Assembly (NCBI RefSeq): GCF_009905215.1
Contig: NZ_CP047593.1
Span: 1,244,900-1,308,899 of the forward strand
Source of the DNA: Tichowtungia aerotolerans
GTDB taxonomy: Bacteria; Verrucomicrobiota; Kiritimatiellia; Kiritimatiellales; Tichowtungiaceae
Direction of reading: 5' to 3'
Length of the DNA stretch: 64,000 nt
In this document: piece by piece, positions 1 through 64,000 of the stretch
How the letters are laid out: each line of letters opens with the position of its first letter
Numbering within the stretch: position 1 is the stretch's first letter
Translations under genes and position numbers: made by a program
Notes under the pieces: model-generated
Told to the model about the DNA's origin: nothing
The model's input: only the letters and a program-made list of their open reading frames with translations
Databases searched by the model: none

Positions 1-449
1 ACTCATTCCGAAAGAAGGAGCCCAATCACCTGCTAGCCAGGTTCGAACACAGACGCTCTACGACATAAGCGGGTGTGTTACCTTTTCCAATTTCTAACTC
101 CTTTTTGGTTGTTATAGCGTTTCAAAATGAAGTGTAGCCGTTCAGGGCAGGCAGAATGCCTGCGATACGTACCGCAGGCTTCCAGCCTGCTTGTTTAGAA
201 ACGGCTACACCTTTTTTGAGTTTGCTCTAATGGGAGAAACCCTGAAGCTGGGCAACGCACAAACAATCGCTATGTTGAATTATTCTTATTGAGTTTAAAT
301 ACCCAATAGCTTCAGCTTTTGGAACTCATAATTACTCATGTGCACCTTTCAGAAATAAATATTTGTTTGTCAAAGGATAGGGTGAGCGACCTCAGTGGAG
401 GTCGCCGTCGGGAACCACATATCTGCTTTTACCGATTCCTGGAAACATA
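1..449. other. Non-coding stretch at left edge
   Basis: I see no convincing gene here. The only structured element is a long imperfect hairpin at 132-210, listed separately. The rest is A+T-rich spacer downstream of the truncated regulator that ends at 450. Confidence 0.5.
132..210. repeat. Nested inverted repeat, REP/MITE-like hairpin
   Basis: The outer arms GTGTAGCCGTT (132-142) and AACGGCTACAC (200-210) are perfect 11-bp complements. Inside them GCAGGC-agaat-GCCTGCG pairs with CGCAGGC-ttcca-GCCTGC around a short loop. Such nested GC-rich hairpins between genes are typical of REP-like or miniature transposable elements. A T-run follows the right arm, so it could also act as a terminator. 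Confidence 0.6.
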
Positions 450-986
450 TCAGCTGGCCTTGTATTTTTGGCGCGGGTGGGTTTTCAAGGGATACTTGGA
501 CAACAATGCTCCTGTTTTACAGAGCTCTTCAATGTACTGGCGAACCGTTGCTTCTTTACGGTTGAGTAAACCAGAGAGTTGCGTTGCAGAGAGCTCTGCA
601 ACACTGCACAGCTCTATGATAGCCGTCTTAACATGTTCTCTGGACGAACGTTGCGTAGATGAAACAGGCTCAGCGATAGCTTCCAGCTCATCTCTATTAG
701 AGAGCTCACCGGTCTTATCAGAGAGCTTATCAGAGAGCTCCGCCTCAACAGCGGGCTCTGCAGACCCTCCTGATAATGCGTCTTCAGCCACCGGATGACA
801 GCCCGGAAGGAAGTAGTACTTCCCTCGCCCGGTGCCGTCAGATTCTAGAAAATCCCGGTCTACAAGGTCATGAAGAACCTTGGACAGATCATGAGGGTGT
901 TCATTGGTCATTTCCACCAGCCGGGAGTGTGTCAAGCTACCCTCAATCAGGGCGGCGACCAAAGCAATACGATGAGTTTCCGGCAA
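450..986 (-). pseudogene. C-terminal remnant of an AlbA_2/RecG-like ATP-binding regulator
   Basis: The readable part (178 residues from a TTG at 986) starts with a winged-helix-like segment containing LVEMTNEHPHDLSKVLHDLV and GRGKYYFLPG, then an acidic Ser/Glu-rich linker, then a second helix-turn-helix (residues about 120-165). This matches the C-terminal region of COG2865-type proteins (N-terminal AlbA_2 domain, RecG-like C-terminus), which often accompany type I restriction systems. The frame stays open upstream of the TTG (about 18 further codons, reading SLAEAFGQPFYS) into the 3' end of hsdS and stops at 1038-1040. The N-terminal ATP-binding half is therefore missing. Most likely it is a 5'-truncated relic of the RM operon; expression as a small two-HTH protein is possible. 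Confidence 0.6.
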
Positions 987-1015
987 TGAATAAAAGGGCT
1001 GTCCAAATGCTTCCG

Positions 1016-2419
1016 CTAAGCTTTCTTCTTCCGGGTTTTATTTTTTGGTTTCTGGTTGGCGCGTTCGGATTTGATGCGCTCCAATAAGGCAGTGGCGGAG
1101 TTTTCGCCGGTGATGAGGTCGGAGTTTTCTTTGCGCCACTGCTCGGTGAGTTCGCCGCGGAAGGCTTTGGCGAGAATGGATTGTGTCAGATGGTTGACGT
1201 GCCCCTGCGCCTCCGTCACCCGCAGATCCACTTGATCCGCAAAGGCAAACAGCTCTTCCACCCGTCGAACGATTTCGGCTTGTTCTGGCAATGAAGGAAT
1301 ATCTAAATTTAGTTTTTTAAACTTCTTTAGGTTCACTTTCTGCTGAGCAACACCCCCAGAAATATCGAACACCTTTGCTCTAAAACATTCCGACATCATT
1401 GAGTAATAAACAAAGTTAGTCGTAGCTTTTGATTCATCAACGGAAAGTTTGATGCAATCTGCAGTAATAACGGCCTTGGGGCGATCTAAGGGATATATAG
1501 CCACATCGCCGGGAGGGTCTCCCATCTTGGTGATTAAAATATTCCCAGGCTCAACACGATGAGCTTTGAGTTCGTTGAATTTTGAGGTACTGACAAATTT
1601 TGTCCCCTCACCACCAAAAGAATGAGCCCTAATTTCACGTACAAAAACAAGCGGGTGACCATGGTCTCGATAATCAGTAACTTTTAGATTACTACCAAAC
1701 GGCCCAATACCGAGAGAGTACTTTTTTTCGCAAGCAAGGTCTTCGATTAAAAAAGGGTTCCAGTCAAAAGCAACCTTGTTCTCCTTTCTCCACTCCTCGG
1801 TGAGTTTGCCGGAGACGGCGGCGGCGAGGACGGATTGGCGGAAGCGTTTCAGGATGGCGGGGAGGCCGTCGAGGCGGGTCTTTACGGAGTCCACCTGCGC
1901 CAGCAAATCATCCAGCCGCGTCGCAATCTCTTTCTGCTCTGCCAAGGGAGGGAGAACAAAAGGCAACGTCTTTGCAGTTGCTCCGGAAATTTCCTTAAAG
2001 GTAGTTCCTGTACCCAAGCTTTCGGCAAGGTCTCGAATACTTCTGAAATAGAAATACGCATAAGACGAATCAACACCATTGGGGAGCACAAAATTTTTAA
2101 ACCCCTGATTGGTCGAAATTTCATTCGCGGCAACCGCTACATATCCGATCGGAGCACGACTACTAAACAGAATTGAACCTTTGGGCATTAATTTTGCAGA
2201 AGAACTGTCATAGCCAGCTTGGCTTAAATCACGCGCTCCATGTGAAATAAACTTCTGTTTGTAGCCGCTCAAATCCGCAGGAGTGAGCCAAGCAATGCCA
2301 GATCCGGGTTCTGCAAAATTATCAGGATTTCCGGCCTTTGGAGTTCCGCCCGCAATCACATCCGCAATCATGCCGACCTGACAATCACTCCATTCTTTGG
2401 GGATAGACGCCTCGCTCAT
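1016..2419 (-). CDS. hsdS: Type I restriction-modification system specificity subunit HsdS
   Basis: 467 residues, the usual HsdS size. Two target-recognition domains (about residues 1-160 and 220-375) are each followed by a conserved helical spacer with the family signature LPPLAEQKEIATRLDDLL (about 155-175) and LPSLPEQAEIVRRVEELF (about 378-398). In this family the two TRDs define the bipartite DNA target and the helices set their spacing and contact HsdM. The start codon overlaps the hsdM stop by 4 bp (ATGA), so the two are translationally coupled. The C-terminus is an extended Lys/Arg-rich tail (KPKNKTRKKKA). The stop overlaps the open frame of the regulator remnant downstream. Confidence 0.93.
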   Translation of the reverse strand: MSEASIPKEWSDCQVGMIADVIAGGTPKAGNPDNFAEPGSGIAWLTPADLSGYKQKFISHGARDLSQAGYDSSSAKLMPKGSILFSSRAPIGYVAVAANEISTNQGFKNFVLPNGVDSSYAYFYFRSIRDLAESLGTGTTFKEISGATAKTLPFVLPPLAEQKEIATRLDDLLAQVDSVKTRLDGLPAILKRFRQSVLAAAVSGKLTEEWRKENKVAFDWNPFLIEDLACEKKYSLGIGPFGSNLKVTDYRDHGHPLVFVREIRAHSFGGEGTKFVSTSKFNELKAHRVEPGNILITKMGDPPGDVAIYPLDRPKAVITADCIKLSVDESKATTNFVYYSMMSECFRAKVFDISGGVAQQKVNLKKFKKLNLDIPSLPEQAEIVRRVEELFAFADQVDLRVTEAQGHVNHLTQSILAKAFRGELTEQWRKENSDLITGENSATALLERIKSERANQKPKNKTRKKKA

Positions 2420-3993
2420 TCGCCGACCTCAGCTCCAATGCCAAGTACTTCGGCGAGCATGGTTTTCTGGGCGGCGGCTTTGTCGGAACAACAGAGGGCG
2501 GAGAGGAGGCCGTCGAGTTCGCGCAGAGCTTCGGTCAGCTCGCCCATGGCTTTGGCGGCCAGCTCATCGGGTTCGGGCAGATCAGCGGCATCGACGCTGT
2601 CCTTATCTTTAATCCATGAAATATCGAGCGAGTCGCCTTTAGTATCGCGAATCCAGTCGCGGTCAAAGCAGCGCCACCGACTGTTATCCGCAGATTGCTC
2701 AGAGTCCTCAGATGTAAACGACCATTCACCTTCGGTACGTTTGGACGTTCCGTCGGCTTTTTTTCCGTAGACCTTTTCAAACGGCTTGAGATGTTCTTCG
2801 CCGAAGGGTGTGCGCTTGCCGAAGCTGGGCATGTTGTTGCGCAAGTCATAGACCCACACCTTCTTTGTATTGCCTTCGTCCGTTTCGCCACGGGTGAAGA
2901 AGAGGACGTTGGTTTTGACGCCCTGGGCATAAAAGATGCCGGTGGGCAGGCGCAGGATGGTGTGCAGGTTGCATTTGTCCATCAGGTCGCGGCGCACATC
3001 AGTACCGACGCCCGCCTCAAACAGGACGTTATCGGGCAACACAACCGCGGCGCGTCCGCCGGGCTTGAGGCCGTTATAGATATGCTGCAGAAAAGTCAGT
3101 TGTTTGTTGGAGGTTTTGTAAGTAAAGACCCGCGTTGTATTACCCCCGCCTTTAGCGGTTCCAAACGGGGGATTGCTGAGAATAATCGTGCTGGGCTTCA
3201 AGTTCTCTCCGGCCTGTCCCAATGCGTTGCCGAGATGGACCACGCCCTCGGCATCGCCTTCCATTCCGTGCAACAGGCAGTTCATAAGTGCAAGGCGACG
3301 GGTATCGGGGACGAGTTCAATGCCGATGTAGCATTCTTTGCGCTGCCGTTTCTGCTCTTTCGCGGACAGGTCATAAAGATCGTCGGTATTGCTTTTGATG
3401 TAGCTGTCGGCGGCAATCAGGAAGCCTGCGGTTCCGGCGGCCGGGTCCTGAATGGTTTCGCCGGGCTGCGGCTTGATGCAGCGAATGATGGAGTCGATCA
3501 GCGGGCGCGGCGTGAAATACTGTCCGGCTCCGGATTTGGTTTCGTTGGCGTTTTTTTCGAGCAGGCCTTCGTACAGATCGCCGAGGCCGTCCTGCTGGGC
3601 GGAAAACCAGTCGATCTGGTCGAGGTTTTTAATGAGCTGTTCGAGATGTTTGGGTTCGCGCAGACTGGTTTGGGCATCGTTGTAGATGGCGAGAATGAGC
3701 GGGTCGGTGACAACGGTTTTTCCATCGGCATCTTTTCCGGATGAGAGCGTCAGCAGGATGCGTTTGTAAGTATCAAGTAGATTGACTCCGCTCAATTTCC
3801 GCAGGTCGGCCCAGCGGCATCCTTCCGGCAGGCGATGGTCATAGGTTACACTTTGATTCAGCACCTGCTCGTTTTCCATCTTCATGAAAAGCAGCAGAAC
3901 AAGCTCGGTGACATAGTGGGAATAGTTGATGCCGTCGTCGCGCAGAATATCGCACTGGTTCCAGAGTTTTTGGACAATGTCGTTTTTTGTCAT
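2416..3993 (-). CDS. hsdM: Type I restriction-modification system N6-adenine methyltransferase HsdM
   Basis: 525 residues. An N-terminal HsdM helical domain precedes an N6-DNA-methylase domain. The SAM-binding motif I is DPAAGTAGFL (about residue 185) and the catalytic motif IV is NPPF (in ILSNPPFGTA, about 275), as expected for adenine methylation. With HsdS it should form the M2S1 methylase and with HsdR the restriction complex. It is upstream of and overlaps hsdS by 4 bp. The 267-bp gap to fic upstream contains a low-complexity CCACGAA-type repeat. Confidence 0.95.
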   Translation of the reverse strand: MTKNDIVQKLWNQCDILRDDGINYSHYVTELVLLLFMKMENEQVLNQSVTYDHRLPEGCRWADLRKLSGVNLLDTYKRILLTLSSGKDADGKTVVTDPLILAIYNDAQTSLREPKHLEQLIKNLDQIDWFSAQQDGLGDLYEGLLEKNANETKSGAGQYFTPRPLIDSIIRCIKPQPGETIQDPAAGTAGFLIAADSYIKSNTDDLYDLSAKEQKRQRKECYIGIELVPDTRRLALMNCLLHGMEGDAEGVVHLGNALGQAGENLKPSTIILSNPPFGTAKGGGNTTRVFTYKTSNKQLTFLQHIYNGLKPGGRAAVVLPDNVLFEAGVGTDVRRDLMDKCNLHTILRLPTGIFYAQGVKTNVLFFTRGETDEGNTKKVWVYDLRNNMPSFGKRTPFGEEHLKPFEKVYGKKADGTSKRTEGEWSFTSEDSEQSADNSRWRCFDRDWIRDTKGDSLDISWIKDKDSVDAADLPEPDELAAKAMGELTEALRELDGLLSALCCSDKAAAQKTMLAEVLGIGAEVGE

Positions 3994-4036
3994 ATTAAAT
4001 AGTTCGGAGTTTCGAGTTCAGAGTTGTCGGCAGTTA

Positions 4037-4065
4037 GCCACGAAAGGACACAAAAAAGCACAAAG
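4037..4065 (+). repeat. CCACGAA/CACAAA-type dispersed repeat
   Basis: The sequence begins GCCACGAAAGGACACAAA and continues with CACAAAG. It resembles the inverted repeats that flank the GxxExxY gene at 61675-62110 (GCCACAAAAAACACAAA...). No GxxExxY gene is next to this copy. The rest of the 3994-4260 gap contains further degenerate GTGACTCACGAATGAGACAC-like words and no convincing gene. Confidence 0.5.
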
Positions 4066-4260
4066 ACAGCTATTTGCAAGCAAACGAATGGGCACTTTGT
4101 GACTCACGAATGAGACACAACGCGCGTTGTGAATCGTTTTCTCTTGTTTTTGATCCACAAATAAGCTTATGAATCATCCGTGAGCCACAACCGTAAAAAC
4201 CACTATATAAGGTAGTTTCCCTGCGATTCATAGCTTGCTTAAAACTACATATTGTACTCA

Positions 4261-5379
4261 TTAGAATGCCCGATAGCCTTCTGCCACGTTTAACAAATCA
4301 GCATATCCGTACACCGCAGGTTTTCTGCCGCGAGACTCCTGCCAAACCTGAAGAATGCCTTCTTCTCTCAGAATCCGCAAAATTCGAGTCGCAGTTGGCT
4401 TGGGGATGCCGGAGGCCTTAATAAAGTCCGTGCTGTTGAAAATGGGCTGCTCAAAAATCCATTCGAGGGCATGAATCGAAAACTGGGAATGTGAGATATC
4501 GGCAATTTTCAGCTTCATCCGGTTGTAAAGATCCAGTACCGCATTGGCTTTTTTAAGGTTGTGTTCCGCTTGAACACGTACAGCCTGAAGGAAAAAAGCA
4601 CACCAACCGGTCCAATCGCCGTCTTTGGATATGGCCAGCAGACGGTCATAATATTCGTCCCGGTTGGCATCAAAATAGGCGCTGATATAAAACATCGGGC
4701 GCTGAATCAGTCCAACCTGCTGCATAAAGAGCGGAATACACATTCGACCCAGGCGGCCATTTCCGTCCAGAAACGGATGCAGCGACTCAAACTCTGCATG
4801 AAGAATAGCGAGCTGAATCAAACGGTCTGGAGCCGACGAATTGATGTATATATCCCAGGCGCCCATCGCATCATTCAAATCACCGGCTGAGATTGGAATG
4901 AAACGTGCTTCCTCCATGGAACATCCATGAGGCCCGATCCAGTTGGGAATTTTTCGATATTCACCCGGCGACTTTCCTTGGCCGCGCACACCGTCCAGCA
5001 AGATGCGGTGGACTTCCTTAATAACCCGCTGGCAAAGAGGCATCTCCTGCAGTCGTTCCTCCGCATAGCGCATGGCCTTGCGGTAATTCAGAACTTCCTT
5101 GATGTCTTCACGCTTTTCTTCCGGGACTTTCTTCCGCCCGCCTTCCGCCTCAAATTCGAGCACCTCGCCCATGGTCGCCTGAGTTCCCTCGATTTTGGAT
5201 GAAAGTACCGCCTCCTGCGTCGTTAAGGGACTCAGCAAAACCGAGGCATTGGGAATGGCGGAAAGCACCCCATCATAACGAGCCACAGCAGAACTGGCCG
5301 GGCCAATGAGAGGAAGGAGATGCTCCAAGTTCAAAGAGTGAGGCGGAAACTTGCCCACATGATATTTTACTGCACTCAT
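4261..5379 (-). CDS. Fic family protein (class II, N-terminal inhibitory motif)
   Basis: 372 residues. The Fic active-site motif HPFLDGNGRLGR is present (about residue 200), with the catalytic His and the anion-hole and phosphate-binding residues intact. The N-terminal Fic_N part carries SSKIEG (about 60-65), matching the autoinhibitory [S/T]xxxE[G/N] helix, so this should be an autoinhibited AMPylase. The C-terminal 80 residues form a winged-helix-like region (FIKASGIPKPTATRILRILREEGIL), common in this DUF4172-less Fic subgroup. The gene sits between hsdR and hsdM on the same strand and is likely part of the restriction operon. Target protein unknown. Confidence 0.9.
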   Translation of the reverse strand: MSAVKYHVGKFPPHSLNLEHLLPLIGPASSAVARYDGVLSAIPNASVLLSPLTTQEAVLSSKIEGTQATMGEVLEFEAEGGRKKVPEEKREDIKEVLNYRKAMRYAEERLQEMPLCQRVIKEVHRILLDGVRGQGKSPGEYRKIPNWIGPHGCSMEEARFIPISAGDLNDAMGAWDIYINSSAPDRLIQLAILHAEFESLHPFLDGNGRLGRMCIPLFMQQVGLIQRPMFYISAYFDANRDEYYDRLLAISKDGDWTGWCAFFLQAVRVQAEHNLKKANAVLDLYNRMKLKIADISHSQFSIHALEWIFEQPIFNSTDFIKASGIPKPTATRILRILREEGILQVWQESRGRKPAVYGYADLLNVAEGYRAF

Positions 5380-5463
5380 TTAATTCCGATCCAAATCCTT
5401 TAGTTAAAATGGCCTGCCTTTTACCCAACCTCGATACATTTTGGCTATTTTCAGCATAATAAA

Positions 5464-8400
5464 CTACACGGCCTCATTCCAAAGCGAAGCTGAAAGCGTT
5501 TCGAGAACCGGTTCGAGCTGCTTATGCAGGATGATGTTCAACCGATTGGCTCCGCCGTCATTAGAAAAAATGTCGTTGACGGTTTGCTGGTCCAGCACCA
5601 TCTCGTAGTTAAGTTGTTTGGCCAGTCGATCGAGCCATTTGCGCTGCACTGTGGTCCAGTGGCGCATAGAGTGGATTTTTTCCATGGCCGCTTCGACACG
5701 CCGGTCGAAAGGAATCAATGCTTCCCCGATGGCTGCCTGCCGAATATAGCCAACAATACCCGCAGCGATTTCCTGATTGGTTTCTCCCCGCCAGGCCGCT
5801 TTGAGACTGGATTCGGGAAACCCGTTCTGATCCAGATAGAGACGCACTTCTTTGAGTTGCTTGCGCGTGAGATCTTTGGGGCGGTTGACTACGGTGGAAA
5901 GCGCAATGGATTCATTCAGGTGGCTTTTCACAAATTCGGAAAACTCCTGCAGGTAGTCTCCCGGCCGTTCATGAACACCAAAGTTCTGCTCTTTGCCGAT
6001 CAGTTCGTCTTCATGGTGTGAAATAATCGGATGACTGTCCGTTCCAATCAGCGTTTTTACGTCGTCGAGCTGCTGAACAAATCCTGCATGTGTTCGCAGA
6101 AACTCTGCTGCTTTTTCCGGCCCGATCTCATGAAAGTGTCGATGAAGCTCGGCTGGCTCAACGCCCCAGATGCCTTCCAGCTCGTTGAGCTTGTCGCGCA
6201 CTTTATCGTTTCGCTCCGCTTTTTTGTGTGCTTTGCGCAGGACTCGCAGGACCTTCTGGTTAATCTGGTCGAGCACGTCGTCCGCATGACTATGCTCTGC
6301 ATCCGCCAGTGCGGCATGGCAGTCGGGATTCAGCAATTCCTGAATCAGCTGATCCAGAGATATGTTCGGGTTCTTCACGATGGGCTTCATGGTGGAGACT
6401 TCGTCCAGCGCAGCATAAAGGTCTACCGGGTCATAAATCTTAAATTCTGTTTTGCCGATTTCATCGCATTTGCGCGTTGCGCGCCCGACCATCTGCTCAT
6501 AAAGGATGCGGGAGCGAACCCGGCGCAGAAAAACGAGATGGCAGATTCTGGGAACATCCACACCGGTGGTCAGTAGATCGACCGTAATGGCAATAGAGGG
6601 ATAGCGTTCCCGCTTGAAGCGCCGGATCAGTTTGTCCACCTGATCACTGGCTCCTGTGATTTTACGAACGGCCTTTTCGTTATAGTCCTCGCCGTAGAGT
6701 TTCTTGAACTGCTTGTCCAATTGAGTTTTAACCTTGTCCGCGTGCAGATCGGTTACGCAGAAGATCAGCACCTTTTCCTCGCCAAAGGGATCTAATTCTT
6801 CCGCGAGTGCTTCGCAGATAACCCGATTAAAGTCGTCCGCAATGACCCGCCGGTTAAATGAATCGATTTCAAAGTTCTGCTCGTCTTCCAGCTCGGCGGT
6901 ATCCACTTCGCCGGATTTCATGTTAACGACTTCGACTGTTTCGCCCTTTTCGAACTGGATACCGTTTTCAGAAAGATAGGTGCGGTAGCGGATCGGAGGT
7001 TCATGATCACGCAGCCAATCATCTGCGACGGCTTCGCGATACGTGTACGTGTAAACAGGCTTGCCGAAAATATCGGTGGTGTGTTTGGCCGGGGTGGCAG
7101 TCATGCCGATTTTAACGGCATCAAACCAATCGAGCACCCGGCGGTACGTTGAAAGGTACTGCGCCTGATCACGGAACTCGATTTCACCATCGGTCATTTC
7201 CTGATCCAGCGTATAGCCGCGATGCGCCTCATCAACGATGATGCAGTCGAACTCATCGACGCAAAGTGAATTGTCAGAGCGGAAAAGCCGTTTAACCATG
7301 GCCTGTACCGTAGCGACCTGTATCCGGGTTTCGGCTTCCGGAGCCATATCGCCCAGTTCTGCAATATTGTAGATTTTCGATAGCGGGGAGTTTTGCTCCA
7401 GAGGGGCTTCATCAAAGAAATCCTGCGCCTGTGTGCCCAATGTGTTGCGATCTACTAAAAAGAGAATGCGTTTGAAGCGTTCCGCTTTGAGCAGACGATA
7501 CATCAGCCCGATGATGGTGCGGGTTTTGCCAGTCCCGGTGGCCATTGCCAGCAGGCATTCTGTCTTTCCCGCCTCCAACCCCTCTTCCACCTTGCGAATG
7601 GCCTTTTCCTGATAGTCGCGCAGCTTTAAATAGGCAAAGCCTTCGTTGCGCAATGCGTCATGAGCCTCGGTCTTGCTTCGAGCCAGCCGGTCGAGCAGTC
7701 CTTCCGGACTGTGGAAGCCCTGCAGCGGCTTTTTTAGGTTGGCAGATGCACGTACGTCCCGAAACCAGGTGCCCGACTTTTCTTTCAGCTGTTTGACAAA
7801 CGGTTTCCCGTTGCAGGAATAAACAAAAGGGATTTGGAAGGTGCCGGAGTCGCCGTCTGTCCAGGCACGATTTTGCCCGGCCAGTCTCCATGCGGCATAG
7901 TGGTCGCCTTCGATACGGAATCCGGCGGCATACCGTTCGGCCTGTGGTATTTTGCCCGCCACATTGACGTTTTCGCGTTTCGCCTCCACCACAGCAATGG
8001 GAGTCATGCCGGAAAACAAAACATAATCAGCTGACTGCCGACCAACCGTTGGCCATTCGGCTATCGCTTTGTTTTTGCGGGGTTCCGGGCGGGCACCCTT
8101 GCTGTAGGTCAGTTCCTGCGTATCGGCTTCCCATCCGGCGGCAATCAGTTGCTGGTCAATCAGGATGCGAGTCAGCTCCTCGTTCAGATCAACCTGACCG
8201 GATGCTTTGCGGGCATTTTTAGTCGCAGCACGCACAGCTTTCGCATCGAGCTGGTCGCGCAATGCCTGCAGCTGTTTTTCATAATCAGCCTGCATATTGG
8301 CAAGCTTCGCCTCATTTTCTGAGGCAAGGGCCTCAAAGGTGCGGGCATCCTCATCCATTTTTTCGGCGAGGACTTCAAACTCCTTCTTCTCTCGGGCCAC

Positions 8401-8949
8401 CAGTTCGGCCAGTTCATGGCTGGATTCGATTTCCTGGTTTGCATCTGTCAGCGATGCTTTGAGCTGTTCAATCTGCTTCTGCAGTTCCCGCAAGCAAAGA
8501 CTCGGGTCTTTCGGCGGGACAAACGGCCCCGGCTTAAATTTATCCCCATTTGGCCCGAACGTGCGGTGAAACCAAATCGCAAGAACTCTCGCCAGCTTGA
8601 GACCGTTCATGGCTTCGCGGTGCTGTGTGTGAAAACCGTGCGTTGCCTTGTTGCCCTCAATGCGCAGTGTATGGAACAGCTCACGAACCTCGTTATCCAG
8701 ACCAACCTGTCTATTCAGTCGATACAGTAAATCTGCCTGTTTGGCCTGTTCGTCGAACGTAATCCCGCACCGGGCGGCCATATCGCGCGCAAACGCCTCT
8801 CCAAGCTGGCGAAGTTTAATCAGTGTTGTATTCGGATCGCGGGCGAAAACCGCCTCAGCCATAGAGGCGAGTTGCAAAAATATGGGGTCATGATCTTTCA
8901 GGAATTCAAAATTCCCTATCTGATTGTCTGCCGCCTGCATTTCTGTCAT
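5464..8949 (-). CDS. hsdR: Type I restriction endonuclease subunit HsdR (DEAD/DEAH translocase)
   Basis: 1161 residues. Order of parts: a DUF4145-like N-terminal helical domain (about 10-130), a coiled coil (about 150-245), the HSDR_N nuclease-type region (about 265-400), a helicase core with Walker A ATGTGKT (about 480) and DEAH (about 575), the helicase C domain ending with QMVGRATR, and an EcoEI-type C-terminal domain. The family cleaves unmethylated DNA after ATP-driven translocation. It is the first gene of the minus-strand restriction operon. An SD-like GGAG precedes the ATG, and three phased copies of the 15-bp palindrome lie 45-131 bp upstream. Confidence 0.95.
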   Translation of the reverse strand: MTEMQAADNQIGNFEFLKDHDPIFLQLASMAEAVFARDPNTTLIKLRQLGEAFARDMAARCGITFDEQAKQADLLYRLNRQVGLDNEVRELFHTLRIEGNKATHGFHTQHREAMNGLKLARVLAIWFHRTFGPNGDKFKPGPFVPPKDPSLCLRELQKQIEQLKASLTDANQEIESSHELAELVAREKKEFEVLAEKMDEDARTFEALASENEAKLANMQADYEKQLQALRDQLDAKAVRAATKNARKASGQVDLNEELTRILIDQQLIAAGWEADTQELTYSKGARPEPRKNKAIAEWPTVGRQSADYVLFSGMTPIAVVEAKRENVNVAGKIPQAERYAAGFRIEGDHYAAWRLAGQNRAWTDGDSGTFQIPFVYSCNGKPFVKQLKEKSGTWFRDVRASANLKKPLQGFHSPEGLLDRLARSKTEAHDALRNEGFAYLKLRDYQEKAIRKVEEGLEAGKTECLLAMATGTGKTRTIIGLMYRLLKAERFKRILFLVDRNTLGTQAQDFFDEAPLEQNSPLSKIYNIAELGDMAPEAETRIQVATVQAMVKRLFRSDNSLCVDEFDCIIVDEAHRGYTLDQEMTDGEIEFRDQAQYLSTYRRVLDWFDAVKIGMTATPAKHTTDIFGKPVYTYTYREAVADDWLRDHEPPIRYRTYLSENGIQFEKGETVEVVNMKSGEVDTAELEDEQNFEIDSFNRRVIADDFNRVICEALAEELDPFGEEKVLIFCVTDLHADKVKTQLDKQFKKLYGEDYNEKAVRKITGASDQVDKLIRRFKRERYPSIAITVDLLTTGVDVPRICHLVFLRRVRSRILYEQMVGRATRKCDEIGKTEFKIYDPVDLYAALDEVSTMKPIVKNPNISLDQLIQELLNPDCHAALADAEHSHADDVLDQINQKVLRVLRKAHKKAERNDKVRDKLNELEGIWGVEPAELHRHFHEIGPEKAAEFLRTHAGFVQQLDDVKTLIGTDSHPIISHHEDELIGKEQNFGVHERPGDYLQEFSEFVKSHLNESIALSTVVNRPKDLTRKQLKEVRLYLDQNGFPESSLKAAWRGETNQEIAAGIVGYIRQAAIGEALIPFDRRVEAAMEKIHSMRHWTTVQRKWLDRLAKQLNYEMVLDQQTVNDIFSNDGGANRLNIILHKQLEPVLETLSASLWNEAV

Positions 8950-8993
8950 TCACTCCATAATGGTGCACAAATTACAGGCATTCTATGCAGGTT

Positions 8994-9080
8994 TTGCGGA
9001 GATTGGAAGAACGTGCATGAAGTTTTCCGAAGTCTGAAAAGCAGGCTAAACCTGCCTCCATAATTTTCCAAGGCTTGGTA
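8994..9080. repeat. Three phased copies of the 15-bp palindrome upstream of hsdR
   Basis: Copies begin at 8994 (TTGCGGAGATTGGAA, weak left half), 9025 (TTCCGAAGTCTGAAA) and 9066 (TTCCAAGGCTTGGTA). Start-to-start distances are 31 and 41 bp, close to 3 and 4 turns of B-DNA. They lie between hsdR and the GIY-YIG gene, where the hsdR promoter should be. They could be operator sites, but this is inference. Confidence 0.5.
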
Positions 9081-9118
9081 AAGAAGCAGGGAGATCAGCC
9101 GATTTACTAAGCACGAAG

Positions 9119-9130
9119 TGGAGCGGGTGA
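9119..9130. repeat. Duplicate of tRNA-Gly 3' end (att-like direct repeat)
   Basis: TGGAGCGGGTGA at 9119-9130 is identical to 10839-10850, which is the exact 3' end (CCA and acceptor stem) of the tRNA-Gly gene. The two copies lie in the same orientation and enclose the GIY-YIG gene and the ISL3 element. This is what integration of a small element at a tRNA 3' end would leave. Confidence 0.55.
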
Positions 9131-9203
9131 CCTGAGGCGCATGCGCCGAAAGTGCTTTCGTATTCCGAAAGACAACGGACCCTGAACCGGTGAATTCAGA
9201 AGA

Positions 9204-9437
9204 TCAAAAATGCCGTTTTTGAAATGCCCGGCCGGAACCGGATTTCAGGTAGGATTCGAAATGCCTCGCCCTCAATTCATTATCAAACCCCACATACGTT
9301 CGTATCTTCCATGGGCGACGGGATTTGGTAGAGGAAACAGAACCCTCATTATGCTGCTGCAGCCGGGCCAAAACATCTTTGGTAACGCCAACGTAAAAAT
9401 GCGCTACCTGATTTTCGAGAATGTAGACATACCACAT
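9204..9437 (-). CDS. GIY-YIG nuclease family protein (UPF0213/COG2827-like)
   Basis: 77 residues, near the usual size (80-100) of stand-alone GIY-YIG proteins. The motif pair appears as WYVYIL (residues 2-7) and FYVGVT (14-19). It is followed by a conserved Arg in ARLQQHN and a Glu in HFESYLKSGSGRAF that should bind the catalytic metal. Function of these small proteins is not established; related proteins include homing and repair endonucleases. It lies 3' of tRNA-Gly on the same strand, and a copy of the tRNA 3' end lies 74 bp beyond its stop codon. Its upstream side was later separated from the tRNA by the ISL3 insertion. Confidence 0.85.
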   Translation of the reverse strand: MWYVYILENQVAHFYVGVTKDVLARLQQHNEGSVSSTKSRRPWKIRTYVGFDNELRARHFESYLKSGSGRAFQKRHF

Positions 9438-9479
9438 AATCTGGCCAGCCTAGCCGAAGCACTCAGTGGAGAAAAGGCC

Positions 9480-9487
9480 CGCTTTCG
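9480..9487. repeat. Target site duplication, left
   Basis: CGCTTTCG here is repeated exactly at 10777-10784 on the other side of the IS. The 8-bp length is the one expected for ISL3-family transposition. Confidence 0.85.
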
Positions 9488-10776
9488 GGCTCTTCCTCAA
9501 AGACGGGGGCAAGGGCGATCCCTGACTGCTAAGGTAGCAGTTGGAATAAAAAGGAGATCGCTATGCCCCAAGAGAAGATAGACCTGGTCGGCCCCGGCAT
9601 CAAGGTTCATTCCGTAGTCCGCCACGGTGGCGTGATGATTCATGCCGAGTACGTTGGCCCGGTGGCCTGTCCGCAATGCAGTTCAGAGCAGCTGCGCACT
9701 AAGGATCGATTTGTACGGAAGCTGCGTCATGAAAGCATTGGAACGAAAAACACCTGGCTGTACTTGACGCTGCGTAAATATCGCTGCGAAGACTGCAGAC
9801 GCTATTTTAGGGCCCGAGTGCCCGGCCTGCTGCCGTACCGGCGCAGTACCGAGATGTTCCGTCAGGAGATCTTTATGGATCACCGTGACGGCATCAGCCA
9901 GCAACAGCTGCATCGTCGGCGAAAGATCGGATCCGCTACTGTCGAGCGGTGGTTTCATGACCATCTGGAGCTTAAAGAGAAGATGTTTTCCAGCCGGTTG
10001 TGCCCGACGGTTCTGGGTATTGATGAACACTTCTTCACCAAGAAGCAGGGATACGCAACGACCTTCTGTGACCTGCAGAAACATCGGATATTCGAGGTAG
10101 CCAAGGGACGATCGGAGCACTCCCTGCATAGCGCTCTGATGCGAATGAAAGGCCGGGAACGGGTTCAGGTGGTCTGCATCGATCTGTCTTCAAGCTACCG
10201 GGCCTTGGTAAAGCAATACTTTCCGAATGCCCTGATCGTAAGCGACCGGTTCCATGTCGTGCGCACCGTCATCCGCCATTTCCTCGACACATGGAAGCTA
10301 CTTGACCCTGTAGGGCGTAAAAACCGTGGGCTGCTATCGCTGATGCGCCGAAAAAGCGGCAATCTGCATCCAGACCAACAGGCCCGTCTGGAGCGATATT
10401 TTGAGCAGAACCCAGCGATTGGTATGGTGTACAAGGCCAAAGAGGAGCTATGCGAACTGCTTAACCAGAAGCATCGAACACAAAAGGATTGCCGGCCGCT
10501 AATCTCACGCCTGCTGTACTGGATCGATCAGCTGCGCAACAGTCCATTCGAGCCGTTGCGCACGCTGGGGGCCACATTGAGTTCCTGGCGCGATGAGATC
10601 GCCCGGATGTGGAGGTTCACCCGCAACAACGGCATTACAGAAGGCTTCCATACCAAGATGGAGCTGATTCAGAGAAGAGCCTATGGCTTCAGGAATTTCG
10701 ACAATTACAGATTGAGAGTAATTGTGATGTGTGGTTAATAAAAATTCGCCCTTGCCCCCGTCTTTGGGGAAGAGCC
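9488..10776 (+). mobile_element. Complete ISL3-family insertion sequence (1289 bp)
   Basis: Terminal inverted repeats start GGCTCTTCCTCAAAGACGGG at the left end and, on the opposite strand, GGCTCTTCCCCAAAGACGGG at the right end, continuing for about 32 bp with very few mismatches. A single transposase fills the interior. Perfect 8-bp direct repeats (CGCTTTCG) flank it. Intact ends and an open transposase frame suggest recent insertion. It landed between the GIY-YIG gene and tRNA-Gly and does not break a gene. Confidence 0.93.
9563..10738 (+). CDS. ISL3 family transposase
   Basis: 391 residues. The N-terminus has a zinc-ribbon (CPQC at about 37-40 and CEDC at about 71-74), then a helix-turn-helix region, then the DDE_Tnp_ISL3 catalytic domain. 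Candidate DDE residues are in VLGIDEHF (about 153), VCIDLSS (about 207) and ITEGFHTK (about 360). The C-terminal block with RRAYGFRNFDNYRLRV is diagnostic for the family. An SD-like AAGGAG precedes the ATG. The frame is uninterrupted from start to stop, so the enzyme should be functional. The stop lies within 10 bp of the right inverted repeat. Confidence 0.95.
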   Translation: MPQEKIDLVGPGIKVHSVVRHGGVMIHAEYVGPVACPQCSSEQLRTKDRFVRKLRHESIGTKNTWLYLTLRKYRCEDCRRYFRARVPGLLPYRRSTEMFRQEIFMDHRDGISQQQLHRRRKIGSATVERWFHDHLELKEKMFSSRLCPTVLGIDEHFFTKKQGYATTFCDLQKHRIFEVAKGRSEHSLHSALMRMKGRERVQVVCIDLSSSYRALVKQYFPNALIVSDRFHVVRTVIRHFLDTWKLLDPVGRKNRGLLSLMRRKSGNLHPDQQARLERYFEQNPAIGMVYKAKEELCELLNQKHRTQKDCRPLISRLLYWIDQLRNSPFEPLRTLGATLSSWRDEIARMWRFTRNNGITEGFHTKMELIQRRAYGFRNFDNYRLRVIVMCG

Positions 10777-10784
10777 CGCTTTCG
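10777..10784. repeat. Target site duplication, right
   Basis: CGCTTTCG, identical to 9480-9487, directly abuts the right terminal inverted repeat of the ISL3 element. Confidence 0.85.
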
Positions 10785-10838
10785 CCAAAGGCTTCAGCGA
10801 GACAGCCTTCGTATTTCATTTCACTCAATTGCGAAGGC

Positions 10839-10912
10839 TGGAGCGGGTGAAGGGAATCGAACCCTCACAACCAGCTTGGAAGGCTGGGGCTCTACCATTG
10901 AGCTACACCCGC
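10839..10912 (-). tRNA. tRNA-Gly (anticodon UCC)
   Basis: Read on the minus strand it begins GCGGGTGTAGCTCAATGGTA and ends ...CACCCGCTCCA. All four arms fold: the acceptor stem GCGGGTG/CACCCGC, a D-arm with AGCTC/GAGC, an anticodon arm CCAGC-CTTCCAA-GCTGG with anticodon UCC, and a T-arm GAGGGTTCGATTCCCTT. The CCA end is encoded. Its 3' 12 bases are duplicated at 9119-9130, making it a likely integration site. Confidence 0.96.
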
Positions 10913-11000
10913 GTGAAGAGTCGAAGAAACTACTAAACTCGTGCACAGAATCAAGTCTCTTCTTTTTAAAACTGTGCCTGTGATTCCGGCGGAGGAAACA

Positions 11001-12455
11001 TCAGCCTTTCAGGCGCAGTAAAATGTCCATGGCCTGCCGCTGCATTTCGAGGACGCGTTGCTGCGAAGCGGCTTCGTTGTAGCAGCGGAATTCAGGCGCA
11101 TTTCCGGACGGGCGCAGGTGCAGAACTTCCATGGACTGGAAGGTGATGCGCAGGCCGTCGGTGCGGTCCATGCCCTCCACGCGGCCGAACCGGTCGCCGA
11201 AGACTTCTTCGACCGCCGCTGCGTCTTTGAAGCGTTCAATGATTCTGGCGCTCTCTTCGGTCGGGAAGTTCTGGATGCGGTCGGAGGCGGTAAAGCGCTG
11301 CGGCAGATCGGTCAGCAGGCCGGAAACCGATTTGTTCTCCTGGATGGAAAGCAGAATGATGCTCAGCACCGGCAGAACCGCGTCGCGCGTGGGAAGAGCC
11401 TTCAGGCTTTTTCCAAACATGGGAAGATCGCTGTTGGTCAGAAAGCCGCCGTTGGCTTCGTAGCCGACAACGCCTTTGCTTCCGGCCTCAACCGCTTCGT
11501 TCATGGAGGCGATCACGAAGGGGGAGCCGATTTTTGTGCGGCGCACGTCAGCAAACCATCCGGTTTTTTCAAGGGCGGTATTGCAGCTGACCGGAGTGCT
11601 GACCGAGTCGGCGCCAAGATACCGGGCGGCAAGGATGCCCGCGATGTCGCCGCGCAGCCAGGCTCCGGCCTCATCGCTGATGAGCGGCCGGTCGCTGTCG
11701 CCGTCGGTGGAAAGGATGGCGTCGAAGTCCTGCCCGGCGGCCCACTGTCTGGCGAGAGCAACGTCTTCTTCGCGGATGGCTTCGGTATCGACCGGAATAA
11801 AGGTGTCGGACCAGCCGAGCGGGGTTACGTCCGCACCGAGGCCTTCAAAAATCCGGACGATCATTTCGCGCCCGACCGCAGAGTGCTGGTAGATGCCGAG
11901 TTTTTTCCCGGCGAGGCAGTCGGACGGAAAGATGTCGAGGTAGCGGGCCACATAGGCTTTGCCGGCGTCCGGGTTTTCCGTCGGCATTTCAAACGATCCG
12001 TCGAGGGCGCCGACAGCCAATTCAACGACCTGCGAGACGATGCCCTGCTCGTCGGACTTAAGGACCTCGCCGGAGGCTTTGTTGAATTTGATGCCGTTGC
12101 GGTCGTCGGGGATATGACTGCCGGTGACCATGATGGCCGGACAGCGGTTCTCGATGCCGTAAAGGGCAACCGCGGGGGACGGGATACGTCCGCAGTTCAT
12201 GGGAGAGTAGCCCATATCCGCGGCTGCGCGGGCGACGGCGGCCATGATGCGGCCGGTCGACGGACGAAGGTCGCCGGCGATAGCGACGGTTTCGCCGTTT
12301 TTACTGATTTCGCCCTGCTGTTCGAGATACTGCAGAAATCCTTTGGTGTAAATATAACAGACCTGATCCGTCATTTCATCGGCCAGGCCGCGGGCCCCAC
12401 TGGTCCCGAACTTCACTCCGCTGCTCTGCATGACATCTTTGATCACAAATTCCAT
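11001..12455 (-). CDS. Alpha-D-phosphohexomutase (phosphomannomutase/phosphoglucomutase-like)
   Basis: 484 residues. It has the four-domain phosphohexomutase layout: FGTSGARG near residue 17, an active-site phosphoserine loop TGSHIPDDRNGIKF (about 108-121; the serine replaces the usual TASHNP context), the metal-binding loop DGDSDRP (about 250) and the C-terminal phosphate-binding loop RPSGNAPEFR (about 445). The family interconverts hexose 1- and 6-phosphates for glycan and nucleotide-sugar synthesis. Substrate cannot be fixed from sequence; ManB-like activity is my best guess. GGGAGAGG lies just ahead of the ATG. It follows the SSS symporter on the same strand but with a 127-bp gap, so cotranscription is uncertain. 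Confidence 0.88.
   Translation of the reverse strand: MEFVIKDVMQSSGVKFGTSGARGLADEMTDQVCYIYTKGFLQYLEQQGEISKNGETVAIAGDLRPSTGRIMAAVARAAADMGYSPMNCGRIPSPAVALYGIENRCPAIMVTGSHIPDDRNGIKFNKASGEVLKSDEQGIVSQVVELAVGALDGSFEMPTENPDAGKAYVARYLDIFPSDCLAGKKLGIYQHSAVGREMIVRIFEGLGADVTPLGWSDTFIPVDTEAIREEDVALARQWAAGQDFDAILSTDGDSDRPLISDEAGAWLRGDIAGILAARYLGADSVSTPVSCNTALEKTGWFADVRRTKIGSPFVIASMNEAVEAGSKGVVGYEANGGFLTNSDLPMFGKSLKALPTRDAVLPVLSIILLSIQENKSVSGLLTDLPQRFTASDRIQNFPTEESARIIERFKDAAAVEEVFGDRFGRVEGMDRTDGLRITFQSMEVLHLRPSGNAPEFRCYNEAASQQRVLEMQRQAMDILLRLKG
11127..11141. repeat. 15-bp palindrome, weak copy
   Basis: TTCCATGGACTGGAA lies inside the phosphohexomutase gene, where the minus strand encodes FQSME. It matches the outer halves of the dispersed palindrome, with a mismatch in the sixth base. 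Confidence 0.35.
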
Positions 12456-12582
12456 ACGCCTCTCCCGTTAAAAATCGCGCGCATTCAACACTAAAGGCCA
12501 CGCGAATGCAACCGTATGACGGAGAGCGTCTGTTTTCCCTGCGCGGGAAACAACCACCTTCAATCCTGCAGTTTCAGGCGCA

Positions 12583-14154
12583 TCAAACCAGCGGAGTGCG
12601 CTCCTGGTCCCAGACGGTGAGGTTGGCAAAGTCGGTCCGGCGCGTGCGCCAGATAAACCGCGCCATAAACAGGGTCACCGCAATGGTGATGATATTGCCG
12701 ACAATCGCGGTGTAGTACAGATCGAACGGAACGCAGAGAGAGTCCGGAAGCAGCGCCCGGTCCGACAGCAGGGCATATCCGGCAAAGAACATGTTGCAGA
12801 CAACCCCCGCCCAGATGGCGCGGGCATCGGCCAGCCGGGTAAGCATGCCGACCAGGAAAATACCGGCGAGGCCGCTCATGGTCAGGGACCCCAGGATCAT
12901 TCCGAAATCCATCAGGGTTTTGGTCTGCGCTTTGTAGAGCCACCACGCGCCCAGCATCATGAACAGGGATACGGCGGCAGAGGACACAAACCCGACCTTC
13001 AGGTAGTGCCGGTCGGAGCGGTTCTTAACGATGAATTTTTTATAGATATCCTGCACCCAGACCATGCCGATCGCATTGATGCTGGAGCTGAGCGAGGACA
13101 TCGCCGCAGCCATCGCCGCCGCAATGACAATACCGACGACTCCCGGCGGGAGATAGTTGAGCACAAAATACGGAACGATTTCCTCCGCCTTGCGGATTCC
13201 ATCGAGCATTTCCTGCGGAACAACATCGGGGAAGTTGTGGAAGTAGACCCAAACGGCGGTTCCCACGAGCATGAAGCTGGCCCAGACCGGAACACTGATG
13301 GCGGCGAGGAAGTAGATGGACTTACGCGCCTCTTTGGCCGACTTCGCGGAACACCAGCGCTGTACGGTGGTTTGGTCAAACTGACCGGTCAGGAAGCCAA
13401 CAAACCCCACCAGGAGCATCATGAACAGCGTCTTCTCGGAAAAGGAAACCCCATGCGGCATCGGATGAAATCCCTTTTCCTCCGACCATTGACTGAACGA
13501 AAACTTCTGGTGCTCAACGCCATCGGAAATAATCTGGCCGAATCCATCGGGAAGCGCATGCACGATAATCGCCAGGATCAGGATAGAGCCGAAAATCAGC
13601 GTAAGGGTCTGCAGAACATCCGTCCAGATCACCGCGTCAAATCCGCCGGTGGTCGTGTAAAGCGCCGTAATGCCGCCGGTGAGCAGAATGCACCAGAAAA
13701 TGCTCAGCCCGGTAATGGACTGCAGCAGGACCGATACGAGATACACAATCGTACTGATGCGAACCATCTGGATAACGAGAAAGACCGCGGCCGCATAACA
13801 GGAAACAGAGTTTCCAAAGCGTTTCCCGAGATATTCATAGGCAGACGAGATCGTCCCGCGCCGGAAAAAGGGCAGGATGAACCATGCCGCAATCAGGGCC
13901 GCCACCGGAAAGACAATATGCGGCAGAAAACGAATCCAGGTCGTCTTAAATGTGTCCGCCGGAAAGGCAATAAAAGTGACCGAGCTGATCGACGTTCCCA
14001 GCAGACTCAGGCCCAGCGCCCAGCCGGGGAACGACCGGCCTCCCAGAAAATACTCCTCCGTATTGGTGTTTTTCCGGGCAAAGAACAGCCCCATTCCAAT
14101 CGTCAGGCCGAAGTAGGCCGCCAAAACCGCAATATCAAACCATCCCAACTGCAT
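12583..14154 (-). CDS. Sodium:solute symporter family (SSS) transporter
   Basis: 523 residues with about 13 hydrophobic segments. The N-terminal signature FFARKNTNTEEYFLGGRSFPGWALGLSLLGTSISSVTFI and the later GFLTGQFDQTTVQRWCSAKSAKEARKS are typical of SSS (SLC5-like) carriers for sugars, sialic acid or other organic acids. It lies 30 bp downstream of the FG-GAP protein gene on the same strand, so the two are probably cotranscribed. The divergent DapA-family gene beyond that suggests uptake of a sugar acid. Substrate is not determinable from sequence alone. Confidence 0.92.
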   Translation of the reverse strand: MQLGWFDIAVLAAYFGLTIGMGLFFARKNTNTEEYFLGGRSFPGWALGLSLLGTSISSVTFIAFPADTFKTTWIRFLPHIVFPVAALIAAWFILPFFRRGTISSAYEYLGKRFGNSVSCYAAAVFLVIQMVRISTIVYLVSVLLQSITGLSIFWCILLTGGITALYTTTGGFDAVIWTDVLQTLTLIFGSILILAIIVHALPDGFGQIISDGVEHQKFSFSQWSEEKGFHPMPHGVSFSEKTLFMMLLVGFVGFLTGQFDQTTVQRWCSAKSAKEARKSIYFLAAISVPVWASFMLVGTAVWVYFHNFPDVVPQEMLDGIRKAEEIVPYFVLNYLPPGVVGIVIAAAMAAAMSSLSSSINAIGMVWVQDIYKKFIVKNRSDRHYLKVGFVSSAAVSLFMMLGAWWLYKAQTKTLMDFGMILGSLTMSGLAGIFLVGMLTRLADARAIWAGVVCNMFFAGYALLSDRALLPDSLCVPFDLYYTAIVGNIITIAVTLFMARFIWRTRRTDFANLTVWDQERTPLV

Positions 14155-14184
14155 AACTATCCCTTCATCAGTGCTGAATCTGTT

Positions 14185-17100
14185 TTATCGATTCTCAACC
14201 CGGTTTGTCTGACTGAACGAAATGACTTTTCCATCAAAATAAGTCACCTTCACCGACAGTTCGTGGAGACCATCGCTCATCCCCTGGAGGTCCCATGTAT
14301 TATCATCACCAAATGCCACAAACGGCGCAATTCGTTCTTTCGCCAGAAATTGTCCGTCCACAAAAAACTCAACCAGGGTAATCGTCCGCCCGCCCGTGGC
14401 TGCGGCCTCAAAAACCACCGGCCCGCTCAGCACATCGCCGGACTTTGGAGAGACGATCTTCACGGCCCGCGGTTCTGCAGAAACAACCGCATCCTGCTGC
14501 AGCAGCTGGGGAGGATAGTCCAGCGGTTTGAGGCTTTCGGAAAACTCTCCGGCATCAGCACCGAAATCAAAAACCGTCCGAGAACCGCTGTTGTCCAGGG
14601 TTTGGAAAACATCGGCATGGAATACCGGAAACGCATCGCCCTCAAAATAGTCGTGGGTATAAAAGGCCAGCTGTCCCATCTCGAGGCCGAAGATCAGGTC
14701 TTTTTTTCCGTCGCCGTTCCAATCCACCATACATGGACCGGTCGAATGCCACTGGTCATGCCCGTCACCGCTGGACCACTGGGCAAAACGTGCGCCGCGG
14801 GCTTTCATACTGCCGCGAACCAGCACAGGTTCCTGCGGAGTTCCGGCATTTTCAATATACAGCAGGTTGCCTTCATTGGAGTTGCGAGGACGGCCGACCA
14901 TCAGGTCGACATCACCGTCGCCATCCCAGTCCGCCGCCTGCAGCTGGGTTCGGCCGCTGTTCGGCTTTGTAATCGATTCAATATTCACCCCGACGCATCG
15001 ACCGTCCGCATCTTTGAAAAACCAGTATTCGTTCAGGTGATCCGGCTCAGCGGCATTAAAAGGATAGGCTACCAGATAGCCGCCGTCGTCCAGCACCGCC
15101 ACTTCTTCCGTACCGTCGCCGTCCCAGTCCGCAACCGCCGGACTGTTGCGCCATGGAACGATCAAGGGCTTGCCCTGATACAAAAAGGTGCGGATATCGT
15201 CCGAAAGAACCGGCTCGGTTCGCGTGCCGATATTTTCAATCCAGCGCAGGCGCCCCAACGAATCATTGATAACCAGATCCAGATCTTTATCGCTGTCCAC
15301 ATCCGCCACCGCACAGGAGGTGTAGCCCCACCACTGCTCGCACGGCCCCTGAATCGTGCCGCCCGCTTCCGCAGCGGTAATCCGGATCTCCCGACCGTTT
15401 TCATCCTTCAGCGGCACCGCTGCCGCCAGCTTCGGCTGCGTAGATGTTCCCGTATTTTCCACCCACATAAAATATCCATTCACGTTACCGCAGATCAGGT
15501 CGAAGTCGCCGTCGCCGTCCCAGTCGGCGGCATCCGGCATGGGGGACTCGACCACATTGACCAGGCCGCCGGTTCCCGCAAACAAACCGGCATCTTCAAA
15601 TTCGGCCCGGCCCTCCAGATTGCGGTTGAGAAGCAGACCCATGAATCCGCTCCACCCGGTCCAGACAATGTCGTCGCGCCCATCGCCGTTCCAGTCGACC
15701 GGACAGGGTTTCAGGGACATATCTCCGGAGTCGTACGGATCATCGAACCGGTTCCACGGAATCCGGACTCGTTCAACCGCCGGTTTCCCGCCAACCATTC
15801 CGCGGTTCAGCAGCAGCTGCAGGTCGCTGTCCGCCGAACCGGCGGCAATATCCTGCAGACCGTCGCCGTCAAAATCGCCGGACTGCATTGAGAACCAGGT
15901 GGCATTTTCAAACACAACCGGCTTGCCGTTCAGCTCCACCACATCGGTCGCGGCCTTCCCGGCCGGCCGGAGCTGCAGCGAGACCGAAACGCCATCAATA
16001 TAACCGCCGGCACCAAGCTTTGTCCGATTTACAATCACTCGATCCACCGCCCCGTCCTGATCCCAGTCGATCCGCAGGTCTTTCATCGGCATCACCGGCA
16101 GCGCATCGCTCTGCAGCGGTTTCTGACGCTGCAGGAACAGCGGCTTTTCGTTTGTGCCGATATTGCGAAGCAACCAGATCCCGGCATCCGTGTTTTTGGC
16201 ATAAATATCCAGATCGCCATCCCCGTCAACATCCTGGACATCCAGGGCCTGTCCCGGCCAGCCGCCCCAGAGCAGGCATTGTTCGTTCGGCGGATACCGC
16301 AGCAGTTCCCCAACGCCCAGCGGCTTATCCAGCTCCAGCGATGCCGCGCCGTCCGGACCGGCGGCATTGAAATAAATCTCGTACTGTTTCACGCCCTCCA
16401 GCGTGCGCCATTTCAAAGTGCTGTTGCGGGCGTAACCCCCGGCCAGGCTGCCGCGCGGATGATCGATTGCCGCAGGAACCGCCACCACTTTCCCGTCCGG
16501 GAAAAGCGCCAGAACCTTGATGCTGGATGGGTCCAGCGGCTCCCGGCAGCCGGCTTTCAGCATTAACCGGGCAAAATCAAAGTCCGCCCACAGCGGCTGC
16601 CCGCCTGCAGAATCGGAAACTTCGCCCGTAACCCGAAACGTTCGGTCCGCACATTTCCACGGACCGCCGTCGGCGGAAACAATCTCTTCAGCGCTCCATG
16701 TCGGCGGAGGTGCTTCATCCGGAACCAGGAACACACCTTTAAAGGAAACCAGCGCGTCGGCATACACCCGTTTGCGTGCCGACAAAAGCACGTACAACTC
16801 TCCGGCCCCGGCGGGCACAAACACCCGGTCCTCAAAATAGACCCATTCCCCGGTCTGGCAGTAGCTCCAAAGCCCCGCGGAATATCCACCGCTGGATACC
16901 AGCTGAATCATCGCCAGGTGATCCCGATAATAGTCGGTTCCGTCATCAATCTTAATCCACCCGCCAAACCGGAATGCGCCCGGACCGCGAATCTCTTCCG
17001 GAAGCGACTGTTTCGCCGTATACCACGACAGACGCCGGCCGGTTTGCAGCCCCGCTTTGACCGATAATTCTGCTGCGGCCGGATTTCCGGCTTCCCCGGC

Positions 17101-17265
17101 AACCGTTTTCCACGCCTCTTCCGGCGAAAACGTCCAGCCCGCCACCGGATCGGCCAGGTTTCCAGACCTCGGAAAAACCGGCAGTTCAGCCGCGCCGGCA
17201 ACTCCGCAAGCAGCGGCCAAAAGAAGCGAAAAGAGTACTGACGACAACCTGTTGTGCATTTTCAT
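14185..17265 (-). CDS. Secreted FG-GAP/VCBS repeat protein with C-terminal Ig-like domain
   Basis: About 1026 residues from the ATG at 17265; an in-frame TTG three codons upstream is a less likely start. A signal peptide (LSSVLFSLLLAAACGVAGA) precedes an N-terminal jelly-roll-like region (about 30-200). A long array of FG-GAP/VCBS units follows with Ca-binding loops such as DVDGDGDLDIY, DWDGDGDFDLI and DWDGDGDVDLM. An Ig-like domain (about 930-1026) holds GPVVFEAAATGGRTITLVEFFVDG. The repeats should build a beta-propeller outside the cell. It shares the block QGPxExxWGY with three other window proteins (35283, 38107, 57427), so they are paralogs. Enzyme activity is unknown; glycan binding or lyase activity is plausible from context. 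Confidence 0.85.
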   Translation of the reverse strand: MKMHNRLSSVLFSLLLAAACGVAGAAELPVFPRSGNLADPVAGWTFSPEEAWKTVAGEAGNPAAAELSVKAGLQTGRRLSWYTAKQSLPEEIRGPGAFRFGGWIKIDDGTDYYRDHLAMIQLVSSGGYSAGLWSYCQTGEWVYFEDRVFVPAGAGELYVLLSARKRVYADALVSFKGVFLVPDEAPPPTWSAEEIVSADGGPWKCADRTFRVTGEVSDSAGGQPLWADFDFARLMLKAGCREPLDPSSIKVLALFPDGKVVAVPAAIDHPRGSLAGGYARNSTLKWRTLEGVKQYEIYFNAAGPDGAASLELDKPLGVGELLRYPPNEQCLLWGGWPGQALDVQDVDGDGDLDIYAKNTDAGIWLLRNIGTNEKPLFLQRQKPLQSDALPVMPMKDLRIDWDQDGAVDRVIVNRTKLGAGGYIDGVSVSLQLRPAGKAATDVVELNGKPVVFENATWFSMQSGDFDGDGLQDIAAGSADSDLQLLLNRGMVGGKPAVERVRIPWNRFDDPYDSGDMSLKPCPVDWNGDGRDDIVWTGWSGFMGLLLNRNLEGRAEFEDAGLFAGTGGLVNVVESPMPDAADWDGDGDFDLICGNVNGYFMWVENTGTSTQPKLAAAVPLKDENGREIRITAAEAGGTIQGPCEQWWGYTSCAVADVDSDKDLDLVINDSLGRLRWIENIGTRTEPVLSDDIRTFLYQGKPLIVPWRNSPAVADWDGDGTEEVAVLDDGGYLVAYPFNAAEPDHLNEYWFFKDADGRCVGVNIESITKPNSGRTQLQAADWDGDGDVDLMVGRPRNSNEGNLLYIENAGTPQEPVLVRGSMKARGARFAQWSSGDGHDQWHSTGPCMVDWNGDGKKDLIFGLEMGQLAFYTHDYFEGDAFPVFHADVFQTLDNSGSRTVFDFGADAGEFSESLKPLDYPPQLLQQDAVVSAEPRAVKIVSPKSGDVLSGPVVFEAAATGGRTITLVEFFVDGQFLAKERIAPFVAFGDDNTWDLQGMSDGLHELSVKVTYFDGKVISFSQTNRVENR
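14593..14607. repeat. 15-bp palindrome copy
   Basis: GTCCAGGGTTTGGAA in the FG-GAP gene; the minus strand encodes FQTLD. One mismatch from the consensus. Confidence 0.5.
17160..17174. repeat. 15-bp palindrome copy
   Basis: TTCCAGACCTCGGAA near the 5' end of the FG-GAP gene. Here the minus strand reads FPRSGN, a different frame from the FQxLE copies. Confidence 0.5.
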
Positions 17266-17350
17266 GTGTTCCAATCATCTTTTTTAGACGGTTTCGAGTA
17301 TTCCCTACAGGCTATATGATTTTACGAAACCGGAGGCAAACCATTTATAT

Positions 17351-17369
17351 GTATTTTTTCTAAAAATAC
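17351..17369. promoter_or_regulatory. A+T-rich palindrome in a divergent promoter region
   Basis: GTATTTTT-TCT-AAAAATAC is a perfect 8-bp inverted repeat, extended by ATAT/ATAT outside it. It lies in the 277-bp A+T-rich gap between the divergent FG-GAP gene (minus) and the DapA-family gene (plus). This is where an operator for a shared regulator would be. No regulator gene is adjacent. Confidence 0.4.
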
Positions 17370-17542
17370 GCATATTTAATTTCTTGAACCGGATAAACAA
17401 ACCAAGTACCTTACTCTCAAATCACGAAAAGCAAGCAATACAGTATATTTATCGCCAAACATTCTTATTAAAGGCATATATAACCAACGAAACATACGGA
17501 ACTAATCTGTGTAGAAAATAAAAACAAACTGCGACACTCTAA

Positions 17543-18511
17543 ATGAAAACAGCAAACAGCAATCTTTTTACGCCCGGCGTCTGGCCCGTCATGATCACTC
17601 CGTTTACGGACACCGGAGAGATCGATTTCCAAGGGTTGGAAAGCCTGACCGATTTTTATATTAACAGCGGTGTCAGCGGCCTTTTTGCCTGCTGTCTGTC
17701 GAGCGAGGTGCATGAGCTGACACCGGAAGAAACCATCCTGCTTTGCAGCAAAACCGTTGAATACGCCCGCGGACGGGCTCCGGTGGCAGCCGGTATCCCC
17801 CAAAGCAGCGACATGGATGAAATCGCCGTCTTCATCAGACAGATCATTGATGCGGGGGCCGACACGGCCGTTATTACAACCTGCCAGATCGCAGCCGAAG
17901 ATGAGTCTGATGATGTCTGGAAACAGCGCATGAGCAAACTGATGGATTCCACCGGCGAGATCTCACTGGGGACCTATGAGTGCCCGGTTCCCTACAAGCG
18001 CGTCCTCTCCCCCGAACTTTTTCAATGGGTTGCAGAAAGCGGACGGGTCAGCTTCCACAAAGACACCTGCTGTGACGCAGAACAGATCCGGCAGAAGCTC
18101 GCCGTTTCCGGCGGAAGCGGCCTGCGCTTTTTCAACGCGCACCTGCCGACCCTGGTTGATTCACTGAAAGCCGGGGGGGATGGATATTCCGGCGTAGACG
18201 CCAACTTCTTCCCGGAACTGTCTGTGTGGATCTGTGAGAACTTCCAGGAAGCTTCGACTGAACAGATTCAAAATGCAGAACAGTTTCTGATTCAGGCGCT
18301 GGACGCCTACGGAGAATTTTATCCGCGTTCCGGCAAACAATTCCTGCAGATGCGCGGGGTTGATATGGGAACCCACTGCCGCCGCACAGGCGTTCCGCCC
18401 TGCACCGAAGAAGACCGGCAGTCCCTGGACCTGCTGTATCAGAACTTCCAGGCGCTCGCCGCAAACCTTCATCTTCCGGAAACCCGGGTTCCGGAACTAC
18501 TGACTCCCTGA
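17543..18511 (+). CDS. DapA-family (class I aldolase/lyase) protein, divergent
   Basis: 322 residues with the overall length and order of the dihydrodipicolinate synthase/N-acetylneuraminate lyase family. The start PGVWPVMITPFTDTGEID is typical. A Schiff-base Lys is likely in VSFHKDTC (about 175) and the helper Tyr in GTYECPVPY. The usual G(T/S)TGE loop that binds the alpha-keto carboxylate is replaced by CCLSSE (about 52-57), so substrate or activity may differ. It is transcribed away from the FG-GAP/SSS pair. I infer a role in cleaving an imported sugar acid, with low confidence about the substrate. Confidence 0.8.
   Translation: MKTANSNLFTPGVWPVMITPFTDTGEIDFQGLESLTDFYINSGVSGLFACCLSSEVHELTPEETILLCSKTVEYARGRAPVAAGIPQSSDMDEIAVFIRQIIDAGADTAVITTCQIAAEDESDDVWKQRMSKLMDSTGEISLGTYECPVPYKRVLSPELFQWVAESGRVSFHKDTCCDAEQIRQKLAVSGGSGLRFFNAHLPTLVDSLKAGGDGYSGVDANFFPELSVWICENFQEASTEQIQNAEQFLIQALDAYGEFYPRSGKQFLQMRGVDMGTHCRRTGVPPCTEEDRQSLDLLYQNFQALAANLHLPETRVPELLTP
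17627..17641. repeat. 15-bp palindrome copy
   Basis: TTCCAAGGGTTGGAA, both half-sites perfect, inside the DapA-family gene where it encodes FQGLE. Confidence 0.65.
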
Positions 18512-18862
18512 CCGCTCTCTTTCTGCCGGGCCCCCTCGAGCAAAGGATGCCTTTGCGCGGCTGCCCGGCAGGAAAAGGATCCGGTCCGCCTGAGCGGATG
18601 CTCGGGCGCGCCACGGCATCAGTATAAGCTGTCTGCACCGATCCTGATCGGCTGTCTCACCTGCACCCTCCTGCTTCTTTGGACCGCCGAAGCCGGCGGC
18701 CGAATCCGCCACCCCGAATTCCGCCCCGCCTCCGTCGACACTGCGCCCTGAACGTCTCCCAGGATTGGAAAAATTTCCGGCCTCTGTTTTTAGGGTCGTC
18801 GGAGACTTGTCCGGAATCCCGAATTACGGCTAAATGTGCGCTTACGACGAAAGGAATCCGGA
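18512..18862. other. Intergenic region before purD
   Basis: This 351-bp stretch contains a nested hairpin at 18523-18571 and otherwise no convincing gene. An AAGGAA ribosome-binding site sits just before the purD ATG at 18863. Confidence 0.6.
18523..18571. terminator. Nested GC-rich hairpin after the DapA-family gene
   Basis: CTGCCGGGC (18523-18531) pairs with GCCCGGCAG (18563-18571). Inside, GCAAAGG-ATG-CCTTTGC (18540-18556) makes a second hairpin. There is no T-run, so it may be a Rho-independent-like end with a weak tail, or an mRNA-stabilising structure. Confidence 0.45.
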
Positions 18863-20119
18863 ATGAAGGTATTGGTGATTGGAAACGGCGGACGCGAACA
18901 CGCGCTCTGCTGGAAACTGAAGAACGACTCGCGCAACCCTGAAATTTTCTGTGCCCCCGGCAATGCCGGCACTGCCGAGCTCGGCACCAATCTTGATCTG
19001 GTCGCCACCGATGTCGAAGGCATCACCGAGTGGGCCAAAGCCCATCAGCCCGACCTCACCGTCATCGGCCCGGAAGCCCCGCTCTGCGTGGGTATGGCCG
19101 ATGCGCTTGAAGCCGAAGGATTTCGCGTTTTCGGCCCCAAACGCGCCGCGGCCGAGCTCGAAGGCAGCAAGGAGTTTGCCAAGGAAATCATGAAAGCCGG
19201 CGGCGTACCGACCTCGGACTATGCCGTATTCACAGAAGCCGAACCGGCCTGCAGATACGTCCGCGAAAAAGGGGCGCCGATCGTCATTAAGGCCGACGGC
19301 CTCGCCGCGGGCAAAGGCGTCACCGTTGCCGAAACCGTGGAACAAGCCGAAGCCGCGATCAACGATGCGCTCGGCGGAGCCTTCGGCGAAGCGGGAAGCC
19401 GCGTCGTCATCGAAGACTTCCTCGTCGGCGAAGAGGCCTCCATCCTCGCGCTGATCGATGGCGAACACGTCGTCATGCTCGCCTCCTCGCAGGACCACAA
19501 ACGCGCCTACGACGGCGACACCGGCCCCAACACCGGCGGTATGGGCGCCTACTCCCCCGCGCCGATCGTCACCGACGCCGTCCTCGAAAAAGTCCGCACC
19601 GAAATTTATGACCGCACGCTCGCGGAACTCAAAAAACGCGGCATCACCTATAAAGGAGTGCTCTACGCCGGACTGATGATCGATAACGGCCAGCCGAGCG
19701 TCGTTGAATTCAACTGCCGCTTCGGCGATCCCGAAACCCAGGCCGTTCTCATCCGCTGGGACGACGACATCATCCCGGCCATCGAAGCCTGTATCGACGG
19801 CACACTCTCTGAAGAGCTGATCAACTGGAAAGCCGACCACTCCGTCTGCGTCGTGATGTCCGCCGGCGGCTATCCCGGCAGCTACGAAAAGGGCCATGAA
19901 ATCCGCGGCCTCGACGACACCGCGGATGACGCCATCGTCTTCCACGCAGGCACCGCACTTAAGGACGGCAAGGTCGTCACGGCCGGCGGCCGCGTGCTCG
20001 GCGTCACCGCACTCGGCGCCGACCTGCGCACCGCCGTCGACAACGCGACCGCCGCCGTCGAAAAAATCTCGTGGAAGGACGCCTTCTATCGCAAAGACAT
20101 CGCCCACCGCGCGCTGTAA
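18863..20119 (+). CDS. purD: Phosphoribosylamine-glycine ligase PurD
   Basis: 418 residues from the ATG at 18863, chosen because it starts MKVLVIGNGGREHAL, the family N-terminus, and has AAGGAA upstream. It has the ATP-grasp fold: substrate loop IGPEAPLCVGMAD (about 73-85), KADGLAAGKGV (about 145), and EFNCRFGDPETQ (about 280). It catalyses the ATP-dependent joining of 5-phosphoribosylamine and glycine to make GAR in de novo purine synthesis. purE lies 1.4 kb downstream on the same strand. A DUF6314 gene starts 7 bp after its stop, so they probably share a transcript. Confidence 0.97.
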   Translation: MKVLVIGNGGREHALCWKLKNDSRNPEIFCAPGNAGTAELGTNLDLVATDVEGITEWAKAHQPDLTVIGPEAPLCVGMADALEAEGFRVFGPKRAAAELEGSKEFAKEIMKAGGVPTSDYAVFTEAEPACRYVREKGAPIVIKADGLAAGKGVTVAETVEQAEAAINDALGGAFGEAGSRVVIEDFLVGEEASILALIDGEHVVMLASSQDHKRAYDGDTGPNTGGMGAYSPAPIVTDAVLEKVRTEIYDRTLAELKKRGITYKGVLYAGLMIDNGQPSVVEFNCRFGDPETQAVLIRWDDDIIPAIEACIDGTLSEELINWKADHSVCVVMSAGGYPGSYEKGHEIRGLDDTADDAIVFHAGTALKDGKVVTAGGRVLGVTALGADLRTAVDNATAAVEKISWKDAFYRKDIAHRAL

Positions 20120-20126
20120 GCCATCC

Positions 20127-20579
20127 ATGTTCAACCTGTGGAACAGCCTGCCGCCGGTTACGCGCTATGAATACGAGTCGACCCCCGGCCCGGATTCCGC
20201 GATGGGGTGGAAAGGCTTTGGCTCCGGCACCGTCGATTGCGATAAGTCGCCGGAGCTGCTGTATTTTAAAGAGCGCGGCACGTTCACCCTCGCGACCGGG
20301 GGCCGCACGGTCGAAACGCAGAACGAGTTTATCTGGCAGCGGCTGAGCAGCACGCGCATTAAGCTCTCACACAGCCGGTTCGGGCGGGAGAACCCGGTGA
20401 CCCTGTTTGATCTGGTTTACGACCCGGCAAACGATCAGTGGCTCAGCGAGACGGCGCATGTCTGCGGCGATGATCTCTACAGCGGCAAGGCCGCATGGAT
20501 CGACGGGGCCGTTCATTTCAGCTGGAGCATTTCCGGGCCACGCAAGCAGGAAAGCCTGCACTACATCTATTCGAGGTAA
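20127..20579 (+). CDS. DUF6314 family protein
   Basis: 150 residues, starting at the ATG 7 bp after purD. The C-terminal signature HVCGDDLYSGKAAW...FSWSISGPRKQESLHYIY resembles DUF6314 proteins, which are small lipocalin-like beta-barrels of unknown function. The N-terminal half shows repeated beta-strand patterns (GSGTVDCDKSPELLYFKERGTF). It lies between purD and an EamA transporter in one strand run, and its stop is 3 bp from the next start. Role unknown. Confidence 0.7.
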   Translation: MFNLWNSLPPVTRYEYESTPGPDSAMGWKGFGSGTVDCDKSPELLYFKERGTFTLATGGRTVETQNEFIWQRLSSTRIKLSHSRFGRENPVTLFDLVYDPANDQWLSETAHVCGDDLYSGKAAWIDGAVHFSWSISGPRKQESLHYIYSR

Positions 20580-20582
20580 GTT

Positions 20583-21428
20583 TTGGGATACTTAATCATC
20601 ACAACCATTTTATGGTCGCTGTCGTTCAGCCTGATCGGCGTCTACCTGGCGGGGCAGGTGGATGCCTATGCCTCCGCCTGGATCCGGGTGGCACTGGCGA
20701 CGCTCGTCTTTCTGCCCTTCCTCCGCCCGCGCGCCATCCCTAAAACCGACGCGCTGAAACTGATGGGCATCGGCGGCGTGCAGCTCGGCCTGATGTACAT
20801 TTTCTACTACCAGTCCTTCCTGCTGCTCACCGTGCCGGAAGTGCTGATCTTCACGGTGTTCACCCCCATCTACGTAACGCTCATTTACGACGCGCTGAAA
20901 CGAAAATTCAATCCGCTGTATTTGGTTTCAACCTTCGTCGCCGTGCTCGGCGCCCTGGTCATTCGCTACGACAACCTCACCGAAAACTTCCTACTCGGCT
21001 TCTTTGTCGTTCAGGGCTCCAACCTGTGCTTTGCATTCGGACAGGTGGCATACAAATTCTTCAAAGAATCGCGCGAGCCGGTTGCCCAGCGCGACATCTT
21101 CGGCTGGTTCTACATCGGCGCGCTCATCGTCATCAGCATTGCATGGATCATCTGGGGCAAGGCCGGGATTCCTACCGACTCCGTACAGATCGGCATCCTG
21201 ATTTGGCTGGGCATCGGGGCCTCCGGCCTAGGCTATTTCCTTTGGAACCGCGGCGCCAGCCGCGTCGATGCAGGATATCTCGGCATTATGAACAACGCAC
21301 TGGTGCCCGCCGGATTGCTCGTCAACATCACGATCTGGAACCACGACGCCGATCTCGTCCGCCTCGCACTCGGCAGTGCCATCATCGTTCTGGCCCTCCT
21401 GCTCCACGCAAAAATCAAGCGGCGTTGA
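20583..21428 (+). CDS. EamA/DMT superfamily transporter
   Basis: 281 residues with about ten hydrophobic helices in two homologous halves, as in the EamA drug/metabolite transporter family. The likely start is a TTG at 20583, three bases after the DUF6314 stop; a GAGGTAAG stretch overlapping that stop supplies the ribosome-binding site. The closing motif LGSAIIVLALLLHAKIKRR is typical of the family. Substrate unknown. It is probably translationally coupled to the upstream gene. Confidence 0.88.
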   Translation: MGYLIITTILWSLSFSLIGVYLAGQVDAYASAWIRVALATLVFLPFLRPRAIPKTDALKLMGIGGVQLGLMYIFYYQSFLLLTVPEVLIFTVFTPIYVTLIYDALKRKFNPLYLVSTFVAVLGALVIRYDNLTENFLLGFFVVQGSNLCFAFGQVAYKFFKESREPVAQRDIFGWFYIGALIVISIAWIIWGKAGIPTDSVQIGILIWLGIGASGLGYFLWNRGASRVDAGYLGIMNNALVPAGLLVNITIWNHDADLVRLALGSAIIVLALLLHAKIKRR

Positions 21429-21498
21429 CTTACCGAAGGGCTTTCTATAGGCTCCCCGCCCCACGAGGACAGCATTTTAAAAAATAAGGAGAACAATG

Positions 21499-22002
21499 AT
21501 GGCCAACAGCAGAGTTTCAATCGTAATGGGAAGCGCCAGCGACTGGAAAGTCATGGAGCACACCTATAAAACCCTCAAAGAGTTCGGCATCACCGCGGAT
21601 GTGAATGCACTGAGCGCGCATCGCACACCGCACCAGGCATGTGAACTGGCAGAAAACGCAAAAGCCAACGGCACGCAGGTCATCATCGGCGCCGCCGGCG
21701 GTGCGGCCCACCTGTCCGGCGTTCTGGCCGGCCACACCACCCTGCCGGTTATCGGCGTTCCGATGCCCGCATGGTCACTCGACGGCATGGACTCCCTGCT
21801 CTCGACCGTACAGATGCCCAAAGGCGTTCCGGTCGCCACCGTCGCCATCGGCAAAGCCGGCGCCGTCAACGCCGCCATCCTCGCCGTGCAGATCATGGCG
21901 CTGTCCGACGACGAACTGGCCCAAAAAATGGTCGAGTACAAAAAGAAAATGACTGAAGACGTTCTGGCAGCGAATGAAGAGCTTCAGAAACAGCTGGACT
22001 AA
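21499..22002 (+). CDS. purE: 5-(carboxyamino)imidazole ribonucleotide mutase PurE
   Basis: 167-168 residues, the size of class I PurE. The N-terminal VSIVMGSASDWKVM (CAIR-binding loop), the SAHRTP motif (about residue 43) and GAAGGAAHLSGVLA (about 72) are all present. It moves the carboxylate from N5-CAIR to give CAIR in purine synthesis; a PurK partner is not in the window. Strong AAGGAG precedes the tandem ATG ATG start (21496/21499). A hairpin terminator follows within 25 bp. Confidence 0.96.
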   Translation: MANSRVSIVMGSASDWKVMEHTYKTLKEFGITADVNALSAHRTPHQACELAENAKANGTQVIIGAAGGAAHLSGVLAGHTTLPVIGVPMPAWSLDGMDSLLSTVQMPKGVPVATVAIGKAGAVNAAILAVQIMALSDDELAQKMVEYKKKMTEDVLAANEELQKQLD

Positions 22003-22022
22003 ACTCCCTGCTGCTTCAGCAC

Positions 22023-22053
22023 AAACCGCCTTCGTCACCGGAGGCGGTTTTTT
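22023..22053. terminator. Bidirectional hairpin terminator between purE and the convergent phosphatase gene
   Basis: AAACCGCCT and AGGCGGTTT pair around a 10-base loop and are followed by T6 on the plus strand. The minus-strand phosphatase gene ends inside the hairpin (stop at 22035-22037), so its last codons double as the terminator stem. Confidence 0.8.
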
Positions 22054-22868
22054 ATTTGTTCGGCGAGTTGAGCATCGGTGGCAAACAAAATGCCGCGATG
22101 GTTCATAAACGTGGAGTCCGCGCGGTTCAGGTCGAGCGGATTCCCCGCGAAGTCCGTCGCCACCGCGCCCGCTTCCGCAAACAGGCAGGCCGTTGCCGCA
22201 AAATCCCAGATGGAGCCGCCGCCTTTTCCAAGCTTTGGAAACTTGAAGTAGCACGCCGGAGCATTCTCCAGAACCCAGACGGCATTCATCGCCGCGCCGC
22301 CGGTCATTCGAACCTGCGAATGTTCGTCCAACTCCAGTTTTTCCAATGTTTGGAAAAAACGTGGATTGTTCTTAAAACTCCGGTCGGTAATCAACTGCAG
22401 CGGAGTCCCGTGGTCACGAAGTTTCCAGGGTTTGGAATTTTTGAAGATTCCGCCGCCGCGAACCGCGTGCCAGCAGTTGTGTTCGACCGGATCGTAGACC
22501 ACGCCGATGTGCGGTGTGCCGTCGCGCGCGACCAGGGCGATCGAAACAGAGTAGCCGGGAATGCCGTCGATAAACGGAAGCGTTCCGTCGATGGGATCGA
22601 TGCACCAGAAATACTCTTTCTCAAAGCGGCTGTGGTCGTCCTCGCTCTCCTCGGCGAGCAGCGCCAGATCGAACTCCTCAATCGTCGGCTTCAGGATTTC
22701 AAGAATCATCCGCTGGCTCTTTTCGTCGACTTCGGTCAACACCTGCGAAGCGAGGCTCTCGCCCCCTTCCTTGCGAGTCACATGCTGAGGACGCGACTCC
22801 GCAATCATCTTCCCCGCAGTTTTTGCAGCCTCAATGGTCGTAGCCAAAAGTTTGTCGAAATCCATCAT
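22035..22868 (-). CDS. Inositol monophosphatase family protein
   Basis: 277 residues. The metal-binding motifs are present: LLAEESEDD (about 68-76, Glu), [14 protein letters not shown] (about 88-101) and [15 protein letters not shown] (about 220-234). The family uses Mg to hydrolyse small phosphate monoesters such as inositol-1-phosphate, PAP or histidinol-phosphate. Substrate is unresolved. The start overlaps the stop of the upstream kinase gene by 4 bp (ATGA), so the pair is an operon. Three copies of the 15-bp palindrome sit within its sequence. Confidence 0.9.
22226..22240. repeat. 15-bp palindrome copy
   Basis: TTCCAAGCTTTGGAA; the minus strand reads FPKLGK, the second of three reading frames in which the element occurs. 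Confidence 0.65.
22341..22355. repeat. 15-bp palindrome copy
   Basis: TTCCAATGTTTGGAA; the minus strand reads FQTLE. Confidence 0.65.
22423..22437. repeat. 15-bp palindrome copy
   Basis: TTCCAGGGTTTGGAA; the minus strand reads SKPWK, the third reading frame. Confidence 0.6.
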
Positions 22869-23836
22869 GCAAGCTCCTTCAGTACCTGCCGAGCAAGGCG
22901 CATTGAATAGCTGTTAATCTTCCAGTGACCGGGGCTCCAGCCCTGCAGAAAGCGGAAGAAGTCGGTCCACGCCACCGGATACAGAGCTCTCCATTCCGTT
23001 TCCAATGCCTGAAAGGAGGCCGAGCCTCCACCCATACATTTTTCCAAGGTTCCGAAATAGTAATCGAGCAGTTCGTCTTCGCGCTCCTCGCACTCATCTT
23101 CGTTGAGGCAGCTGCCGAGAAAGTAGGCGACATCCTTCATGCCGCATCCGCCGCCGACATACTGAAAGTCAACCGCCGCGACCTGATTCCCATGCGCAGA
23201 GAAACAAAAATTGGCGAGCTTGGCATCGCCGTGTACAAATGTTTTAAAACGCGCATCGTTGAGGCGGCGGTCAATCGCCGCCGCGGCGTTTCTCAGTGCG
23301 GAATCGTCGAGCGCGGCCAGTTCGTCGGGGCGAGTCGCCAGGTGCCAGTAGGTCCCGACCGGCCAGAGACCATCCGGATTTTCGTTCATAAAGGCGGCAT
23401 GAAAATGCGCAAGCCATGACAGGCAGGCGCGAACGTCTTCGTCCGAAACAGTTCTGCGACGATCGCCGAAACCGGCGGCGTCGAGGTCTTCGAGCACCAT
23501 AAATACTTCATCGCCATGCGTCTCCAGCGCATGACACTTCGGCACGCGGCATTCCGCGCCGCAGCGCGCGGCCCATGTTGCATAGAATTCGGTTTCGACC
23601 TGATAGGAGCGCACTTTGCGTTCATGCGACAGACCGGTGTTCCAGCCGCGCGGGTGATTCGCTGCATCGGGCCAGTGAACGTGCTTCACCACAACGCTGT
23701 CGACGTCCGCGCCGTGCAGCCGGCAGCGGATGATTTTCCCGTAGCCGCTCCAGAGGCTCTGGATCAGCTCGCCCTCTTCGGTCAGGCCTTCCGCGCCGGT
23801 TGCGTTGAGTACAATCTGTTGAAAATGGTCATTCAT
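22865..23836 (-). CDS. Ecdysteroid-kinase-like/aminoglycoside phosphotransferase-fold kinase
   Basis: 323 residues from the ATG at 23836. An upstream in-frame start at 23869 would overlap the divergent gene's start codon and is rejected. The kinase-like fold is shown by the Brenner motif [11 protein letters not shown] (about residue 212) and [22 protein letters not shown], which supplies the metal-binding Asp. This EcKL/choline-kinase-like family phosphorylates small alcohols with ATP; bacterial substrates are unknown. It overlaps the downstream phosphatase gene by 4 bp, so the two encode a kinase-phosphatase pair in one operon. Confidence 0.85.
23000..23056. repeat. Pair of 15-bp palindromes, 42 bp apart
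   Basis: TTCCAATGCCTGAAA begins at 23000 and TTCCAAGGTTCCGAA at 23042. Both are slightly degenerate and lie inside the kinase gene. The 42-bp spacing is four helical turns. Confidence 0.45.
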
Positions 23837-23867
23837 AAGAGGCGGCAAAATAGCATAGGCTTTTCGC

Positions 23868-24464
23868 ATGAGTAAACTGATTCAAGTGAATGCCGAACAT
23901 CCCGAGCCGGAGATTATTGAGCAGGCCTGCAGAATTCTGGAAGCGGGCGGGCGGGTGGTGGTTCCGACCGAAACGGTCTATGGAATCGCCTGCGCTCCGG
24001 AACATATTGAAACGCTCTATTGCGCAAAAGAGCGCGACCGGGGCAAGCCGATCGCACGGTTGGCCGCGTCGCTCGAACAGGTTGAGGCACTCGGCGCGGA
24101 CTTCGGCCGCGACGGCAAAGCCCTCGCCGAGAAATACTGGCCCGGCCCGCTGACACTCGTGCTCAATACACCGGAGGGAACCACCGGCTTCCGCGTGCCG
24201 GCCCACGAAGTACCGCTGGCCCTCGCCCGCGCCTTCGGACGACCCATTGCGCTGACCTCCGCCAACAAAAGCGGCGGGGCCGATGCCACAAACGCTCAGG
24301 ATGCGTTCCAATGTCTGGAAAACGATGTGCCGTTGTTTCTCGATTCCGGAGAAACATCAACCCAGGTTCCGAGCACAGTGCTTCTATGCTCAGCCAATGA
24401 AACAAAAATTCTGCGCGAAGGGGCAGTCTCTGCCGAAGAGCTCAAGCGCTACACGGATTCATAA
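23868..24464 (+). CDS. L-threonylcarbamoyladenylate synthase (Sua5/YciO/YrdC family)
   Basis: 198 residues. The YrdC fold is shown by [16 protein letters not shown] (about 27-42), [12 protein letters not shown] (about 55-66), the WPGPLT motif (about 90-95) and FRVPAH plus ALTSANKSG (about 105-140). The family makes threonylcarbamoyl-AMP for the t6A37 modification of tRNA. It converges with the HMG-CoA synthase gene, overlapping 16 bp at the 3' ends. The divergent kinase gene starts 31 bp away. Confidence 0.93.
24306..24320. repeat. 15-bp palindrome copy
   Basis: TTCCAATGTCTGGAA inside the Sua5/YrdC gene, encoding FQCLE. Confidence 0.6.
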
Positions 24465-25603
24465 ATGCGCTTGTGCGCTTCGATTCCGGCGAAGCGGAAC
24501 GGGCCGGTGCAGTACTGAGCAAACACATGCTCGCCGCCGTCGGTCGGGATCCCGTAATTATAAATATCCTCATACTGCTGGAAGGTAAGCTCCGTGCGTC
24601 CTGCCAGCAGTTCCTGATGCACCTCTTTCAGCAGCGCAGTGCGGTAACCGGACTGAACAACGCCGCTGAAAAATTCGCCGACACAGCCGGAGCCGTAGCT
24701 GTAGAGCCCGATCCGCCTGCCGCTTAAGTCTTCAGCGCAGTTGTCGAACAGCGAGGTGATGCCGACGTAGAGCGATGCGGAATAGCAGTTGCCCGCTTCA
24801 CGGCTGTAAATCAGCGACTCGCCGATCACCTGCTCGAGTTCCTCGTCGGAAATGCCGCGCGCCAGTTTCTGGTGCGCCTTGGCCGCCATGCGGGTAAACG
24901 GAATGTGATAGCAGAAACGTGCAAAATCATCGAGCGATCGACCGGATTCTTCAGCGTACTGCTTCCATGCCTCTTTGAGTGCTTTGATATAAATCAGCGT
25001 CGAATACTTGCCGTCCACCTGCGCTTCGGACAGATAGTTCGGCCGCCAGAAATCCATAACATCATCGGCATAAAAGCCGGATTCCGGATCAATGGCAACC
25101 AGTCGTGGATTGGCAGAAATGGTAAATGCAACCGCACCGCAACCCTGTGTCGACTCACCGGGGCTGTCCAGTTCGTAGCGGGCGACATCAGATGCAATAA
25201 TCAGAACCTTGCTCTGCGGCTTCATGGCAACGAGCCCCATCGCCATGCGCAGCGCAGCGGTCGCACTGTAGCAGGCCTGTTTAAGCTCAACCACCCGGCA
25301 GCGGCTCGGCAACCCGAGCAGACCGTGAACAAACAGCCCGGCGGCTTTCGACTGGTCGATCCCGCTCTCCGTGGCAAGCAGAAGATTTTCCACTCCATCG
25401 AGCGCGCCGCGCTCTTTGAGCCGGAAGGCCGCGCTGGCGGCCATCGTCACAATGTCTTCATCCGGAGGAGGAATCCCCATGCGGCTCTGCCCGATTCCGA
25501 CCCGGTATTTATCGGGATCCACGCCGCGCGCCTTCGCCAGCGTTTTCAAATCCAGAAAATACTGCGAGGTATAAAAACTGATTTGGTCGATGCCGATCTT
25601 CAT
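24449..25603 (-). CDS. mvaS: Hydroxymethylglutaryl-CoA synthase
   Basis: 384 residues, standard for bacterial MvaS. The N-terminus [19 protein letters not shown] is a family hallmark. Catalytic residues are visible: Glu in LLLATESGIDQSK (about 78), Cys in ELKQACYSATAAL (about 110) and His in CYHIPFTRMAAKAHQKL (about 232). It condenses acetyl-CoA with acetoacetyl-CoA to HMG-CoA in the mevalonate pathway. The start overlaps the IPP isomerase stop by 4 bp. It is the last gene of the galM-mvaA-fni-mvaS run. Confidence 0.96.
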   Translation of the reverse strand: MKIGIDQISFYTSQYFLDLKTLAKARGVDPDKYRVGIGQSRMGIPPPDEDIVTMAASAAFRLKERGALDGVENLLLATESGIDQSKAAGLFVHGLLGLPSRCRVVELKQACYSATAALRMAMGLVAMKPQSKVLIIASDVARYELDSPGESTQGCGAVAFTISANPRLVAIDPESGFYADDVMDFWRPNYLSEAQVDGKYSTLIYIKALKEAWKQYAEESGRSLDDFARFCYHIPFTRMAAKAHQKLARGISDEELEQVIGESLIYSREAGNCYSASLYVGITSLFDNCAEDLSGRRIGLYSYGSGCVGEFFSGVVQSGYRTALLKEVHQELLAGRTELTFQQYEDIYNYGIPTDGGEHVFAQYCTGPFRFAGIEAHKRIYESV

Positions 25604-26613
25604 GACGAAAGAATGAGACTCCTGTTTCCTTTGAGCTGTTCAACGTTTTCTGCGCCAAGCAGGAACATGGCTGTGACAAATTCTTTGCGAATGCGCTGAA
25701 TCACCGCACGAACAGCATCGACGGATTCCATCGCGGGAGTCAACAGCGGACGGGCCATGCCGCACAGCGACGCATCAAGGATCATTGCCTTGGCCATGTC
25801 GATTCCGGTACGGATTCCGCCGGACGCAATCAGCGTGACATCCAGATCGGAAAGTTCCCGAAGCGCCTGCGGCGTCGGAATCCCCCAGTCCTGAAACAGC
25901 TCGCCCAGTGACGGATCACCGCTGCGCGCCGCTTCAATGCGGCTCCAGGATGTACCGCCCGCGCCGGCCACATCAATGATTTTTACGCCGGCCTGAACCA
26001 GCAGCTCCGCGTCGGCCCGCGATATGCCCGCTCCGACTTCCTTTACAATCACCGGCCTGCAGAGATCCCGAACCACCTCAGCGATTTTTTCGCAGAGACC
26101 CGAAAAATTAATATCCCCCTCGGGCTGCACCGCCTCCTGCAACGGATTGAGATGCAGGATCAGCGCATCGGCATTCAACGCATCAACCGCACTGCGAATC
26201 TGGCTGATCGTCATCCCCTCATTGATCTGTACAGCGCCGAGATTAGAAAACAGCAGCGCGTGCGGCGCGGCGGCACGCAGCTCAAAACTGGCGCGCGCCG
26301 CCGGATCCGAAAACATGACCCGTTGCGAACCGACGCCCATCGCCACGCCTTCGGCTTCCGCCGCGCGCGCGAGGTTGTGGTTGATCGTCCGGATCTGCTC
26401 ATCGCTGCCGCCGGTCATCGACGAAATCAAAAACGGGAAGCTGAGCTTTTTGCCAAGAAATTCAACCGACGGATCGACATCAGCGAGGTTGATCTCCGGC
26501 AACGCGCGATGCGTCAAACGAATGTCGTCGAAATAAAACTTCCGCCGGTCCATCGACGCATCTTTCGCGACAATGTCGATGTGCTCCGTTTTGCGCTTGC
26601 GAATATCTTTCAT
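25600..26613 (-). CDS. fni: Type 2 isopentenyl-diphosphate delta-isomerase
   Basis: 337 residues from the ATG at 26613, which gives the typical start [15 protein letters not shown] and a 4-bp overlap with the upstream reductase; a longer frame to 26691 would run into that gene. It has the FMN-binding TIM barrel: [13 protein letters not shown] (about 65), GSQRVMF (about 95), [14 protein letters not shown] (about 150), VKEVGAGIS (about 185), and [13 protein letters not shown] (about 265). It interconverts IPP and DMAPP using reduced FMN and Mg. Its place between HMG-CoA reductase and synthase supports a mevalonate-dependent isoprenoid route. Confidence 0.95.
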
Positions 26614-27638
26614 GAGCGCTCCAGCTTGCGGTGGGCGGTCATGAGTTCGCCGGGGTTGGTGAGGGCGGCGAGGAGGGAGAGTTCTCCGCAAAGGACGGAG
26701 GCGGCGCAGATGAGCGCGAGCCGGCGTCCGTTGGCACCGGGCTCACGGTCTTCGCGGCAGCCGAGTTTTGTGAGCACTTCTTCGACGAAGGGAAGGCCTT
26801 TTCCGTTACCGACGGTGCCGACAATGAGGTTGGGAAGCGTGACGGAAAACCAGAGATCGCCGTCGCGCACTTCGGCCTGCGTGATACCCTGCGAGCCTTC
26901 GATAATGTTGGCGGCGTCCTGTCCGGTGGCGAGGTAGAAGGCGAGCAGCATGTTGGCGTAGTGCGCATTGCCGGAGCGCAGCCCGCCGGCGAGCATGGTG
27001 CCGATGAGGTTTTTACGAACGTTGATCTGCGCGATTTTTTCGGGCGTGCTCTTGAGATATTTGCGGACCATTTTTTCGGGGATGGTCACTTCGGCGACGA
27101 CATATTTACCGCGCCCGCGAATACCGTTGACGGCAGTGGCTTTTTTGTCGGAACAGTAGTTGCCGGACAGCGATTCATATTTCAGTTCCGGGCAAAGCTC
27201 GAGAATGTGGTTCATGACGGCTTCGCTGGCCTGCGTAGCCATGTTGTGGCCCGAGGCGTCACCGGTCGTGTATTCCAATCTCAGGAAAAGCAGGTTGCCT
27301 GCGATCTGCGAATCCATGTCGATGAGCTTCGCGAAGCGGCTGGTCGTTTCGACGGCTTTTCCAAGGTTCGGAAAATCGGCTTTGATTTTTTCCAGACATT
27401 GGAAAGCGACGATCGCGTCCGGCGCTTCGAAAAGGACGGAGCGGGTCATCCGTTCGTCGATGACGACGGCTTTAATACCGCCGGAAACGGTGGCGACGCG
27501 CGCGCCGCGGTTGACGGTGGCGAACACGGGCGACTCATAGGTCGCCAGCGGCAGTTCGGTTTCGACGTCGATTTCCGGCCCGGTGATTCTGACCGGCCCG
27601 ACCCACTTCAGCGGAACATTGGCAAATAACTCGCTCAT
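26610..27638 (-). CDS. mvaA: Hydroxymethylglutaryl-CoA reductase
   Basis: 342 residues, the short catalytic-domain form. Visible parts: substrate-binding ETELPLATYESP...NRGARVATVSGG (about 27-53), DASGHNMATQASE (about 130-142), the Lys in YCSDKKATAVNG (about 165), the Asp region TQAEVRDGDLWFSV (about 248) and the C-terminal GELSLLAALTNPGELMTAHRKL holding the catalytic His. It reduces HMG-CoA to mevalonate. Its ATG overlaps the galM stop by one base and its stop overlaps fni. Two palindromes spaced 31 bp apart lie in the gene, encoding FQCLE and FPNLG. Confidence 0.93.
   Translation of the reverse strand: MSELFANVPLKWVGPVRITGPEIDVETELPLATYESPVFATVNRGARVATVSGGIKAVVIDERMTRSVLFEAPDAIVAFQCLEKIKADFPNLGKAVETTSRFAKLIDMDSQIAGNLLFLRLEYTTGDASGHNMATQASEAVMNHILELCPELKYESLSGNYCSDKKATAVNGIRGRGKYVVAEVTIPEKMVRKYLKSTPEKIAQINVRKNLIGTMLAGGLRSGNAHYANMLLAFYLATGQDAANIIEGSQGITQAEVRDGDLWFSVTLPNLIVGTVGNGKGLPFVEEVLTKLGCREDREPGANGRRLALICAASVLCGELSLLAALTNPGELMTAHRKLERS
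27359..27404. repeat. Pair of 15-bp palindromes, 31 bp apart
   Basis: TTCCAAGGTTCGGAA begins at 27359 and TTCCAGACATTGGAA at 27390, both inside mvaA and translated in two different frames. The 31-bp spacing is three helical turns. Confidence 0.6.
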
Positions 27639-28690
27639 CAGTTGACCGAAAATTTATAGATCGTCTGAGAAAGAAACGCTTCGCCGGGGCGAAGGATGGT
27701 GTTCGGGAACTGCGGCTGGTTGGGAGAGTCGGGCCAGTGCTGGGTTTCGAGGCAGAATCCGCCGCGTTTAACGTACATGCAGCCTCCCTTCCCTTTCAAC
27801 GTTCCGTCGAGAAAATTTGCGGCATAGAATTGCACGCCGGGCTCGGTGGTGAACGTTTCCATCACACGTCCGCTGACCGGATCTTCGGAACGGGCACAGA
27901 AGGAGATTTCGCCGTCGGTTTCTTTGTTGAGACACCAGTTGTGGTCATATCCGCCGGCAAAGGCGAGCTGCTCGTTATCCTCATCTATCCGCGCCCCGAT
28001 TACGTGCGGCGTGCGGAAGTCAAACGGCGTTCCTTCAACGGAGGCTTCTTCTCCGGTCGGAATGGATGTCGCATCGATCGGCAGATAACGGTCCGCGTTG
28101 ATGGTCATAATCTGACCGACAGCGATGCCGGAGTCGTGCCCGGCGAGATTGAAGTAGGAATGATTGGTGATATTGAACGGAGTGGCTTTGGTACTTTCAG
28201 CGGAATAGTCGATTTTCAGCTCGTTGTCGTCAGTGAGCGTATAGGTGATTACCGTTTCAACTTCACCGGGGAATCCTTCTTCACCGTCAGCGCTGACATA
28301 GCGCATGCGGATTGCAGTATCTTCAAGGATCTCAGTGTCCCAAATGATTTTATCGAATCCTTTCAAGCCGCCGTGCAGTGCATTCGGGCCGTTGTTCTGC
28401 GCCAGCGTGTAGTCGACGCCTTCGAGCGAGAATTTTCCGTCCTTGATCCGGTTGCCGAACCGACCGATGACTGCGCCGAAGTACGGTCCGCCGTCGGCAT
28501 ATTCTGCGGCGGTATCGTGGCCAAGAACAATATCGGCCATGTTGCCGTCGCGATCGGGTGTTTCCAGCGAAACGATAATCCCGCCGTGATTCATGATGCG
28601 AACCCGGATGCCGTTTGAATTGGTTAAGGTGAAAAGGTCGACGTTTTCACCGAACAGGTTTTTTCCAAAAGCTTCTGATGTTACAGCCAT
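27638..28690 (-). CDS. galM: Aldose 1-epimerase (galactose mutarotase)
   Basis: 350 residues. Catalytic and binding motifs are present: NNGPNALHGG (about 99-108), ITNHSYFNLAGH (about 180-191, catalytic His) and the C-terminal PGVQFYAANFLDG segment; the catalytic Glu is likely in FCLETQHWPDSPN. It interconverts alpha and beta anomers of galactose and other aldoses. The gene ends on the start codon of mvaA, so a sugar gene heads a mevalonate operon. The upstream AraC-type gene ends 2 bp before it, and galK lies divergently, which supports galactose use. Confidence 0.94.
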   Translation of the reverse strand: MAVTSEAFGKNLFGENVDLFTLTNSNGIRVRIMNHGGIIVSLETPDRDGNMADIVLGHDTAAEYADGGPYFGAVIGRFGNRIKDGKFSLEGVDYTLAQNNGPNALHGGLKGFDKIIWDTEILEDTAIRMRYVSADGEEGFPGEVETVITYTLTDDNELKIDYSAESTKATPFNITNHSYFNLAGHDSGIAVGQIMTINADRYLPIDATSIPTGEEASVEGTPFDFRTPHVIGARIDEDNEQLAFAGGYDHNWCLNKETDGEISFCARSEDPVSGRVMETFTTEPGVQFYAANFLDGTLKGKGGCMYVKRGGFCLETQHWPDSPNQPQFPNTILRPGEAFLSQTIYKFSVN

Positions 28691-28691
28691 T

Positions 28692-29543
28692 TCATTTCCT
28701 CTGATGGGTTTTGCGATAGTCGCTGGGCGAAAGTCCGTTATGTTTATGGAATAAACGGGAAAAGTAAAACGGATCTTCTATTCCGATTTCCCGGGCGATT
28801 TCGGCAACCGGGCAATTGGGCCGGGCAACCAGCAGTTCGCCGGCCCGCTGCAGCCGCATGTCGACCTGATACTGCTTGAAGCTTCGACCGGTCATTTTTT
28901 TAAACAGGCGGGTCACGGTGGAGGCGCTCCGGCCGGTGATGCGGGCCGCCTCATCCAGTCGCAGGGGCTGTGCCGGATTCTGGCGGATCTGTTCAATCAC
29001 CGGCTCAATCAGGTCATAGTCTTTTCGGTGAATGAGCTGCCCGCGAATGATCAGCTCCAGCAGCTGGCTGAACATCGCCAGCAGGTTTTCAATTTTTTCC
29101 TCGGGCAAAACCGTACTTTCCAGAAAAGCTTCCTGAAGGGCATTGTTGCCCTGCGATTCCTCCCATTGCGCCTTATACGGAGAAATGGATGGTGCGGTCC
29201 GGCTTCGAAACTGGCCAATCATCACAAACCCGGCCAACTGTCCGGCCGAAAACAGCGGGGCGACGGCTTCGCGCATGCCGCCGTGACAGGTGTAGGAGAT
29301 CATAGTCCGCTGTTCCAGCGCCGCATCCATCATACTGCCGTCCAGTGCCCGGCAGCGCGAATCCTGCCCCAGCGTTTCGCGCAGCATCCGGCAATATGTG
29401 CAGTTCGGGCGGCCTTCCGCCGCCGGGTACAGCATCTGCCGATCCGGCCCGAACAGGCTCACCCGCGTTCCGTGCAGCTCCGTGTAAATATCAATGATAT
29501 CCGCCACCTGCTGGCTGATCGTGTGATTCAGAGTTGTCAGCAT
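28692..29543 (-). CDS. AraC-family regulator with N-terminal PocR sensory domain
   Basis: 283 residues. The N-terminal PocR domain (about 1-170) carries the cysteine set NCTYCRML...QDSRCRALD and ISYTCHGGMREAVAP typical of PocR ligand-binding domains. The C-terminal AraC/HTH_18 domain (about 185-283) ends IGIEDPFYFSRLFHKHNGLSPSDYRKTH. It likely responds to a small metabolite, perhaps a sugar. It sits directly upstream of galM (2 bp) and divergent from galK, so it probably controls both. I see no clear operator in the 113-bp gap. Confidence 0.92.
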   Translation of the reverse strand: MLTTLNHTISQQVADIIDIYTELHGTRVSLFGPDRQMLYPAAEGRPNCTYCRMLRETLGQDSRCRALDGSMMDAALEQRTMISYTCHGGMREAVAPLFSAGQLAGFVMIGQFRSRTAPSISPYKAQWEESQGNNALQEAFLESTVLPEEKIENLLAMFSQLLELIIRGQLIHRKDYDLIEPVIEQIRQNPAQPLRLDEAARITGRSASTVTRLFKKMTGRSFKQYQVDMRLQRAGELLVARPNCPVAEIAREIGIEDPFYFSRLFHKHNGLSPSDYRKTHQRK

Positions 29544-29656
29544 TTAACAAACTATGCACATTTTGCGCGAAAAGTCCATGACTTTGCCTGTTTCGGCTAT
29601 GGCGAGGAAAGCCGGTCCGATCTATCATTTCCCGTTTAAATCTGGAGGACTCTCAT

Positions 29657-30823
29657 ATGGAAAAAACAGCTGTTATCGAAAAGGCCACGACTGCGCATAT
29701 CGACAAATTTGGAAAAACTCCCGACTCCAAAGCATGGGCCCCGGGCCGTATCGAAGTGGTCGGAAACCACACCGACTACAACGAAGGGACCGTCCTTTCC
29801 GCAGCTATTGACCGCGGACACGCATTCTGCATTTCCAAATCAGACAAACCCGGCATTCGTCTGCTGGCCGTTGACGTCGATCAAGTGGCTGAATTTGACA
29901 CCTCCGACATGGAAAAAGTTTCCGGTGCAGGCTGGGCCAACTACGTGAAAGGTGTGTTCTTCTACATTCAGGAAATCACCGGCGAGCCCATCGACGCCAT
30001 CGACTGCACCTTCTTCGGCTCCATCCCGATGGGCGCAGGACTTTCCAGCTCCGCCGCGCTCGAAGTGGCCTCCGCCACTGCCGTCCTGAACCTGATCGGC
30101 AAAACGCTCGACCTTAAAGAAGTCGCCAAGCTCTGCCAGAAGGCGGAACAAAAATTTGCCGGCACCAACTGCGGACTGCTGGACCAGTTTTCCAGTATTT
30201 TCGGCCGTCACCACGGCCTGATTCATTCCGATTTCCGAAGTCTGGAAGTTTCCGGCGTCGATCTGCCGGATGATATTGAGTTTCTGGTAGTCAACCCGAA
30301 GGTTCAGCACAGCCTGGCCGACTCGCCCTATAACGAACGCCGCGAACGCTGCGAACAGGCCGCGGAAGAGCTGGCAAAACGAATCGACCACCCCGTCAGC
30401 GCTCTGCGCGATGTTTCATGGGAGGAGTTTGAGCAGTTCAAAGGGCAGATTGATCCCGGTGCAGCCAAACGCGCCGCCCACGTTGTTGGAGAAATCACCC
30501 GCGTAGAACAGGGCGTTGAGCAATTAAAATCCGGCGATCTCACCGCATTCGGGGCCGCACTGTTCGAATCGCACCAGAGCTCGATCGAAAACTTTGAAAA
30601 TTCCTGCCCTGAACTGGATGTGGTTGTCGGCGCAGCCCGCGAAGCCGGCGCGCTCGGCGCACGTCTTTCCGGCGGCGGATTCGGCGGCGCGGCCATCGTG
30701 ATGGTGCGCGAAGCCGATGCAAAAGCAACCGGAGAGACAATCAGCGCGCTGTGCGCAGAAAAAGGAATCACCCCCGAAATTTTAACCGTGATTCCGTCTG
30801 CCGGCGCTGAAGTTATTCAGTGA
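29657..30823 (+). CDS. galK: Galactokinase
   Basis: 388 residues of the GHMP kinase family. The galactokinase signature GRIEVVGNHTDYNEG (about 31-45) is intact, followed by the ATP loop GSIPMGAGLSSSAALE (about 117-132) and GGGFGGAAIVM (about 337-347). It phosphorylates galactose to galactose-1-phosphate in the Leloir pathway. A strong GGAGG precedes the ATG. It is divergent from the PocR/AraC regulator and galM. Its 3' end overlaps the convergent gene at 30813 by 11 bp. Confidence 0.96.
   Translation: MEKTAVIEKATTAHIDKFGKTPDSKAWAPGRIEVVGNHTDYNEGTVLSAAIDRGHAFCISKSDKPGIRLLAVDVDQVAEFDTSDMEKVSGAGWANYVKGVFFYIQEITGEPIDAIDCTFFGSIPMGAGLSSSAALEVASATAVLNLIGKTLDLKEVAKLCQKAEQKFAGTNCGLLDQFSSIFGRHHGLIHSDFRSLEVSGVDLPDDIEFLVVNPKVQHSLADSPYNERRERCEQAAEELAKRIDHPVSALRDVSWEEFEQFKGQIDPGAAKRAAHVVGEITRVEQGVEQLKSGDLTAFGAALFESHQSSIENFENSCPELDVVVGAAREAGALGARLSGGGFGGAAIVMVREADAKATGETISALCAEKGITPEILTVIPSAGAEVIQ
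30233..30247. repeat. 15-bp palindrome copy
   Basis: TTCCGAAGTCTGGAA inside galK, encoding FRSLE. A more degenerate TTCCAGTATTTTCGG begins 43 bp upstream at 30190. Confidence 0.5.
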
Positions 30824-31235
30824 ACGATACCGGCCGAACCAGCGGGGAGTAGTTCGGCCGAACTGTAGGGATTGCGGGCATCGCCGGAATGGCTGCCGGC
30901 GGTGTATTTGTGTCGGCAATTGCTGCGACATTCATTTCAACCATCGGTTCCTGCACAATAGCAGGCCCCACCGCATCGCGAGGCATCGGATCGCGAACCA
31001 GGTGAAGTCCGAGGAAAATGATAAACAGAGCCGCGATTCCATAACGCGGCTGGGCAAACATCCATGCCATGCTCTTATCCGGGAACAGGAGCAGAGAGGG
31101 CCGCGCATGAGCGGCACGAACCGCCTGCATGGTGTTCTGTATGTTGCGTTCCACGCGCTCTTCAACCGGGCGTTCAAACGCTTTCAGTGCCAGCAGGCCG
31201 GCTATATCCAGTTTTTCTTTTTTCTCTTTATTCAT
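30813..31235 (-). CDS. Putative membrane-bound partner of the ECF sigma factor
   Basis: 140 residues from the ATG at 31235, chosen because it gives a 4-bp ATGA overlap with the sigma gene. The cytoplasmic N-terminal 75 residues are charged and helical. One transmembrane segment (GIAALFIIFLGLHLV, about 73-87) follows, then a Pro/Ala-rich outer tail (TNTPPAAIPAMPAIPTV). I recognise no domain, and there is no zinc-binding HxxxCxxC motif. Coupling to an ECF sigma gene and the single TM suggest an anti-sigma or related regulator, but that is inference. Confidence 0.6.
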   Translation of the reverse strand: MNKEKKEKLDIAGLLALKAFERPVEERVERNIQNTMQAVRAAHARPSLLLFPDKSMAWMFAQPRYGIAALFIIFLGLHLVRDPMPRDAVGPAIVQEPMVEMNVAAIADTNTPPAAIPAMPAIPTVRPNYSPLVRPVSFTE

Positions 31236-31834
31236 GACTCGAACTCCGCCAGTTCCGCCTGCAACCTCTTGCGGGCGTAGAACAGTCGTGAGCGGGCCGT
31301 TCCCTCTGAGCAACCCATAACTTCGGCAATCTCAGAGTGGGGCATCCCCTGCACATCGTGCATGATCACAACCGCTCTGTGTTTATCCGACAGAGTCATT
31401 AAGGCTTCGTTCATTTTTTTCTGGAATTCGCCCAAATTCATTTTTCGGAGCACCGATCCCTTGCTGGAAAACTCCTTATAGGACTCCGCCTGCTTGATAT
31501 CGGGATCGAAATCCTCAAACTGCACCGTTCGGCGGCGATTGCGCCGCTTGCGGAAATTAATGGCGCGATTAACAGCAATGCGATAGATCCAGGTGTAGAA
31601 TCCGGACTGCTCCCGGAAGTGACCCAGCGCTTTCCAGGCCTTTACAAACACCTCCTGGGTTACATCTTCCGCATCTTCACGGCTGCTGACCATACCGTAC
31701 ACCAGCCCGTATATCTTACTGTAATACCGGCGGACCAGTTCTTCGTAGGCAGAAGTATCTTCAAGGCGGGCGCGGCGGATGAGATCAAGATCGGTCATCT
31801 CCGGCCGTTTTTCTGGTACAGGCTTATCCGTCAT
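31232..31834 (-). CDS. ECF-type RNA polymerase sigma factor
   Basis: About 200 residues from the ATG at 31834; an in-frame TTG at 31843 lies inside a palindrome and is less likely. Sigma region 2 is YEELVRRYYSKIYGLVYGMVSSREDAEDVTQEVFVKAW and region 4 is LSDKHRAVVIMHDVQGMPHSEIAEVMGCSEGTARSRLFYARKRL. It should direct RNA polymerase to a small regulon. It is coupled to the membrane protein gene downstream. No good Shine-Dalgarno is visible; instead a perfect 15-bp palindrome ends 3 bp before the ATG, with two more copies at 31-32 bp intervals upstream. Confidence 0.93.
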   Translation of the reverse strand: MTDKPVPEKRPEMTDLDLIRRARLEDTSAYEELVRRYYSKIYGLVYGMVSSREDAEDVTQEVFVKAWKALGHFREQSGFYTWIYRIAVNRAINFRKRRNRRRTVQFEDFDPDIKQAESYKEFSSKGSVLRKMNLGEFQKKMNEALMTLSDKHRAVVIMHDVQGMPHSEIAEVMGCSEGTARSRLFYARKRLQAELAEFES

Positions 31835-31837
31835 AAA

Positions 31838-31915
31838 TTCCAAGGGTTGGAACGTTTAACACAAATTTTTCCAAAGGTTGAAAAAATGTTCTAGCAGAGT
31901 TTCTGACCCTTGGAA
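31838..31915. repeat. Three phased 15-bp palindromes in the ECF sigma leader
   Basis: TTCCAAGGGTTGGAA starts at 31838, TTCCAAAGGTTGAAA at 31869 and TTCTGACCCTTGGAA at 31901. Spacings are 31 and 32 bp. The first copy covers the ribosome-binding region of the sigma gene. They may be operators or translation-control hairpins; the rest of the 31835-32117 gap holds nothing else obvious except a possible TTGACT -35 box at 32043 for the plus-strand gene. Confidence 0.6.
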
Positions 31916-32117
31916 AAAGAAAAGCGATTCGGAAATTCACGCAGCCAAACCGACCCAGATGAGGCAATGCAATTTTAACCAAGGCCTCTTTGTTCATTGT
32001 GAAGCCCTGCCAACGATTCGTATCGGCCGGGCCCACCGTATTTTGACTTGACCCACTCTAAATTTAATTCTACATTGGAGAATCTAATGTTACACATAAA
32101 GTAATAAAGGTGATGCG

Positions 32118-35100
32118 ATGATCAAAACATTGTGTTTCATAATGTTTTTAAAAAATTCTGCTGTCTTCCCTGTTTTTCAGCAGTGGAACAGTAACGGCTG
32201 GATCTCGGAGATCGGAAACGGGGCCAGTTCCAGCATCGAAATCACCGTCCAGCCGGATAACACGCCTTATCTTTATGTCGATCTGTACCGGAACAGTGTG
32301 GATGACGGCGCTGCCATGATTTGTACGTCACTGGAAACGTCTGAGATTGAAGCCGGAACGGCTGCAGGAGAGGTCACGCCGTTCTGGTTTCAATTCGATT
32401 ACCGCGTCGAAGGCGGGGATGGTAACGCCAATGTCTTTGTCGGCCTGTTTAATGAAGATGGAGACAACGATCAGTCTCCGGCGCTGAACTGGGCGGGATG
32501 CATCTTGAGCGGATCAAGCGCGATTGGGCGGGTATACAATGACAGCGGATTCAGCTCTGCCGCCACAATGACCGGAGCGTCTTCAGGGTCTCTGCATCGT
32601 TTTAAGATGTATGTGTACAACGAAAATGGGAAAACACTGGCTAACCTCGACCTGTACACTGTCGACAAAGTGACTTTTGAGGAAACGAAGATCGGATCAG
32701 TTGACGGCTTTGTGCTGCTCGATAGCGGCGAAACCTTTGAGCAGGGGCTGGATGTAATCGGCGTTCGCAACACCTGCTTTATGGCCGGCCCGCACGCGCA
32801 ATATTCGATCGATAATATTTATTTCTCCACCGAACACTCCAACCGGGAAGCGCCTTCACCCTCTTTTGCAGACCTTTCAGTGAACGGTGTGCTCGGCAGC
32901 GGCTCGGCTGATTTTGACCCATGGAACACCAACCGCTGGGCCAACTGGTATTCGGACGGAAAACTAATCCGGCCATTTACCATTGACTGCGATGTCACGA
33001 TGGCATCCGGATATGATTATTCCAACCCCTGGGCACCGGACGTATCCATGCTCGCCACCAATTATGATTATCTGATTTATATGGGCGACTGCTCCCGGGG
33101 CATTACCTTTAATGGAAATGGAACGTTTATTGACCTGCGAATTGCCAAGCCGTCACTCGGAGAGCTTTACAGCAACTACAGAGCCTATCCTTCCGCTGAC
33201 CGCCATGCGCTCACCGAAGGAATTCTCTGCAAGGTGGCCCGCAAATCGTTAATCGGCCCAACCGAAATTAAGAACATCTGGATTAAAGGCTGCACCCACG
33301 GAATCCGCACATGGAGCTCTACCAGCCAGTCGCACCCGCTGATTCTGAATAACTGCGATATGCGACGCAACCAATGGGGAATTTATCTGAACGGTACCGC
33401 GACAACCGTAACAAACTGCAGTATTATGCAAAGCGCACTGGGAGGGATGTACTTAGGTAATGGGTCTCATGACAACACCATCGTTGACAACGTCTGGCAG
33501 GATAACAACTACCAGCAGGATGCCCACTTCAGTGATATCTGCATTGACTCGACCTACGGAAATATTCTGAGCGGGAATGATCACTGGGCTCCTCTGGCAG
33601 GAACCTACCATACCGCTGCCAAACTATTTCGAAATAAGGGGGATGGCACCCTGCGAGAAAACGGAGCCTGCTTCAACGTCATCGCAAACAATACAGTCGA
33701 TGGCTACTCGGTTGCATATGAAGTCGGGGCACGCATGGGCATGGATGTCCGCTATGATTTAACAGATGAAGGCCGCGAGTACGCCCAGTATAACCTGCTT
33801 GAGAATAATGAAATCTCGAATACTGAATTCGGAATCAAAGTAAACACCTCCGGCAACATCATTAACGGAAACATCTTTTCAAACGTCACACACGAAATCC
33901 TGCTGCACAACGTGTTTTACAGCCTGATCGAGACGACCATCATGAACCAGACGAACACACAGGTTTCTTATTGGTTTAAAAACTCCGACTACACCGCAAA
34001 CAGCACGTATGCCGAATGGTTTACCTATCTGGATGACCGCAACATAGACATTGATGTCAGCAATCGCTTTACACATATCTGCTCGGACGGCTCTGCCGAC
34101 TTCGATACGTACAGCGGCGACGCCACTCTGCTGATCAACGACAGCCTCATCGTCAACACCTCAACCATGAATGATGTGTACGCATCCGGCGGAACCCCGA
34201 TCGATGCGGCCGTCGGCGACTTCTGGGAAGATCTCCCCGGCGATGAAATCGCTGTAATCTGGGACACGCCGGTTTCCAAAGTGGACGGAACCAACTACTA
34301 CACCATCCTCATTTACGACAGCAACGGCATCGAGGTAAACCGGTCCGGAAAAAGCACCGTGCGCTGGGGAGCCATCGCGGCCGGAGACTTCACTCCCGGC
34401 CCTGGCGATGAGATTGCCGCCGTGCACTCATCAGATGTTGATGGAATGTATCCGATCTATATTTTCCAGCGAGGGCACAAAGACCCAGCAGTAACCCTGC
34501 TCACCAACAATACCGAAAAAATATGGGAACTGGCCGGAGGAAACTTTAACACTGCCGGGGATGGCTACGATGAAGTGGCAGCCATCTACAGCGGAGGTGC
34601 CACATCCGTGTTCTACCGCAAGCCAACGGACACCACGTGGAGCAGCACGACCACAGAGACAGCTGATCTGCGGGATATTGCCGCCGGAAACTTTGATGGC
34701 GATGCCGGTAACGGCGACGAAATTGCCGGCATCAATACCTACTCATCACTGGTCCGCTTCTACCGCCCCGGCACAACCAACTATTATGCCAGTGGCTATA
34801 TTGGAGGCACCCGGCGATGGAGCGCCATCGCCGGAGGTGATTTCGACGGCGATTCCGGCGCCGATGAAGTGGCCGTTTCTTCATCGCTCGAAGATAGCGG
34901 CCTGTATAAAATCTATTGCCTGAGCCAGGGGGCCACACAGGCCGATCAGGTGATCGACCAAAACGTGCTTGGAGTCTCAGCAATAGCGCTCGATGGCGGA
35001 ACATTTCCCGTAGACTCCGCTTTGAGAAAATATGAGCGGGTCCAGGGATTCAGCAGTTCAAACTATGAATCCACCATGTCCGACTGGGGAGAAAGCGTTG

Positions 35101-35210
35101 TTGTGCTTCCCTCCGCGCCCCAGACCCATGCCATCCCGGCGTTCCTGCTGAACACAGATCCGGATGACAACAGCAAGCAATACCTGAAGGTCACACCCAT
35201 TGTTCGATGA
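32118..35210 (+). CDS. Secreted protein with right-handed beta-helix and FG-GAP-like propeller
   Basis: 1030 residues. An N-terminal beta-sandwich region (about 20-240) is followed by a right-handed beta-helix (about 330-620) with repeats such as NNCDMRRNQWGIYLNGTATTVTNCSIM and LLENNEISNTEFGIKVNTSGNIINGNIF. A C-terminal propeller-like part (about 690-960) repeats DEIAVIW/DEIAAVH/DEVAAIY/DEIAGIN/DEVAVSS. Beta-helix proteins of this kind often bind or cleave polysaccharides. The annotated N-terminus is a poor signal peptide; reading the +1 frame after the A6 run near 32151 would give KILLSSLFFSSGTVTA, a better one. A frameshift or sequence error there is possible. Confidence 0.75.
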   Translation: MIKTLCFIMFLKNSAVFPVFQQWNSNGWISEIGNGASSSIEITVQPDNTPYLYVDLYRNSVDDGAAMICTSLETSEIEAGTAAGEVTPFWFQFDYRVEGGDGNANVFVGLFNEDGDNDQSPALNWAGCILSGSSAIGRVYNDSGFSSAATMTGASSGSLHRFKMYVYNENGKTLANLDLYTVDKVTFEETKIGSVDGFVLLDSGETFEQGLDVIGVRNTCFMAGPHAQYSIDNIYFSTEHSNREAPSPSFADLSVNGVLGSGSADFDPWNTNRWANWYSDGKLIRPFTIDCDVTMASGYDYSNPWAPDVSMLATNYDYLIYMGDCSRGITFNGNGTFIDLRIAKPSLGELYSNYRAYPSADRHALTEGILCKVARKSLIGPTEIKNIWIKGCTHGIRTWSSTSQSHPLILNNCDMRRNQWGIYLNGTATTVTNCSIMQSALGGMYLGNGSHDNTIVDNVWQDNNYQQDAHFSDICIDSTYGNILSGNDHWAPLAGTYHTAAKLFRNKGDGTLRENGACFNVIANNTVDGYSVAYEVGARMGMDVRYDLTDEGREYAQYNLLENNEISNTEFGIKVNTSGNIINGNIFSNVTHEILLHNVFYSLIETTIMNQTNTQVSYWFKNSDYTANSTYAEWFTYLDDRNIDIDVSNRFTHICSDGSADFDTYSGDATLLINDSLIVNTSTMNDVYASGGTPIDAAVGDFWEDLPGDEIAVIWDTPVSKVDGTNYYTILIYDSNGIEVNRSGKSTVRWGAIAAGDFTPGPGDEIAAVHSSDVDGMYPIYIFQRGHKDPAVTLLTNNTEKIWELAGGNFNTAGDGYDEVAAIYSGGATSVFYRKPTDTTWSSTTTETADLRDIAAGNFDGDAGNGDEIAGINTYSSLVRFYRPGTTNYYASGYIGGTRRWSAIAGGDFDGDSGADEVAVSSSLEDSGLYKIYCLSQGATQADQVIDQNVLGVSAIALDGGTFPVDSALRKYERVQGFSSSNYESTMSDWGESVVVLPSAPQTHAIPAFLLNTDPDDNSKQYLKVTPIVR

Positions 35211-35282
35211 GATAATTCTCATATCAGCCCACATGAAATTTTGATATTTAATAAACCAAACCAATGATCGAAAGGACCCTTC

Positions 35283-38096
35283 ATGCATCCTAAACAGTTT
35301 CTTCGGCTGAGCATACTGAGCCTATTTGCAACGAGCCTGATTATGCCCCTATCAGCAACCTTGTATATGTACGAACCGTTTTCGGACTCTGCGGAGTCGC
35401 TCACAAAACTTCCCGGCTGGAAACCGCGCTCGAAAGGCTCGAACATTCCCGCCCGCATTGCTCCCGGGAAGTCGCTGAAGAAAGAGGGTCTTCCTGAATC
35501 TCAAGGCGGATACCTTCTGCTTGGGAATCAGGAAAGCAACCAAAAGGCATACGATCTGATGCGCCGGATTGAAGGAGATGTATACTACTCCTTCCTCATG
35601 GAAATCGATGAAGCCGACCTTCCGGAAAAATCGAGTCTCATCATCAGCCTGTATGGCAAAAAAACGAACTCCCGTTTCATCATTGCACCCTCACCGGGCG
35701 GCTACAAAGCAGGGATCGGGCATAGCTCTAAATCGGTCTACGCTTCGGATTTATTACTTCCAGGCCAAACCGTACTGGTCGTAGTAAAACTCGACTTTGA
35801 TCCAAAACTTCAAAATCACAGACTTTCACTATATCTCAATCCGGATCCGAGCGGCGATGAGCCCGCGCTCTCCAGCATTTCGCAGGAAGGCGGAACCGAG
35901 CCATATATTGAGCTGATCATTTTCCGTCAGATCGACCAGTCAGGCACCACAAAAATTGATGAACTCCGCGTCGCCAGCACCTGGGCAGGGGCCGTAGGGC
36001 GCGAAGCGCTCGCCGGCATCCCAACCGGCATTTACACCTCCGAAAACATGGCAGATCGCCGCCTCGCATACAACAACCCGGACGTTACGCCCTATCTGGG
36101 CGTCGGCCTGTGGTCCATCCCCTTCCCCATGGACTACGACAACGACGGCGACTACGATCTGGTGATCGGCTGCGGCGACAAACCATACCGCGGAACCTAT
36201 CTGTTTAAAAACAACGGCAGCGGCGTCATGGAAAAAGCCGTTCAGCTCAGCAGCGATGCCCACGCCAACATGGCTCACTCCGAAACTCCAAACGGCACCT
36301 TCATTACCCGCCCGGATAAACAAAAATGCAAGGTCTGGACCGACTTCACCCGCGCCACCTCTTCGCCCTACAAAACCATTCCCTTCGAACAGGATTTTTA
36401 CTCCGGCCGCCAAAGCACCTGGCGCTTTGCCGACTATGACGGCGACGGCGACACCGACCTCTACTTCGGCGCCGACGACTGGCGCGAATACGGATGGGAT
36501 GACTCCTTCAACGAAGAAGGAGAATGGACCGCCGGCCGACTGCACGGTTTTGTTTACTGGTCCGAAAACACCGGAACAGACGAAGCGCCGAAATACAGTG
36601 CATCCCAAAAAATTGAACCGATCGATACCTACGGCTATCCGCAACCCTGTCTGGTCGACTGGGACGGCGACGGCGATCTCGACTTTATCTGCGGCGAATT
36701 TCTCGACAAAATCACCTTCTTCGAAAACATCGGCACCCGCACAGAACCGCGCTATGCGGAAGGTCGGTTCCTGACCGTCAACGGAGAAACCCTGCACCTC
36801 GAACTCGAAATGCTGCTTCTCAGCTCCGTGGACTGGGACCACGACGGCGACCCGGATCTGATTGTCGGGAAAGAAGACGGCCGTGTGGTTTACATCGAAA
36901 ACATCGGCGGCGGCAACATTGCCGAGCCGGTCTATTTCCGCCAGCAGGCAGACCGTGTCAAAAGCGGCGCGCTGGTGACGCCGGACTGCATCGACTGGGA
37001 TCAGGATGGCGATCTGGATATCGTCACCGGCAACACCGCCGGCTTTGTTGAGTTCATTGAAAACCTTGGCGGGCTGGCCCCGGACACCAAATGGGCCGAA
37101 CCCGTGCGCCTCAAAGCGGATGGAAAAACCATCCGCGTCATGGCCGGCGAAAACGGTTCCATCCAGGGACCCGCCGAAGCCAAATGGGGCTACACCGTCG
37201 TCGGAACCGCCGACTGGAATCAGGACGGCCTCCCCGACCTGATGCTCAACAGCATCATCGGAAAAATCATCTGGTACAAAAATATCGGCACGCCCGGCAA
37301 TCCGGTGCTGACCGGCCCGCTGGACGTCGACGTGAAATGGCCGGAGGGAGAAACCCCGCCGAAGCCCGCATGGAACTGGTGGAATCCGGAAGACAGCGAG
37401 CTGGCCGTAGAGTGGCGCACCCGGCCCGACCTGGTGGATATTGATGAAGACGGGCGGATCGATCTCGTCACGCTGGACCACGAAGGATATCTCGCTTGGT
37501 ATCAGCGCCGTGCGGACGGCATGGTGAATCCCGGCAAGCGCATTTTTAAGATGGCTCCCGGCGAAGACTGCGTGCTGGACAACAATGCCGCACCCATGAA
37601 GTTCGACGTCAATAAAGACGGCATCAACGACCTGACACAAAAAACCGCCGACGGAGAAACGCTTTACATGGCGCGGACTCACACCTACAGCGGATCTCGC
37701 CGAAATTATGTAAAATCGCCAACCCGCTCCTTTGAGGAAGAAACATTCCCCGCTGGAGACAACACCGGACAGCTCCTGCGTGCAAACGGCGGATGGGCTG
37801 GACGCTCCGGGCGCTGCAAATATCGCCTGACTGACTGGGACGGCGACGGCGATCTCGACCTGCTCGTGAATTCCAAAAGCATCGATTTTCTGGAAAACAT
37901 CGGCAGCAACACCGACTTCATCTTTGTGTCCCGCGGAAAAATCGTCGGCGATGTTCTTGCCGGCCACACCACCTGCCCGGCGGTCATCGACCTGACCGGC
38001 GAAGGCATTCCCGACCTGCTTATCGGAGCAGAAGACGGATATTTCTACCACTATCCACGCACCAGCTACGAAGACATGCTGGGCACAAAAGAATGA
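35283..38096 (+). CDS. Secreted FG-GAP/VCBS repeat protein
   Basis: 937 residues. A signal peptide (LSILSLFATSLIMPLSA) is followed by a beta-sandwich domain (about 25-240). FG-GAP/VCBS units follow with Ca loops DYDNDGDYDLV, DYDGDGDTDLY, DWDGDGDLDFI, DWDHDGDPDLI, DWDQDGDLDIV, DWNQDGLPDLM and DWDGDGDLDLL. It is a paralog of the genes at 14185, 38107 and 57427 and shares their QGPAEAKWGYT block and the DHEGYLAWYQR block. It starts 73 bp after the beta-helix gene and ends 11 bp before the next FG-GAP gene, so the three likely form an operon. Function unknown; extracellular glycan binding or depolymerisation is plausible. Confidence 0.85.
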   Translation: MHPKQFLRLSILSLFATSLIMPLSATLYMYEPFSDSAESLTKLPGWKPRSKGSNIPARIAPGKSLKKEGLPESQGGYLLLGNQESNQKAYDLMRRIEGDVYYSFLMEIDEADLPEKSSLIISLYGKKTNSRFIIAPSPGGYKAGIGHSSKSVYASDLLLPGQTVLVVVKLDFDPKLQNHRLSLYLNPDPSGDEPALSSISQEGGTEPYIELIIFRQIDQSGTTKIDELRVASTWAGAVGREALAGIPTGIYTSENMADRRLAYNNPDVTPYLGVGLWSIPFPMDYDNDGDYDLVIGCGDKPYRGTYLFKNNGSGVMEKAVQLSSDAHANMAHSETPNGTFITRPDKQKCKVWTDFTRATSSPYKTIPFEQDFYSGRQSTWRFADYDGDGDTDLYFGADDWREYGWDDSFNEEGEWTAGRLHGFVYWSENTGTDEAPKYSASQKIEPIDTYGYPQPCLVDWDGDGDLDFICGEFLDKITFFENIGTRTEPRYAEGRFLTVNGETLHLELEMLLLSSVDWDHDGDPDLIVGKEDGRVVYIENIGGGNIAEPVYFRQQADRVKSGALVTPDCIDWDQDGDLDIVTGNTAGFVEFIENLGGLAPDTKWAEPVRLKADGKTIRVMAGENGSIQGPAEAKWGYTVVGTADWNQDGLPDLMLNSIIGKIIWYKNIGTPGNPVLTGPLDVDVKWPEGETPPKPAWNWWNPEDSELAVEWRTRPDLVDIDEDGRIDLVTLDHEGYLAWYQRRADGMVNPGKRIFKMAPGEDCVLDNNAAPMKFDVNKDGINDLTQKTADGETLYMARTHTYSGSRRNYVKSPTRSFEEETFPAGDNTGQLLRANGGWAGRSGRCKYRLTDWDGDGDLDLLVNSKSIDFLENIGSNTDFIFVSRGKIVGDVLAGHTTCPAVIDLTGEGIPDLLIGAEDGYFYHYPRTSYEDMLGTKE

Positions 38097-38106
38097 TCGT
38101 CAGGCT

Positions 38107-40809
38107 ATGAAAAAACGAGCATCCCTGCTTCTGCTCTTAACGGGAGCCCTGTCGTTCGCCGATCCGCTGACCCCGGCCGTTCCGGCCGGGTCCGGTTTCA
38201 CGCTGATGTGTCAAATCCGGGCGGATCGGTTTCCGGTTAGCTCAACAACCAAGGGGCCGGACTTTTTTGAGCTGCAGCACAACGGCCGCGCCTGGTTTTC
38301 AGCTCAGGCGCGCTGGAACAATCCGAAAGAAGCCCAAAAAGAATCCCCTGCCCGAAGCCGAATCGGATTCTGGTTCCGTCCGGCGGACGACAAGCCCGGC
38401 GAGCTGTATCGAAGCGAGCTGATCGGCACCAACGAATGGGTGCACCTTGCCATCACATATAACCCGCAGGATTCCCGTGCACCATTGCGCCTTCTCCTAA
38501 ACGGAACCCTCGTTTATTCATATGCAAACACAATCAACACACCGGAACTTAACGAACTGATCCGCAATCCGAAACTGACCGACGTCACCATTCGCCCGCA
38601 GGCTCTCCAGTCCGAACACATCCGGCAGCTTGCTCATCAGGGCTCCGATTCCGAATATCGGACTATGCGACGCTTCGAGCAGCCCGGAGACCAGAAGGCC
38701 CTGCTCCAACTCGAAAATTCGGAACGTCAAAAACAGTATGGACTGCGCTATGCGGAAGGTGAATCCGACATCATCTACGGAGAACTCGGCACCGTTCCGA
38801 TCCTGCTGGACATCAACAACGACGGCCTGCTCGATCTGTTCGCCGCCGGAACCGGCGGACTGAGTGTTTATGAACGAACCGGCCCCGAAACGTTTTCCCC
38901 GGCGCAACGATATGAACCATCCTACACCGGCCGCAACCGGGCGGATACCCACGCCGCCTCCATCCGCGGAAATCTGCCCGGCGTATTCGATAACGACCGC
39001 TGGTATCCGCACTTCCTGGAAACCGGCTACGCCGCATCGGCCCCGATCGCCGGACTCGATGTAGACAAAAATGCATCCATCTTTTTTGCCGACTGGAACG
39101 GAGATGGTTTCGAAGACCTCGTTTCGATTGAAAAAGGAAAGTGCATCTGGTTCACCAACACCAGTCAAAGCCGCCGCCCGATTCTTGCCGACAAAAAAAC
39201 AGCAAAAAACACCGGCGGCTCTACCCTGAAAATCAGCACGCGTGCCATTCCCTTTGACTGGGACAACGACGGAGACTGGGATCTGGTTTACATCCAGAAC
39301 CGCGACGAACTCTGGGTATATGAAAACGAAGCCGCACCAAACACCTTCCCGGTTTATGCGGAAACACCCGTTCGACTGGTTACCGAAAGCGGACAGCCCT
39401 TCACCTACTTCTCCCAAAACGCGAGACTGGCGGCGGCAGACTGGGACAATGACGAAGACATCGACCTGATCCTGAGCGGCCAAAGCGGCGATTTCCAATG
39501 GTTGGAAAACCTCAACCGGAAAACGCCGAACCAGCTGCCGGCCTGGTCGGTTCATCAACGCTTCCAAAAAACCGGCGGCGTCCTCACCTTCGGCGCACTG
39601 GCCACACCGTCCACCGGCGACCTCGACGGCGATGGACTCGACGACATCGTTTGCGGCAATTCGGACGGCTTTCTGTGCTGGTTTAAAAACCGGAGCCTCT
39701 CGCCCACCGCACCTCTCGAATGGGCGGCCGCAAAACCGATCATCAGCGGAGGAAAACCCTATCGCTTTATGGCCGGCGAAAAACTTTCTGCACAGGGTGC
39801 CGGAGAACGGAAATACGGGTACACAGTCCCAACGCTTGCCGACTGGGATCAGGACGGACTGATCGACATTCTGCTTAACACCATTGCCGGAAAAGCCATG
39901 TGGCTGCGCAACATTGGAGAGAAAAACGCGCCGGCATTCAGCGCCGCACAGCCGATTTGTGTGCAATGGCCGGACAGTCCGGATGCACCGCCATGGAACA
40001 CCTGGCAGCCCGGTCCAAAAGACCTGCCGGTACAGTGGCGCACCAGCCTGGATGCCATCGACTGGAACCGGGACGGGCTGCTCGACCTGATTATTGTCGA
40101 CCATGAAGGCTATCTGGCATGGCTGCAGCGCCAAAAAATTGATGACCAGCTGATTCTGCTGCCCCCGGAACGAATCTTTGAAAACACCGATACCCATTTT
40201 GTTTACGACTACGCACACTACCGCGAATTCAAGGATGAAAACCAGGACGGCATCAACGACTTCCGGCTGCGCGACCCGCAAGGCGCGCTTACCTACCACT
40301 TCCGTGATACCTCCGCAAAGCTGGGCCGCGACTCCCGCCATCGCCGCTATAAATTCACGCTGACTGAGAACACAGCCGATCTGGACAATCCCGACCGGCG
40401 CGACCTGACTCCACTTCCTTCCGTAACGCTTGATTCATACACGCCTCTTTCTTCGGAAGAAAACCGGCTGCTGCGCCTGAATGCAGGATGGGCCGGACAA
40501 AGCGGCCGCTGTAAATTCGATCTTACGGACTGGGACGGCGACGGCGATCTCGACCTGCTGGTCAATTATTATCCGCACGGCGCAGCCCTCATGGAAAATA
40601 TTCAGCAGACCGGCAACCGCGCAGTCTTTTCGGACCGCGGTCCGATCCTTGATCTTGTCTGCGGGGCACACAGCCCGTGCCCCGTTGCAACCGACTTTAA
40701 CAAAGACGGCATTCCCGACCTGCTGATGGGAACCGAAGACGGGCTCCTCATCTATCAGCCGCGCAGCTCTTTCGAAGACCTTCCCGGCCGCGCCCCCACC
40801 TGGCCGTGA
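38107..40809 (+). CDS. Secreted LamG-like plus FG-GAP/VCBS repeat protein
   Basis: 900 residues. Signal peptide ASLLLLLTGALSFA, then a concanavalin/LamG-like domain (about 25-190) with WVHLAITYNPQDSRAPLRLLLNGTLVY, which is the standard LamG carbohydrate-binding pattern. The remainder is an FG-GAP propeller with loops DINNDGLLDLF, DWNGDGFEDLV, DWDNDGDWDLV, DLDGDGLDDIV, DWDQDGLIDIL, DWNRDGLLDLI and DWDGDGDLDLL. It shares the DHEGYLAWLQR block with 35283. A palindrome at 39493 encodes FQWLE. Cotranscription with the preceding gene is likely. The 3' end faces a decayed PEP-CTERM gene. Confidence 0.85.
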   Translation: MKKRASLLLLLTGALSFADPLTPAVPAGSGFTLMCQIRADRFPVSSTTKGPDFFELQHNGRAWFSAQARWNNPKEAQKESPARSRIGFWFRPADDKPGELYRSELIGTNEWVHLAITYNPQDSRAPLRLLLNGTLVYSYANTINTPELNELIRNPKLTDVTIRPQALQSEHIRQLAHQGSDSEYRTMRRFEQPGDQKALLQLENSERQKQYGLRYAEGESDIIYGELGTVPILLDINNDGLLDLFAAGTGGLSVYERTGPETFSPAQRYEPSYTGRNRADTHAASIRGNLPGVFDNDRWYPHFLETGYAASAPIAGLDVDKNASIFFADWNGDGFEDLVSIEKGKCIWFTNTSQSRRPILADKKTAKNTGGSTLKISTRAIPFDWDNDGDWDLVYIQNRDELWVYENEAAPNTFPVYAETPVRLVTESGQPFTYFSQNARLAAADWDNDEDIDLILSGQSGDFQWLENLNRKTPNQLPAWSVHQRFQKTGGVLTFGALATPSTGDLDGDGLDDIVCGNSDGFLCWFKNRSLSPTAPLEWAAAKPIISGGKPYRFMAGEKLSAQGAGERKYGYTVPTLADWDQDGLIDILLNTIAGKAMWLRNIGEKNAPAFSAAQPICVQWPDSPDAPPWNTWQPGPKDLPVQWRTSLDAIDWNRDGLLDLIIVDHEGYLAWLQRQKIDDQLILLPPERIFENTDTHFVYDYAHYREFKDENQDGINDFRLRDPQGALTYHFRDTSAKLGRDSRHRRYKFTLTENTADLDNPDRRDLTPLPSVTLDSYTPLSSEENRLLRLNAGWAGQSGRCKFDLTDWDGDGDLDLLVNYYPHGAALMENIQQTGNRAVFSDRGPILDLVCGAHSPCPVATDFNKDGIPDLLMGTEDGLLIYQPRSSFEDLPGRAPTWP
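39493..39507. repeat. 15-bp palindrome copy
   Basis: TTCCAATGGTTGGAA, both half-sites perfect, in the FG-GAP gene; encodes FQWLE. Confidence 0.65.
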
Positions 40810-40812
40810 CGA

Positions 40813-41211
40813 TTATTCCAAACCCTGGAAAGCGGAGTGCTTCTTTTTTCTAATATCTGGAAAATCAAAATTCAAGAACTGACCCGACCTCCGATTGACT
40901 GGTTCGACTTTCTTTTTATTGCGGCCCAAGCCAAAACGAATCCTATTCCCATTAAAGATGGTTGTTGAAGGTTCTGGAACACTGACAACTGCGATGTTGT
41001 CGAATGTGTGCCCATAGCCAAACTCGACTCTTGTGAGGTTGCTCCACTCGCTCCCGAAGTTGAAGGGTTCGAAGTCGTCTTCTCCTCCCATACCATCGAA
41101 AAAGCCATCAACAGTGAATACTTGAGTTAATGTTTTGCCGGAAGTGGTATAGCCTTTAAATGTGGACGATCGTGGTTCTCTAAAATTTTCCCCATATTCC
41201 CCCAAGATCAA
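40813..41211 (-). pseudogene. Decayed PEP-CTERM protein gene (5'-truncated, frameshifted)
   Basis: The minus-strand frame reads a beta-rich piece (TVDGFFDGMGGEDDFEPFNFGSEWSNLTRVEFGYGHTFDNIAV) and then VPEPSTT, the start of a PEP-CTERM sorting tail. The expected hydrophobic segment continues in another frame as SLMGIGFVLAWAAIKRK. A one-step frameshift near 40945-40955 therefore separates the motif from its membrane segment. No signal peptide or N-terminal domain is present upstream. It is a relic, or less likely a sequencing error. No exosortase gene is in the window. Confidence 0.65.
40816..40862. repeat. Pair of 15-bp palindromes, 32 bp apart
   Basis: TTCCAAACCCTGGAA begins at 40816 and TTCTAATATCTGGAA at 40848, just past the end of the FG-GAP gene. 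Spacing is three helical turns. Confidence 0.55.
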
Positions 41212-41573
41212 TACCTAAGATGTTAAATGGAGTTCCATTTTTTGCAGTAAGAACTGCCGGGTACGCTATTTGTGTGCTCAGGTCTGGCGGAATTGATTCC
41301 TGCATCTTTTATTCTTTAACATTTATGTTAATAAAAAAACATACATGCATGAAGCAGATAAAGTCAACTCAGAGCATGATAGAGGCAGAAATTAAGCTTT
41401 GGGAGCATTATACAGAGCTTCTAACCCGAGAGGATGTTGCAAATGGCTCTGAATTCAATGATTTATCAGGGGTTTCCGAGGCCTGAAAGCCCTGTGTCCA
41501 TCTGAAAAAATTTCGGACCAGCAAATTCCAAGGGTTGGAAAAACCGAGCTGGTCTTGTCCCAACGGGCTCTGA
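41212..41573. other. Intergenic region without convincing gene
   Basis: An 88-codon plus-strand frame (41220-41486) shows no recognisable domain and no good ribosome-binding site, so I do not call it. Two copies of the 15-bp palindrome occupy 41474-41540, beyond the end of the convergent SASA-SUMF1 gene. Confidence 0.5.
41474..41540. repeat. Pair of 15-bp palindromes, 52 bp apart
   Basis: TTCCGAGGCCTGAAA begins at 41474 and TTCCAAGGGTTGGAA at 41526. The 52-bp distance is five helical turns. Both are intergenic. Confidence 0.5.
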
Positions 41574-44500
41574 TCAGGGAACAACAATGGCCGGTTTATA
41601 AAAAACAAACGTTTCGGGCGGGTTGTTATCAACCCAGATATTGGTTCCCGACACACTGCGTGTCAGGTTTGAAGCCACCCGAACCCATCCGTTCACTCCA
41701 ACAGTCAGATTTGTGGAGCGGTAGACATCAAAGGGGGCTCCGTTTCCGGATCCGGCCATCCAGCGGAGTTCCAGTCCGTTCATTTCTGCTCGGAATAGCG
41801 ACTCTCTTCTATCCGGATCTGTGCCGGCATAGTATTCCTCCCACATTAATAAACCGTCACCATCTGCATCCGTCAGTTCTGCTGCATCGTAATCGGAGAA
41901 AATGCCGTACAGATTCATCCAGCCGACCGGAACGCCTTGCGCTGTTTTGAGAGAAGACAAAGCCGCCAGACGGACTCCATATGCAGTACTGCTGTAGCTC
42001 TCTGCCTTCGTATTGCCTGAATTTTCGGCAGCTCCCGGTTTTGCTGACCAGCCAAAGTAGGCATCGCGAACAAGCCGTTCTCCCCAACTTCCGCTTTCCG
42101 TAAATTCAGCCAGGTTTCCACCCATGTCGCAGGTGCCGTTCTGTTCGCGCATTCCTTCGCCAACATTCCAAAGTCCCTGACCGCCTTCGGTTGTCTTCAG
42201 ATGATTCTCCCCGGTCCCTTTTTCGCCGTCGGCCTGCGTATTCAAGCCGTTGGCATAACCGGAATAGGTTCCGTTCGACAACGAGCAATAGGCCGCTTTA
42301 TACCATTCATCTACGGTTGGAATCACATACACCGTTCCAAACTGGTTCATGGCCGCTTCGTGATCCATGATGCCGGTAACTTCACCATTGCTGATCGCAT
42401 AAGCGCCGATTTCAAAATTTCCGGTCGTCAGCCAGTTGCAATACATTGCTATTTCGTTCCAGGTAATGGCTGCGACCGGTGCGGCATCTCCATTGGAGGT
42501 CCCGGCACCAAGCGCTCCACCGCTAACTGTCTGAACTGTATTCCACTGACCTTCGGTCAGTTCGCACTGCCCGATTTCATAGACATAACCAACCGCACCG
42601 AGACCATTGTCATCCGCGGCATTTCCGGCAGCTCCAATTTCTACAAAACCGAAAGAAACCGATGTGCCGCCGTGCTCGACAGTTCTTGTTCTGGATGCAG
42701 AGCCGATGATGTTGGTCTCTGCCGCCTCTGAGAATTCCGTAAGCTCCACCAGACGGAATCCATAAGCACTGCTCGTATATGAGATTGTTTTATTGATATT
42801 CCGAGCCACTTTTGACGGCTGAGTTGACCAGCCGTAATATGCATCCCGAACAATGCGGGTTTCAGAACTGCCCCCGACTGTTTCGGTAAACTCTGCAAGA
42901 TTTCCGCCCATATCATAGGTGCCGTTTTGTTCCACCATGCCCTGCCCGATCGGCCACAGCGCACCATCGTCGTAATGATTGTTATCTCCGGCGACCGACT
43001 GTGCATCGAGTCCATTGGCATAGGTTGAATAGCGGTTGTCTGCACCCGAATAATACGCCGCCTTGTACCACTCATGCTCTGACGCAATGGCGTACACCGT
43101 ACCGTGTTCTGCGATGGCGGCGGCCCGATCGGTTTCGACAAAGCTGCCCTCGGCATCAAACTCATAAACGCCGTCATAAAAATCGCCGGAGGTCAGCCAG
43201 TTGCAGAACTTGGCAACATTCTCCCAACTGGTCTCAATCAGGGGCATCGTTCCCCGATCCTGTCCTCCGCTCAGCACTCCGCCCGAGATGGCCTGAACGA
43301 CATTGAACTGTCCGTATGTAAGCTCGTATTTTCCAATCTTATAATCATACGCCACTGATCCAAACCCGGTGGTATCCAGATAGTTTCCTGAAAACCCAAT
43401 TGGAACAAAATCAAGCGCAACGGACGTACCATTATGTTCAATGACCGTCACCGGCAGGGATTCAAAAAAATCTCCAGCCTGAAACGGTGCGGCCGGAATC
43501 CCGGTATTATTCACCAGATTGGGAACAGCCAATTTATGCCAGGCAAAGCGAACCGCAACAGGATTCGGAACCTGCTCAGCGGTCAAAACCACGCTGTTAT
43601 TGCTGATTACAGCACCTGCGGAATAGAAAACCCGGTCGTTACCGGCAATTTCAAACCAGTCCGGAGACTCTCCATCGCGGGTGGACAGGCCTTCCGAAAA
43701 CCTGAATGTAACCACCAGGCTTGCGCCGTCTTTTTCCAAGGTTTGGAAAACCGGACCGGAATAGTCGACATCCATTCCGTAGATTTGCGCTTCCGCAAGC
43801 AACGCAAGGCGCGTTCCGGGGACCAGCTTGTTACGCGGATGTATATCCGTCAGGTTGGCAACATCGCTGACGACAATCTGAGCGGTGTTTGAAACCGTAT
43901 GAGCAACCTCGTCCTGCGCCTGCCACAGCGCGGGGAGCAACGAGGCATCTTCACCCGCACACTCATAAGGAGCAATCTGAACCATATAAAAAGGAAAGTC
44001 ATGCCCCCAAAGGGAACGCCATCCGCCAATCAGGGCGCGCAGACGATCGGCATATGTATGGCCTTCGCGGCGATTCGCTTCTCCCTGATACCAAAGAGCT
44101 CCGCGGATTCCGAACGGAACATTCGCATGGAGCATCCCGTTGTACAGCGCCGTTGGAATCTGACGATCAGAAGCTGCATCACCGGAAAAAGCCGGCATAT
44201 CCAAGCTGGTTTCATAAAGGTCCGCCAGCTCGGGGACCTGCGCATAGCCGCTGGGAGGAATCCAGCCTTCAATGCGGGAGCCTCCGTACGCACTCAGCAG
44301 CAACCCGACCGGGACATTGAGATCCTGATGAATTTTTTGTCCAAAATAGTAAGCAATTCCTGAAAAGTCGCCCACTGTTGACGGGCTGCAAACCTCCCAG
44401 GCACTATCGATATCGGCCCCCGGTTCGCGTAATGGAAGCCGCGGAGTATCATACAGGCGAATAAGCGGGAAATCCGCCGTTGCAACATCCTCACTGGTAT

Positions 44501-44879
44501 CCGTATCTTCGAGAAGCCATTCCATATTGGACTGGCCTGAACAAAGCCAAACCTCACCCACGAGCACATCGTCTATCTGAACCTGCTCCTCACCGGAAGA
44601 AATCGTCAGTTGCCGGGAAACCGTCGATGCAACCATCGGGTCCAGATCCACCCGCCACGCTCCATCCTCATCCACCGTAACGATCTTCACCTGGCCGGCA
44701 AACGCAACAGAAACCTCCGCGCCGGGATCCGCCGTTCCCCAAACCGGAACCGCCTGCTCCCGCTGAAAAATCATGTGATCCGAAAAAACCGACGGAAGAA
44801 ATATTTCCGGAAATGCAGGGCCCGAGGCCAGTCCGCACAAGAGAATCAACAACATCTTATATAATCGGGCATGCTGCAT
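41574..44879 (-). CDS. Sialate O-acetylesterase fused to two SUMF1-like domains
   Basis: 1101 residues with a signal peptide (MLLILLCGLASGPAFP). Residues about 25-480 are a SASA/SGNH-type esterase: LPSVFSDHMIFQRE, VWLCSGQSNMEW (catalytic Ser) and IHPRNKLVPGTRLALLA (catalytic His). Two SUMF1-fold domains follow (about 490-725 and 735-975), each with YELTxGQ(F/W)N, KFCNWLT/YCNWLT, EW YKAAY, QNGTYDMGGNLAEFTE and RDAYxGW...AYGxRL. The Cys pair of true formylglycine-generating enzyme is absent. The C-terminus has an EF-hand-like DADGDGLLMWEEYYAGTDP and a beta domain. It should deacetylate an extracellular glycan, with the SUMF1 domains perhaps binding it. Last gene of a six-gene minus-strand operon. 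Confidence 0.87.
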   Translation of the reverse strand: MQHARLYKMLLILLCGLASGPAFPEIFLPSVFSDHMIFQREQAVPVWGTADPGAEVSVAFAGQVKIVTVDEDGAWRVDLDPMVASTVSRQLTISSGEEQVQIDDVLVGEVWLCSGQSNMEWLLEDTDTSEDVATADFPLIRLYDTPRLPLREPGADIDSAWEVCSPSTVGDFSGIAYYFGQKIHQDLNVPVGLLLSAYGGSRIEGWIPPSGYAQVPELADLYETSLDMPAFSGDAASDRQIPTALYNGMLHANVPFGIRGALWYQGEANRREGHTYADRLRALIGGWRSLWGHDFPFYMVQIAPYECAGEDASLLPALWQAQDEVAHTVSNTAQIVVSDVANLTDIHPRNKLVPGTRLALLAEAQIYGMDVDYSGPVFQTLEKDGASLVVTFRFSEGLSTRDGESPDWFEIAGNDRVFYSAGAVISNNSVVLTAEQVPNPVAVRFAWHKLAVPNLVNNTGIPAAPFQAGDFFESLPVTVIEHNGTSVALDFVPIGFSGNYLDTTGFGSVAYDYKIGKYELTYGQFNVVQAISGGVLSGGQDRGTMPLIETSWENVAKFCNWLTSGDFYDGVYEFDAEGSFVETDRAAAIAEHGTVYAIASEHEWYKAAYYSGADNRYSTYANGLDAQSVAGDNNHYDDGALWPIGQGMVEQNGTYDMGGNLAEFTETVGGSSETRIVRDAYYGWSTQPSKVARNINKTISYTSSAYGFRLVELTEFSEAAETNIIGSASRTRTVEHGGTSVSFGFVEIGAAGNAADDNGLGAVGYVYEIGQCELTEGQWNTVQTVSGGALGAGTSNGDAAPVAAITWNEIAMYCNWLTTGNFEIGAYAISNGEVTGIMDHEAAMNQFGTVYVIPTVDEWYKAAYCSLSNGTYSGYANGLNTQADGEKGTGENHLKTTEGGQGLWNVGEGMREQNGTCDMGGNLAEFTESGSWGERLVRDAYFGWSAKPGAAENSGNTKAESYSSTAYGVRLAALSSLKTAQGVPVGWMNLYGIFSDYDAAELTDADGDGLLMWEEYYAGTDPDRRESLFRAEMNGLELRWMAGSGNGAPFDVYRSTNLTVGVNGWVRVASNLTRSVSGTNIWVDNNPPETFVFYKPAIVVP
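43734..43748. repeat. 15-bp palindrome copy
   Basis: TTCCAAGGTTTGGAA in the SASA part; the minus strand reads FQTLE. A weaker TTCCGAAAACCTGAA starts 42 bp earlier at 43692. Confidence 0.65.
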
Positions 44880-44938
44880 TCATTCACCTTTTTTCGGCAT
44901 GTGCGACCACAGTCTCATCTGGCCCTGATCAACATTAA

Positions 44939-46459
44939 TTATTGAGCATTCGCGGGATGCTCTCTGGGCAGGCGGGCTTCAACGCTATTAAAATACTCAA
45001 ACAGAGTCTGCTGAAGCTGTTTTGTTTTTTGAGGCATCGATGCGCTTACATCTTTCTGCTCACTGGGGTCATCCGTCAGGTTGTAGAGTTCACACCGCCG
45101 ATCTTCATAGAAATAGAGCAGCTTATAATCTCCGTCACGAATGGATGACTGAGGCTTTGTCTGGCTGACATATCCGTCGTTAAGACCGATTTCTTCGGGA
45201 CAGTTTTCATATTTGCCCCGCCAGTGATAATACGGAAAATGCCAGTACAAGGGGCGTTTTTTAAGAACAGGCATAGGATCTCCTTTAAGGATAGAGACTA
45301 TACTCATGCCGTCGAGTTTATCCGGATTCACAGGGGTTGTGCCGGCAACTTCGCAATATGTAGGCATGAAGTCCGTATAAATGATCGGCACATGACATAC
45401 GGCTCCCGGCCGGGCAACCCCGGGCCAACGGATCATCGTGGGTTCTCTCACTCCACCTTCGTAAAGATTCCATTTGCTTCCTCGCAAAGGGGCATTAAAT
45501 GCCCAAACCGGCATTCCTCCGTTATCTGAAGTGAGGACAACCAGCGTATTGTCCGTAAGCCCGTATTCGTCAATCGCAGCCAGCAGCCAGCCGACATAAT
45601 GATCCATGGTTTCAACAAATGCGGCATATAGAATACGTTCATTGCTGTAGTTCCGACCAAGAGCTTTTGCCTTCTCTGTATATTTGTCGACCAACCATTT
45701 ACATTGGGTTCCCAACGGGGAGTGAACATAATAGTGGCTGACAAAAAGAAAAAACGGGTCTGAACCGTCTTTGTTCTGGTTCAGGAACTGTATAGCCTGC
45801 TGAGTCAGCTCATCTTCTGCAAACACGCCTTTTTCAAAGGGTTTGAATTTCATTCTATCTGCTTTTTTCTGACCCCACGGATGAGAACCGAACGTATCTA
45901 CAGCCCAGTCGAACCCCTGCTGTTTGGGGCCATGCGTAAGATTCCATCCGTTATAATGCAGATGATGTCCGGCAACGTGCCACTTCCCGGTCATTCCGGT
46001 TTTATAACCGGCAGATTTCAGAGCCTCTGCAATGGTCTCTTCTTCCAGAGGCAGGTTGATGGTGAAAGGAGGCGGCACCAGTTTGAAATCCGCCCATTGT
46101 TTATCCCATTCTTCATTCCAGTCAAAGCTGAGGTCTTCATCGCGCGTAACAAATTCAAAATGAAGCCTTGCCGGAGTCTTTCCAGTCAGAAAAGCAGCTC
46201 TCGACGGAGAACAGATCGGTGAGGCTGAATACGCATCAGTAAATCTCACACCCTGTTCGGCAAAGCGATCAATGTTCGGCGTCTCGCAAAAATCATTTCC
46301 ATAGCAACCTACGTCTGCAAACCCCAGATCATCGATAAGTATGTGAATGATATTGGGACGTTTCGTTGGTTTTTCTTCAGCAAAGGAAACCCCCTGCAAA
46401 GCTAACGTCACTCCGACGACTGCTCCAATAAAATATGTGACTCGATATTTTGTTTGCAT
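44939..46459 (-). CDS. Sulfatase (Cys-type, family S1-like), secreted
   Basis: 506 residues with a signal peptide (VTYFIGAVVGVTLALQGVSFA). Metal ligands are in NIIHILIDDLGFADVGCYG (about 34-52). The active-site motif is CSPSR (in SASPICSPSRAAFLTGKTPAR, about 82-102). The Cys is the residue converted to formylglycine, so an FGE or anSME elsewhere in the genome is required. Other ligands include GKWHVAG (about 160) and LTSDNGG (about 310). It should remove sulfate esters from a polysaccharide. It lies between two SASA-SUMF1 genes (59 bp and 33 bp gaps), so sulfate and acetyl removal are probably coordinated. Confidence 0.95.
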   Translation of the reverse strand: MQTKYRVTYFIGAVVGVTLALQGVSFAEEKPTKRPNIIHILIDDLGFADVGCYGNDFCETPNIDRFAEQGVRFTDAYSASPICSPSRAAFLTGKTPARLHFEFVTRDEDLSFDWNEEWDKQWADFKLVPPPFTINLPLEEETIAEALKSAGYKTGMTGKWHVAGHHLHYNGWNLTHGPKQQGFDWAVDTFGSHPWGQKKADRMKFKPFEKGVFAEDELTQQAIQFLNQNKDGSDPFFLFVSHYYVHSPLGTQCKWLVDKYTEKAKALGRNYSNERILYAAFVETMDHYVGWLLAAIDEYGLTDNTLVVLTSDNGGMPVWAFNAPLRGSKWNLYEGGVREPTMIRWPGVARPGAVCHVPIIYTDFMPTYCEVAGTTPVNPDKLDGMSIVSILKGDPMPVLKKRPLYWHFPYYHWRGKYENCPEEIGLNDGYVSQTKPQSSIRDGDYKLLYFYEDRRCELYNLTDDPSEQKDVSASMPQKTKQLQQTLFEYFNSVEARLPREHPANAQ

Positions 46460-46492
46460 GGGATCGCTTCCCGATTTCGCAAGTCCTTACGC

Positions 46493-48646
46493 TTATGGCT
46501 TTACAATCTTCACAATTCTAAAACCGTAAGCGCTGTTGACATAATTTTCGGCTTTATCACTGGCGGCGGACGAGGACGGCTCAGTTCCCCAGCCAAAATA
46601 GGCGTCGCGCGTTATACGCTCCCCGTTCTCCGCCAGAGTCTCGGTGAACTCGGCCAGATTCCCACCCATATCATAGGTGCCGTTCTGCTCGCGCAAGCCT
46701 TCGCCCGCAGACCAAAGGGCGCCTTTCTTCAGATAGTTTTCCCCAATTCCTTTGGTGCATTCGGCCTGCGCGTTCGAACCATTGGCATACGCAGAATAGG
46801 TTCCCTCGGACACCGAATAATAGGCGGCTTTATACCACTCGTCTTCTGTGGGAATTGCATAGGCCGTACCAAACTTTTCCGCAGCCTCCTGATGGTCCAT
46901 TACGCCGGAAACCGTTCCTCCGGATATGGTGTAGACTCCGCGGTTCAAGTCGCCGGTCGTGAGCCAGTTGCAATACTTCGCCACTTCCGTCCAGCTGATT
47001 AATGCAACCGGAAATAATTCCCCGTTTTCGGTTCCGCCCGGGAGGACTCCGTCGGTAGCCGCACAGGCTTCATTCCACTGACCTTCTGTCAGCTCATACA
47101 CGCCGATTTCATAATCATAGGCAACCGAACCCAGCCCGTTGGCGTCCGGCGAATTCCCGGCCCCGGTGATCAGAACAAAAGTGAGCGGTACCGAAGCTTC
47201 GTTTCTTTCATTCTCTGCCGCTGGCATTATTTTAGAAAATTCACCGGCCCGGAACGGCGCGGCAGGAATCCCGGTTTCATTGGTCAGGTTGGGAACAGCA
47301 AGTTTATGCCAGGCAAAGCGAACAGCCACCGGCTCCGGAACCTTTGATGAGCTCAGAATGACCCATTCACCGCGAATCACCGCATCGGCCGGCCGGAACA
47401 CCCGGTCTTCCCCGGCAATTTCAAACCAGTCCGGCGCTTTGCCGTCACGGGTGGTCAGCCCGTCCGCAAAAGAGAACTGCACTTTTAATTCGCCGTCTGC
47501 TTTTTCCAATGTTTGGGAAACCGGCCCGGAATAAACGACATCCATTCCGTAGGTTTTCGCCTCGGCGAGAAGAGCCAAACGGGTTCCCGGAACTTTTTTA
47601 TTACGCGGGTGAATATTTTTCAGATTGGCGCAATCGCTAATAACAACCCAGCCGGTATTCGAAACCGTTTGAACAGCCTCCTGCTGGGCGTCCCACAGGG
47701 CCGGCAGCAGATGGGCATTTTCTCCGGCACATTCAAACGGTGCAATCTGAACCATATAGAACGGGAAATCATATCCCCACAAAGAGCGCCACCCTTTGAT
47801 CAACGCCCGCAACCGATCGGCATATACATTTCCTTCCCGCCGGTTGGCTTCGCCCTGATACCACAGCGCGCCCCGAATTCCGAACGAAACATGCGCATGA
47901 AGCATTCCGTTGTATAAAGCGGATGGAATCTGACGGTCATTTTTATCATCACCGGAAAAAACCGGCATCTTCAGACTGGTTTGATACAAATCCGCCAGCG
48001 CCGGAACCTGCGCATATCCGCAGGGTGGAATCCAGCCTTCAATACGGGACCCGCCATATGCGCTCAGCAGCAGACCGACCGGCACATCCAGATCCTGATG
48101 GATTTTACGTCCAAAATAATAAGCGACCCCTGAAAACGTTTTTACGCTGGATGGACTGCATACTTCCCAGTGTCCAACAATATCGTCTCCCGGCTCACGT
48201 AAGGGAAGCCGCGGCGTATCATACAACCGGATCTGCGGATAGTCGGCAGTTGCGACATCTTCTGCGGTGTCTGACTTGCCCAAAAAAAACTCCATATTGG
48301 ATTGTCCGGAGCAGAGCCAGACCTCCCCGACGAGAACGTCGGAAAACGAGACATCAGAGTCGGAGCCTGAAACATCCAGTTTCCGAGGTTTGGAAGAAGC
48401 CGGCATGGGGTCGAGCATGATTTTCCAATGGTTGGAAGAATCCACGACTGTCGTTTTGGTTTGCCCGGCAAACTCGACCGTAATTTTTTCTCCCGGGGTT
48501 CCACTGCCCCAGACCGGAACCGGCAGGTTCCGCTGGAAAATCATGTGGTCCGAAAATACGGAAGGAAGCGATACGCCGAACGATGCCTGACACATCGCAG
48601 CGACCGAACATAGAACAATGAAACCAACGCGTTGTTTACTGAACAT
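46493..48646 (-). CDS. Sialate O-acetylesterase fused to one SUMF1-like domain
   Basis: 717 residues with a signal peptide (VGFIVLCSVAAMCQASFG). The SASA part (about 25-480) has LPSVFSDHMIFQRN, VWLCSGQSNMEF and IHPRNKKVPGTRLALLA. One SUMF1-fold domain (about 485-717) has YELTEGQWN, KYCNWLTTG, EDEWYKAAYYS, NGTYDMGGNLAEFTE and RDAYFGW...SAYGFRIV. No FGE cysteine pair is present. It is a close paralog of 41574 and 55885, even in nucleotide sequence. It starts 9 bp after the SSS symporter gene ends, within the IclR-divergent operon. Expected to be an extracytoplasmic carbohydrate esterase. Confidence 0.87.
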   Translation of the reverse strand: MFSKQRVGFIVLCSVAAMCQASFGVSLPSVFSDHMIFQRNLPVPVWGSGTPGEKITVEFAGQTKTTVVDSSNHWKIMLDPMPASSKPRKLDVSGSDSDVSFSDVLVGEVWLCSGQSNMEFFLGKSDTAEDVATADYPQIRLYDTPRLPLREPGDDIVGHWEVCSPSSVKTFSGVAYYFGRKIHQDLDVPVGLLLSAYGGSRIEGWIPPCGYAQVPALADLYQTSLKMPVFSGDDKNDRQIPSALYNGMLHAHVSFGIRGALWYQGEANRREGNVYADRLRALIKGWRSLWGYDFPFYMVQIAPFECAGENAHLLPALWDAQQEAVQTVSNTGWVVISDCANLKNIHPRNKKVPGTRLALLAEAKTYGMDVVYSGPVSQTLEKADGELKVQFSFADGLTTRDGKAPDWFEIAGEDRVFRPADAVIRGEWVILSSSKVPEPVAVRFAWHKLAVPNLTNETGIPAAPFRAGEFSKIMPAAENERNEASVPLTFVLITGAGNSPDANGLGSVAYDYEIGVYELTEGQWNEACAATDGVLPGGTENGELFPVALISWTEVAKYCNWLTTGDLNRGVYTISGGTVSGVMDHQEAAEKFGTAYAIPTEDEWYKAAYYSVSEGTYSAYANGSNAQAECTKGIGENYLKKGALWSAGEGLREQNGTYDMGGNLAEFTETLAENGERITRDAYFGWGTEPSSSAASDKAENYVNSAYGFRIVKIVKP
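47504..47518. repeat. 15-bp palindrome copy, mutated
   Basis: TTCCAATGTTTGGGA at the position homologous to 43734 and 56149 in the paralogous SASA genes; the minus strand reads SQTLE instead of FQxLE. Confidence 0.5.
48381..48437. repeat. Pair of 15-bp palindromes, 42 bp apart
   Basis: TTCCGAGGTTTGGAA begins at 48381 and TTCCAATGGTTGGAA at 48423. The minus strand reads SKPRK and SNHWK. The same pair with the same spacing occurs in the paralog at 57017/57059. Confidence 0.6.
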
Positions 48647-48655
48647 GGGTTTTCC

Positions 48656-50230
48656 TCAGGCTTTACGAAAACGGCTCAGAATGAGTCCGCTCAAAAGAAT
48701 GGTAAGCGTTCCGAACACCGGAATCAGGAAGGAGTGGAAGTGCGACTGCAGTCCTTCCAGCGCCGGAGATTTCAGCATGGGCGAGAGCGTCATCCAGGCA
48801 ATGACCAAAAGTCCCAGAATGGCGGCCGTCACGGAGATCGGATTGTTTGCCTTGCGACTGATGACTCCCAGCAGGAAGAGACCGAGCATACCGCCGCCGA
48901 AAATTCCGGAGAGCACCCACCAGGCATCCAATGCGCTGCTGATGTTGATCAACAGAAACGCCACGCCGGTTCCGAGCAGTCCCCAGACGATGGTTGCGCC
49001 ATATAGTACGCGCATGGTCTGGCGCTCCGAGGCGTCGGGCCGGATAAAACGTTTATACCAGTCGCTCATCATTAAGGTGGCGGATGAGTTCAGGCTGGTG
49101 GAGAGCGTACTCATGGCCGCGGCAAAGATGGCCGCGATCAGCAGGCCGGTAATTCCGGGTGGCAGATATTTGCCGATAAAGTGCGGGAACACTTTGTCCC
49201 CGATTTCTTTATCGGTCAGCGTGGTTGCGATTTCAGACACGCGCACGCCGAATTCGGCGGTTCCACTGGCAATGCCTTCCTGAATAACCCGCTGGGTTGC
49301 CACGAGCTGGCGTACTTCAACCAGATCGCCCGGCTGGGCGTGGTAGAACGCAAAGAGCTGGGTTCCGATGAAAAAGAAGATCAGCGAAACCGGCAGATAC
49401 AGCAGGCCGCCGATCAGCACGGTTTTGCGCGCATCTTTTTCAGACCCGGAGGCGATGTAGCGCTGGACAAAGCTCTGGTCGATTCCGAAGTTCTGCAGGT
49501 TGATGAAAATGCCGTAGATGAGCACGACCCAGAAGGTCGGCTCGACCAGTGACGGGCCGAAACTTCCCAGGCTGAATTTGTCGGCGTCCATCGCCACCCG
49601 GAAGATTTCACCGGGGCCTTCCGGCATTTTAAACAGCATGAGAACCGAGCAAAGCAGCGCGCCGCCCATCAGCACGATGGCCTGCAGGGCATCGGACCAG
49701 ATGACGGCCATCACTCCGCCGACAAAGCTGTACACGGTGACGGAAATGCCGACGACAAGAATCACAATCCGAATGTCCCAACCGAGCAGGACGCTCATTG
49801 GAAGCGCCATCAGATAAAGCACCGCGCCCATGCGGGCGAGCTGGGTGAGCAGGTAGCAACTGCTGGCATAGACACGGGCCCAGGAGCCAAACCGTTTTTC
49901 AAGATGCGCATAGGCCGAGACTTCTCCGCTGCTGCGGTAGTACGGCATGAACCACCGGATGGCAACAAAGGTTGCAATCGGAAGTGATAGGCTGAACACA
50001 AATGCATTCCAGTTGGTTGCATAAGCTTTGCCCGGCAACCCCAGGAAACTGACGCTGCTTAGATAAGTGGCAAAAATGGAGAGCCCGCAGGCCCATCCCG
50101 GCAAGGATCGTTTGGCTGCCGTATAGGCTTCGGTCGAACTGCTTTTTCGCATGAAGAAAAAGCCAATCGACATGGTGCCTACGAAATAGGCAAATAAAAC
50201 GATCCAGTCTACTCCGGTAAAAAAGTTCAT
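48656..50230 (-). CDS. Sodium:solute symporter family (SSS) transporter
   Basis: 524 residues with about 13 membrane segments. SSS signatures include FMRKSSSTEAYTAAKRSLPGWACGLSIFATYLSSVSFLG near the N-terminus and FGIDQSFVQRYIASGSEKDARKTV in the middle. Members in sialic acid or sugar-acid loci import the product released outside the cell. It is preceded by a DapA-family aldolase (21 bp) and followed by SASA-SUMF1 (9 bp), so it probably imports the substrate of that aldolase. Homologous to but clearly different from the symporter at 12583. Confidence 0.93.
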   Translation of the reverse strand: MNFFTGVDWIVLFAYFVGTMSIGFFFMRKSSSTEAYTAAKRSLPGWACGLSIFATYLSSVSFLGLPGKAYATNWNAFVFSLSLPIATFVAIRWFMPYYRSSGEVSAYAHLEKRFGSWARVYASSCYLLTQLARMGAVLYLMALPMSVLLGWDIRIVILVVGISVTVYSFVGGVMAVIWSDALQAIVLMGGALLCSVLMLFKMPEGPGEIFRVAMDADKFSLGSFGPSLVEPTFWVVLIYGIFINLQNFGIDQSFVQRYIASGSEKDARKTVLIGGLLYLPVSLIFFFIGTQLFAFYHAQPGDLVEVRQLVATQRVIQEGIASGTAEFGVRVSEIATTLTDKEIGDKVFPHFIGKYLPPGITGLLIAAIFAAAMSTLSTSLNSSATLMMSDWYKRFIRPDASERQTMRVLYGATIVWGLLGTGVAFLLINISSALDAWWVLSGIFGGGMLGLFLLGVISRKANNPISVTAAILGLLVIAWMTLSPMLKSPALEGLQSHFHSFLIPVFGTLTILLSGLILSRFRKA

Positions 50231-50251
50231 TGCTACAACTCTCCTGCTAAC

Positions 50252-51184
50252 TTAATTCAGTGCGGTATCGATCTTGCCCTTGAGGTCACCAAGCAGGCTG
50301 GCGACCTGCTCCCGCTCTTTGCTGCGGAAGCTCTGGAACGGTTCGGCAACGACGTCGCTGCAAATGCCTTCCAGAGACAGTGCACACTTCAGCCCTTTGA
50401 TCAGCGACGAAGGATGACTCCCTACCGTATACAATGAATGCGCAACCGCCAGCACTTCTTTCTGCAGGCGGGAAATGCGCTCCATGTCTTTGTTTTCAGC
50501 CGCCTTGTACAGCTCCACATATAATCTGGGAAACAGGTTGGCGCCGCCGTTCACGCCGCCATCTCCGCCCAGCAGAACGGTTTCCGCGAGCATTTCTTCC
50601 GGGCCGACCAGCAGTCCGAAGTCATCGCGCTCTCCGATGAGCGCGCGGACCTGATGGAAATAAAGCATGGAGCAGGAGCTGTCTTTCAGCCCGACAATTC
50701 CCGGCATATCCATGGCGGCCTTGAGCACATCCATGCTGAAGTTCACTTTAGTCAGCCCCGGCATGTTGTACAGATAGAGCGGCAATGGAATCTGTGATGT
50801 GATGTGGGCGACATACTCAATCAGTTCCGGGGAATCCGGAACAAAATAGTATGGAGCAGAAAGAACGGCGGCATGGCATCCGCAGTCCGCAGCAACCTGT
50901 GCCAAATGGACAGATTCTGTAAATGAAGTATCGGTGACACAGGCCAGAACCGGCACCCGGCCGTTGACCAGTTTACAGGTTCGTTCCAGCAGCTCACGGC
51001 GCAATGCATAACTGAGTCCCGGTCCCTCGCCCGTCGTTCCCAGCAGGAACAATCCGCTGACTCCACCCTTAATAATGTGCTCCACCAGGCGCTCCAGACC
51101 TTCTACGTCCAGTTCGTCCTGACTCTTGAGCGGGGTCACCATCGGCGGCACAATCCCTTTTATTTTCTGATATCCGTTAATCAC
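50252..51184 (-). CDS. DapA-family aldolase/lyase (sugar-acid or sialic-acid type)
   Basis: 310 residues. The GTTGEG motif (about 47-52) binds the keto-acid carboxylate. The active-site Tyr lies in LYLYNMPGLTK (about 137-147) and the Schiff-base Lys in GIVGLKDSS (about 165-173). This is the TIM-barrel family including dihydrodipicolinate synthase, N-acetylneuraminate lyase and keto-deoxy sugar acid aldolases. Between an SSS symporter and esterase/sulfatase genes, a catabolic lyase is much more likely than lysine synthesis. NanA-like activity would fit the SASA genes, but the exact substrate cannot be read from the sequence. Confidence 0.88.
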   Translation of the reverse strand: MINGYQKIKGIVPPMVTPLKSQDELDVEGLERLVEHIIKGGVSGLFLLGTTGEGPGLSYALRRELLERTCKLVNGRVPVLACVTDTSFTESVHLAQVAADCGCHAAVLSAPYYFVPDSPELIEYVAHITSQIPLPLYLYNMPGLTKVNFSMDVLKAAMDMPGIVGLKDSSCSMLYFHQVRALIGERDDFGLLVGPEEMLAETVLLGGDGGVNGGANLFPRLYVELYKAAENKDMERISRLQKEVLAVAHSLYTVGSHPSSLIKGLKCALSLEGICSDVVAEPFQSFRSKEREQVASLLGDLKGKIDTALN

Positions 51185-51239
51185 TTCTGATCCTTGTGTT
51201 CATTCTATCGATACAACTGTTTTGTGGCGCAGGGCAGGT

Positions 51240-52028
51240 CTATTTATTGACCTTCACAACCCGAAACCCATAAGCACTGCTGGCATAAGCTGTACTATCT
51301 TTTCCCGTACGCACTTCAATGGACGATGTGGTTCCGAATCGGTATGCAGCATCCCGCGTGGCCCGTTTGGAGGAATAATCCGAGCCTCCATCAAATGCGC
51401 TTTCGGTCCACTCCGCCAGATTGCCGCCCATGTCGTAGGTGCCGTTTTGCTCAAACACACCACTGCCCACAGCCCATACATTTTCTGAACGCGTCCGATT
51501 CTCTGCAACCCGAGGTGGAGCCGTCTCTGCTCCATTTGCAAATTTGGAATAAGTAAACCCATTGTAGTACGCCGCCTTCACCCACTCGTCTTCCGAGGGA
51601 AGCACGTAAATGGGATCATATTTCTTCAGGGCGAGTTCCCGGTCAATGGCCATCAAGGTTCCGAATTCATCAAAATGATACGCACCTTCGAGCGCATCAC
51701 CGGAAGTCAGCCAGTTGCAGAACATGGCGGCTCCCACCCAGGTGATTCCGGCAGCAGGCTCATTGTCTTTCCAAACCGGGGCCTTGGGACAATTCATGAT
51801 AGACTCTTTCTTTGCGACCTGCTCCCACTGATCTGCAGTCACTTCATGAATCGCAATCTGGTATTCATAAGGAACCGCCCCAAAACCGGACTCATGCGCC
51901 GGGTTGTTTGGGTTTCCGATGGTAACAAACTCCATTTCGATGTTCACACCGCCATGAGCAATACGCTCTCCCTGCGCCAGACAACAAAACCCTGCAATTA
52001 ACCCCATACTGACAAACTGAATCTTCAC
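51240..52028 (-). CDS. Secreted single-domain SUMF1-like protein
   Basis: 262 residues from a GTG with AAGGAG just upstream. Signal peptide (VSMGLIAGFCCLAQG). The SUMF1/FGE-sulfatase fold is shown by AIHEVTADQWEQV, MFCNWLTSG, EDEWVKAAYYN, NGTYDMGGNLAEWTE and RDAAYRFG...SAYGFRVVKV. The two catalytic Cys of FGE are missing, so I do not expect sulfatase activation. First gene of the six-gene minus-strand operon, divergent from the iclR-type gene. Role unknown; glycan binding or another enzyme chemistry is possible. Confidence 0.85.
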   Translation of the reverse strand: MKIQFVSMGLIAGFCCLAQGERIAHGGVNIEMEFVTIGNPNNPAHESGFGAVPYEYQIAIHEVTADQWEQVAKKESIMNCPKAPVWKDNEPAAGITWVGAAMFCNWLTSGDALEGAYHFDEFGTLMAIDRELALKKYDPIYVLPSEDEWVKAAYYNGFTYSKFANGAETAPPRVAENRTRSENVWAVGSGVFEQNGTYDMGGNLAEWTESAFDGGSDYSSKRATRDAAYRFGTTSSIEVRTGKDSTAYASSAYGFRVVKVNK

Positions 52029-52225
52029 ACCGCACTCCTTTATTTATTAAATAAACAACTATTATTCAATAGTGACATAATACCCTATAAAGACAACTGA
52101 ATTTTCAGATAATTTGTTCAATAATGTGACGTCGCAAACCTGATGGAACCCTCAAAACTTATTTGTTGTATAAGAATAGATGATCTATTAGAGTCACAAA
52201 TCATAGTTAAACAGGAGAATCCACC
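52029..52225. promoter_or_regulatory. Divergent promoter/operator region of the IclR-controlled operon
   Basis: This A+T-rich gap separates the SUMF1 operon (minus) from the IclR gene (plus). On the minus strand it repeats ATTGAATAAT (near 52062-52073) and TTATTGAACAAA (near 52111-52122), an apparent direct repeat about 48 bp apart. Related TTATTGAATA and ATTGAATC words occur before the SASA gene and FG-GAP gene at 57305-57385. They are candidate regulator sites; this is pattern reading, not proof. Confidence 0.4.
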
Positions 52226-52243
52226 ATAAAAACACCAAAGATA

Positions 52244-52996
52244 TTGCCATCCTTTCAGAAGGGCCTGGATATTCTGGAATATATTGCCGGCAGCCAGGAT
52301 GGCTTGCGCTTAACGGATATCGCGCAACACATGGATCTGCCCGCCTCTAATATTACCCTCTATCTAAACACGCTGATTCACCGCAACTGGATCATCCGTG
52401 AGCCGCACAAGAAAAAGTTTTTGATCAACCCGAAAGCCGTAGAGCTGTTTCATAATGCACAGGATAACCTGGTTCACAAGCTGCTGCCCTGTGCCGACAA
52501 GTCGATGCAGGCACTGCACAAAAAATATAATGAAAACATTCTGCTGGTGATGCAGAAGGGAAATTCATTTTCAATCGTCAAACACATTGCCTCAACCCAC
52601 GTCATGCGCGTGCTGATTCAGGACGAGCCCGATTACTGCATGCATGTCACCGCAGCCGGGCGCGCCATTCTGGCTTTTCTGCCTGAACCAACGATCGAGC
52701 GCTACATTAAGACGGCGTCTTATGTGAAGCTGACCGACAAAACCACCAGTGACGAAAAAACACTGCGCGAAACCCTGAAAAAAACCAAAGAAAAGGGCTA
52801 TGCATTTAACCCCGGAGAGTTTGAATCCGAGGTTATGGCAACCGCGGCCCCGATCATTATCAACGACCGACCGGTCGCCGCACTGGTGGTTCAGTTCCCG
52901 ACCATCCGCCATAGCGCAGAAGAAGCCGAATCCGCCGCAGTCGACATCATGAAACAGGCCCGCAACATTGAGGCCGATCTGATCAAAGCTCTGTAA
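52244..52996 (+). CDS. IclR-family transcriptional regulator
   Basis: 250 residues from a TTG at 52244. The N-terminal winged helix (about 1-65) starts PSFQKGLDILEYIAGSQDGLRLTDIAQHMDLPASNITLYLNTL and the C-terminal IclR effector domain (about 80-250) ends with IRHSAEEAESAAVDIM. The TTG has no properly spaced ribosome-binding site. AGGAG at 52213-52217 is ideally placed for an in-frame ATA at 52226-52228, which looks like a mutated ATG and would add KTPKIL. It is divergent from the SUMF1/DapA/SSS/SASA/sulfatase operon and most likely regulates it in response to a sugar acid. Confidence 0.92.
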   Translation: MPSFQKGLDILEYIAGSQDGLRLTDIAQHMDLPASNITLYLNTLIHRNWIIREPHKKKFLINPKAVELFHNAQDNLVHKLLPCADKSMQALHKKYNENILLVMQKGNSFSIVKHIASTHVMRVLIQDEPDYCMHVTAAGRAILAFLPEPTIERYIKTASYVKLTDKTTSDEKTLRETLKKTKEKGYAFNPGEFESEVMATAAPIIINDRPVAALVVQFPTIRHSAEEAESAAVDIMKQARNIEADLIKAL

Positions 52997-53031
52997 GCGT
53001 CACCACACCGTTCCCAATTAATCACCAATAA

Positions 53032-53065
53032 AAAGCCCTCCTGCTCGTGAGAGAAGGAGGGCTTT
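53032..53065. terminator. Hairpin terminator between iclR-type gene and convergent SUMF1 gene
   Basis: AAAGCCCTCCT pairs with AGGAGGGCTTT around a 12-base loop. Flanking A-run and T-run would allow termination in both directions for the converging genes. Confidence 0.85.
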
Positions 53066-53083
53066 CGTGCACTACATATCCGC

Positions 53084-55747
53084 TCAGGGAATATCGAATG
53101 TTGTCTTATAGAAGACCTGCGATTCAGTCGGCGGGTTCGGATCTGTCCAGCTGGTGGTTCCCGTTGCACTGCGGGTTACGTTTGTAGCCACCTGCTCCCA
53201 ACCGGATGTCAGATCAATGGAGCGGAACACATTAAACGGAGCCGTGCTGTTTGCTGAACTTGCGGTCCAGCTCAGTTCAGAACCGCTCAGAGCCACTTTA
53301 AATGCAGACCCTGCATTGTTGGGATCGGTTCCACAGTAATACTCTTCCCACATCAGCAGTCCGTCGCCATCGGCATCGGTCTGTTCTGCGGTGTCGTATT
53401 CATCGCTGACTCCATTGTCATTCATCCATGCAACCGGAACACCCTGAGCTGTGGTTTCTTCCGGCTCGAGCACAGCCAGACGAACCGAGTATACACTGCT
53501 TTGATAATCTTCCGCCTTGGTGTTGGTGCCGGTATTTTCCACCGCACCAGACTTAGCTGTCCAGCTGTACGGAGCATCGCGAACAACACGGCCGAGACCA
53601 CCGGCTGTTTCTGTAAACTCAGCCATGTTACCGCCCATGTCATAGGTGCCGTTCTGCTCCTGAACGCCCTCGCCGATCGTCCACAGGCCAAGACCCACCA
53701 CCCCGTCTTCTGTAGCCCCCTCCTTGATGTGGTTTTCTCCGACAATTTTCGCGCCGCTTGGCATCACATCGGTGCCATTGGCATACCCGGAGTATGTTCC
53801 ACTGCCGGTTGAATAATAAGCAGCCTTATACCACTCATCTTCGGTCGGAATCACATAAACGGTTCCATACAGAGACTGGGCCGCCTCATGATCCATCACA
53901 GCGGTCACCACACCGTCACTGATGGTATAGGCTCCACTTTCGAAATCACCCGTAGTCAGCCAGTTGCAGTACATCGCAATTTCATTCCAGGAAATATAAC
54001 TCACCGGATTAAACGGTCCATTGTCCGATCCTTCACCAAGAACCCCGCCGCTAATCTGACGAATCGCATTCCACTGTCCTTCGGTCAGCTCATACTTTCC
54101 GATCTTATAGGAATAAGACACCGCGCCGACTCCATTGGTGTCTGCACTGTTTCCGGAAGAACCAATCCGCACAAACTCCATAGAAACCGAAGAACCATTA
54201 TGAGTAATGGTGCGGGACTCGCTGGAAAGCTCTCCCGTCACCCGAGCCAGACGAACGCCGTAAGAGGTGGAGTCATAGCTTTCCAGCTTGGTGTTCAAGC
54301 CGGTATTTTCATTTGCACCGGACTTGGTTGTCCACCCATACCAGGAGTCACGCACAATGCGGGAACCCCAAACCCCGCTTTCTGTCCACTCCGCAAGATT
54401 ACCACCCATGTCATAGGTGCCGTTCTGCTCCAGCATACTTAGGCCGACATTCCACAGGCCCAAACCTCCTTCTGTTTCCTTGAGGTGGTTTTCTCCGGTT
54501 CCCTGCAGACCGTCCGGCATCACATCTGTGCCGTTGACATAGTCGGAGAAGCTCGCCGTATTTGTGGAATAATAAGCCGCCTTGTACCACTCATCCTCAG
54601 TCGGAATCACATAGACGGTTCCGTATTTTGCAATCGCTTCCGCGCGGGTTTTCACATCAATCACAACGCCATTGCTGATCGCATAAGCACCGCTGTCAAA
54701 ATTACCGGTCGTCAACCAGTTGCAGTACATCGCAATTTCATTCCAGCTCATGTCTCCAACCGGAGCGGTCACCCCATTGGCGGTCCCCACTCCAAGCAGA
54801 CCGTCGCTGAACGCACGAACCATATCCCACTGACCTTCCGTCAGTTCGTACTTGCCGATTTCATAGGTATAATCAACCGCACCGATTCCGTTGCCGTCTG
54901 CACTGTTCCCGGGATCACCGATTTCAACAAATTCCAAAGGCGCAATGGTCACTGCCGCCAAACGAACGCCGTATGACGTACTTGCATAGCTTTCAGCTTT
55001 ATCATTTAAGTCCGTATTTTCAACGGCACCCGGCTTCGTCGACCAACCAAAGTAGGAGTCGCGCACGATACGGGCTCCCCAGCCTCCGCTTTCTGTAAAC
55101 TCGGCCAAATTTCCACCCATATCATAGGTGCCGTTCTGCTCCAGCAGACCTTCGCCGACATTCCACAGACCGAGACCGCCCTCGGATTCCTTCAAATGAT
55201 TTTCACCCGTCACTTTATCGCCGCTGGCCTGCACATTCAGACCATTGGCATAACCGGAGAAAACCCCGTTCGAAACAGAATAATAAGCCGCCTTATACCA
55301 TTCATCCTCGGTTGGGATCACATAGACCGTACCAAATGCCAGGGCAGCCTTCGCACGATCCATTACTGCAACGACCTCGCCGTTATGAATAGTGTACGCA
55401 CCGCTTTCAAAATCACCGGTGGTCAGCCAGTTGCAGTACATGGCAATTTCATTCCAGGTGATACTGGCAACCGGAGCATCTGCACCGTTTGATGTGCCTG
55501 CACCCAGCTCTCCGCCACTGATGGCCTGAACCGTATCCCACTGCGCTTCAGTCAACTCATATTGACCGATCTGATACGCATAGCTCACCGCACCGATCCC
55601 GTTGGTCGGGTCCGCGCTGTTACCAGCCGCTCCGATCTCCACGAAATCGATCGACACCGATGTGCCGTCATGCTCAATCACGGTCGCTGCGGCCACACCA
55701 CAAAGCCCCGCAAGCGTCATCATTATGGTTTGAATCATTCTATTCAC
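53084..55747 (-). CDS. Secreted protein with three SUMF1-like domains and EF-hand-like C-terminus
   Basis: 887 residues with a signal peptide (MMTLAGLCGVAAA). Three SUMF1-fold repeats (about 22-262, 263-500 and 505-760) each carry YELTE(A/G)QWD/N, EIAMYCNWLTTG, PTEDEWYKAAYYS, NGTYDMGGNLAE(F/W)TE and RDxxxxW...YGVRLA. None has the FGE cysteine pair. The C-terminus (about 770-887) has DADGDGLLMWEEYYCGTDP and a beta-rich module, the same ending as the SASA fusion at 41574. It lies 137 bp downstream of a stand-alone SASA gene, so the gene pair repeats the domain order of that fusion. Function unknown, presumably linked to the esterase. Confidence 0.85.
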   Translation of the reverse strand: MNRMIQTIMMTLAGLCGVAAATVIEHDGTSVSIDFVEIGAAGNSADPTNGIGAVSYAYQIGQYELTEAQWDTVQAISGGELGAGTSNGADAPVASITWNEIAMYCNWLTTGDFESGAYTIHNGEVVAVMDRAKAALAFGTVYVIPTEDEWYKAAYYSVSNGVFSGYANGLNVQASGDKVTGENHLKESEGGLGLWNVGEGLLEQNGTYDMGGNLAEFTESGGWGARIVRDSYFGWSTKPGAVENTDLNDKAESYASTSYGVRLAAVTIAPLEFVEIGDPGNSADGNGIGAVDYTYEIGKYELTEGQWDMVRAFSDGLLGVGTANGVTAPVGDMSWNEIAMYCNWLTTGNFDSGAYAISNGVVIDVKTRAEAIAKYGTVYVIPTEDEWYKAAYYSTNTASFSDYVNGTDVMPDGLQGTGENHLKETEGGLGLWNVGLSMLEQNGTYDMGGNLAEWTESGVWGSRIVRDSWYGWTTKSGANENTGLNTKLESYDSTSYGVRLARVTGELSSESRTITHNGSSVSMEFVRIGSSGNSADTNGVGAVSYSYKIGKYELTEGQWNAIRQISGGVLGEGSDNGPFNPVSYISWNEIAMYCNWLTTGDFESGAYTISDGVVTAVMDHEAAQSLYGTVYVIPTEDEWYKAAYYSTGSGTYSGYANGTDVMPSGAKIVGENHIKEGATEDGVVGLGLWTIGEGVQEQNGTYDMGGNMAEFTETAGGLGRVVRDAPYSWTAKSGAVENTGTNTKAEDYQSSVYSVRLAVLEPEETTAQGVPVAWMNDNGVSDEYDTAEQTDADGDGLLMWEEYYCGTDPNNAGSAFKVALSGSELSWTASSANSTAPFNVFRSIDLTSGWEQVATNVTRSATGTTSWTDPNPPTESQVFYKTTFDIP

Positions 55748-55884
55748 TCAGCCCTCCTTGTTTTTACACATTATGTAAGCGAAACATATTCAGTATTACA
55801 TATTTAAAAAATATAACAACTCATTTTCCGAAAAAACCCCGCGCTGACCAATCAGAAGCCCGTTGCTGCAAAATCAAATCCACA

Positions 55885-57276
55885 TTATTGGCTGCGAAAA
55901 GAAACCGCAGGCAGTCCGGCCGCATTGATTAGGTTGGGAACCGCCCGTTTATGCCAGGCAAAACGAACCGCTTGCGGATGCGGTACTCTGGGAGAGTGAA
56001 GGACCACACAGTTCCCCTTAATTTCAGCCTGCGCCAAATAAAACGCCCCGTCGTCACCGGCAATTTCAAACCAGTTAGGCATTTTTCCATTGCGGGTCGT
56101 CAACCCGTCCGCAAAATCGAAAGCAACCGTCAGCGTCCCGTCGGACTTTTCCAAACCTTGGAAAACCGGACCGCTGAACTCAACATCCATTCCATAGGTT
56201 CCAGCCTCGGCCAGCAATGCCAGTCGTTCCCCGGGAACCTCCTTATTCACCGGATGAATATTATCCAGCGTGGTATACTCGCTGATAACCGCCATTCCAG
56301 TATTTGGAATCGTTCGCGCAACCTCGGCCTGAGCCTCCCAGAACACCGGAAGAATCCGCGCATCCTCTTCCTTATATTGATACGGCGCGATCTGAACAAA
56401 ATAGAAAGGAAAATCCCGCCCCCAAAGCTCCCGCCAGCCATTAATCAGCGCCCGACTGCGCTCCACATACAGTGACCCTTCGGTATGGTTGCTTTCACCC
56501 TGATACCAAATGGCACCCCGAATGGCGAACGGCACATTGTCATGCAGCATTCCATTGTAAAGCACGGTCGGAATGTGCCGATCCTCCTTATCCTCGCCGG
56601 ACAGCGGCGGCAAATTGACCGTATCGGCCAACAACTCAACGCTCTTCAATCCGCACGGCGGCGTCCACGCCTCGATCTTGGTTCCGCCGTAAGCGCTGAG
56701 CCAAAGACCAACAGGAACATCTAAATCCTGATGAAGTTTGCGCCCGAAATAATAGGCCACCCCGGAAAAGGTGCTCACACGCTCAGACGAGCACCTCGTC
56801 CAGGCCGCATCAATGCGCCCGGCCGGCTCACCGGCCACCCGGCGCGGCGTATCATACAGGCGAATCAAAGGATAATCTGCAGCATCAATACTTTCCTGCG
56901 CATTCTCGGTTCGGTCCATCGACCACTCCATATTGGACTGCCCGGAACACAGCCACACGTCCCCTACTAAAACGTCAGAGAAAGAAACCGCTTCCCCGGA
57001 ACCGGATACCGCCAGCTTCCGAGGTTCGGAAGATGCTGGCACGGGATCGAGCATGATTTTCCAATGATTGGAAGAATCCACAACCGCGGTTTTGCTTTGC
57101 CCGGCAAACTCGACCGTAATTTTTTCCCCAGGCGTTCCACTGCCCCATACCGGAACCGACTGGTCGCGTTGCAAAACCATATGGTCCGAAAAGACGGTAG
57201 GAAGCTGCAACCCCTCCGAAAAACACTCTGCCGCCAACAGAATAAGCAGCCCAATAAACAGACGTTTCATCATCAA
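55885..57276 (-). CDS. Sialate O-acetylesterase (stand-alone SASA)
   Basis: 463 residues with a signal peptide (LFIGLLILLAAECFS). SASA motifs LPTVFSDHMVLQRD, VWLCSGQSNMEW (catalytic Ser), GAIWYQGESN and NIHPVNKEVPGERLALLA (catalytic His) are intact. The protein stops right where its paralogs at 41574 and 46493 run on into SUMF1 domains. It shares with them the palindrome positions at 56149 and 57017/57059. Expected role: removal of acetyl groups from a sialic-acid-like or other acetylated glycan outside the cytoplasm. It heads a two-gene unit with the three-SUMF1 protein. Confidence 0.92.
   Translation of the reverse strand: MMMKRLFIGLLILLAAECFSEGLQLPTVFSDHMVLQRDQSVPVWGSGTPGEKITVEFAGQSKTAVVDSSNHWKIMLDPVPASSEPRKLAVSGSGEAVSFSDVLVGDVWLCSGQSNMEWSMDRTENAQESIDAADYPLIRLYDTPRRVAGEPAGRIDAAWTRCSSERVSTFSGVAYYFGRKLHQDLDVPVGLWLSAYGGTKIEAWTPPCGLKSVELLADTVNLPPLSGEDKEDRHIPTVLYNGMLHDNVPFAIRGAIWYQGESNHTEGSLYVERSRALINGWRELWGRDFPFYFVQIAPYQYKEEDARILPVFWEAQAEVARTIPNTGMAVISEYTTLDNIHPVNKEVPGERLALLAEAGTYGMDVEFSGPVFQGLEKSDGTLTVAFDFADGLTTRNGKMPNWFEIAGDDGAFYLAQAEIKGNCVVLHSPRVPHPQAVRFAWHKRAVPNLINAAGLPAVSFRSQ
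56149..56163. repeat. 15-bp palindrome copy
   Basis: TTCCAAACCTTGGAA; the minus strand reads FQGLE in the SASA gene. Confidence 0.65.
57017..57073. repeat. Pair of 15-bp palindromes, 42 bp apart
   Basis: TTCCGAGGTTCGGAA begins at 57017 and TTCCAATGATTGGAA at 57059. The first is a near-perfect palindrome. The minus strand reads SEPRK and SNHWK. Confidence 0.6.
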
Positions 57277-57426
57277 ACACTCCCGTATTGTGTAACAAGT
57301 TTTTACTTATTGAATATATTTACCTTGAACGCAAGGGTTTTTTTGCCTATCTATGTCGATTCATGATTCAATAGAGTTCAGCTCTGCAACTGAATGGCTA
57401 ACAACCTAGACCCCGGAGATTTCTCA

Positions 57427-60144
57427 ATGAGAACAAAGCCCCTGAATACACATTGTTTGCGAGTTGCCAACACAAACAAGTTCCGGCACACCCACCTTAT
57501 CCTGCTCTCAGCCTTTTTCCTGTTCGGCTCTGTATCGCTCTCTGAAGGCATCTACTTTTCCATGGAAAGCGCCAGTCAGTATTTTTATGAAAACTTCGAC
57601 CTCAACGCCGGTAATCTGACCGACTCCGCAAACTGGACGGCGGTTTCAGCCGCCGGCGACGGTCCGGTTCAGGTCATCGACACCACGGGCGACCTGGGGC
57701 AATCTCTCTCATTCCTTCGGTTATACCCGTCCGGGAAACGCGCGGAACTGACCGGAGCAAATCAGGAAGATGTCGGACGCACCTTTTCGGCAACAACCAG
57801 TGGAACGCTATATTATTCGTTTCTGATGAAGGTCACAGAAGCTCCGTCGGCCAACACCTTTATTACATATATGCGATCCGGCAGCGTGTACGGTGCGCGA
57901 CTCTACACCCAGCCCGAATCCGCCAGCAGCTATCGACTGGGAATCAGCAACAGCAACACCACCAGCCCGTCACTGGTTTCCGAATCATTGGACGTGGGCC
58001 GCACCTATTTTGTCGTCGTTGAATACGCGTTCATCACAGACGGCACCGACACGCTATCGCTCTATCTCAATCCGGTTCCCGGCCAATCTCAACCAGACAC
58101 GCCGGATGCGCTCTATTCGGGCACCGAAATCTCTTCGTTCGACACCATCGCACTACGACAGACCACTGGTTGCGGAACCTTCGAGCTGGACGAACTTCGC
58201 GTCGGCACATCCTGGGAAGCAGTCGCTCCCTTTGTCGCCGCGCCAACAAGCTTTTCGGCGGGCGAAGCCATTCCGGTCGGCGGCACAGAACCCTACGGAA
58301 CAATCGGCATCACATCCTGGACGGCCAGCGGAACTGCCGATGTGTTCGGCAACGGTCCCTACGACCTGTTTGTCGGACTGCGCAATCTCTATCCGTTTGA
58401 CCATTTCGACACCAACAACGTCCCGGTTTACGGCGAACGCATCGATATCTCCTCAGCCATCTCAAACGGACAGGTTTTTCAGGACAGCACTGGAAACATC
58501 TATGCTCTGGCCTCCTCCGACACCACCGTCTATCTGCGAAAATTCGATAAAGCCACACTCACATTCAACTATGAGGCCACCTATACAGACATGCCCCGGA
58601 GCGTCAGCGACATCAACGGCTTCATCAGCAGCGACGGCAAACTGCACCTCTTCTACACTATCGGCGACGGCACCGAATACTACCCGGTCCCGGGCTCGCA
58701 CGACATCGACTACCGCCCCTTCGACGGCTCCGGCTTCTGGACCGGCGGCATCAACTATTCACTTCTTTACTACGCCCGCTTCAGCGACACCACGCTCACC
58801 ACACTCGAAACCGACGACCGAGTCGGCACCGGCACGGAAAACTATGAATTCATGTTCGGGTGCGGTGGACTGGCCATCGCCAACTACGGCAGCGGAACCC
58901 TCGAACACCGGCTGATCGGGGCAAACAAACAGGGCAACGTGCGCAGCTTCCACAACGCATCCTCCTCCGGCATGTCCATCAATGGAATGTCCTACGCCGT
59001 CGACAACACGGATGCCCGCGTCATGCTGCGCCACCCGATCATCAATGCCAAACCGATCGTCATCGCCAATCCCGCCTCCGGACTCTCCGACCTCATCATC
59101 TCCGACACCGGACGCATCTGGCACTATCCCCTCGAAGGCCTCAAAGACGCCAACAGCCCTATCTACGGCAAACGCTCCCCCGTTCTGTGCCGCGCAGGCG
59201 AGATTGCCTGCGGCGCCCTGCCCGTCATTTCTCCCGGCGACGTCGACAATGACGGACTGACCGACTTCATCATCGGCAACGACGCCGGCGAACTTCTCTT
59301 CCTGCGCAACATCGGCACCTCCGGGGCCGCCGAATTCCCCGAGCCCATTGAGATTCTGGCAGGCGACGAACCCCTGCGAATCCGCAGCGGATACAGCACC
59401 ATTCAGGGCCCCGGCGAAGCCAACTGGGGTTATACCTGCCCAACCCTCTTCGACTGGAATGCGGATGGCAAACTCGACATCGTTCTCAACAGTTCATTCG
59501 GCAACATCCTCGTTCTGCTTCAAATCGACGGAACCGCCAACCCGCCAACCTTCACCAAACCCCTCCAGCTCTTCTGCGACAGCCTCGATCTGCGCCTGTG
59601 CTGGCGCTCACAACCCGGTGTCACCACCTGGGGCGGTCAAACCGACCCGTGCATCATCGCCAACGATGAAAACGACGAATTCAGATGTTTCTACCGACTC
59701 GACAACCAGAACGTCATCCGCGGCGACGTCCTGCGACTCACCACCGGCGAAGCCATCCACGCACACGACGGGCGCTACGGCGGACAGTGGGGCCGCTCAA
59801 AAATCGTCCCGGTCGACTGGGACCAGGATGGAAAGATCGACCTCCTCGTCGGCACAGGCCGCGCTCAGGCCATTCCCGGCGAAGGCGGAATTCCAGATAA
59901 CCTGCCCGACGAAGAACGCCAGTCATCTGTGCTGTTCCTGCGCAACGCCGGCAGCAACGCCTCCCCGGAATTCGAATATCCAGTCCGGATCTGTTACGAC
60001 GACGCGCCAATTCAGCTGGGCGTCCACAGCTGCTCCCCGGCACTGGCCGACTTTGGAGAAGGCTCTCTCGCCCTCGTCGTCGGGGAAGAAGACGGAACCA
60101 TCATTTACTACCCGCGAGACAACCTCAGCAACCTGCCCGACTGA
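57427..60144 (+). CDS. Secreted FG-GAP/VCBS repeat protein
   Basis: About 905 residues from the ATG at 57427, preceded by GGAG; an upstream in-frame ATG at 57394 is possible. Signal peptide (LILLSAFFLFGSVSLS). The N-terminal beta-sandwich (about 30-220) resembles that of 35283 (LYYSFLMKV, LDELRVGTSW). FG-GAP-like units follow with DVDNDGLTDFI, DWNADGKLDIV and DWDQDGKIDLL. It carries the family block STIQGPGEANWGYTCPTLFDW. It is divergent from the SASA/SUMF1 gene pair and its stop is 1 bp from the end of the converging alpha-toroid gene. Function unknown; extracellular glycan role inferred. Confidence 0.83.
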   Translation: MRTKPLNTHCLRVANTNKFRHTHLILLSAFFLFGSVSLSEGIYFSMESASQYFYENFDLNAGNLTDSANWTAVSAAGDGPVQVIDTTGDLGQSLSFLRLYPSGKRAELTGANQEDVGRTFSATTSGTLYYSFLMKVTEAPSANTFITYMRSGSVYGARLYTQPESASSYRLGISNSNTTSPSLVSESLDVGRTYFVVVEYAFITDGTDTLSLYLNPVPGQSQPDTPDALYSGTEISSFDTIALRQTTGCGTFELDELRVGTSWEAVAPFVAAPTSFSAGEAIPVGGTEPYGTIGITSWTASGTADVFGNGPYDLFVGLRNLYPFDHFDTNNVPVYGERIDISSAISNGQVFQDSTGNIYALASSDTTVYLRKFDKATLTFNYEATYTDMPRSVSDINGFISSDGKLHLFYTIGDGTEYYPVPGSHDIDYRPFDGSGFWTGGINYSLLYYARFSDTTLTTLETDDRVGTGTENYEFMFGCGGLAIANYGSGTLEHRLIGANKQGNVRSFHNASSSGMSINGMSYAVDNTDARVMLRHPIINAKPIVIANPASGLSDLIISDTGRIWHYPLEGLKDANSPIYGKRSPVLCRAGEIACGALPVISPGDVDNDGLTDFIIGNDAGELLFLRNIGTSGAAEFPEPIEILAGDEPLRIRSGYSTIQGPGEANWGYTCPTLFDWNADGKLDIVLNSSFGNILVLLQIDGTANPPTFTKPLQLFCDSLDLRLCWRSQPGVTTWGGQTDPCIIANDENDEFRCFYRLDNQNVIRGDVLRLTTGEAIHAHDGRYGGQWGRSKIVPVDWDQDGKIDLLVGTGRAQAIPGEGGIPDNLPDEERQSSVLFLRNAGSNASPEFEYPVRICYDDAPIQLGVHSCSPALADFGEGSLALVVGEEDGTIIYYPRDNLSNLPD

Positions 60145-60145
60145 A

Positions 60146-61657
60146 TTAAAGGATTGTGATGACTACATCATCGTCGAACGTCACCTTCGGTGCTTCTTCC
60201 TTCACCTGCTGGAACGTCGGCAGGATGCGGTAGTAAACCTGCAACGCGAGCGTACACAGGCTGGTGGAATAAATAGTCTCTCCGCCCGCCGCCTGCTCCG
60301 GCCCGCGCCACCATCCCTCCGGATGCTGGCGGTTAATCAGCATCGGTGCAAAATCGGCGTTCCATGTTGTCCAACGCGATCCGCCGCGCTGAAAAACCGC
60401 CTGCGTGTTGTAATACCATTCATACGTGGCTGGCAGGCTTTTATTGATCGGGTTTCCCCACGCCTCATCCCATTCCGTCACGCCAAAATCGTTCATGTAG
60501 CGCAGGCCCGCGAGCACCATCGGATCGTTCTGCAAACCGAGCAGCTGCAAACTGAGCACCATCGCGCCGCTCATGATCGGCCCGCCGCTGCTCCACGTTT
60601 TGATCGGCGGCCCCTTGCGGTAATACCACTCGCCCTCTCCTTTATAGAGAAAGGTCACACCCTCAACGGCTTTTTTCATGGCCGCATCCAGCCCATCCAT
60701 ACGAATGCCCGCCGCAGCCGCGGCTTTCATCGCCTGTATCTGCCAGCTGGTTGCCGAAGAATCTGAAATATCCTGCACGTACCAGTTGCCCCACGCACCG
60801 CTGTCGAGCTGTCCGTCGATGATGACCTGCAACCCGTGTTCGACCGTTTTTTTCAGTGCCGGCGCGCGCGTCAGCGCGTAGGCCTCCGCCAGCGCATAGG
60901 TCGCCTGTGCATGGGCATACACACCGAGATCCTCGCCTCCCTTTTCCGGTTTTTTTCCAGACATTGGAACAAAAAGTCCGGCCTCCGGTTCCTGCTGATC
61001 GCGCAGATATTCAATCGCCCGCCGGACGTTGGTCCCGAACATAGGTGACTGCGGCGTATCGCCGTGCGCCAGAAACGCCAGCAGACAGAGCGATGTCAGC
61101 CGTGCCGCGCGCTGCTCGTTTTCGAGCGATGCACTCCAATCGCGCTCATGCCAGGTTTTGTTGTAACGCGACACCTCGCCCCAATACCCTGCATCATCCT
61201 GCCGCGAAGCCAGCCATTCGAGCCCGCGCATCACCGTCGCCTCCACCTGTTCCCCATACCCGCCCGCAAAGCGGTTCAGCCGATCCGTGCGGGCCGCTTC
61301 GGTGCGCCCGGCAAAAAGCCCCTTCATCACCAGCGGCGAATCGACTGCGCTCACCGCGAGCCCGGCCAGATCCATCGAGTCGTTCGCAAAACTGTCCGGC
61401 GGCGAATCGGGCAGCGTCTCCGGCTCTTCCACCTGCATCAGGTTTTCGTCCGGCGGAAGCTCATCGAGTTTTTCAAGCTCCTGTTCGAGCTCCGGAGGTT
61501 CTTCGGCCTCAAGCACCTGCACTTCAATCTCACGGCCGGTTTCCAAGGTTTGGAAAACCACCACGTTAATCAGCACAATCACGATCAGCGCGTTGATCGC
61601 AATCGAAACCACCGGCCCTCCCAGCCGATCTATGATTTTTCTAATAGGCTCAGTCAT
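60146..61657 (-). CDS. Membrane-anchored alpha-toroid (prenyltransferase/squalene-cyclase-like) protein of the exb operon
   Basis: 503 residues. An N-terminal TM helix (VVSIAINALIVIVLINVVVF, about 14-33) is followed by an acidic Pro/Glu linker (about 40-90), as in TonB-like proteins. The rest (about 130-490) is an alpha-alpha toroid with QW-like repeats such as GLEWLASRQDDAGYWGE, IIDGQLDSGAWGNWY and INRQHPEGWWRGPEQ. The DxDD acid motif of squalene-hopene cyclases is not seen, so cyclase activity is unlikely. Genes of this type occur beside exbB/exbD in planctomycetes and relatives, to my knowledge. It is downstream of exbD and was separated from it by the GxxExxY cassette. Confidence 0.8.
   Translation of the reverse strand: MTEPIRKIIDRLGGPVVSIAINALIVIVLINVVVFQTLETGREIEVQVLEAEEPPELEQELEKLDELPPDENLMQVEEPETLPDSPPDSFANDSMDLAGLAVSAVDSPLVMKGLFAGRTEAARTDRLNRFAGGYGEQVEATVMRGLEWLASRQDDAGYWGEVSRYNKTWHERDWSASLENEQRAARLTSLCLLAFLAHGDTPQSPMFGTNVRRAIEYLRDQQEPEAGLFVPMSGKKPEKGGEDLGVYAHAQATYALAEAYALTRAPALKKTVEHGLQVIIDGQLDSGAWGNWYVQDISDSSATSWQIQAMKAAAAAGIRMDGLDAAMKKAVEGVTFLYKGEGEWYYRKGPPIKTWSSGGPIMSGAMVLSLQLLGLQNDPMVLAGLRYMNDFGVTEWDEAWGNPINKSLPATYEWYYNTQAVFQRGGSRWTTWNADFAPMLINRQHPEGWWRGPEQAAGGETIYSTSLCTLALQVYYRILPTFQQVKEEAPKVTFDDDVVITIL
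60955..60969. repeat. 15-bp palindrome copy
   Basis: TTCCAGACATTGGAA in the alpha-toroid gene; the minus strand reads VPMSGK, not FQxLE. Confidence 0.55.
61543..61557. repeat. 15-bp palindrome copy
   Basis: TTCCAAGGTTTGGAA at the end of the TM segment of the alpha-toroid protein; the minus strand reads FQTLE. Confidence 0.65.
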
Positions 61658-61674
61658 AACCGCTTTTATTTATG

Positions 61675-61702
61675 GCCACAAAAAACACAAAAAGTCACAA
61701 AA
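61675..61702 (+). repeat. Left inverted repeat of the GxxExxY cassette
   Basis: GCCACAAAAAACACAAAAAG followed by TCACAAAA. Its reverse complement is found at 62082-62110 with a 24-bp perfect core. It touches the stop codon of the GxxExxY gene. Confidence 0.75.
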
Positions 61703-62074
61703 TCATCCCATAACAAACTTTTTAACGTAGAGTTTGGGTGCGCCAAAATTGATCAAAAGCCCATCATGAATCCGGGCAGGAGTAAGGTATCCGAGTAACT
61801 GGGATACATGCTCATCGGTTGTGTGTTTACAGGCTTTCAGTTCAACAATCAGACAATTTTCTATGAACAGGTCTGTAAAATATTCTCCGAGCACGGTTCG
61901 GTCTTCATCATAAACAGTTAAAGGGTGTTGTTGCTCCTCTTTTAAGCCCAGCTTCCTTAACCTGTGAATCAGAGCGTTCTCATATATTTTTTCGAGATGA
62001 CCAGTTCGATGGTATTTATGAATAGAAAAACTTGTTTCCCGAACGATGTCACACAACTCATTTATTCCCATCAT
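61703..62074 (-). CDS. GxxExxY family protein
   Basis: 123 residues, the normal size. The family-naming motif appears as GHLEKIYENAL (about 24-34) and further signatures are GEYFTDLFIENCLIVELKA (about 63-81) and QLLGYL (about 92-97). The fold resembles PD-(D/E)XK nucleases, with Asp/Glu-x-Lys in VELKA; biochemical function is unknown to me. It has its own AGGAGAG ribosome site. The gene with its RBS is tightly enclosed by near-perfect 28-bp inverted repeats and interrupts the exbD/alpha-toroid junction, so it looks like a mobile gene cassette. Confidence 0.9.
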   Translation of the reverse strand: MMGINELCDIVRETSFSIHKYHRTGHLEKIYENALIHRLRKLGLKEEQQHPLTVYDEDRTVLGEYFTDLFIENCLIVELKACKHTTDEHVSQLLGYLTPARIHDGLLINFGAPKLYVKKFVMG

Positions 62075-62081
62075 TCTCTCC

Positions 62082-62110
62082 TTTTCGTGACTTTTTGTGT
62101 TTTTTGTGGC
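62082..62110 (-). repeat. Right inverted repeat of the GxxExxY cassette
   Basis: On the minus strand it reads GCCACAAAAAACACAAAAAG followed by TCACGAAAA. It differs from the left repeat by one A/G and one extra A. It starts at the stop codon of exbD and ends just before the AGGAGAG of the GxxExxY gene. Confidence 0.75.
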
Positions 62111-62517
62111 TATTCAGCACTGACGACTGTGAGTTTGTTCAACCCGGCTTGTGCGCAGATATCGAGTACGTCGACCAGCCTCGCGTGTTTGGCTCCGCCG
62201 GCGCAGGTGATCAGCACCGTCTGCGACTTGCTGAAGCCCGCCAGCCGGTTCAGAATCCGCTCCAGTTCATTCTTCGAAACCGCCCGGCCGTTCAGGCTGA
62301 AGCCGTCCTCATAAATGTTTACCCGGATCATCTTCGGCGGCGTACGCGGTTCGGTCTGCGACGAGTCGGGCGCCGGACGCGAAATATCGAGATGCGCCAG
62401 AACATCCGGTGTCGAAAACGTCACCAGAAAATAGATGAGCAGCTGGAAGACCACGTCGATCATCGGCGTCATCGACACTTCCATCGGCTCTTCAGCTCTG
62501 TTCCGTTTCTTTCTCAT
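62110..62517 (-). CDS. exbD: ExbD/TolR family biopolymer transport protein (second copy)
   Basis: 135 residues from the ATG at 62517, giving MRKKRNRAEEPMEVSMTPMIDVVFQLLIYFLV; the longer frame to 62607 reads through repeat DNA and is rejected. One TM segment (about 15-38) carries the functional Asp (TPMIDVVFQ). The periplasmic part has VNIYEDGFSLNGRAVSKNELERIL and VLITCAGGAKHARLVDVLDICAQAGLNKL. With ExbB it should use proton flow to drive an envelope process. The start region overlaps an inverted-repeat segment and has no clear Shine-Dalgarno. Confidence 0.88.
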   Translation of the reverse strand: MRKKRNRAEEPMEVSMTPMIDVVFQLLIYFLVTFSTPDVLAHLDISRPAPDSSQTEPRTPPKMIRVNIYEDGFSLNGRAVSKNELERILNRLAGFSKSQTVLITCAGGAKHARLVDVLDICAQAGLNKLTVVSAE

Positions 62518-62525
62518 AACCCATG

Positions 62526-62638
62526 GCCCACGAACCACACGAATAAACACGCATTCGGTTAGGCCGTTTGTAAGGGTGGAACGAGCAAATACCTTCCGCC
62601 CCTCCAATGATTAGTGAAAATTAGTGTGATTCGTGGGC
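62526..62638. repeat. Inverted CCACGAA-type repeats between the two exbD genes
   Basis: GCCCACGAACCACACGAATA (62526-62545) faces GATTAGTGAAAATTAGTGTG...GTGGGC (62609-62638), whose complement reads GCCCACGAATCACACTAAT. About 57 bp of unique sequence lies between. It looks like an emptied or decayed relative of the GxxExxY cassette. Confidence 0.5.
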
Positions 62639-62644
62639 AATCCT

Positions 62645-63070
62645 TCATGCTTTATCCTTGGTGGCGACAAATGAAATCCTGTGAAGGCCAGCAGAGGTGC
62701 AGGCGTCGAGCACGCGTTTAACGTATACATGTTCCGCTCCGCCATCGGCGCGGATGCGGATCGGAATAGACGGACCGTATTTTCCGTAATCGGCAACCGT
62801 TTTGGTGAGAATTTTGCGCAGCTTCGCTTCGGAGAGCGGCGTACGGGCGATAAAGATCCGGCCGCGATCATCCACTTCAATCGTAATCGTGCGCGGGTCC
62901 TTTGCCTCGGTCACCATCGGGCCATGCGGCGACTCGGGCAGCAGGATAAATTCGCTGATCGCCTCTTTTTCGAGCTGCACAGTGCAGACGAAGAAAATGA
63001 TCATCTGGAACACGACATCGATCATCGGTGTCATATTCACGTGACCGCTGGGCTGTTTAAATTTCCCCAT
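62645..63070 (-). CDS. exbD: ExbD/TolR family biopolymer transport protein (first copy)
   Basis: 141 residues. It starts MGKFKQPSGHVNMTPMIDVVFQMIIFFVC, with the TM helix and the essential Asp (about residue 17). The periplasmic domain contains ITIEVDDRGRIFIARTPLSEAKLRKIL and IPIRIRADGGAEHVYVKRVLDACTSAGLHRISF. It begins 2 bp after exbB ends, so the two are cotranscribed. Having two different ExbD proteins with one ExbB is common in PVC bacteria. No TonB gene is visible in the window. Confidence 0.93.
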   Translation of the reverse strand: MGKFKQPSGHVNMTPMIDVVFQMIIFFVCTVQLEKEAISEFILLPESPHGPMVTEAKDPRTITIEVDDRGRIFIARTPLSEAKLRKILTKTVADYGKYGPSIPIRIRADGGAEHVYVKRVLDACTSAGLHRISFVATKDKA

Positions 63071-63072
63071 TC

Positions 63073-63810
63073 TTAATCTCGCGCCTTTTTCATTAACTCC
63101 ATCGTCAGCGCTTCCATATTGAGGCTGATCTTGGCCGCGCGATTGCGGAAAAAGGAGAAGAACCCGAGCGCGGGCACCGCTATCACCAGCCCGGCGGCCG
63201 TTGTATAAAGCGCCTGCGAAATATTGGTGGCGAGCATCGCATTTTTGGCCGCGCCCGCTTCCGTTCCGAGCGTGGCGAATGCCATAATCATCCCCTGCAC
63301 CGTTCCGAGCAGACCAAGCATCGGCGCGAGATTGCCGACCACGTTCAGGTAATTCACGCGCTGCATCAGCTTTTCGCTTTCGAGCTCAGTGGCGACACTC
63401 ACCGCATCCTCGGCGCCATCTCCGATATTGATGAACCCGGCAGAAAGAATATTGGACAGCGCACCGGGCTCTTCATCGCACAGCTCTTTGGCTTTCGAAA
63501 CATCTCCACTTCCAAGAGCGGACCGAACGCCGTCGATCAGCCCCGTCGGAATAAACCGTTTTTCCTTAATCTTCAAAAACGAATCCACGATCAGATGCGT
63601 CCCCGCCACCGACAGCGCCGCCAGGGACAGCCAAAGCACAATACCCAGAAACCCTCCCTTAATGACGACATCCAAGAATCCGTCACCCGTACCCAGCGCT
63701 TCGGCTCCCGCGGCTGCCTCGTTCATCACAACGTCCTGCGCCTGCACGGAAAATACCGCGAGGGTCAGGAGCCCCAAGGTCAAAAGTCGAATGTCTAGCG
63801 TTCGTTTCAT
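63073..63810 (-). CDS. exbB: ExbB/TolQ/MotA family proton channel protein
   Basis: 245 residues. A signal-peptide-like N-terminus (LLTLGLLTLAVFSVQAQ) is followed by TM1 (GFLGIVLWLSLAALSVAGTHLI, about 53-74), a cytoplasmic helical stretch, and the conserved TM2-TM3 region (LNVVGNLAPMLGLLGTVQGMIMAF and ISQALYTTAAGLVIAVPALGFFSFF, about 153-215). This is the TolQ/ExbB signature region. It should form the proton-conducting core with ExbD. A TPR protein gene ends upstream, as in several Exb/Tol-type operons. Confidence 0.94.
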   Translation of the reverse strand: MKRTLDIRLLTLGLLTLAVFSVQAQDVVMNEAAAGAEALGTGDGFLDVVIKGGFLGIVLWLSLAALSVAGTHLIVDSFLKIKEKRFIPTGLIDGVRSALGSGDVSKAKELCDEEPGALSNILSAGFINIGDGAEDAVSVATELESEKLMQRVNYLNVVGNLAPMLGLLGTVQGMIMAFATLGTEAGAAKNAMLATNISQALYTTAAGLVIAVPALGFFSFFRNRAAKISLNMEALTMELMKKARD

Positions 63811-63849
63811 TTCGGTTCCTTTCTAACCGCTGATTATGCAGTTATTAAA

Positions 63850-63878
63850 TTCGCGTCCATTTGCGTTCATTCGCGGTT
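63850..63878. repeat. CGCGAA-type low-complexity repeat at the TPR/exbB junction
   Basis: On the minus strand it reads AACCGCGAATGAACGCAAAT followed by GGACGCGAA. It starts directly after the stop codon of the TPR gene. The layout (NCCxCGAAtnnACxCxAA) matches the other repeats in this operon. Confidence 0.45.
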
Positions 63879-64000
63879 TTATTTTTCTTTTGCGAGTTCG
63901 GCATATTCCGAACCCGGGAATTCATTGATTACTTTCTGAAAATATTCCTCCGCACACGGGTCGTTCATTTTTTTGAGCGCGACGGCCGTTTTATAAGTCG
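63879..64000 (-). CDS. C-terminal end of a TPR/YbgF-like protein (partial)
   Basis: Only the last 39 codons or so are in the window; the gene continues past the right edge. The visible end reads TYKTAVALKKMNDPCAEEYF then QKVINEFPGSEYAELAKEK and a TAA at 63879-63881. FxxVINxFPGSxYAxLA is the typical tetratricopeptide pattern of YbgF/BamD-type proteins (outer-membrane-associated coordinators). It precedes exbB on the same strand with a 68-bp gap, so it probably belongs to the same operon. Confidence 0.7.
   Translation of the reverse strand, partial: TYKTAVALKKMNDPCAEEYFQKVINEFPGSEYAELAKEK

Follow-up and report, generated by a model that had tools for sequence, protein, structure and literature searches.

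The GxxExxY gene near the end of the analysed window, a stretch of 64,000 nucleotides from Tichowtungia aerotolerans, lies between two mirrored arms of tandem 7-bp words, and most of the 174 GxxExxY genes examined across phyla and in archaea are found between inverted arms as well. We regard it as rather probable that these loci form a family of minimal intergenic mobile cassettes, in which a nuclease gene and its cognate mirrored three-word sites move as a unit; the mode of movement is probably homing-like. The cassette looks mobile and undescribed because a nuclease gene stands between mirrored arms whose word matches the nuclease lineage. The observation is larger in reach than was supposed in the first-pass annotation, in which the window element was noticed.

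Structure of the Element

The element and its surroundings comprise the following features, given with window coordinates.

60146–61657, minus strand: downstream gene with a match to the alpha-toroid SQHop_cyclase_C (ORF and Pfam)
61672–61702, plus strand: 3' arm, mirror of the 5' arm, ATGGCCACAAAAAACACAAAAAGTCACAAAA (sequence; inverted-repeat comparison)
61703–62074, minus strand: GxxExxY gene, 123 aa, predicted minimal PD-(D/E)XK nuclease (profile matches, motif residues, predicted fold)
62076–62083, minus strand: Shine-Dalgarno-like AAGGAGAG, just inside the 5' arm (read from sequence)
62083–62113, minus strand: 5' arm in gene direction, ATAGCCACAAAAAACACAAAAAGTCACGAAA (sequence; inverted-repeat comparison)
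62110–62607, minus strand: exbD-type gene (PF02472), upstream of the element (ORF and Pfam)
62523–62641, no strand: second element, gene-less, with mirrored CACGAAT-class arms in the exbD1–exbD2 gap (inverted-repeat comparison)
63825–63878, no strand: third element, decayed, upstream of exbB (read from sequence)

Inverted repeats with 24 consecutive common bases around a 123-codon gene had been claimed before and were confirmed. With 31 nt each the arms are 94% complementary, enclose 380 nt and share the run GCCACAAAAAACACAAAAAGTCAC, and the whole unit measures 442 bp from arm edge to arm edge. The 23-nt arm core has exactly two occurrences in the window and is absent from all of 100 shuffles. 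In the 5' arm the words CACAAAA, CACAAAA and CACGAAA follow each other with a spacing of 9 and then 10 bp. The described position between the exbD stop and the alpha-toroid gene is also correct: the TAG of exbD lies inside the 5' arm, and 15 nt separate the end of the 3' arm from the start of the following gene, whose sole Pfam match is SQHop_cyclase_C. As stated earlier, a transposase is absent, with GxxExxY being the sole ORF between the arms and no transposase domain present.

Both arms of the second element are spaced 9 and 10, and the third retains one good arm (CGCGAAT-CGCAAAT-CGCGAAT, spacing 10/10) opposite a degraded mirror arm. Together with an intact GxxExxY cassette with CGCGGAT words just beyond the window end (G000:C1:1309574-1309918), four elements lie within about 5 kb. 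A survey of 464 kb, consisting of the window and twenty spread 20-kb pieces of the same genome, revealed only the window element and its neighbour at 62523–62641 as intergenic word-bearing inverted repeats. Separately, the genome has many copies of the palindrome TTTCCAANNNTTGGAAA, some of them within predicted genes (window 22224–22357, 27273–27404 and 56143–57079; also L244, L248 and L250).

The GxxExxY Protein

The protein matches the TIGR04256 GxxExxY profile with 106.9 bits (cut-off 35) and PF13366 PDDEXK_3 with 97.4 bits (cut-off 22). Its motif residues are G25/E28/Y31, D68, E78, K80, Q92 and Y96, with D68 and K80 invariant and E78, Q92 and Y96 conserved to over 90%. The earlier description as nuclease-like is supported by the predicted PD-(D/E)XK fold. 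An AlphaFold2 model built from a 62-sequence alignment (pLDDT 95.6, pTM 0.87) found Cas4 SSO0001 (4ic1, E 4.7e-4) as the top PDB match in Foldseek, and AdnAB nuclease, RecE, LHK-Exo, Cas4 of type I-C and MGME1 were the other best folds; a search of the PDB by sequence gave no significant match. According to the model, GxxExxY is a minimal Cas4/RecB-type nuclease in which an extra DNA-binding domain is absent. Fold and motif order (D-ExK-QxxxY) are those of Cas4/RecB-type nucleases; the protein differs from them in its length of 120 aa, in a consensus without the iron-sulphur cysteine cluster and in that cas1/cas2 are not adjacent in the window, where no cas genes are neighbours and the exbB/exbD genes stand instead. 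An assignment to a defence or phage family was rejected, since the window protein has no match in PADLOC or PHROGs; PADLOC returned only a weak Cas4 match for a relative's GxxExxY.

Arm Grammar and Occurrence

In the genome, a single contig of 3.88 Mb, GxxExxY is represented by eight intact genes and a single match to a remnant. Copies lacking the repeats, which would have spoken against a cassette, were not found among the intact genes: all eight stand between inverted arms just outside the coding sequence. The expectation that every copy carries the same repeat held for the presence of inverted arms and failed for their sequence; one inverted repeat common to all copies had to be rejected, as each of the eight has its own arm sequence. 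The words are CACAAAA, CACGAAT, CGCGGAT, CGCAAAG, CGCCAAG and mixtures of them. Common to the arms is a grammar of an outer (T-rich)ACC followed by about three tandem units of the 7-bp word CRCNRAD, with start-to-start spacings of 8, 9 and 10 bp in 176, 192 and 81 cases, respectively; ACAGGAT is the word of one GxxExxY sub-lineage.

The exact window word was found at 14 places in the genome with at most 3 mismatches, the reversed pattern at none. These places include a cassette with only the GxxExxY start (MEINELCDIIRKTSFSIHKYHRMG*) in a gap between histidine kinase and response regulator, and several gene-less palindromes of 70–100 bp. The window's exact arm word also delimits a 500-bp cassette (L012/L294, G000:C1:2040315-2040817) that carries an unrelated membrane ORF of 142 aa, for which only one relative has a homologue (G019, 40% identity).

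Beyond this genome, the arm similarity score for 97 loci of the same order and class was 19.7 within elements compared to 11.3 for randomly paired flanks. For loci from Acidobacteria, Chloroflexi, Planctomycetes, Bacteroidota, Proteobacteria, Cyanobacteria, Spirochaetes, archaea and others it was 23.2 compared to 13.5 for mismatched flanks. Since this simple score is also high for neighbouring control genes (27% at ≥16), word-based statistics were preferred. Of the 174 elements, 59% have at least two inward-pointing words in each flank, a state seen in 1.9% of 311 control ORFs; with the direction of the words reversed, the figure is 6%. With GxxExxY matches on only 8 of 72,556 plasmids, a plasmid-borne family was rejected.

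Genes of the TIGR02436 four-helix-bundle family (23S rRNA IVP), with nine matches in the genome, are often flanked by inverted tandem-word arms of other words. GGCTTTA, CAGAGGT, GTTCAAG and AGTTTGA with a period near 7 were noted (G000 L123; relatives L113-L142). CRCNRAD arms were present at none of 23 four-helix-bundle genes tested. Judged by sequence, these genes often appear to form a second class of cassettes, built alike but from other words.

The Word Follows the Protein Lineage

GxxExxY words are lineage-specific. When the word classes -AG, -AT, -AA and GGAT were mapped on a maximum-likelihood tree of 133 proteins, which is resolved only in part, 7 changes were required compared to 33.3 after shuffling, and none of 200 shuffles was as low. 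A protein and its nearest neighbour agree in word class in 96% of cases; with neighbours limited to <50% identity the agreement is 83%, with 57% expected by chance. The host does not set the word, since different word classes coexist in one genome.

Words and protein are conserved in place. In 102 ordered orthologous pairs, word positions 1, 2, 3, 5, 6 and 7 are 92–97% identical, compared to 63% for N4, 68% for the linkers and 47% for the nearby spacer. The dN/dS of GxxExxY is 0.04–0.13 in five of six computable pairs and 0.30 in a very close pair, synonymous sites being saturated or near-saturated in most orthologous pairs. In 98% of the 55 elements whose arms have three units each, the two arms agree in linker length, compared to 68% for crossed arms. 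Linker bases match between the arms in 48% compared to 57% when crossed, and position 4 in 0.673 compared to 0.654 for permuted units. Spacing and words are thus kept and pairing is not, so that a predicted pair of protein-binding sites rather than a base-paired stem is conserved. A selected RNA or cruciform pairing was rejected, because N4 and linker bases drift and there is no excess of pairing; an intrinsic terminator was likewise rejected, as no U-tract follows the stem.

Placement, Movement and Decay

Elements share the orientation of their operon in 78 of 82 cases with co-directional neighbours (p=8e-19). In 62 of 96 elements, no more than 13 nt separate the upstream stop from the beginning of the first word, and the median distance from the 3' arm to the next gene start is 14 nt. 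At locus L007 the upstream reading frame crosses the 5' arm, its TGA overlapping the GxxExxY start, and the GxxExxY frame continues through the 3' arm. A site specificity for stop codons was rejected, as survival in short operon gaps can explain the clustering behind stops.

Empty sites in related exb operons, which the first-pass annotation had proposed to look for, were found in the very same gap. Between exbD and the alpha-toroid gene, G002, G014 and G023 are empty with the stop codon beside the ATG; G036, G020, G034 and G019 contain a GxxExxY gene of the window's subclade; G012 has a remnant with ACAGGAT arms; and G011 and G006 have arms without a gene. In the exbD1–exbD2 gap, an ACAGGAT-class GxxExxY gene is present in G003; G024 and G018 carry four-helix-bundle genes there. 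An intact element occupies the ilvB–ilvN gap of G013, only arms are left there in G006, and the sequence in G000 resembles a vestige of the 3' arm. Empty and occupied states also occur among relatives at the L007 locus. At one recurrent site, which we take to be the gap between V-ATPase B and D, different species carry proteins of about 43% identity with different words.

Spread as a unit, suggested before, is borne out by copies at unrelated sites that match exactly up to the outer arm edges. In 67 pairs with at least 68% protein identity both flanks are non-homologous, and in the closest unrelated-site pair (92% protein, 88% DNA) the match stops at the outer arm edges, (A)ACCAC...GTGGT. Of the two features sought by alignment, the exact ends could therefore be placed at these edges; a target-site duplication was not seen in empty/occupied or unrelated-site comparisons among relatives above strain level, and a defined target sequence was not found in the site comparisons among relatives. 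Many same-site insertions are inherited, including a set of seven loci, with a downstream gene that we read as anthranilate-synthase glutamine amidotransferase, and a set of four between genes that are presumably guaA and carB. Many insertions are thus old and vertically inherited and do not reflect just a recent jump.

Repeats without the gene had been named as a possible objection. They are indeed common in many relatives: 57 related genomes together contain 1760 matches to the strict three-word arm pattern, compared to 16 for the reversed pattern. Where the gene is absent they are depleted, with a median density of 1.1 per Mb compared to 7.1 per Mb in genomes with the gene (p=0.0014), and arm count correlates with the gene (Spearman 0.52). 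In G025 (e.g. L326-L345), dispersed repeats of about 150 bp with the ends ATACCAAATTAAAC...GTTAATTGCCTAT (ATACC/CCTAT) contain a CACAGAG word palindrome, as if an unrelated MITE had captured it. Being nested in this MITE, the many gene-less palindromes of G025 were rejected as proof of GxxExxY-driven spread; for the same reason the arm count is no direct measure of GxxExxY activity and the correlation is only supportive. This nesting and the depletion mean that gene-less arms do not refute the cassette. A further observation was made in G051 (e.g. L297), where a genome of 2.5 Mb has just two GxxExxY genes but 335 strict three-word arms, several of which overlap into longer tandem arrays.

Mechanism and Alternative Explanations

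From the sequences, it is plausible that the nuclease itself drives mobility, as had been suggested before; we infer that binding to the words, cutting and, through the nuclease activity, insertion are all the work of GxxExxY. The cognate GxxExxY lineage would recognise the three-word site as double-stranded DNA, and the whole unit, with the outer arm edges as its ends, would enter a short post-stop gap, where it does least harm. Insertion would most likely proceed by homing-like break-and-repair or by end-cutting. The cassette would then be kept for long before decaying to gene-less palindromes and traces, and vacated gaps could be refilled by other elements. Against mobility we have to count that target duplication, target sequence and a transposase-type domain were all not found, and against a cassette built on the nuclease that the genome contains one with the same arms around an unrelated membrane ORF.

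One rival is a passive cassette: an enzyme acting in trans, e.g. a reverse transcriptase or some other recombinase, would recognise tandem-word palindromes and mobilise whatever small gene lies between them. Such a machine is conceivable because four-helix-bundle cassettes have the same layout without the nuclease fold; the layout common to unrelated genes, with the membrane ORF in CACAAAA arms as a second case, and the gene-less palindromes at many sites would fit. One common enzyme would not, however, predict the close pairing of word and GxxExxY lineage, nor do eight different words in one genome and the lack of CRCNRAD arms at the 23 four-helix-bundle genes agree with it, and we consider this explanation unlikely. 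A simple transposon would not usually persist by vertical inheritance or stay under strong purifying selection at fixed sites, and both features could point to a host function. A domesticated cassette might confer a repair or defence benefit, with the arms as operator-like sites of autoregulation and movement being incidental. The mostly low dN/dS (0.04–0.13), the conservation of words at long-inherited sites and the co-directional placement within operons point in this direction. Patchy presence with many empty and decayed sites argues against it, as do unrelated-site copies that end at the arm edges, the PADLOC results and the mirrored site 3' of the gene, which autoregulation does not need; a domesticated cassette is judged quite improbable.

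In an RNA-hairpin reading, selection would favour pairing of the arms in the transcript, and the resulting stem, similar to that of an intervening sequence, would be excised or terminate transcription; the complementarity of the arms and their location inside apparent operons speak for it. Pairing of N4 and linkers is, however, no commoner than in permuted units even with G-U pairs counted, and the words are conserved as N4 and linkers drift. The flanks extend as a T-run/A-run mirror instead of a U-tract after the stem. This largely refutes the RNA hairpin, to which we attach hardly any probability. Returning to the mobile nuclease cassette, its most far-reaching form is a self-sufficient element of about 430–450 bp, the smallest single-protein DNA element known, in which a lone Cas4/RecB-like nuclease has diversified its words and which belongs to a wider word-armed class including the 23S rRNA IVS genes; this we propose only tentatively.

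Comparison with Known Systems

RAYT genes are long-kept nuclease genes beside lineage-matched inverted palindromes, with gene-less copies elsewhere, and GxxExxY cassettes are alike in all three respects. The GxxExxY nuclease is of the PD-(D/E)XK and not of the HUH/Y1 type, and its arms consist of three tandem words at fixed spacing rather than a hairpin and lack the GTAG/CGTC tag, in contrast to the GTAG-/CGTC-tagged palindromes with a Y1 transposase of REP/RAYT (PMC3733652). The 23S rRNA IVS of Coxiella with its S23p ORF measures 428 nt (PMC4990558). Like the window element, it is a unit of about 430 nt with a single small ORF and inverted ends, tolerated in a transcribed unit. The four-helix family of the IVS is, moreover, the one often found in parallel cassettes here. 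Unlike the IVS, the window unit lies between protein genes (exbD and alpha-toroid) and encodes a nuclease, and it is word spacing, not pairing, that is selected.

With free-standing homing endonucleases the cassettes share a small nuclease gene and full, empty and decayed states, as at exbD–SQHop and ilvB–ilvN; they differ by mirrored multi-word arms, the Cas4/RecB-like fold and the lack of a known homing site. By analogy, the persistence pattern resembles that of homing elements and REP/RAYT. Terminal inverted repeats, intergenic location and multiple copies are common to MITEs and insertion sequences, from which the cassettes differ in having no transposase or visible target duplication and in the different ends of each own-genome copy. 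By the comparisons made, the GxxExxY cassette does not fit a transposon, a REP/RAYT element, a 23S IVS or a terminator. In the open-licence papers searched, a cassette of GxxExxY and arms was not found described, those that name GxxExxY dealing with other matters, and the arm word sequences had no relevant mention.

Conclusion

The very common, multicopy TIGR04256 family has had no assigned function, and a concrete substrate hypothesis for it is now at hand. The cassettes would account for a large class of enigmatic intergenic repeats across phyla (CACAGAG, CGCAAAG, CACGAAT and the like). They would further provide a natural series of protein-DNA recognition, in which a clade-by-clade code relates a 120-aa nuclease to a 7-bp word, and make the GxxExxY cassette a candidate for the smallest mobile element.
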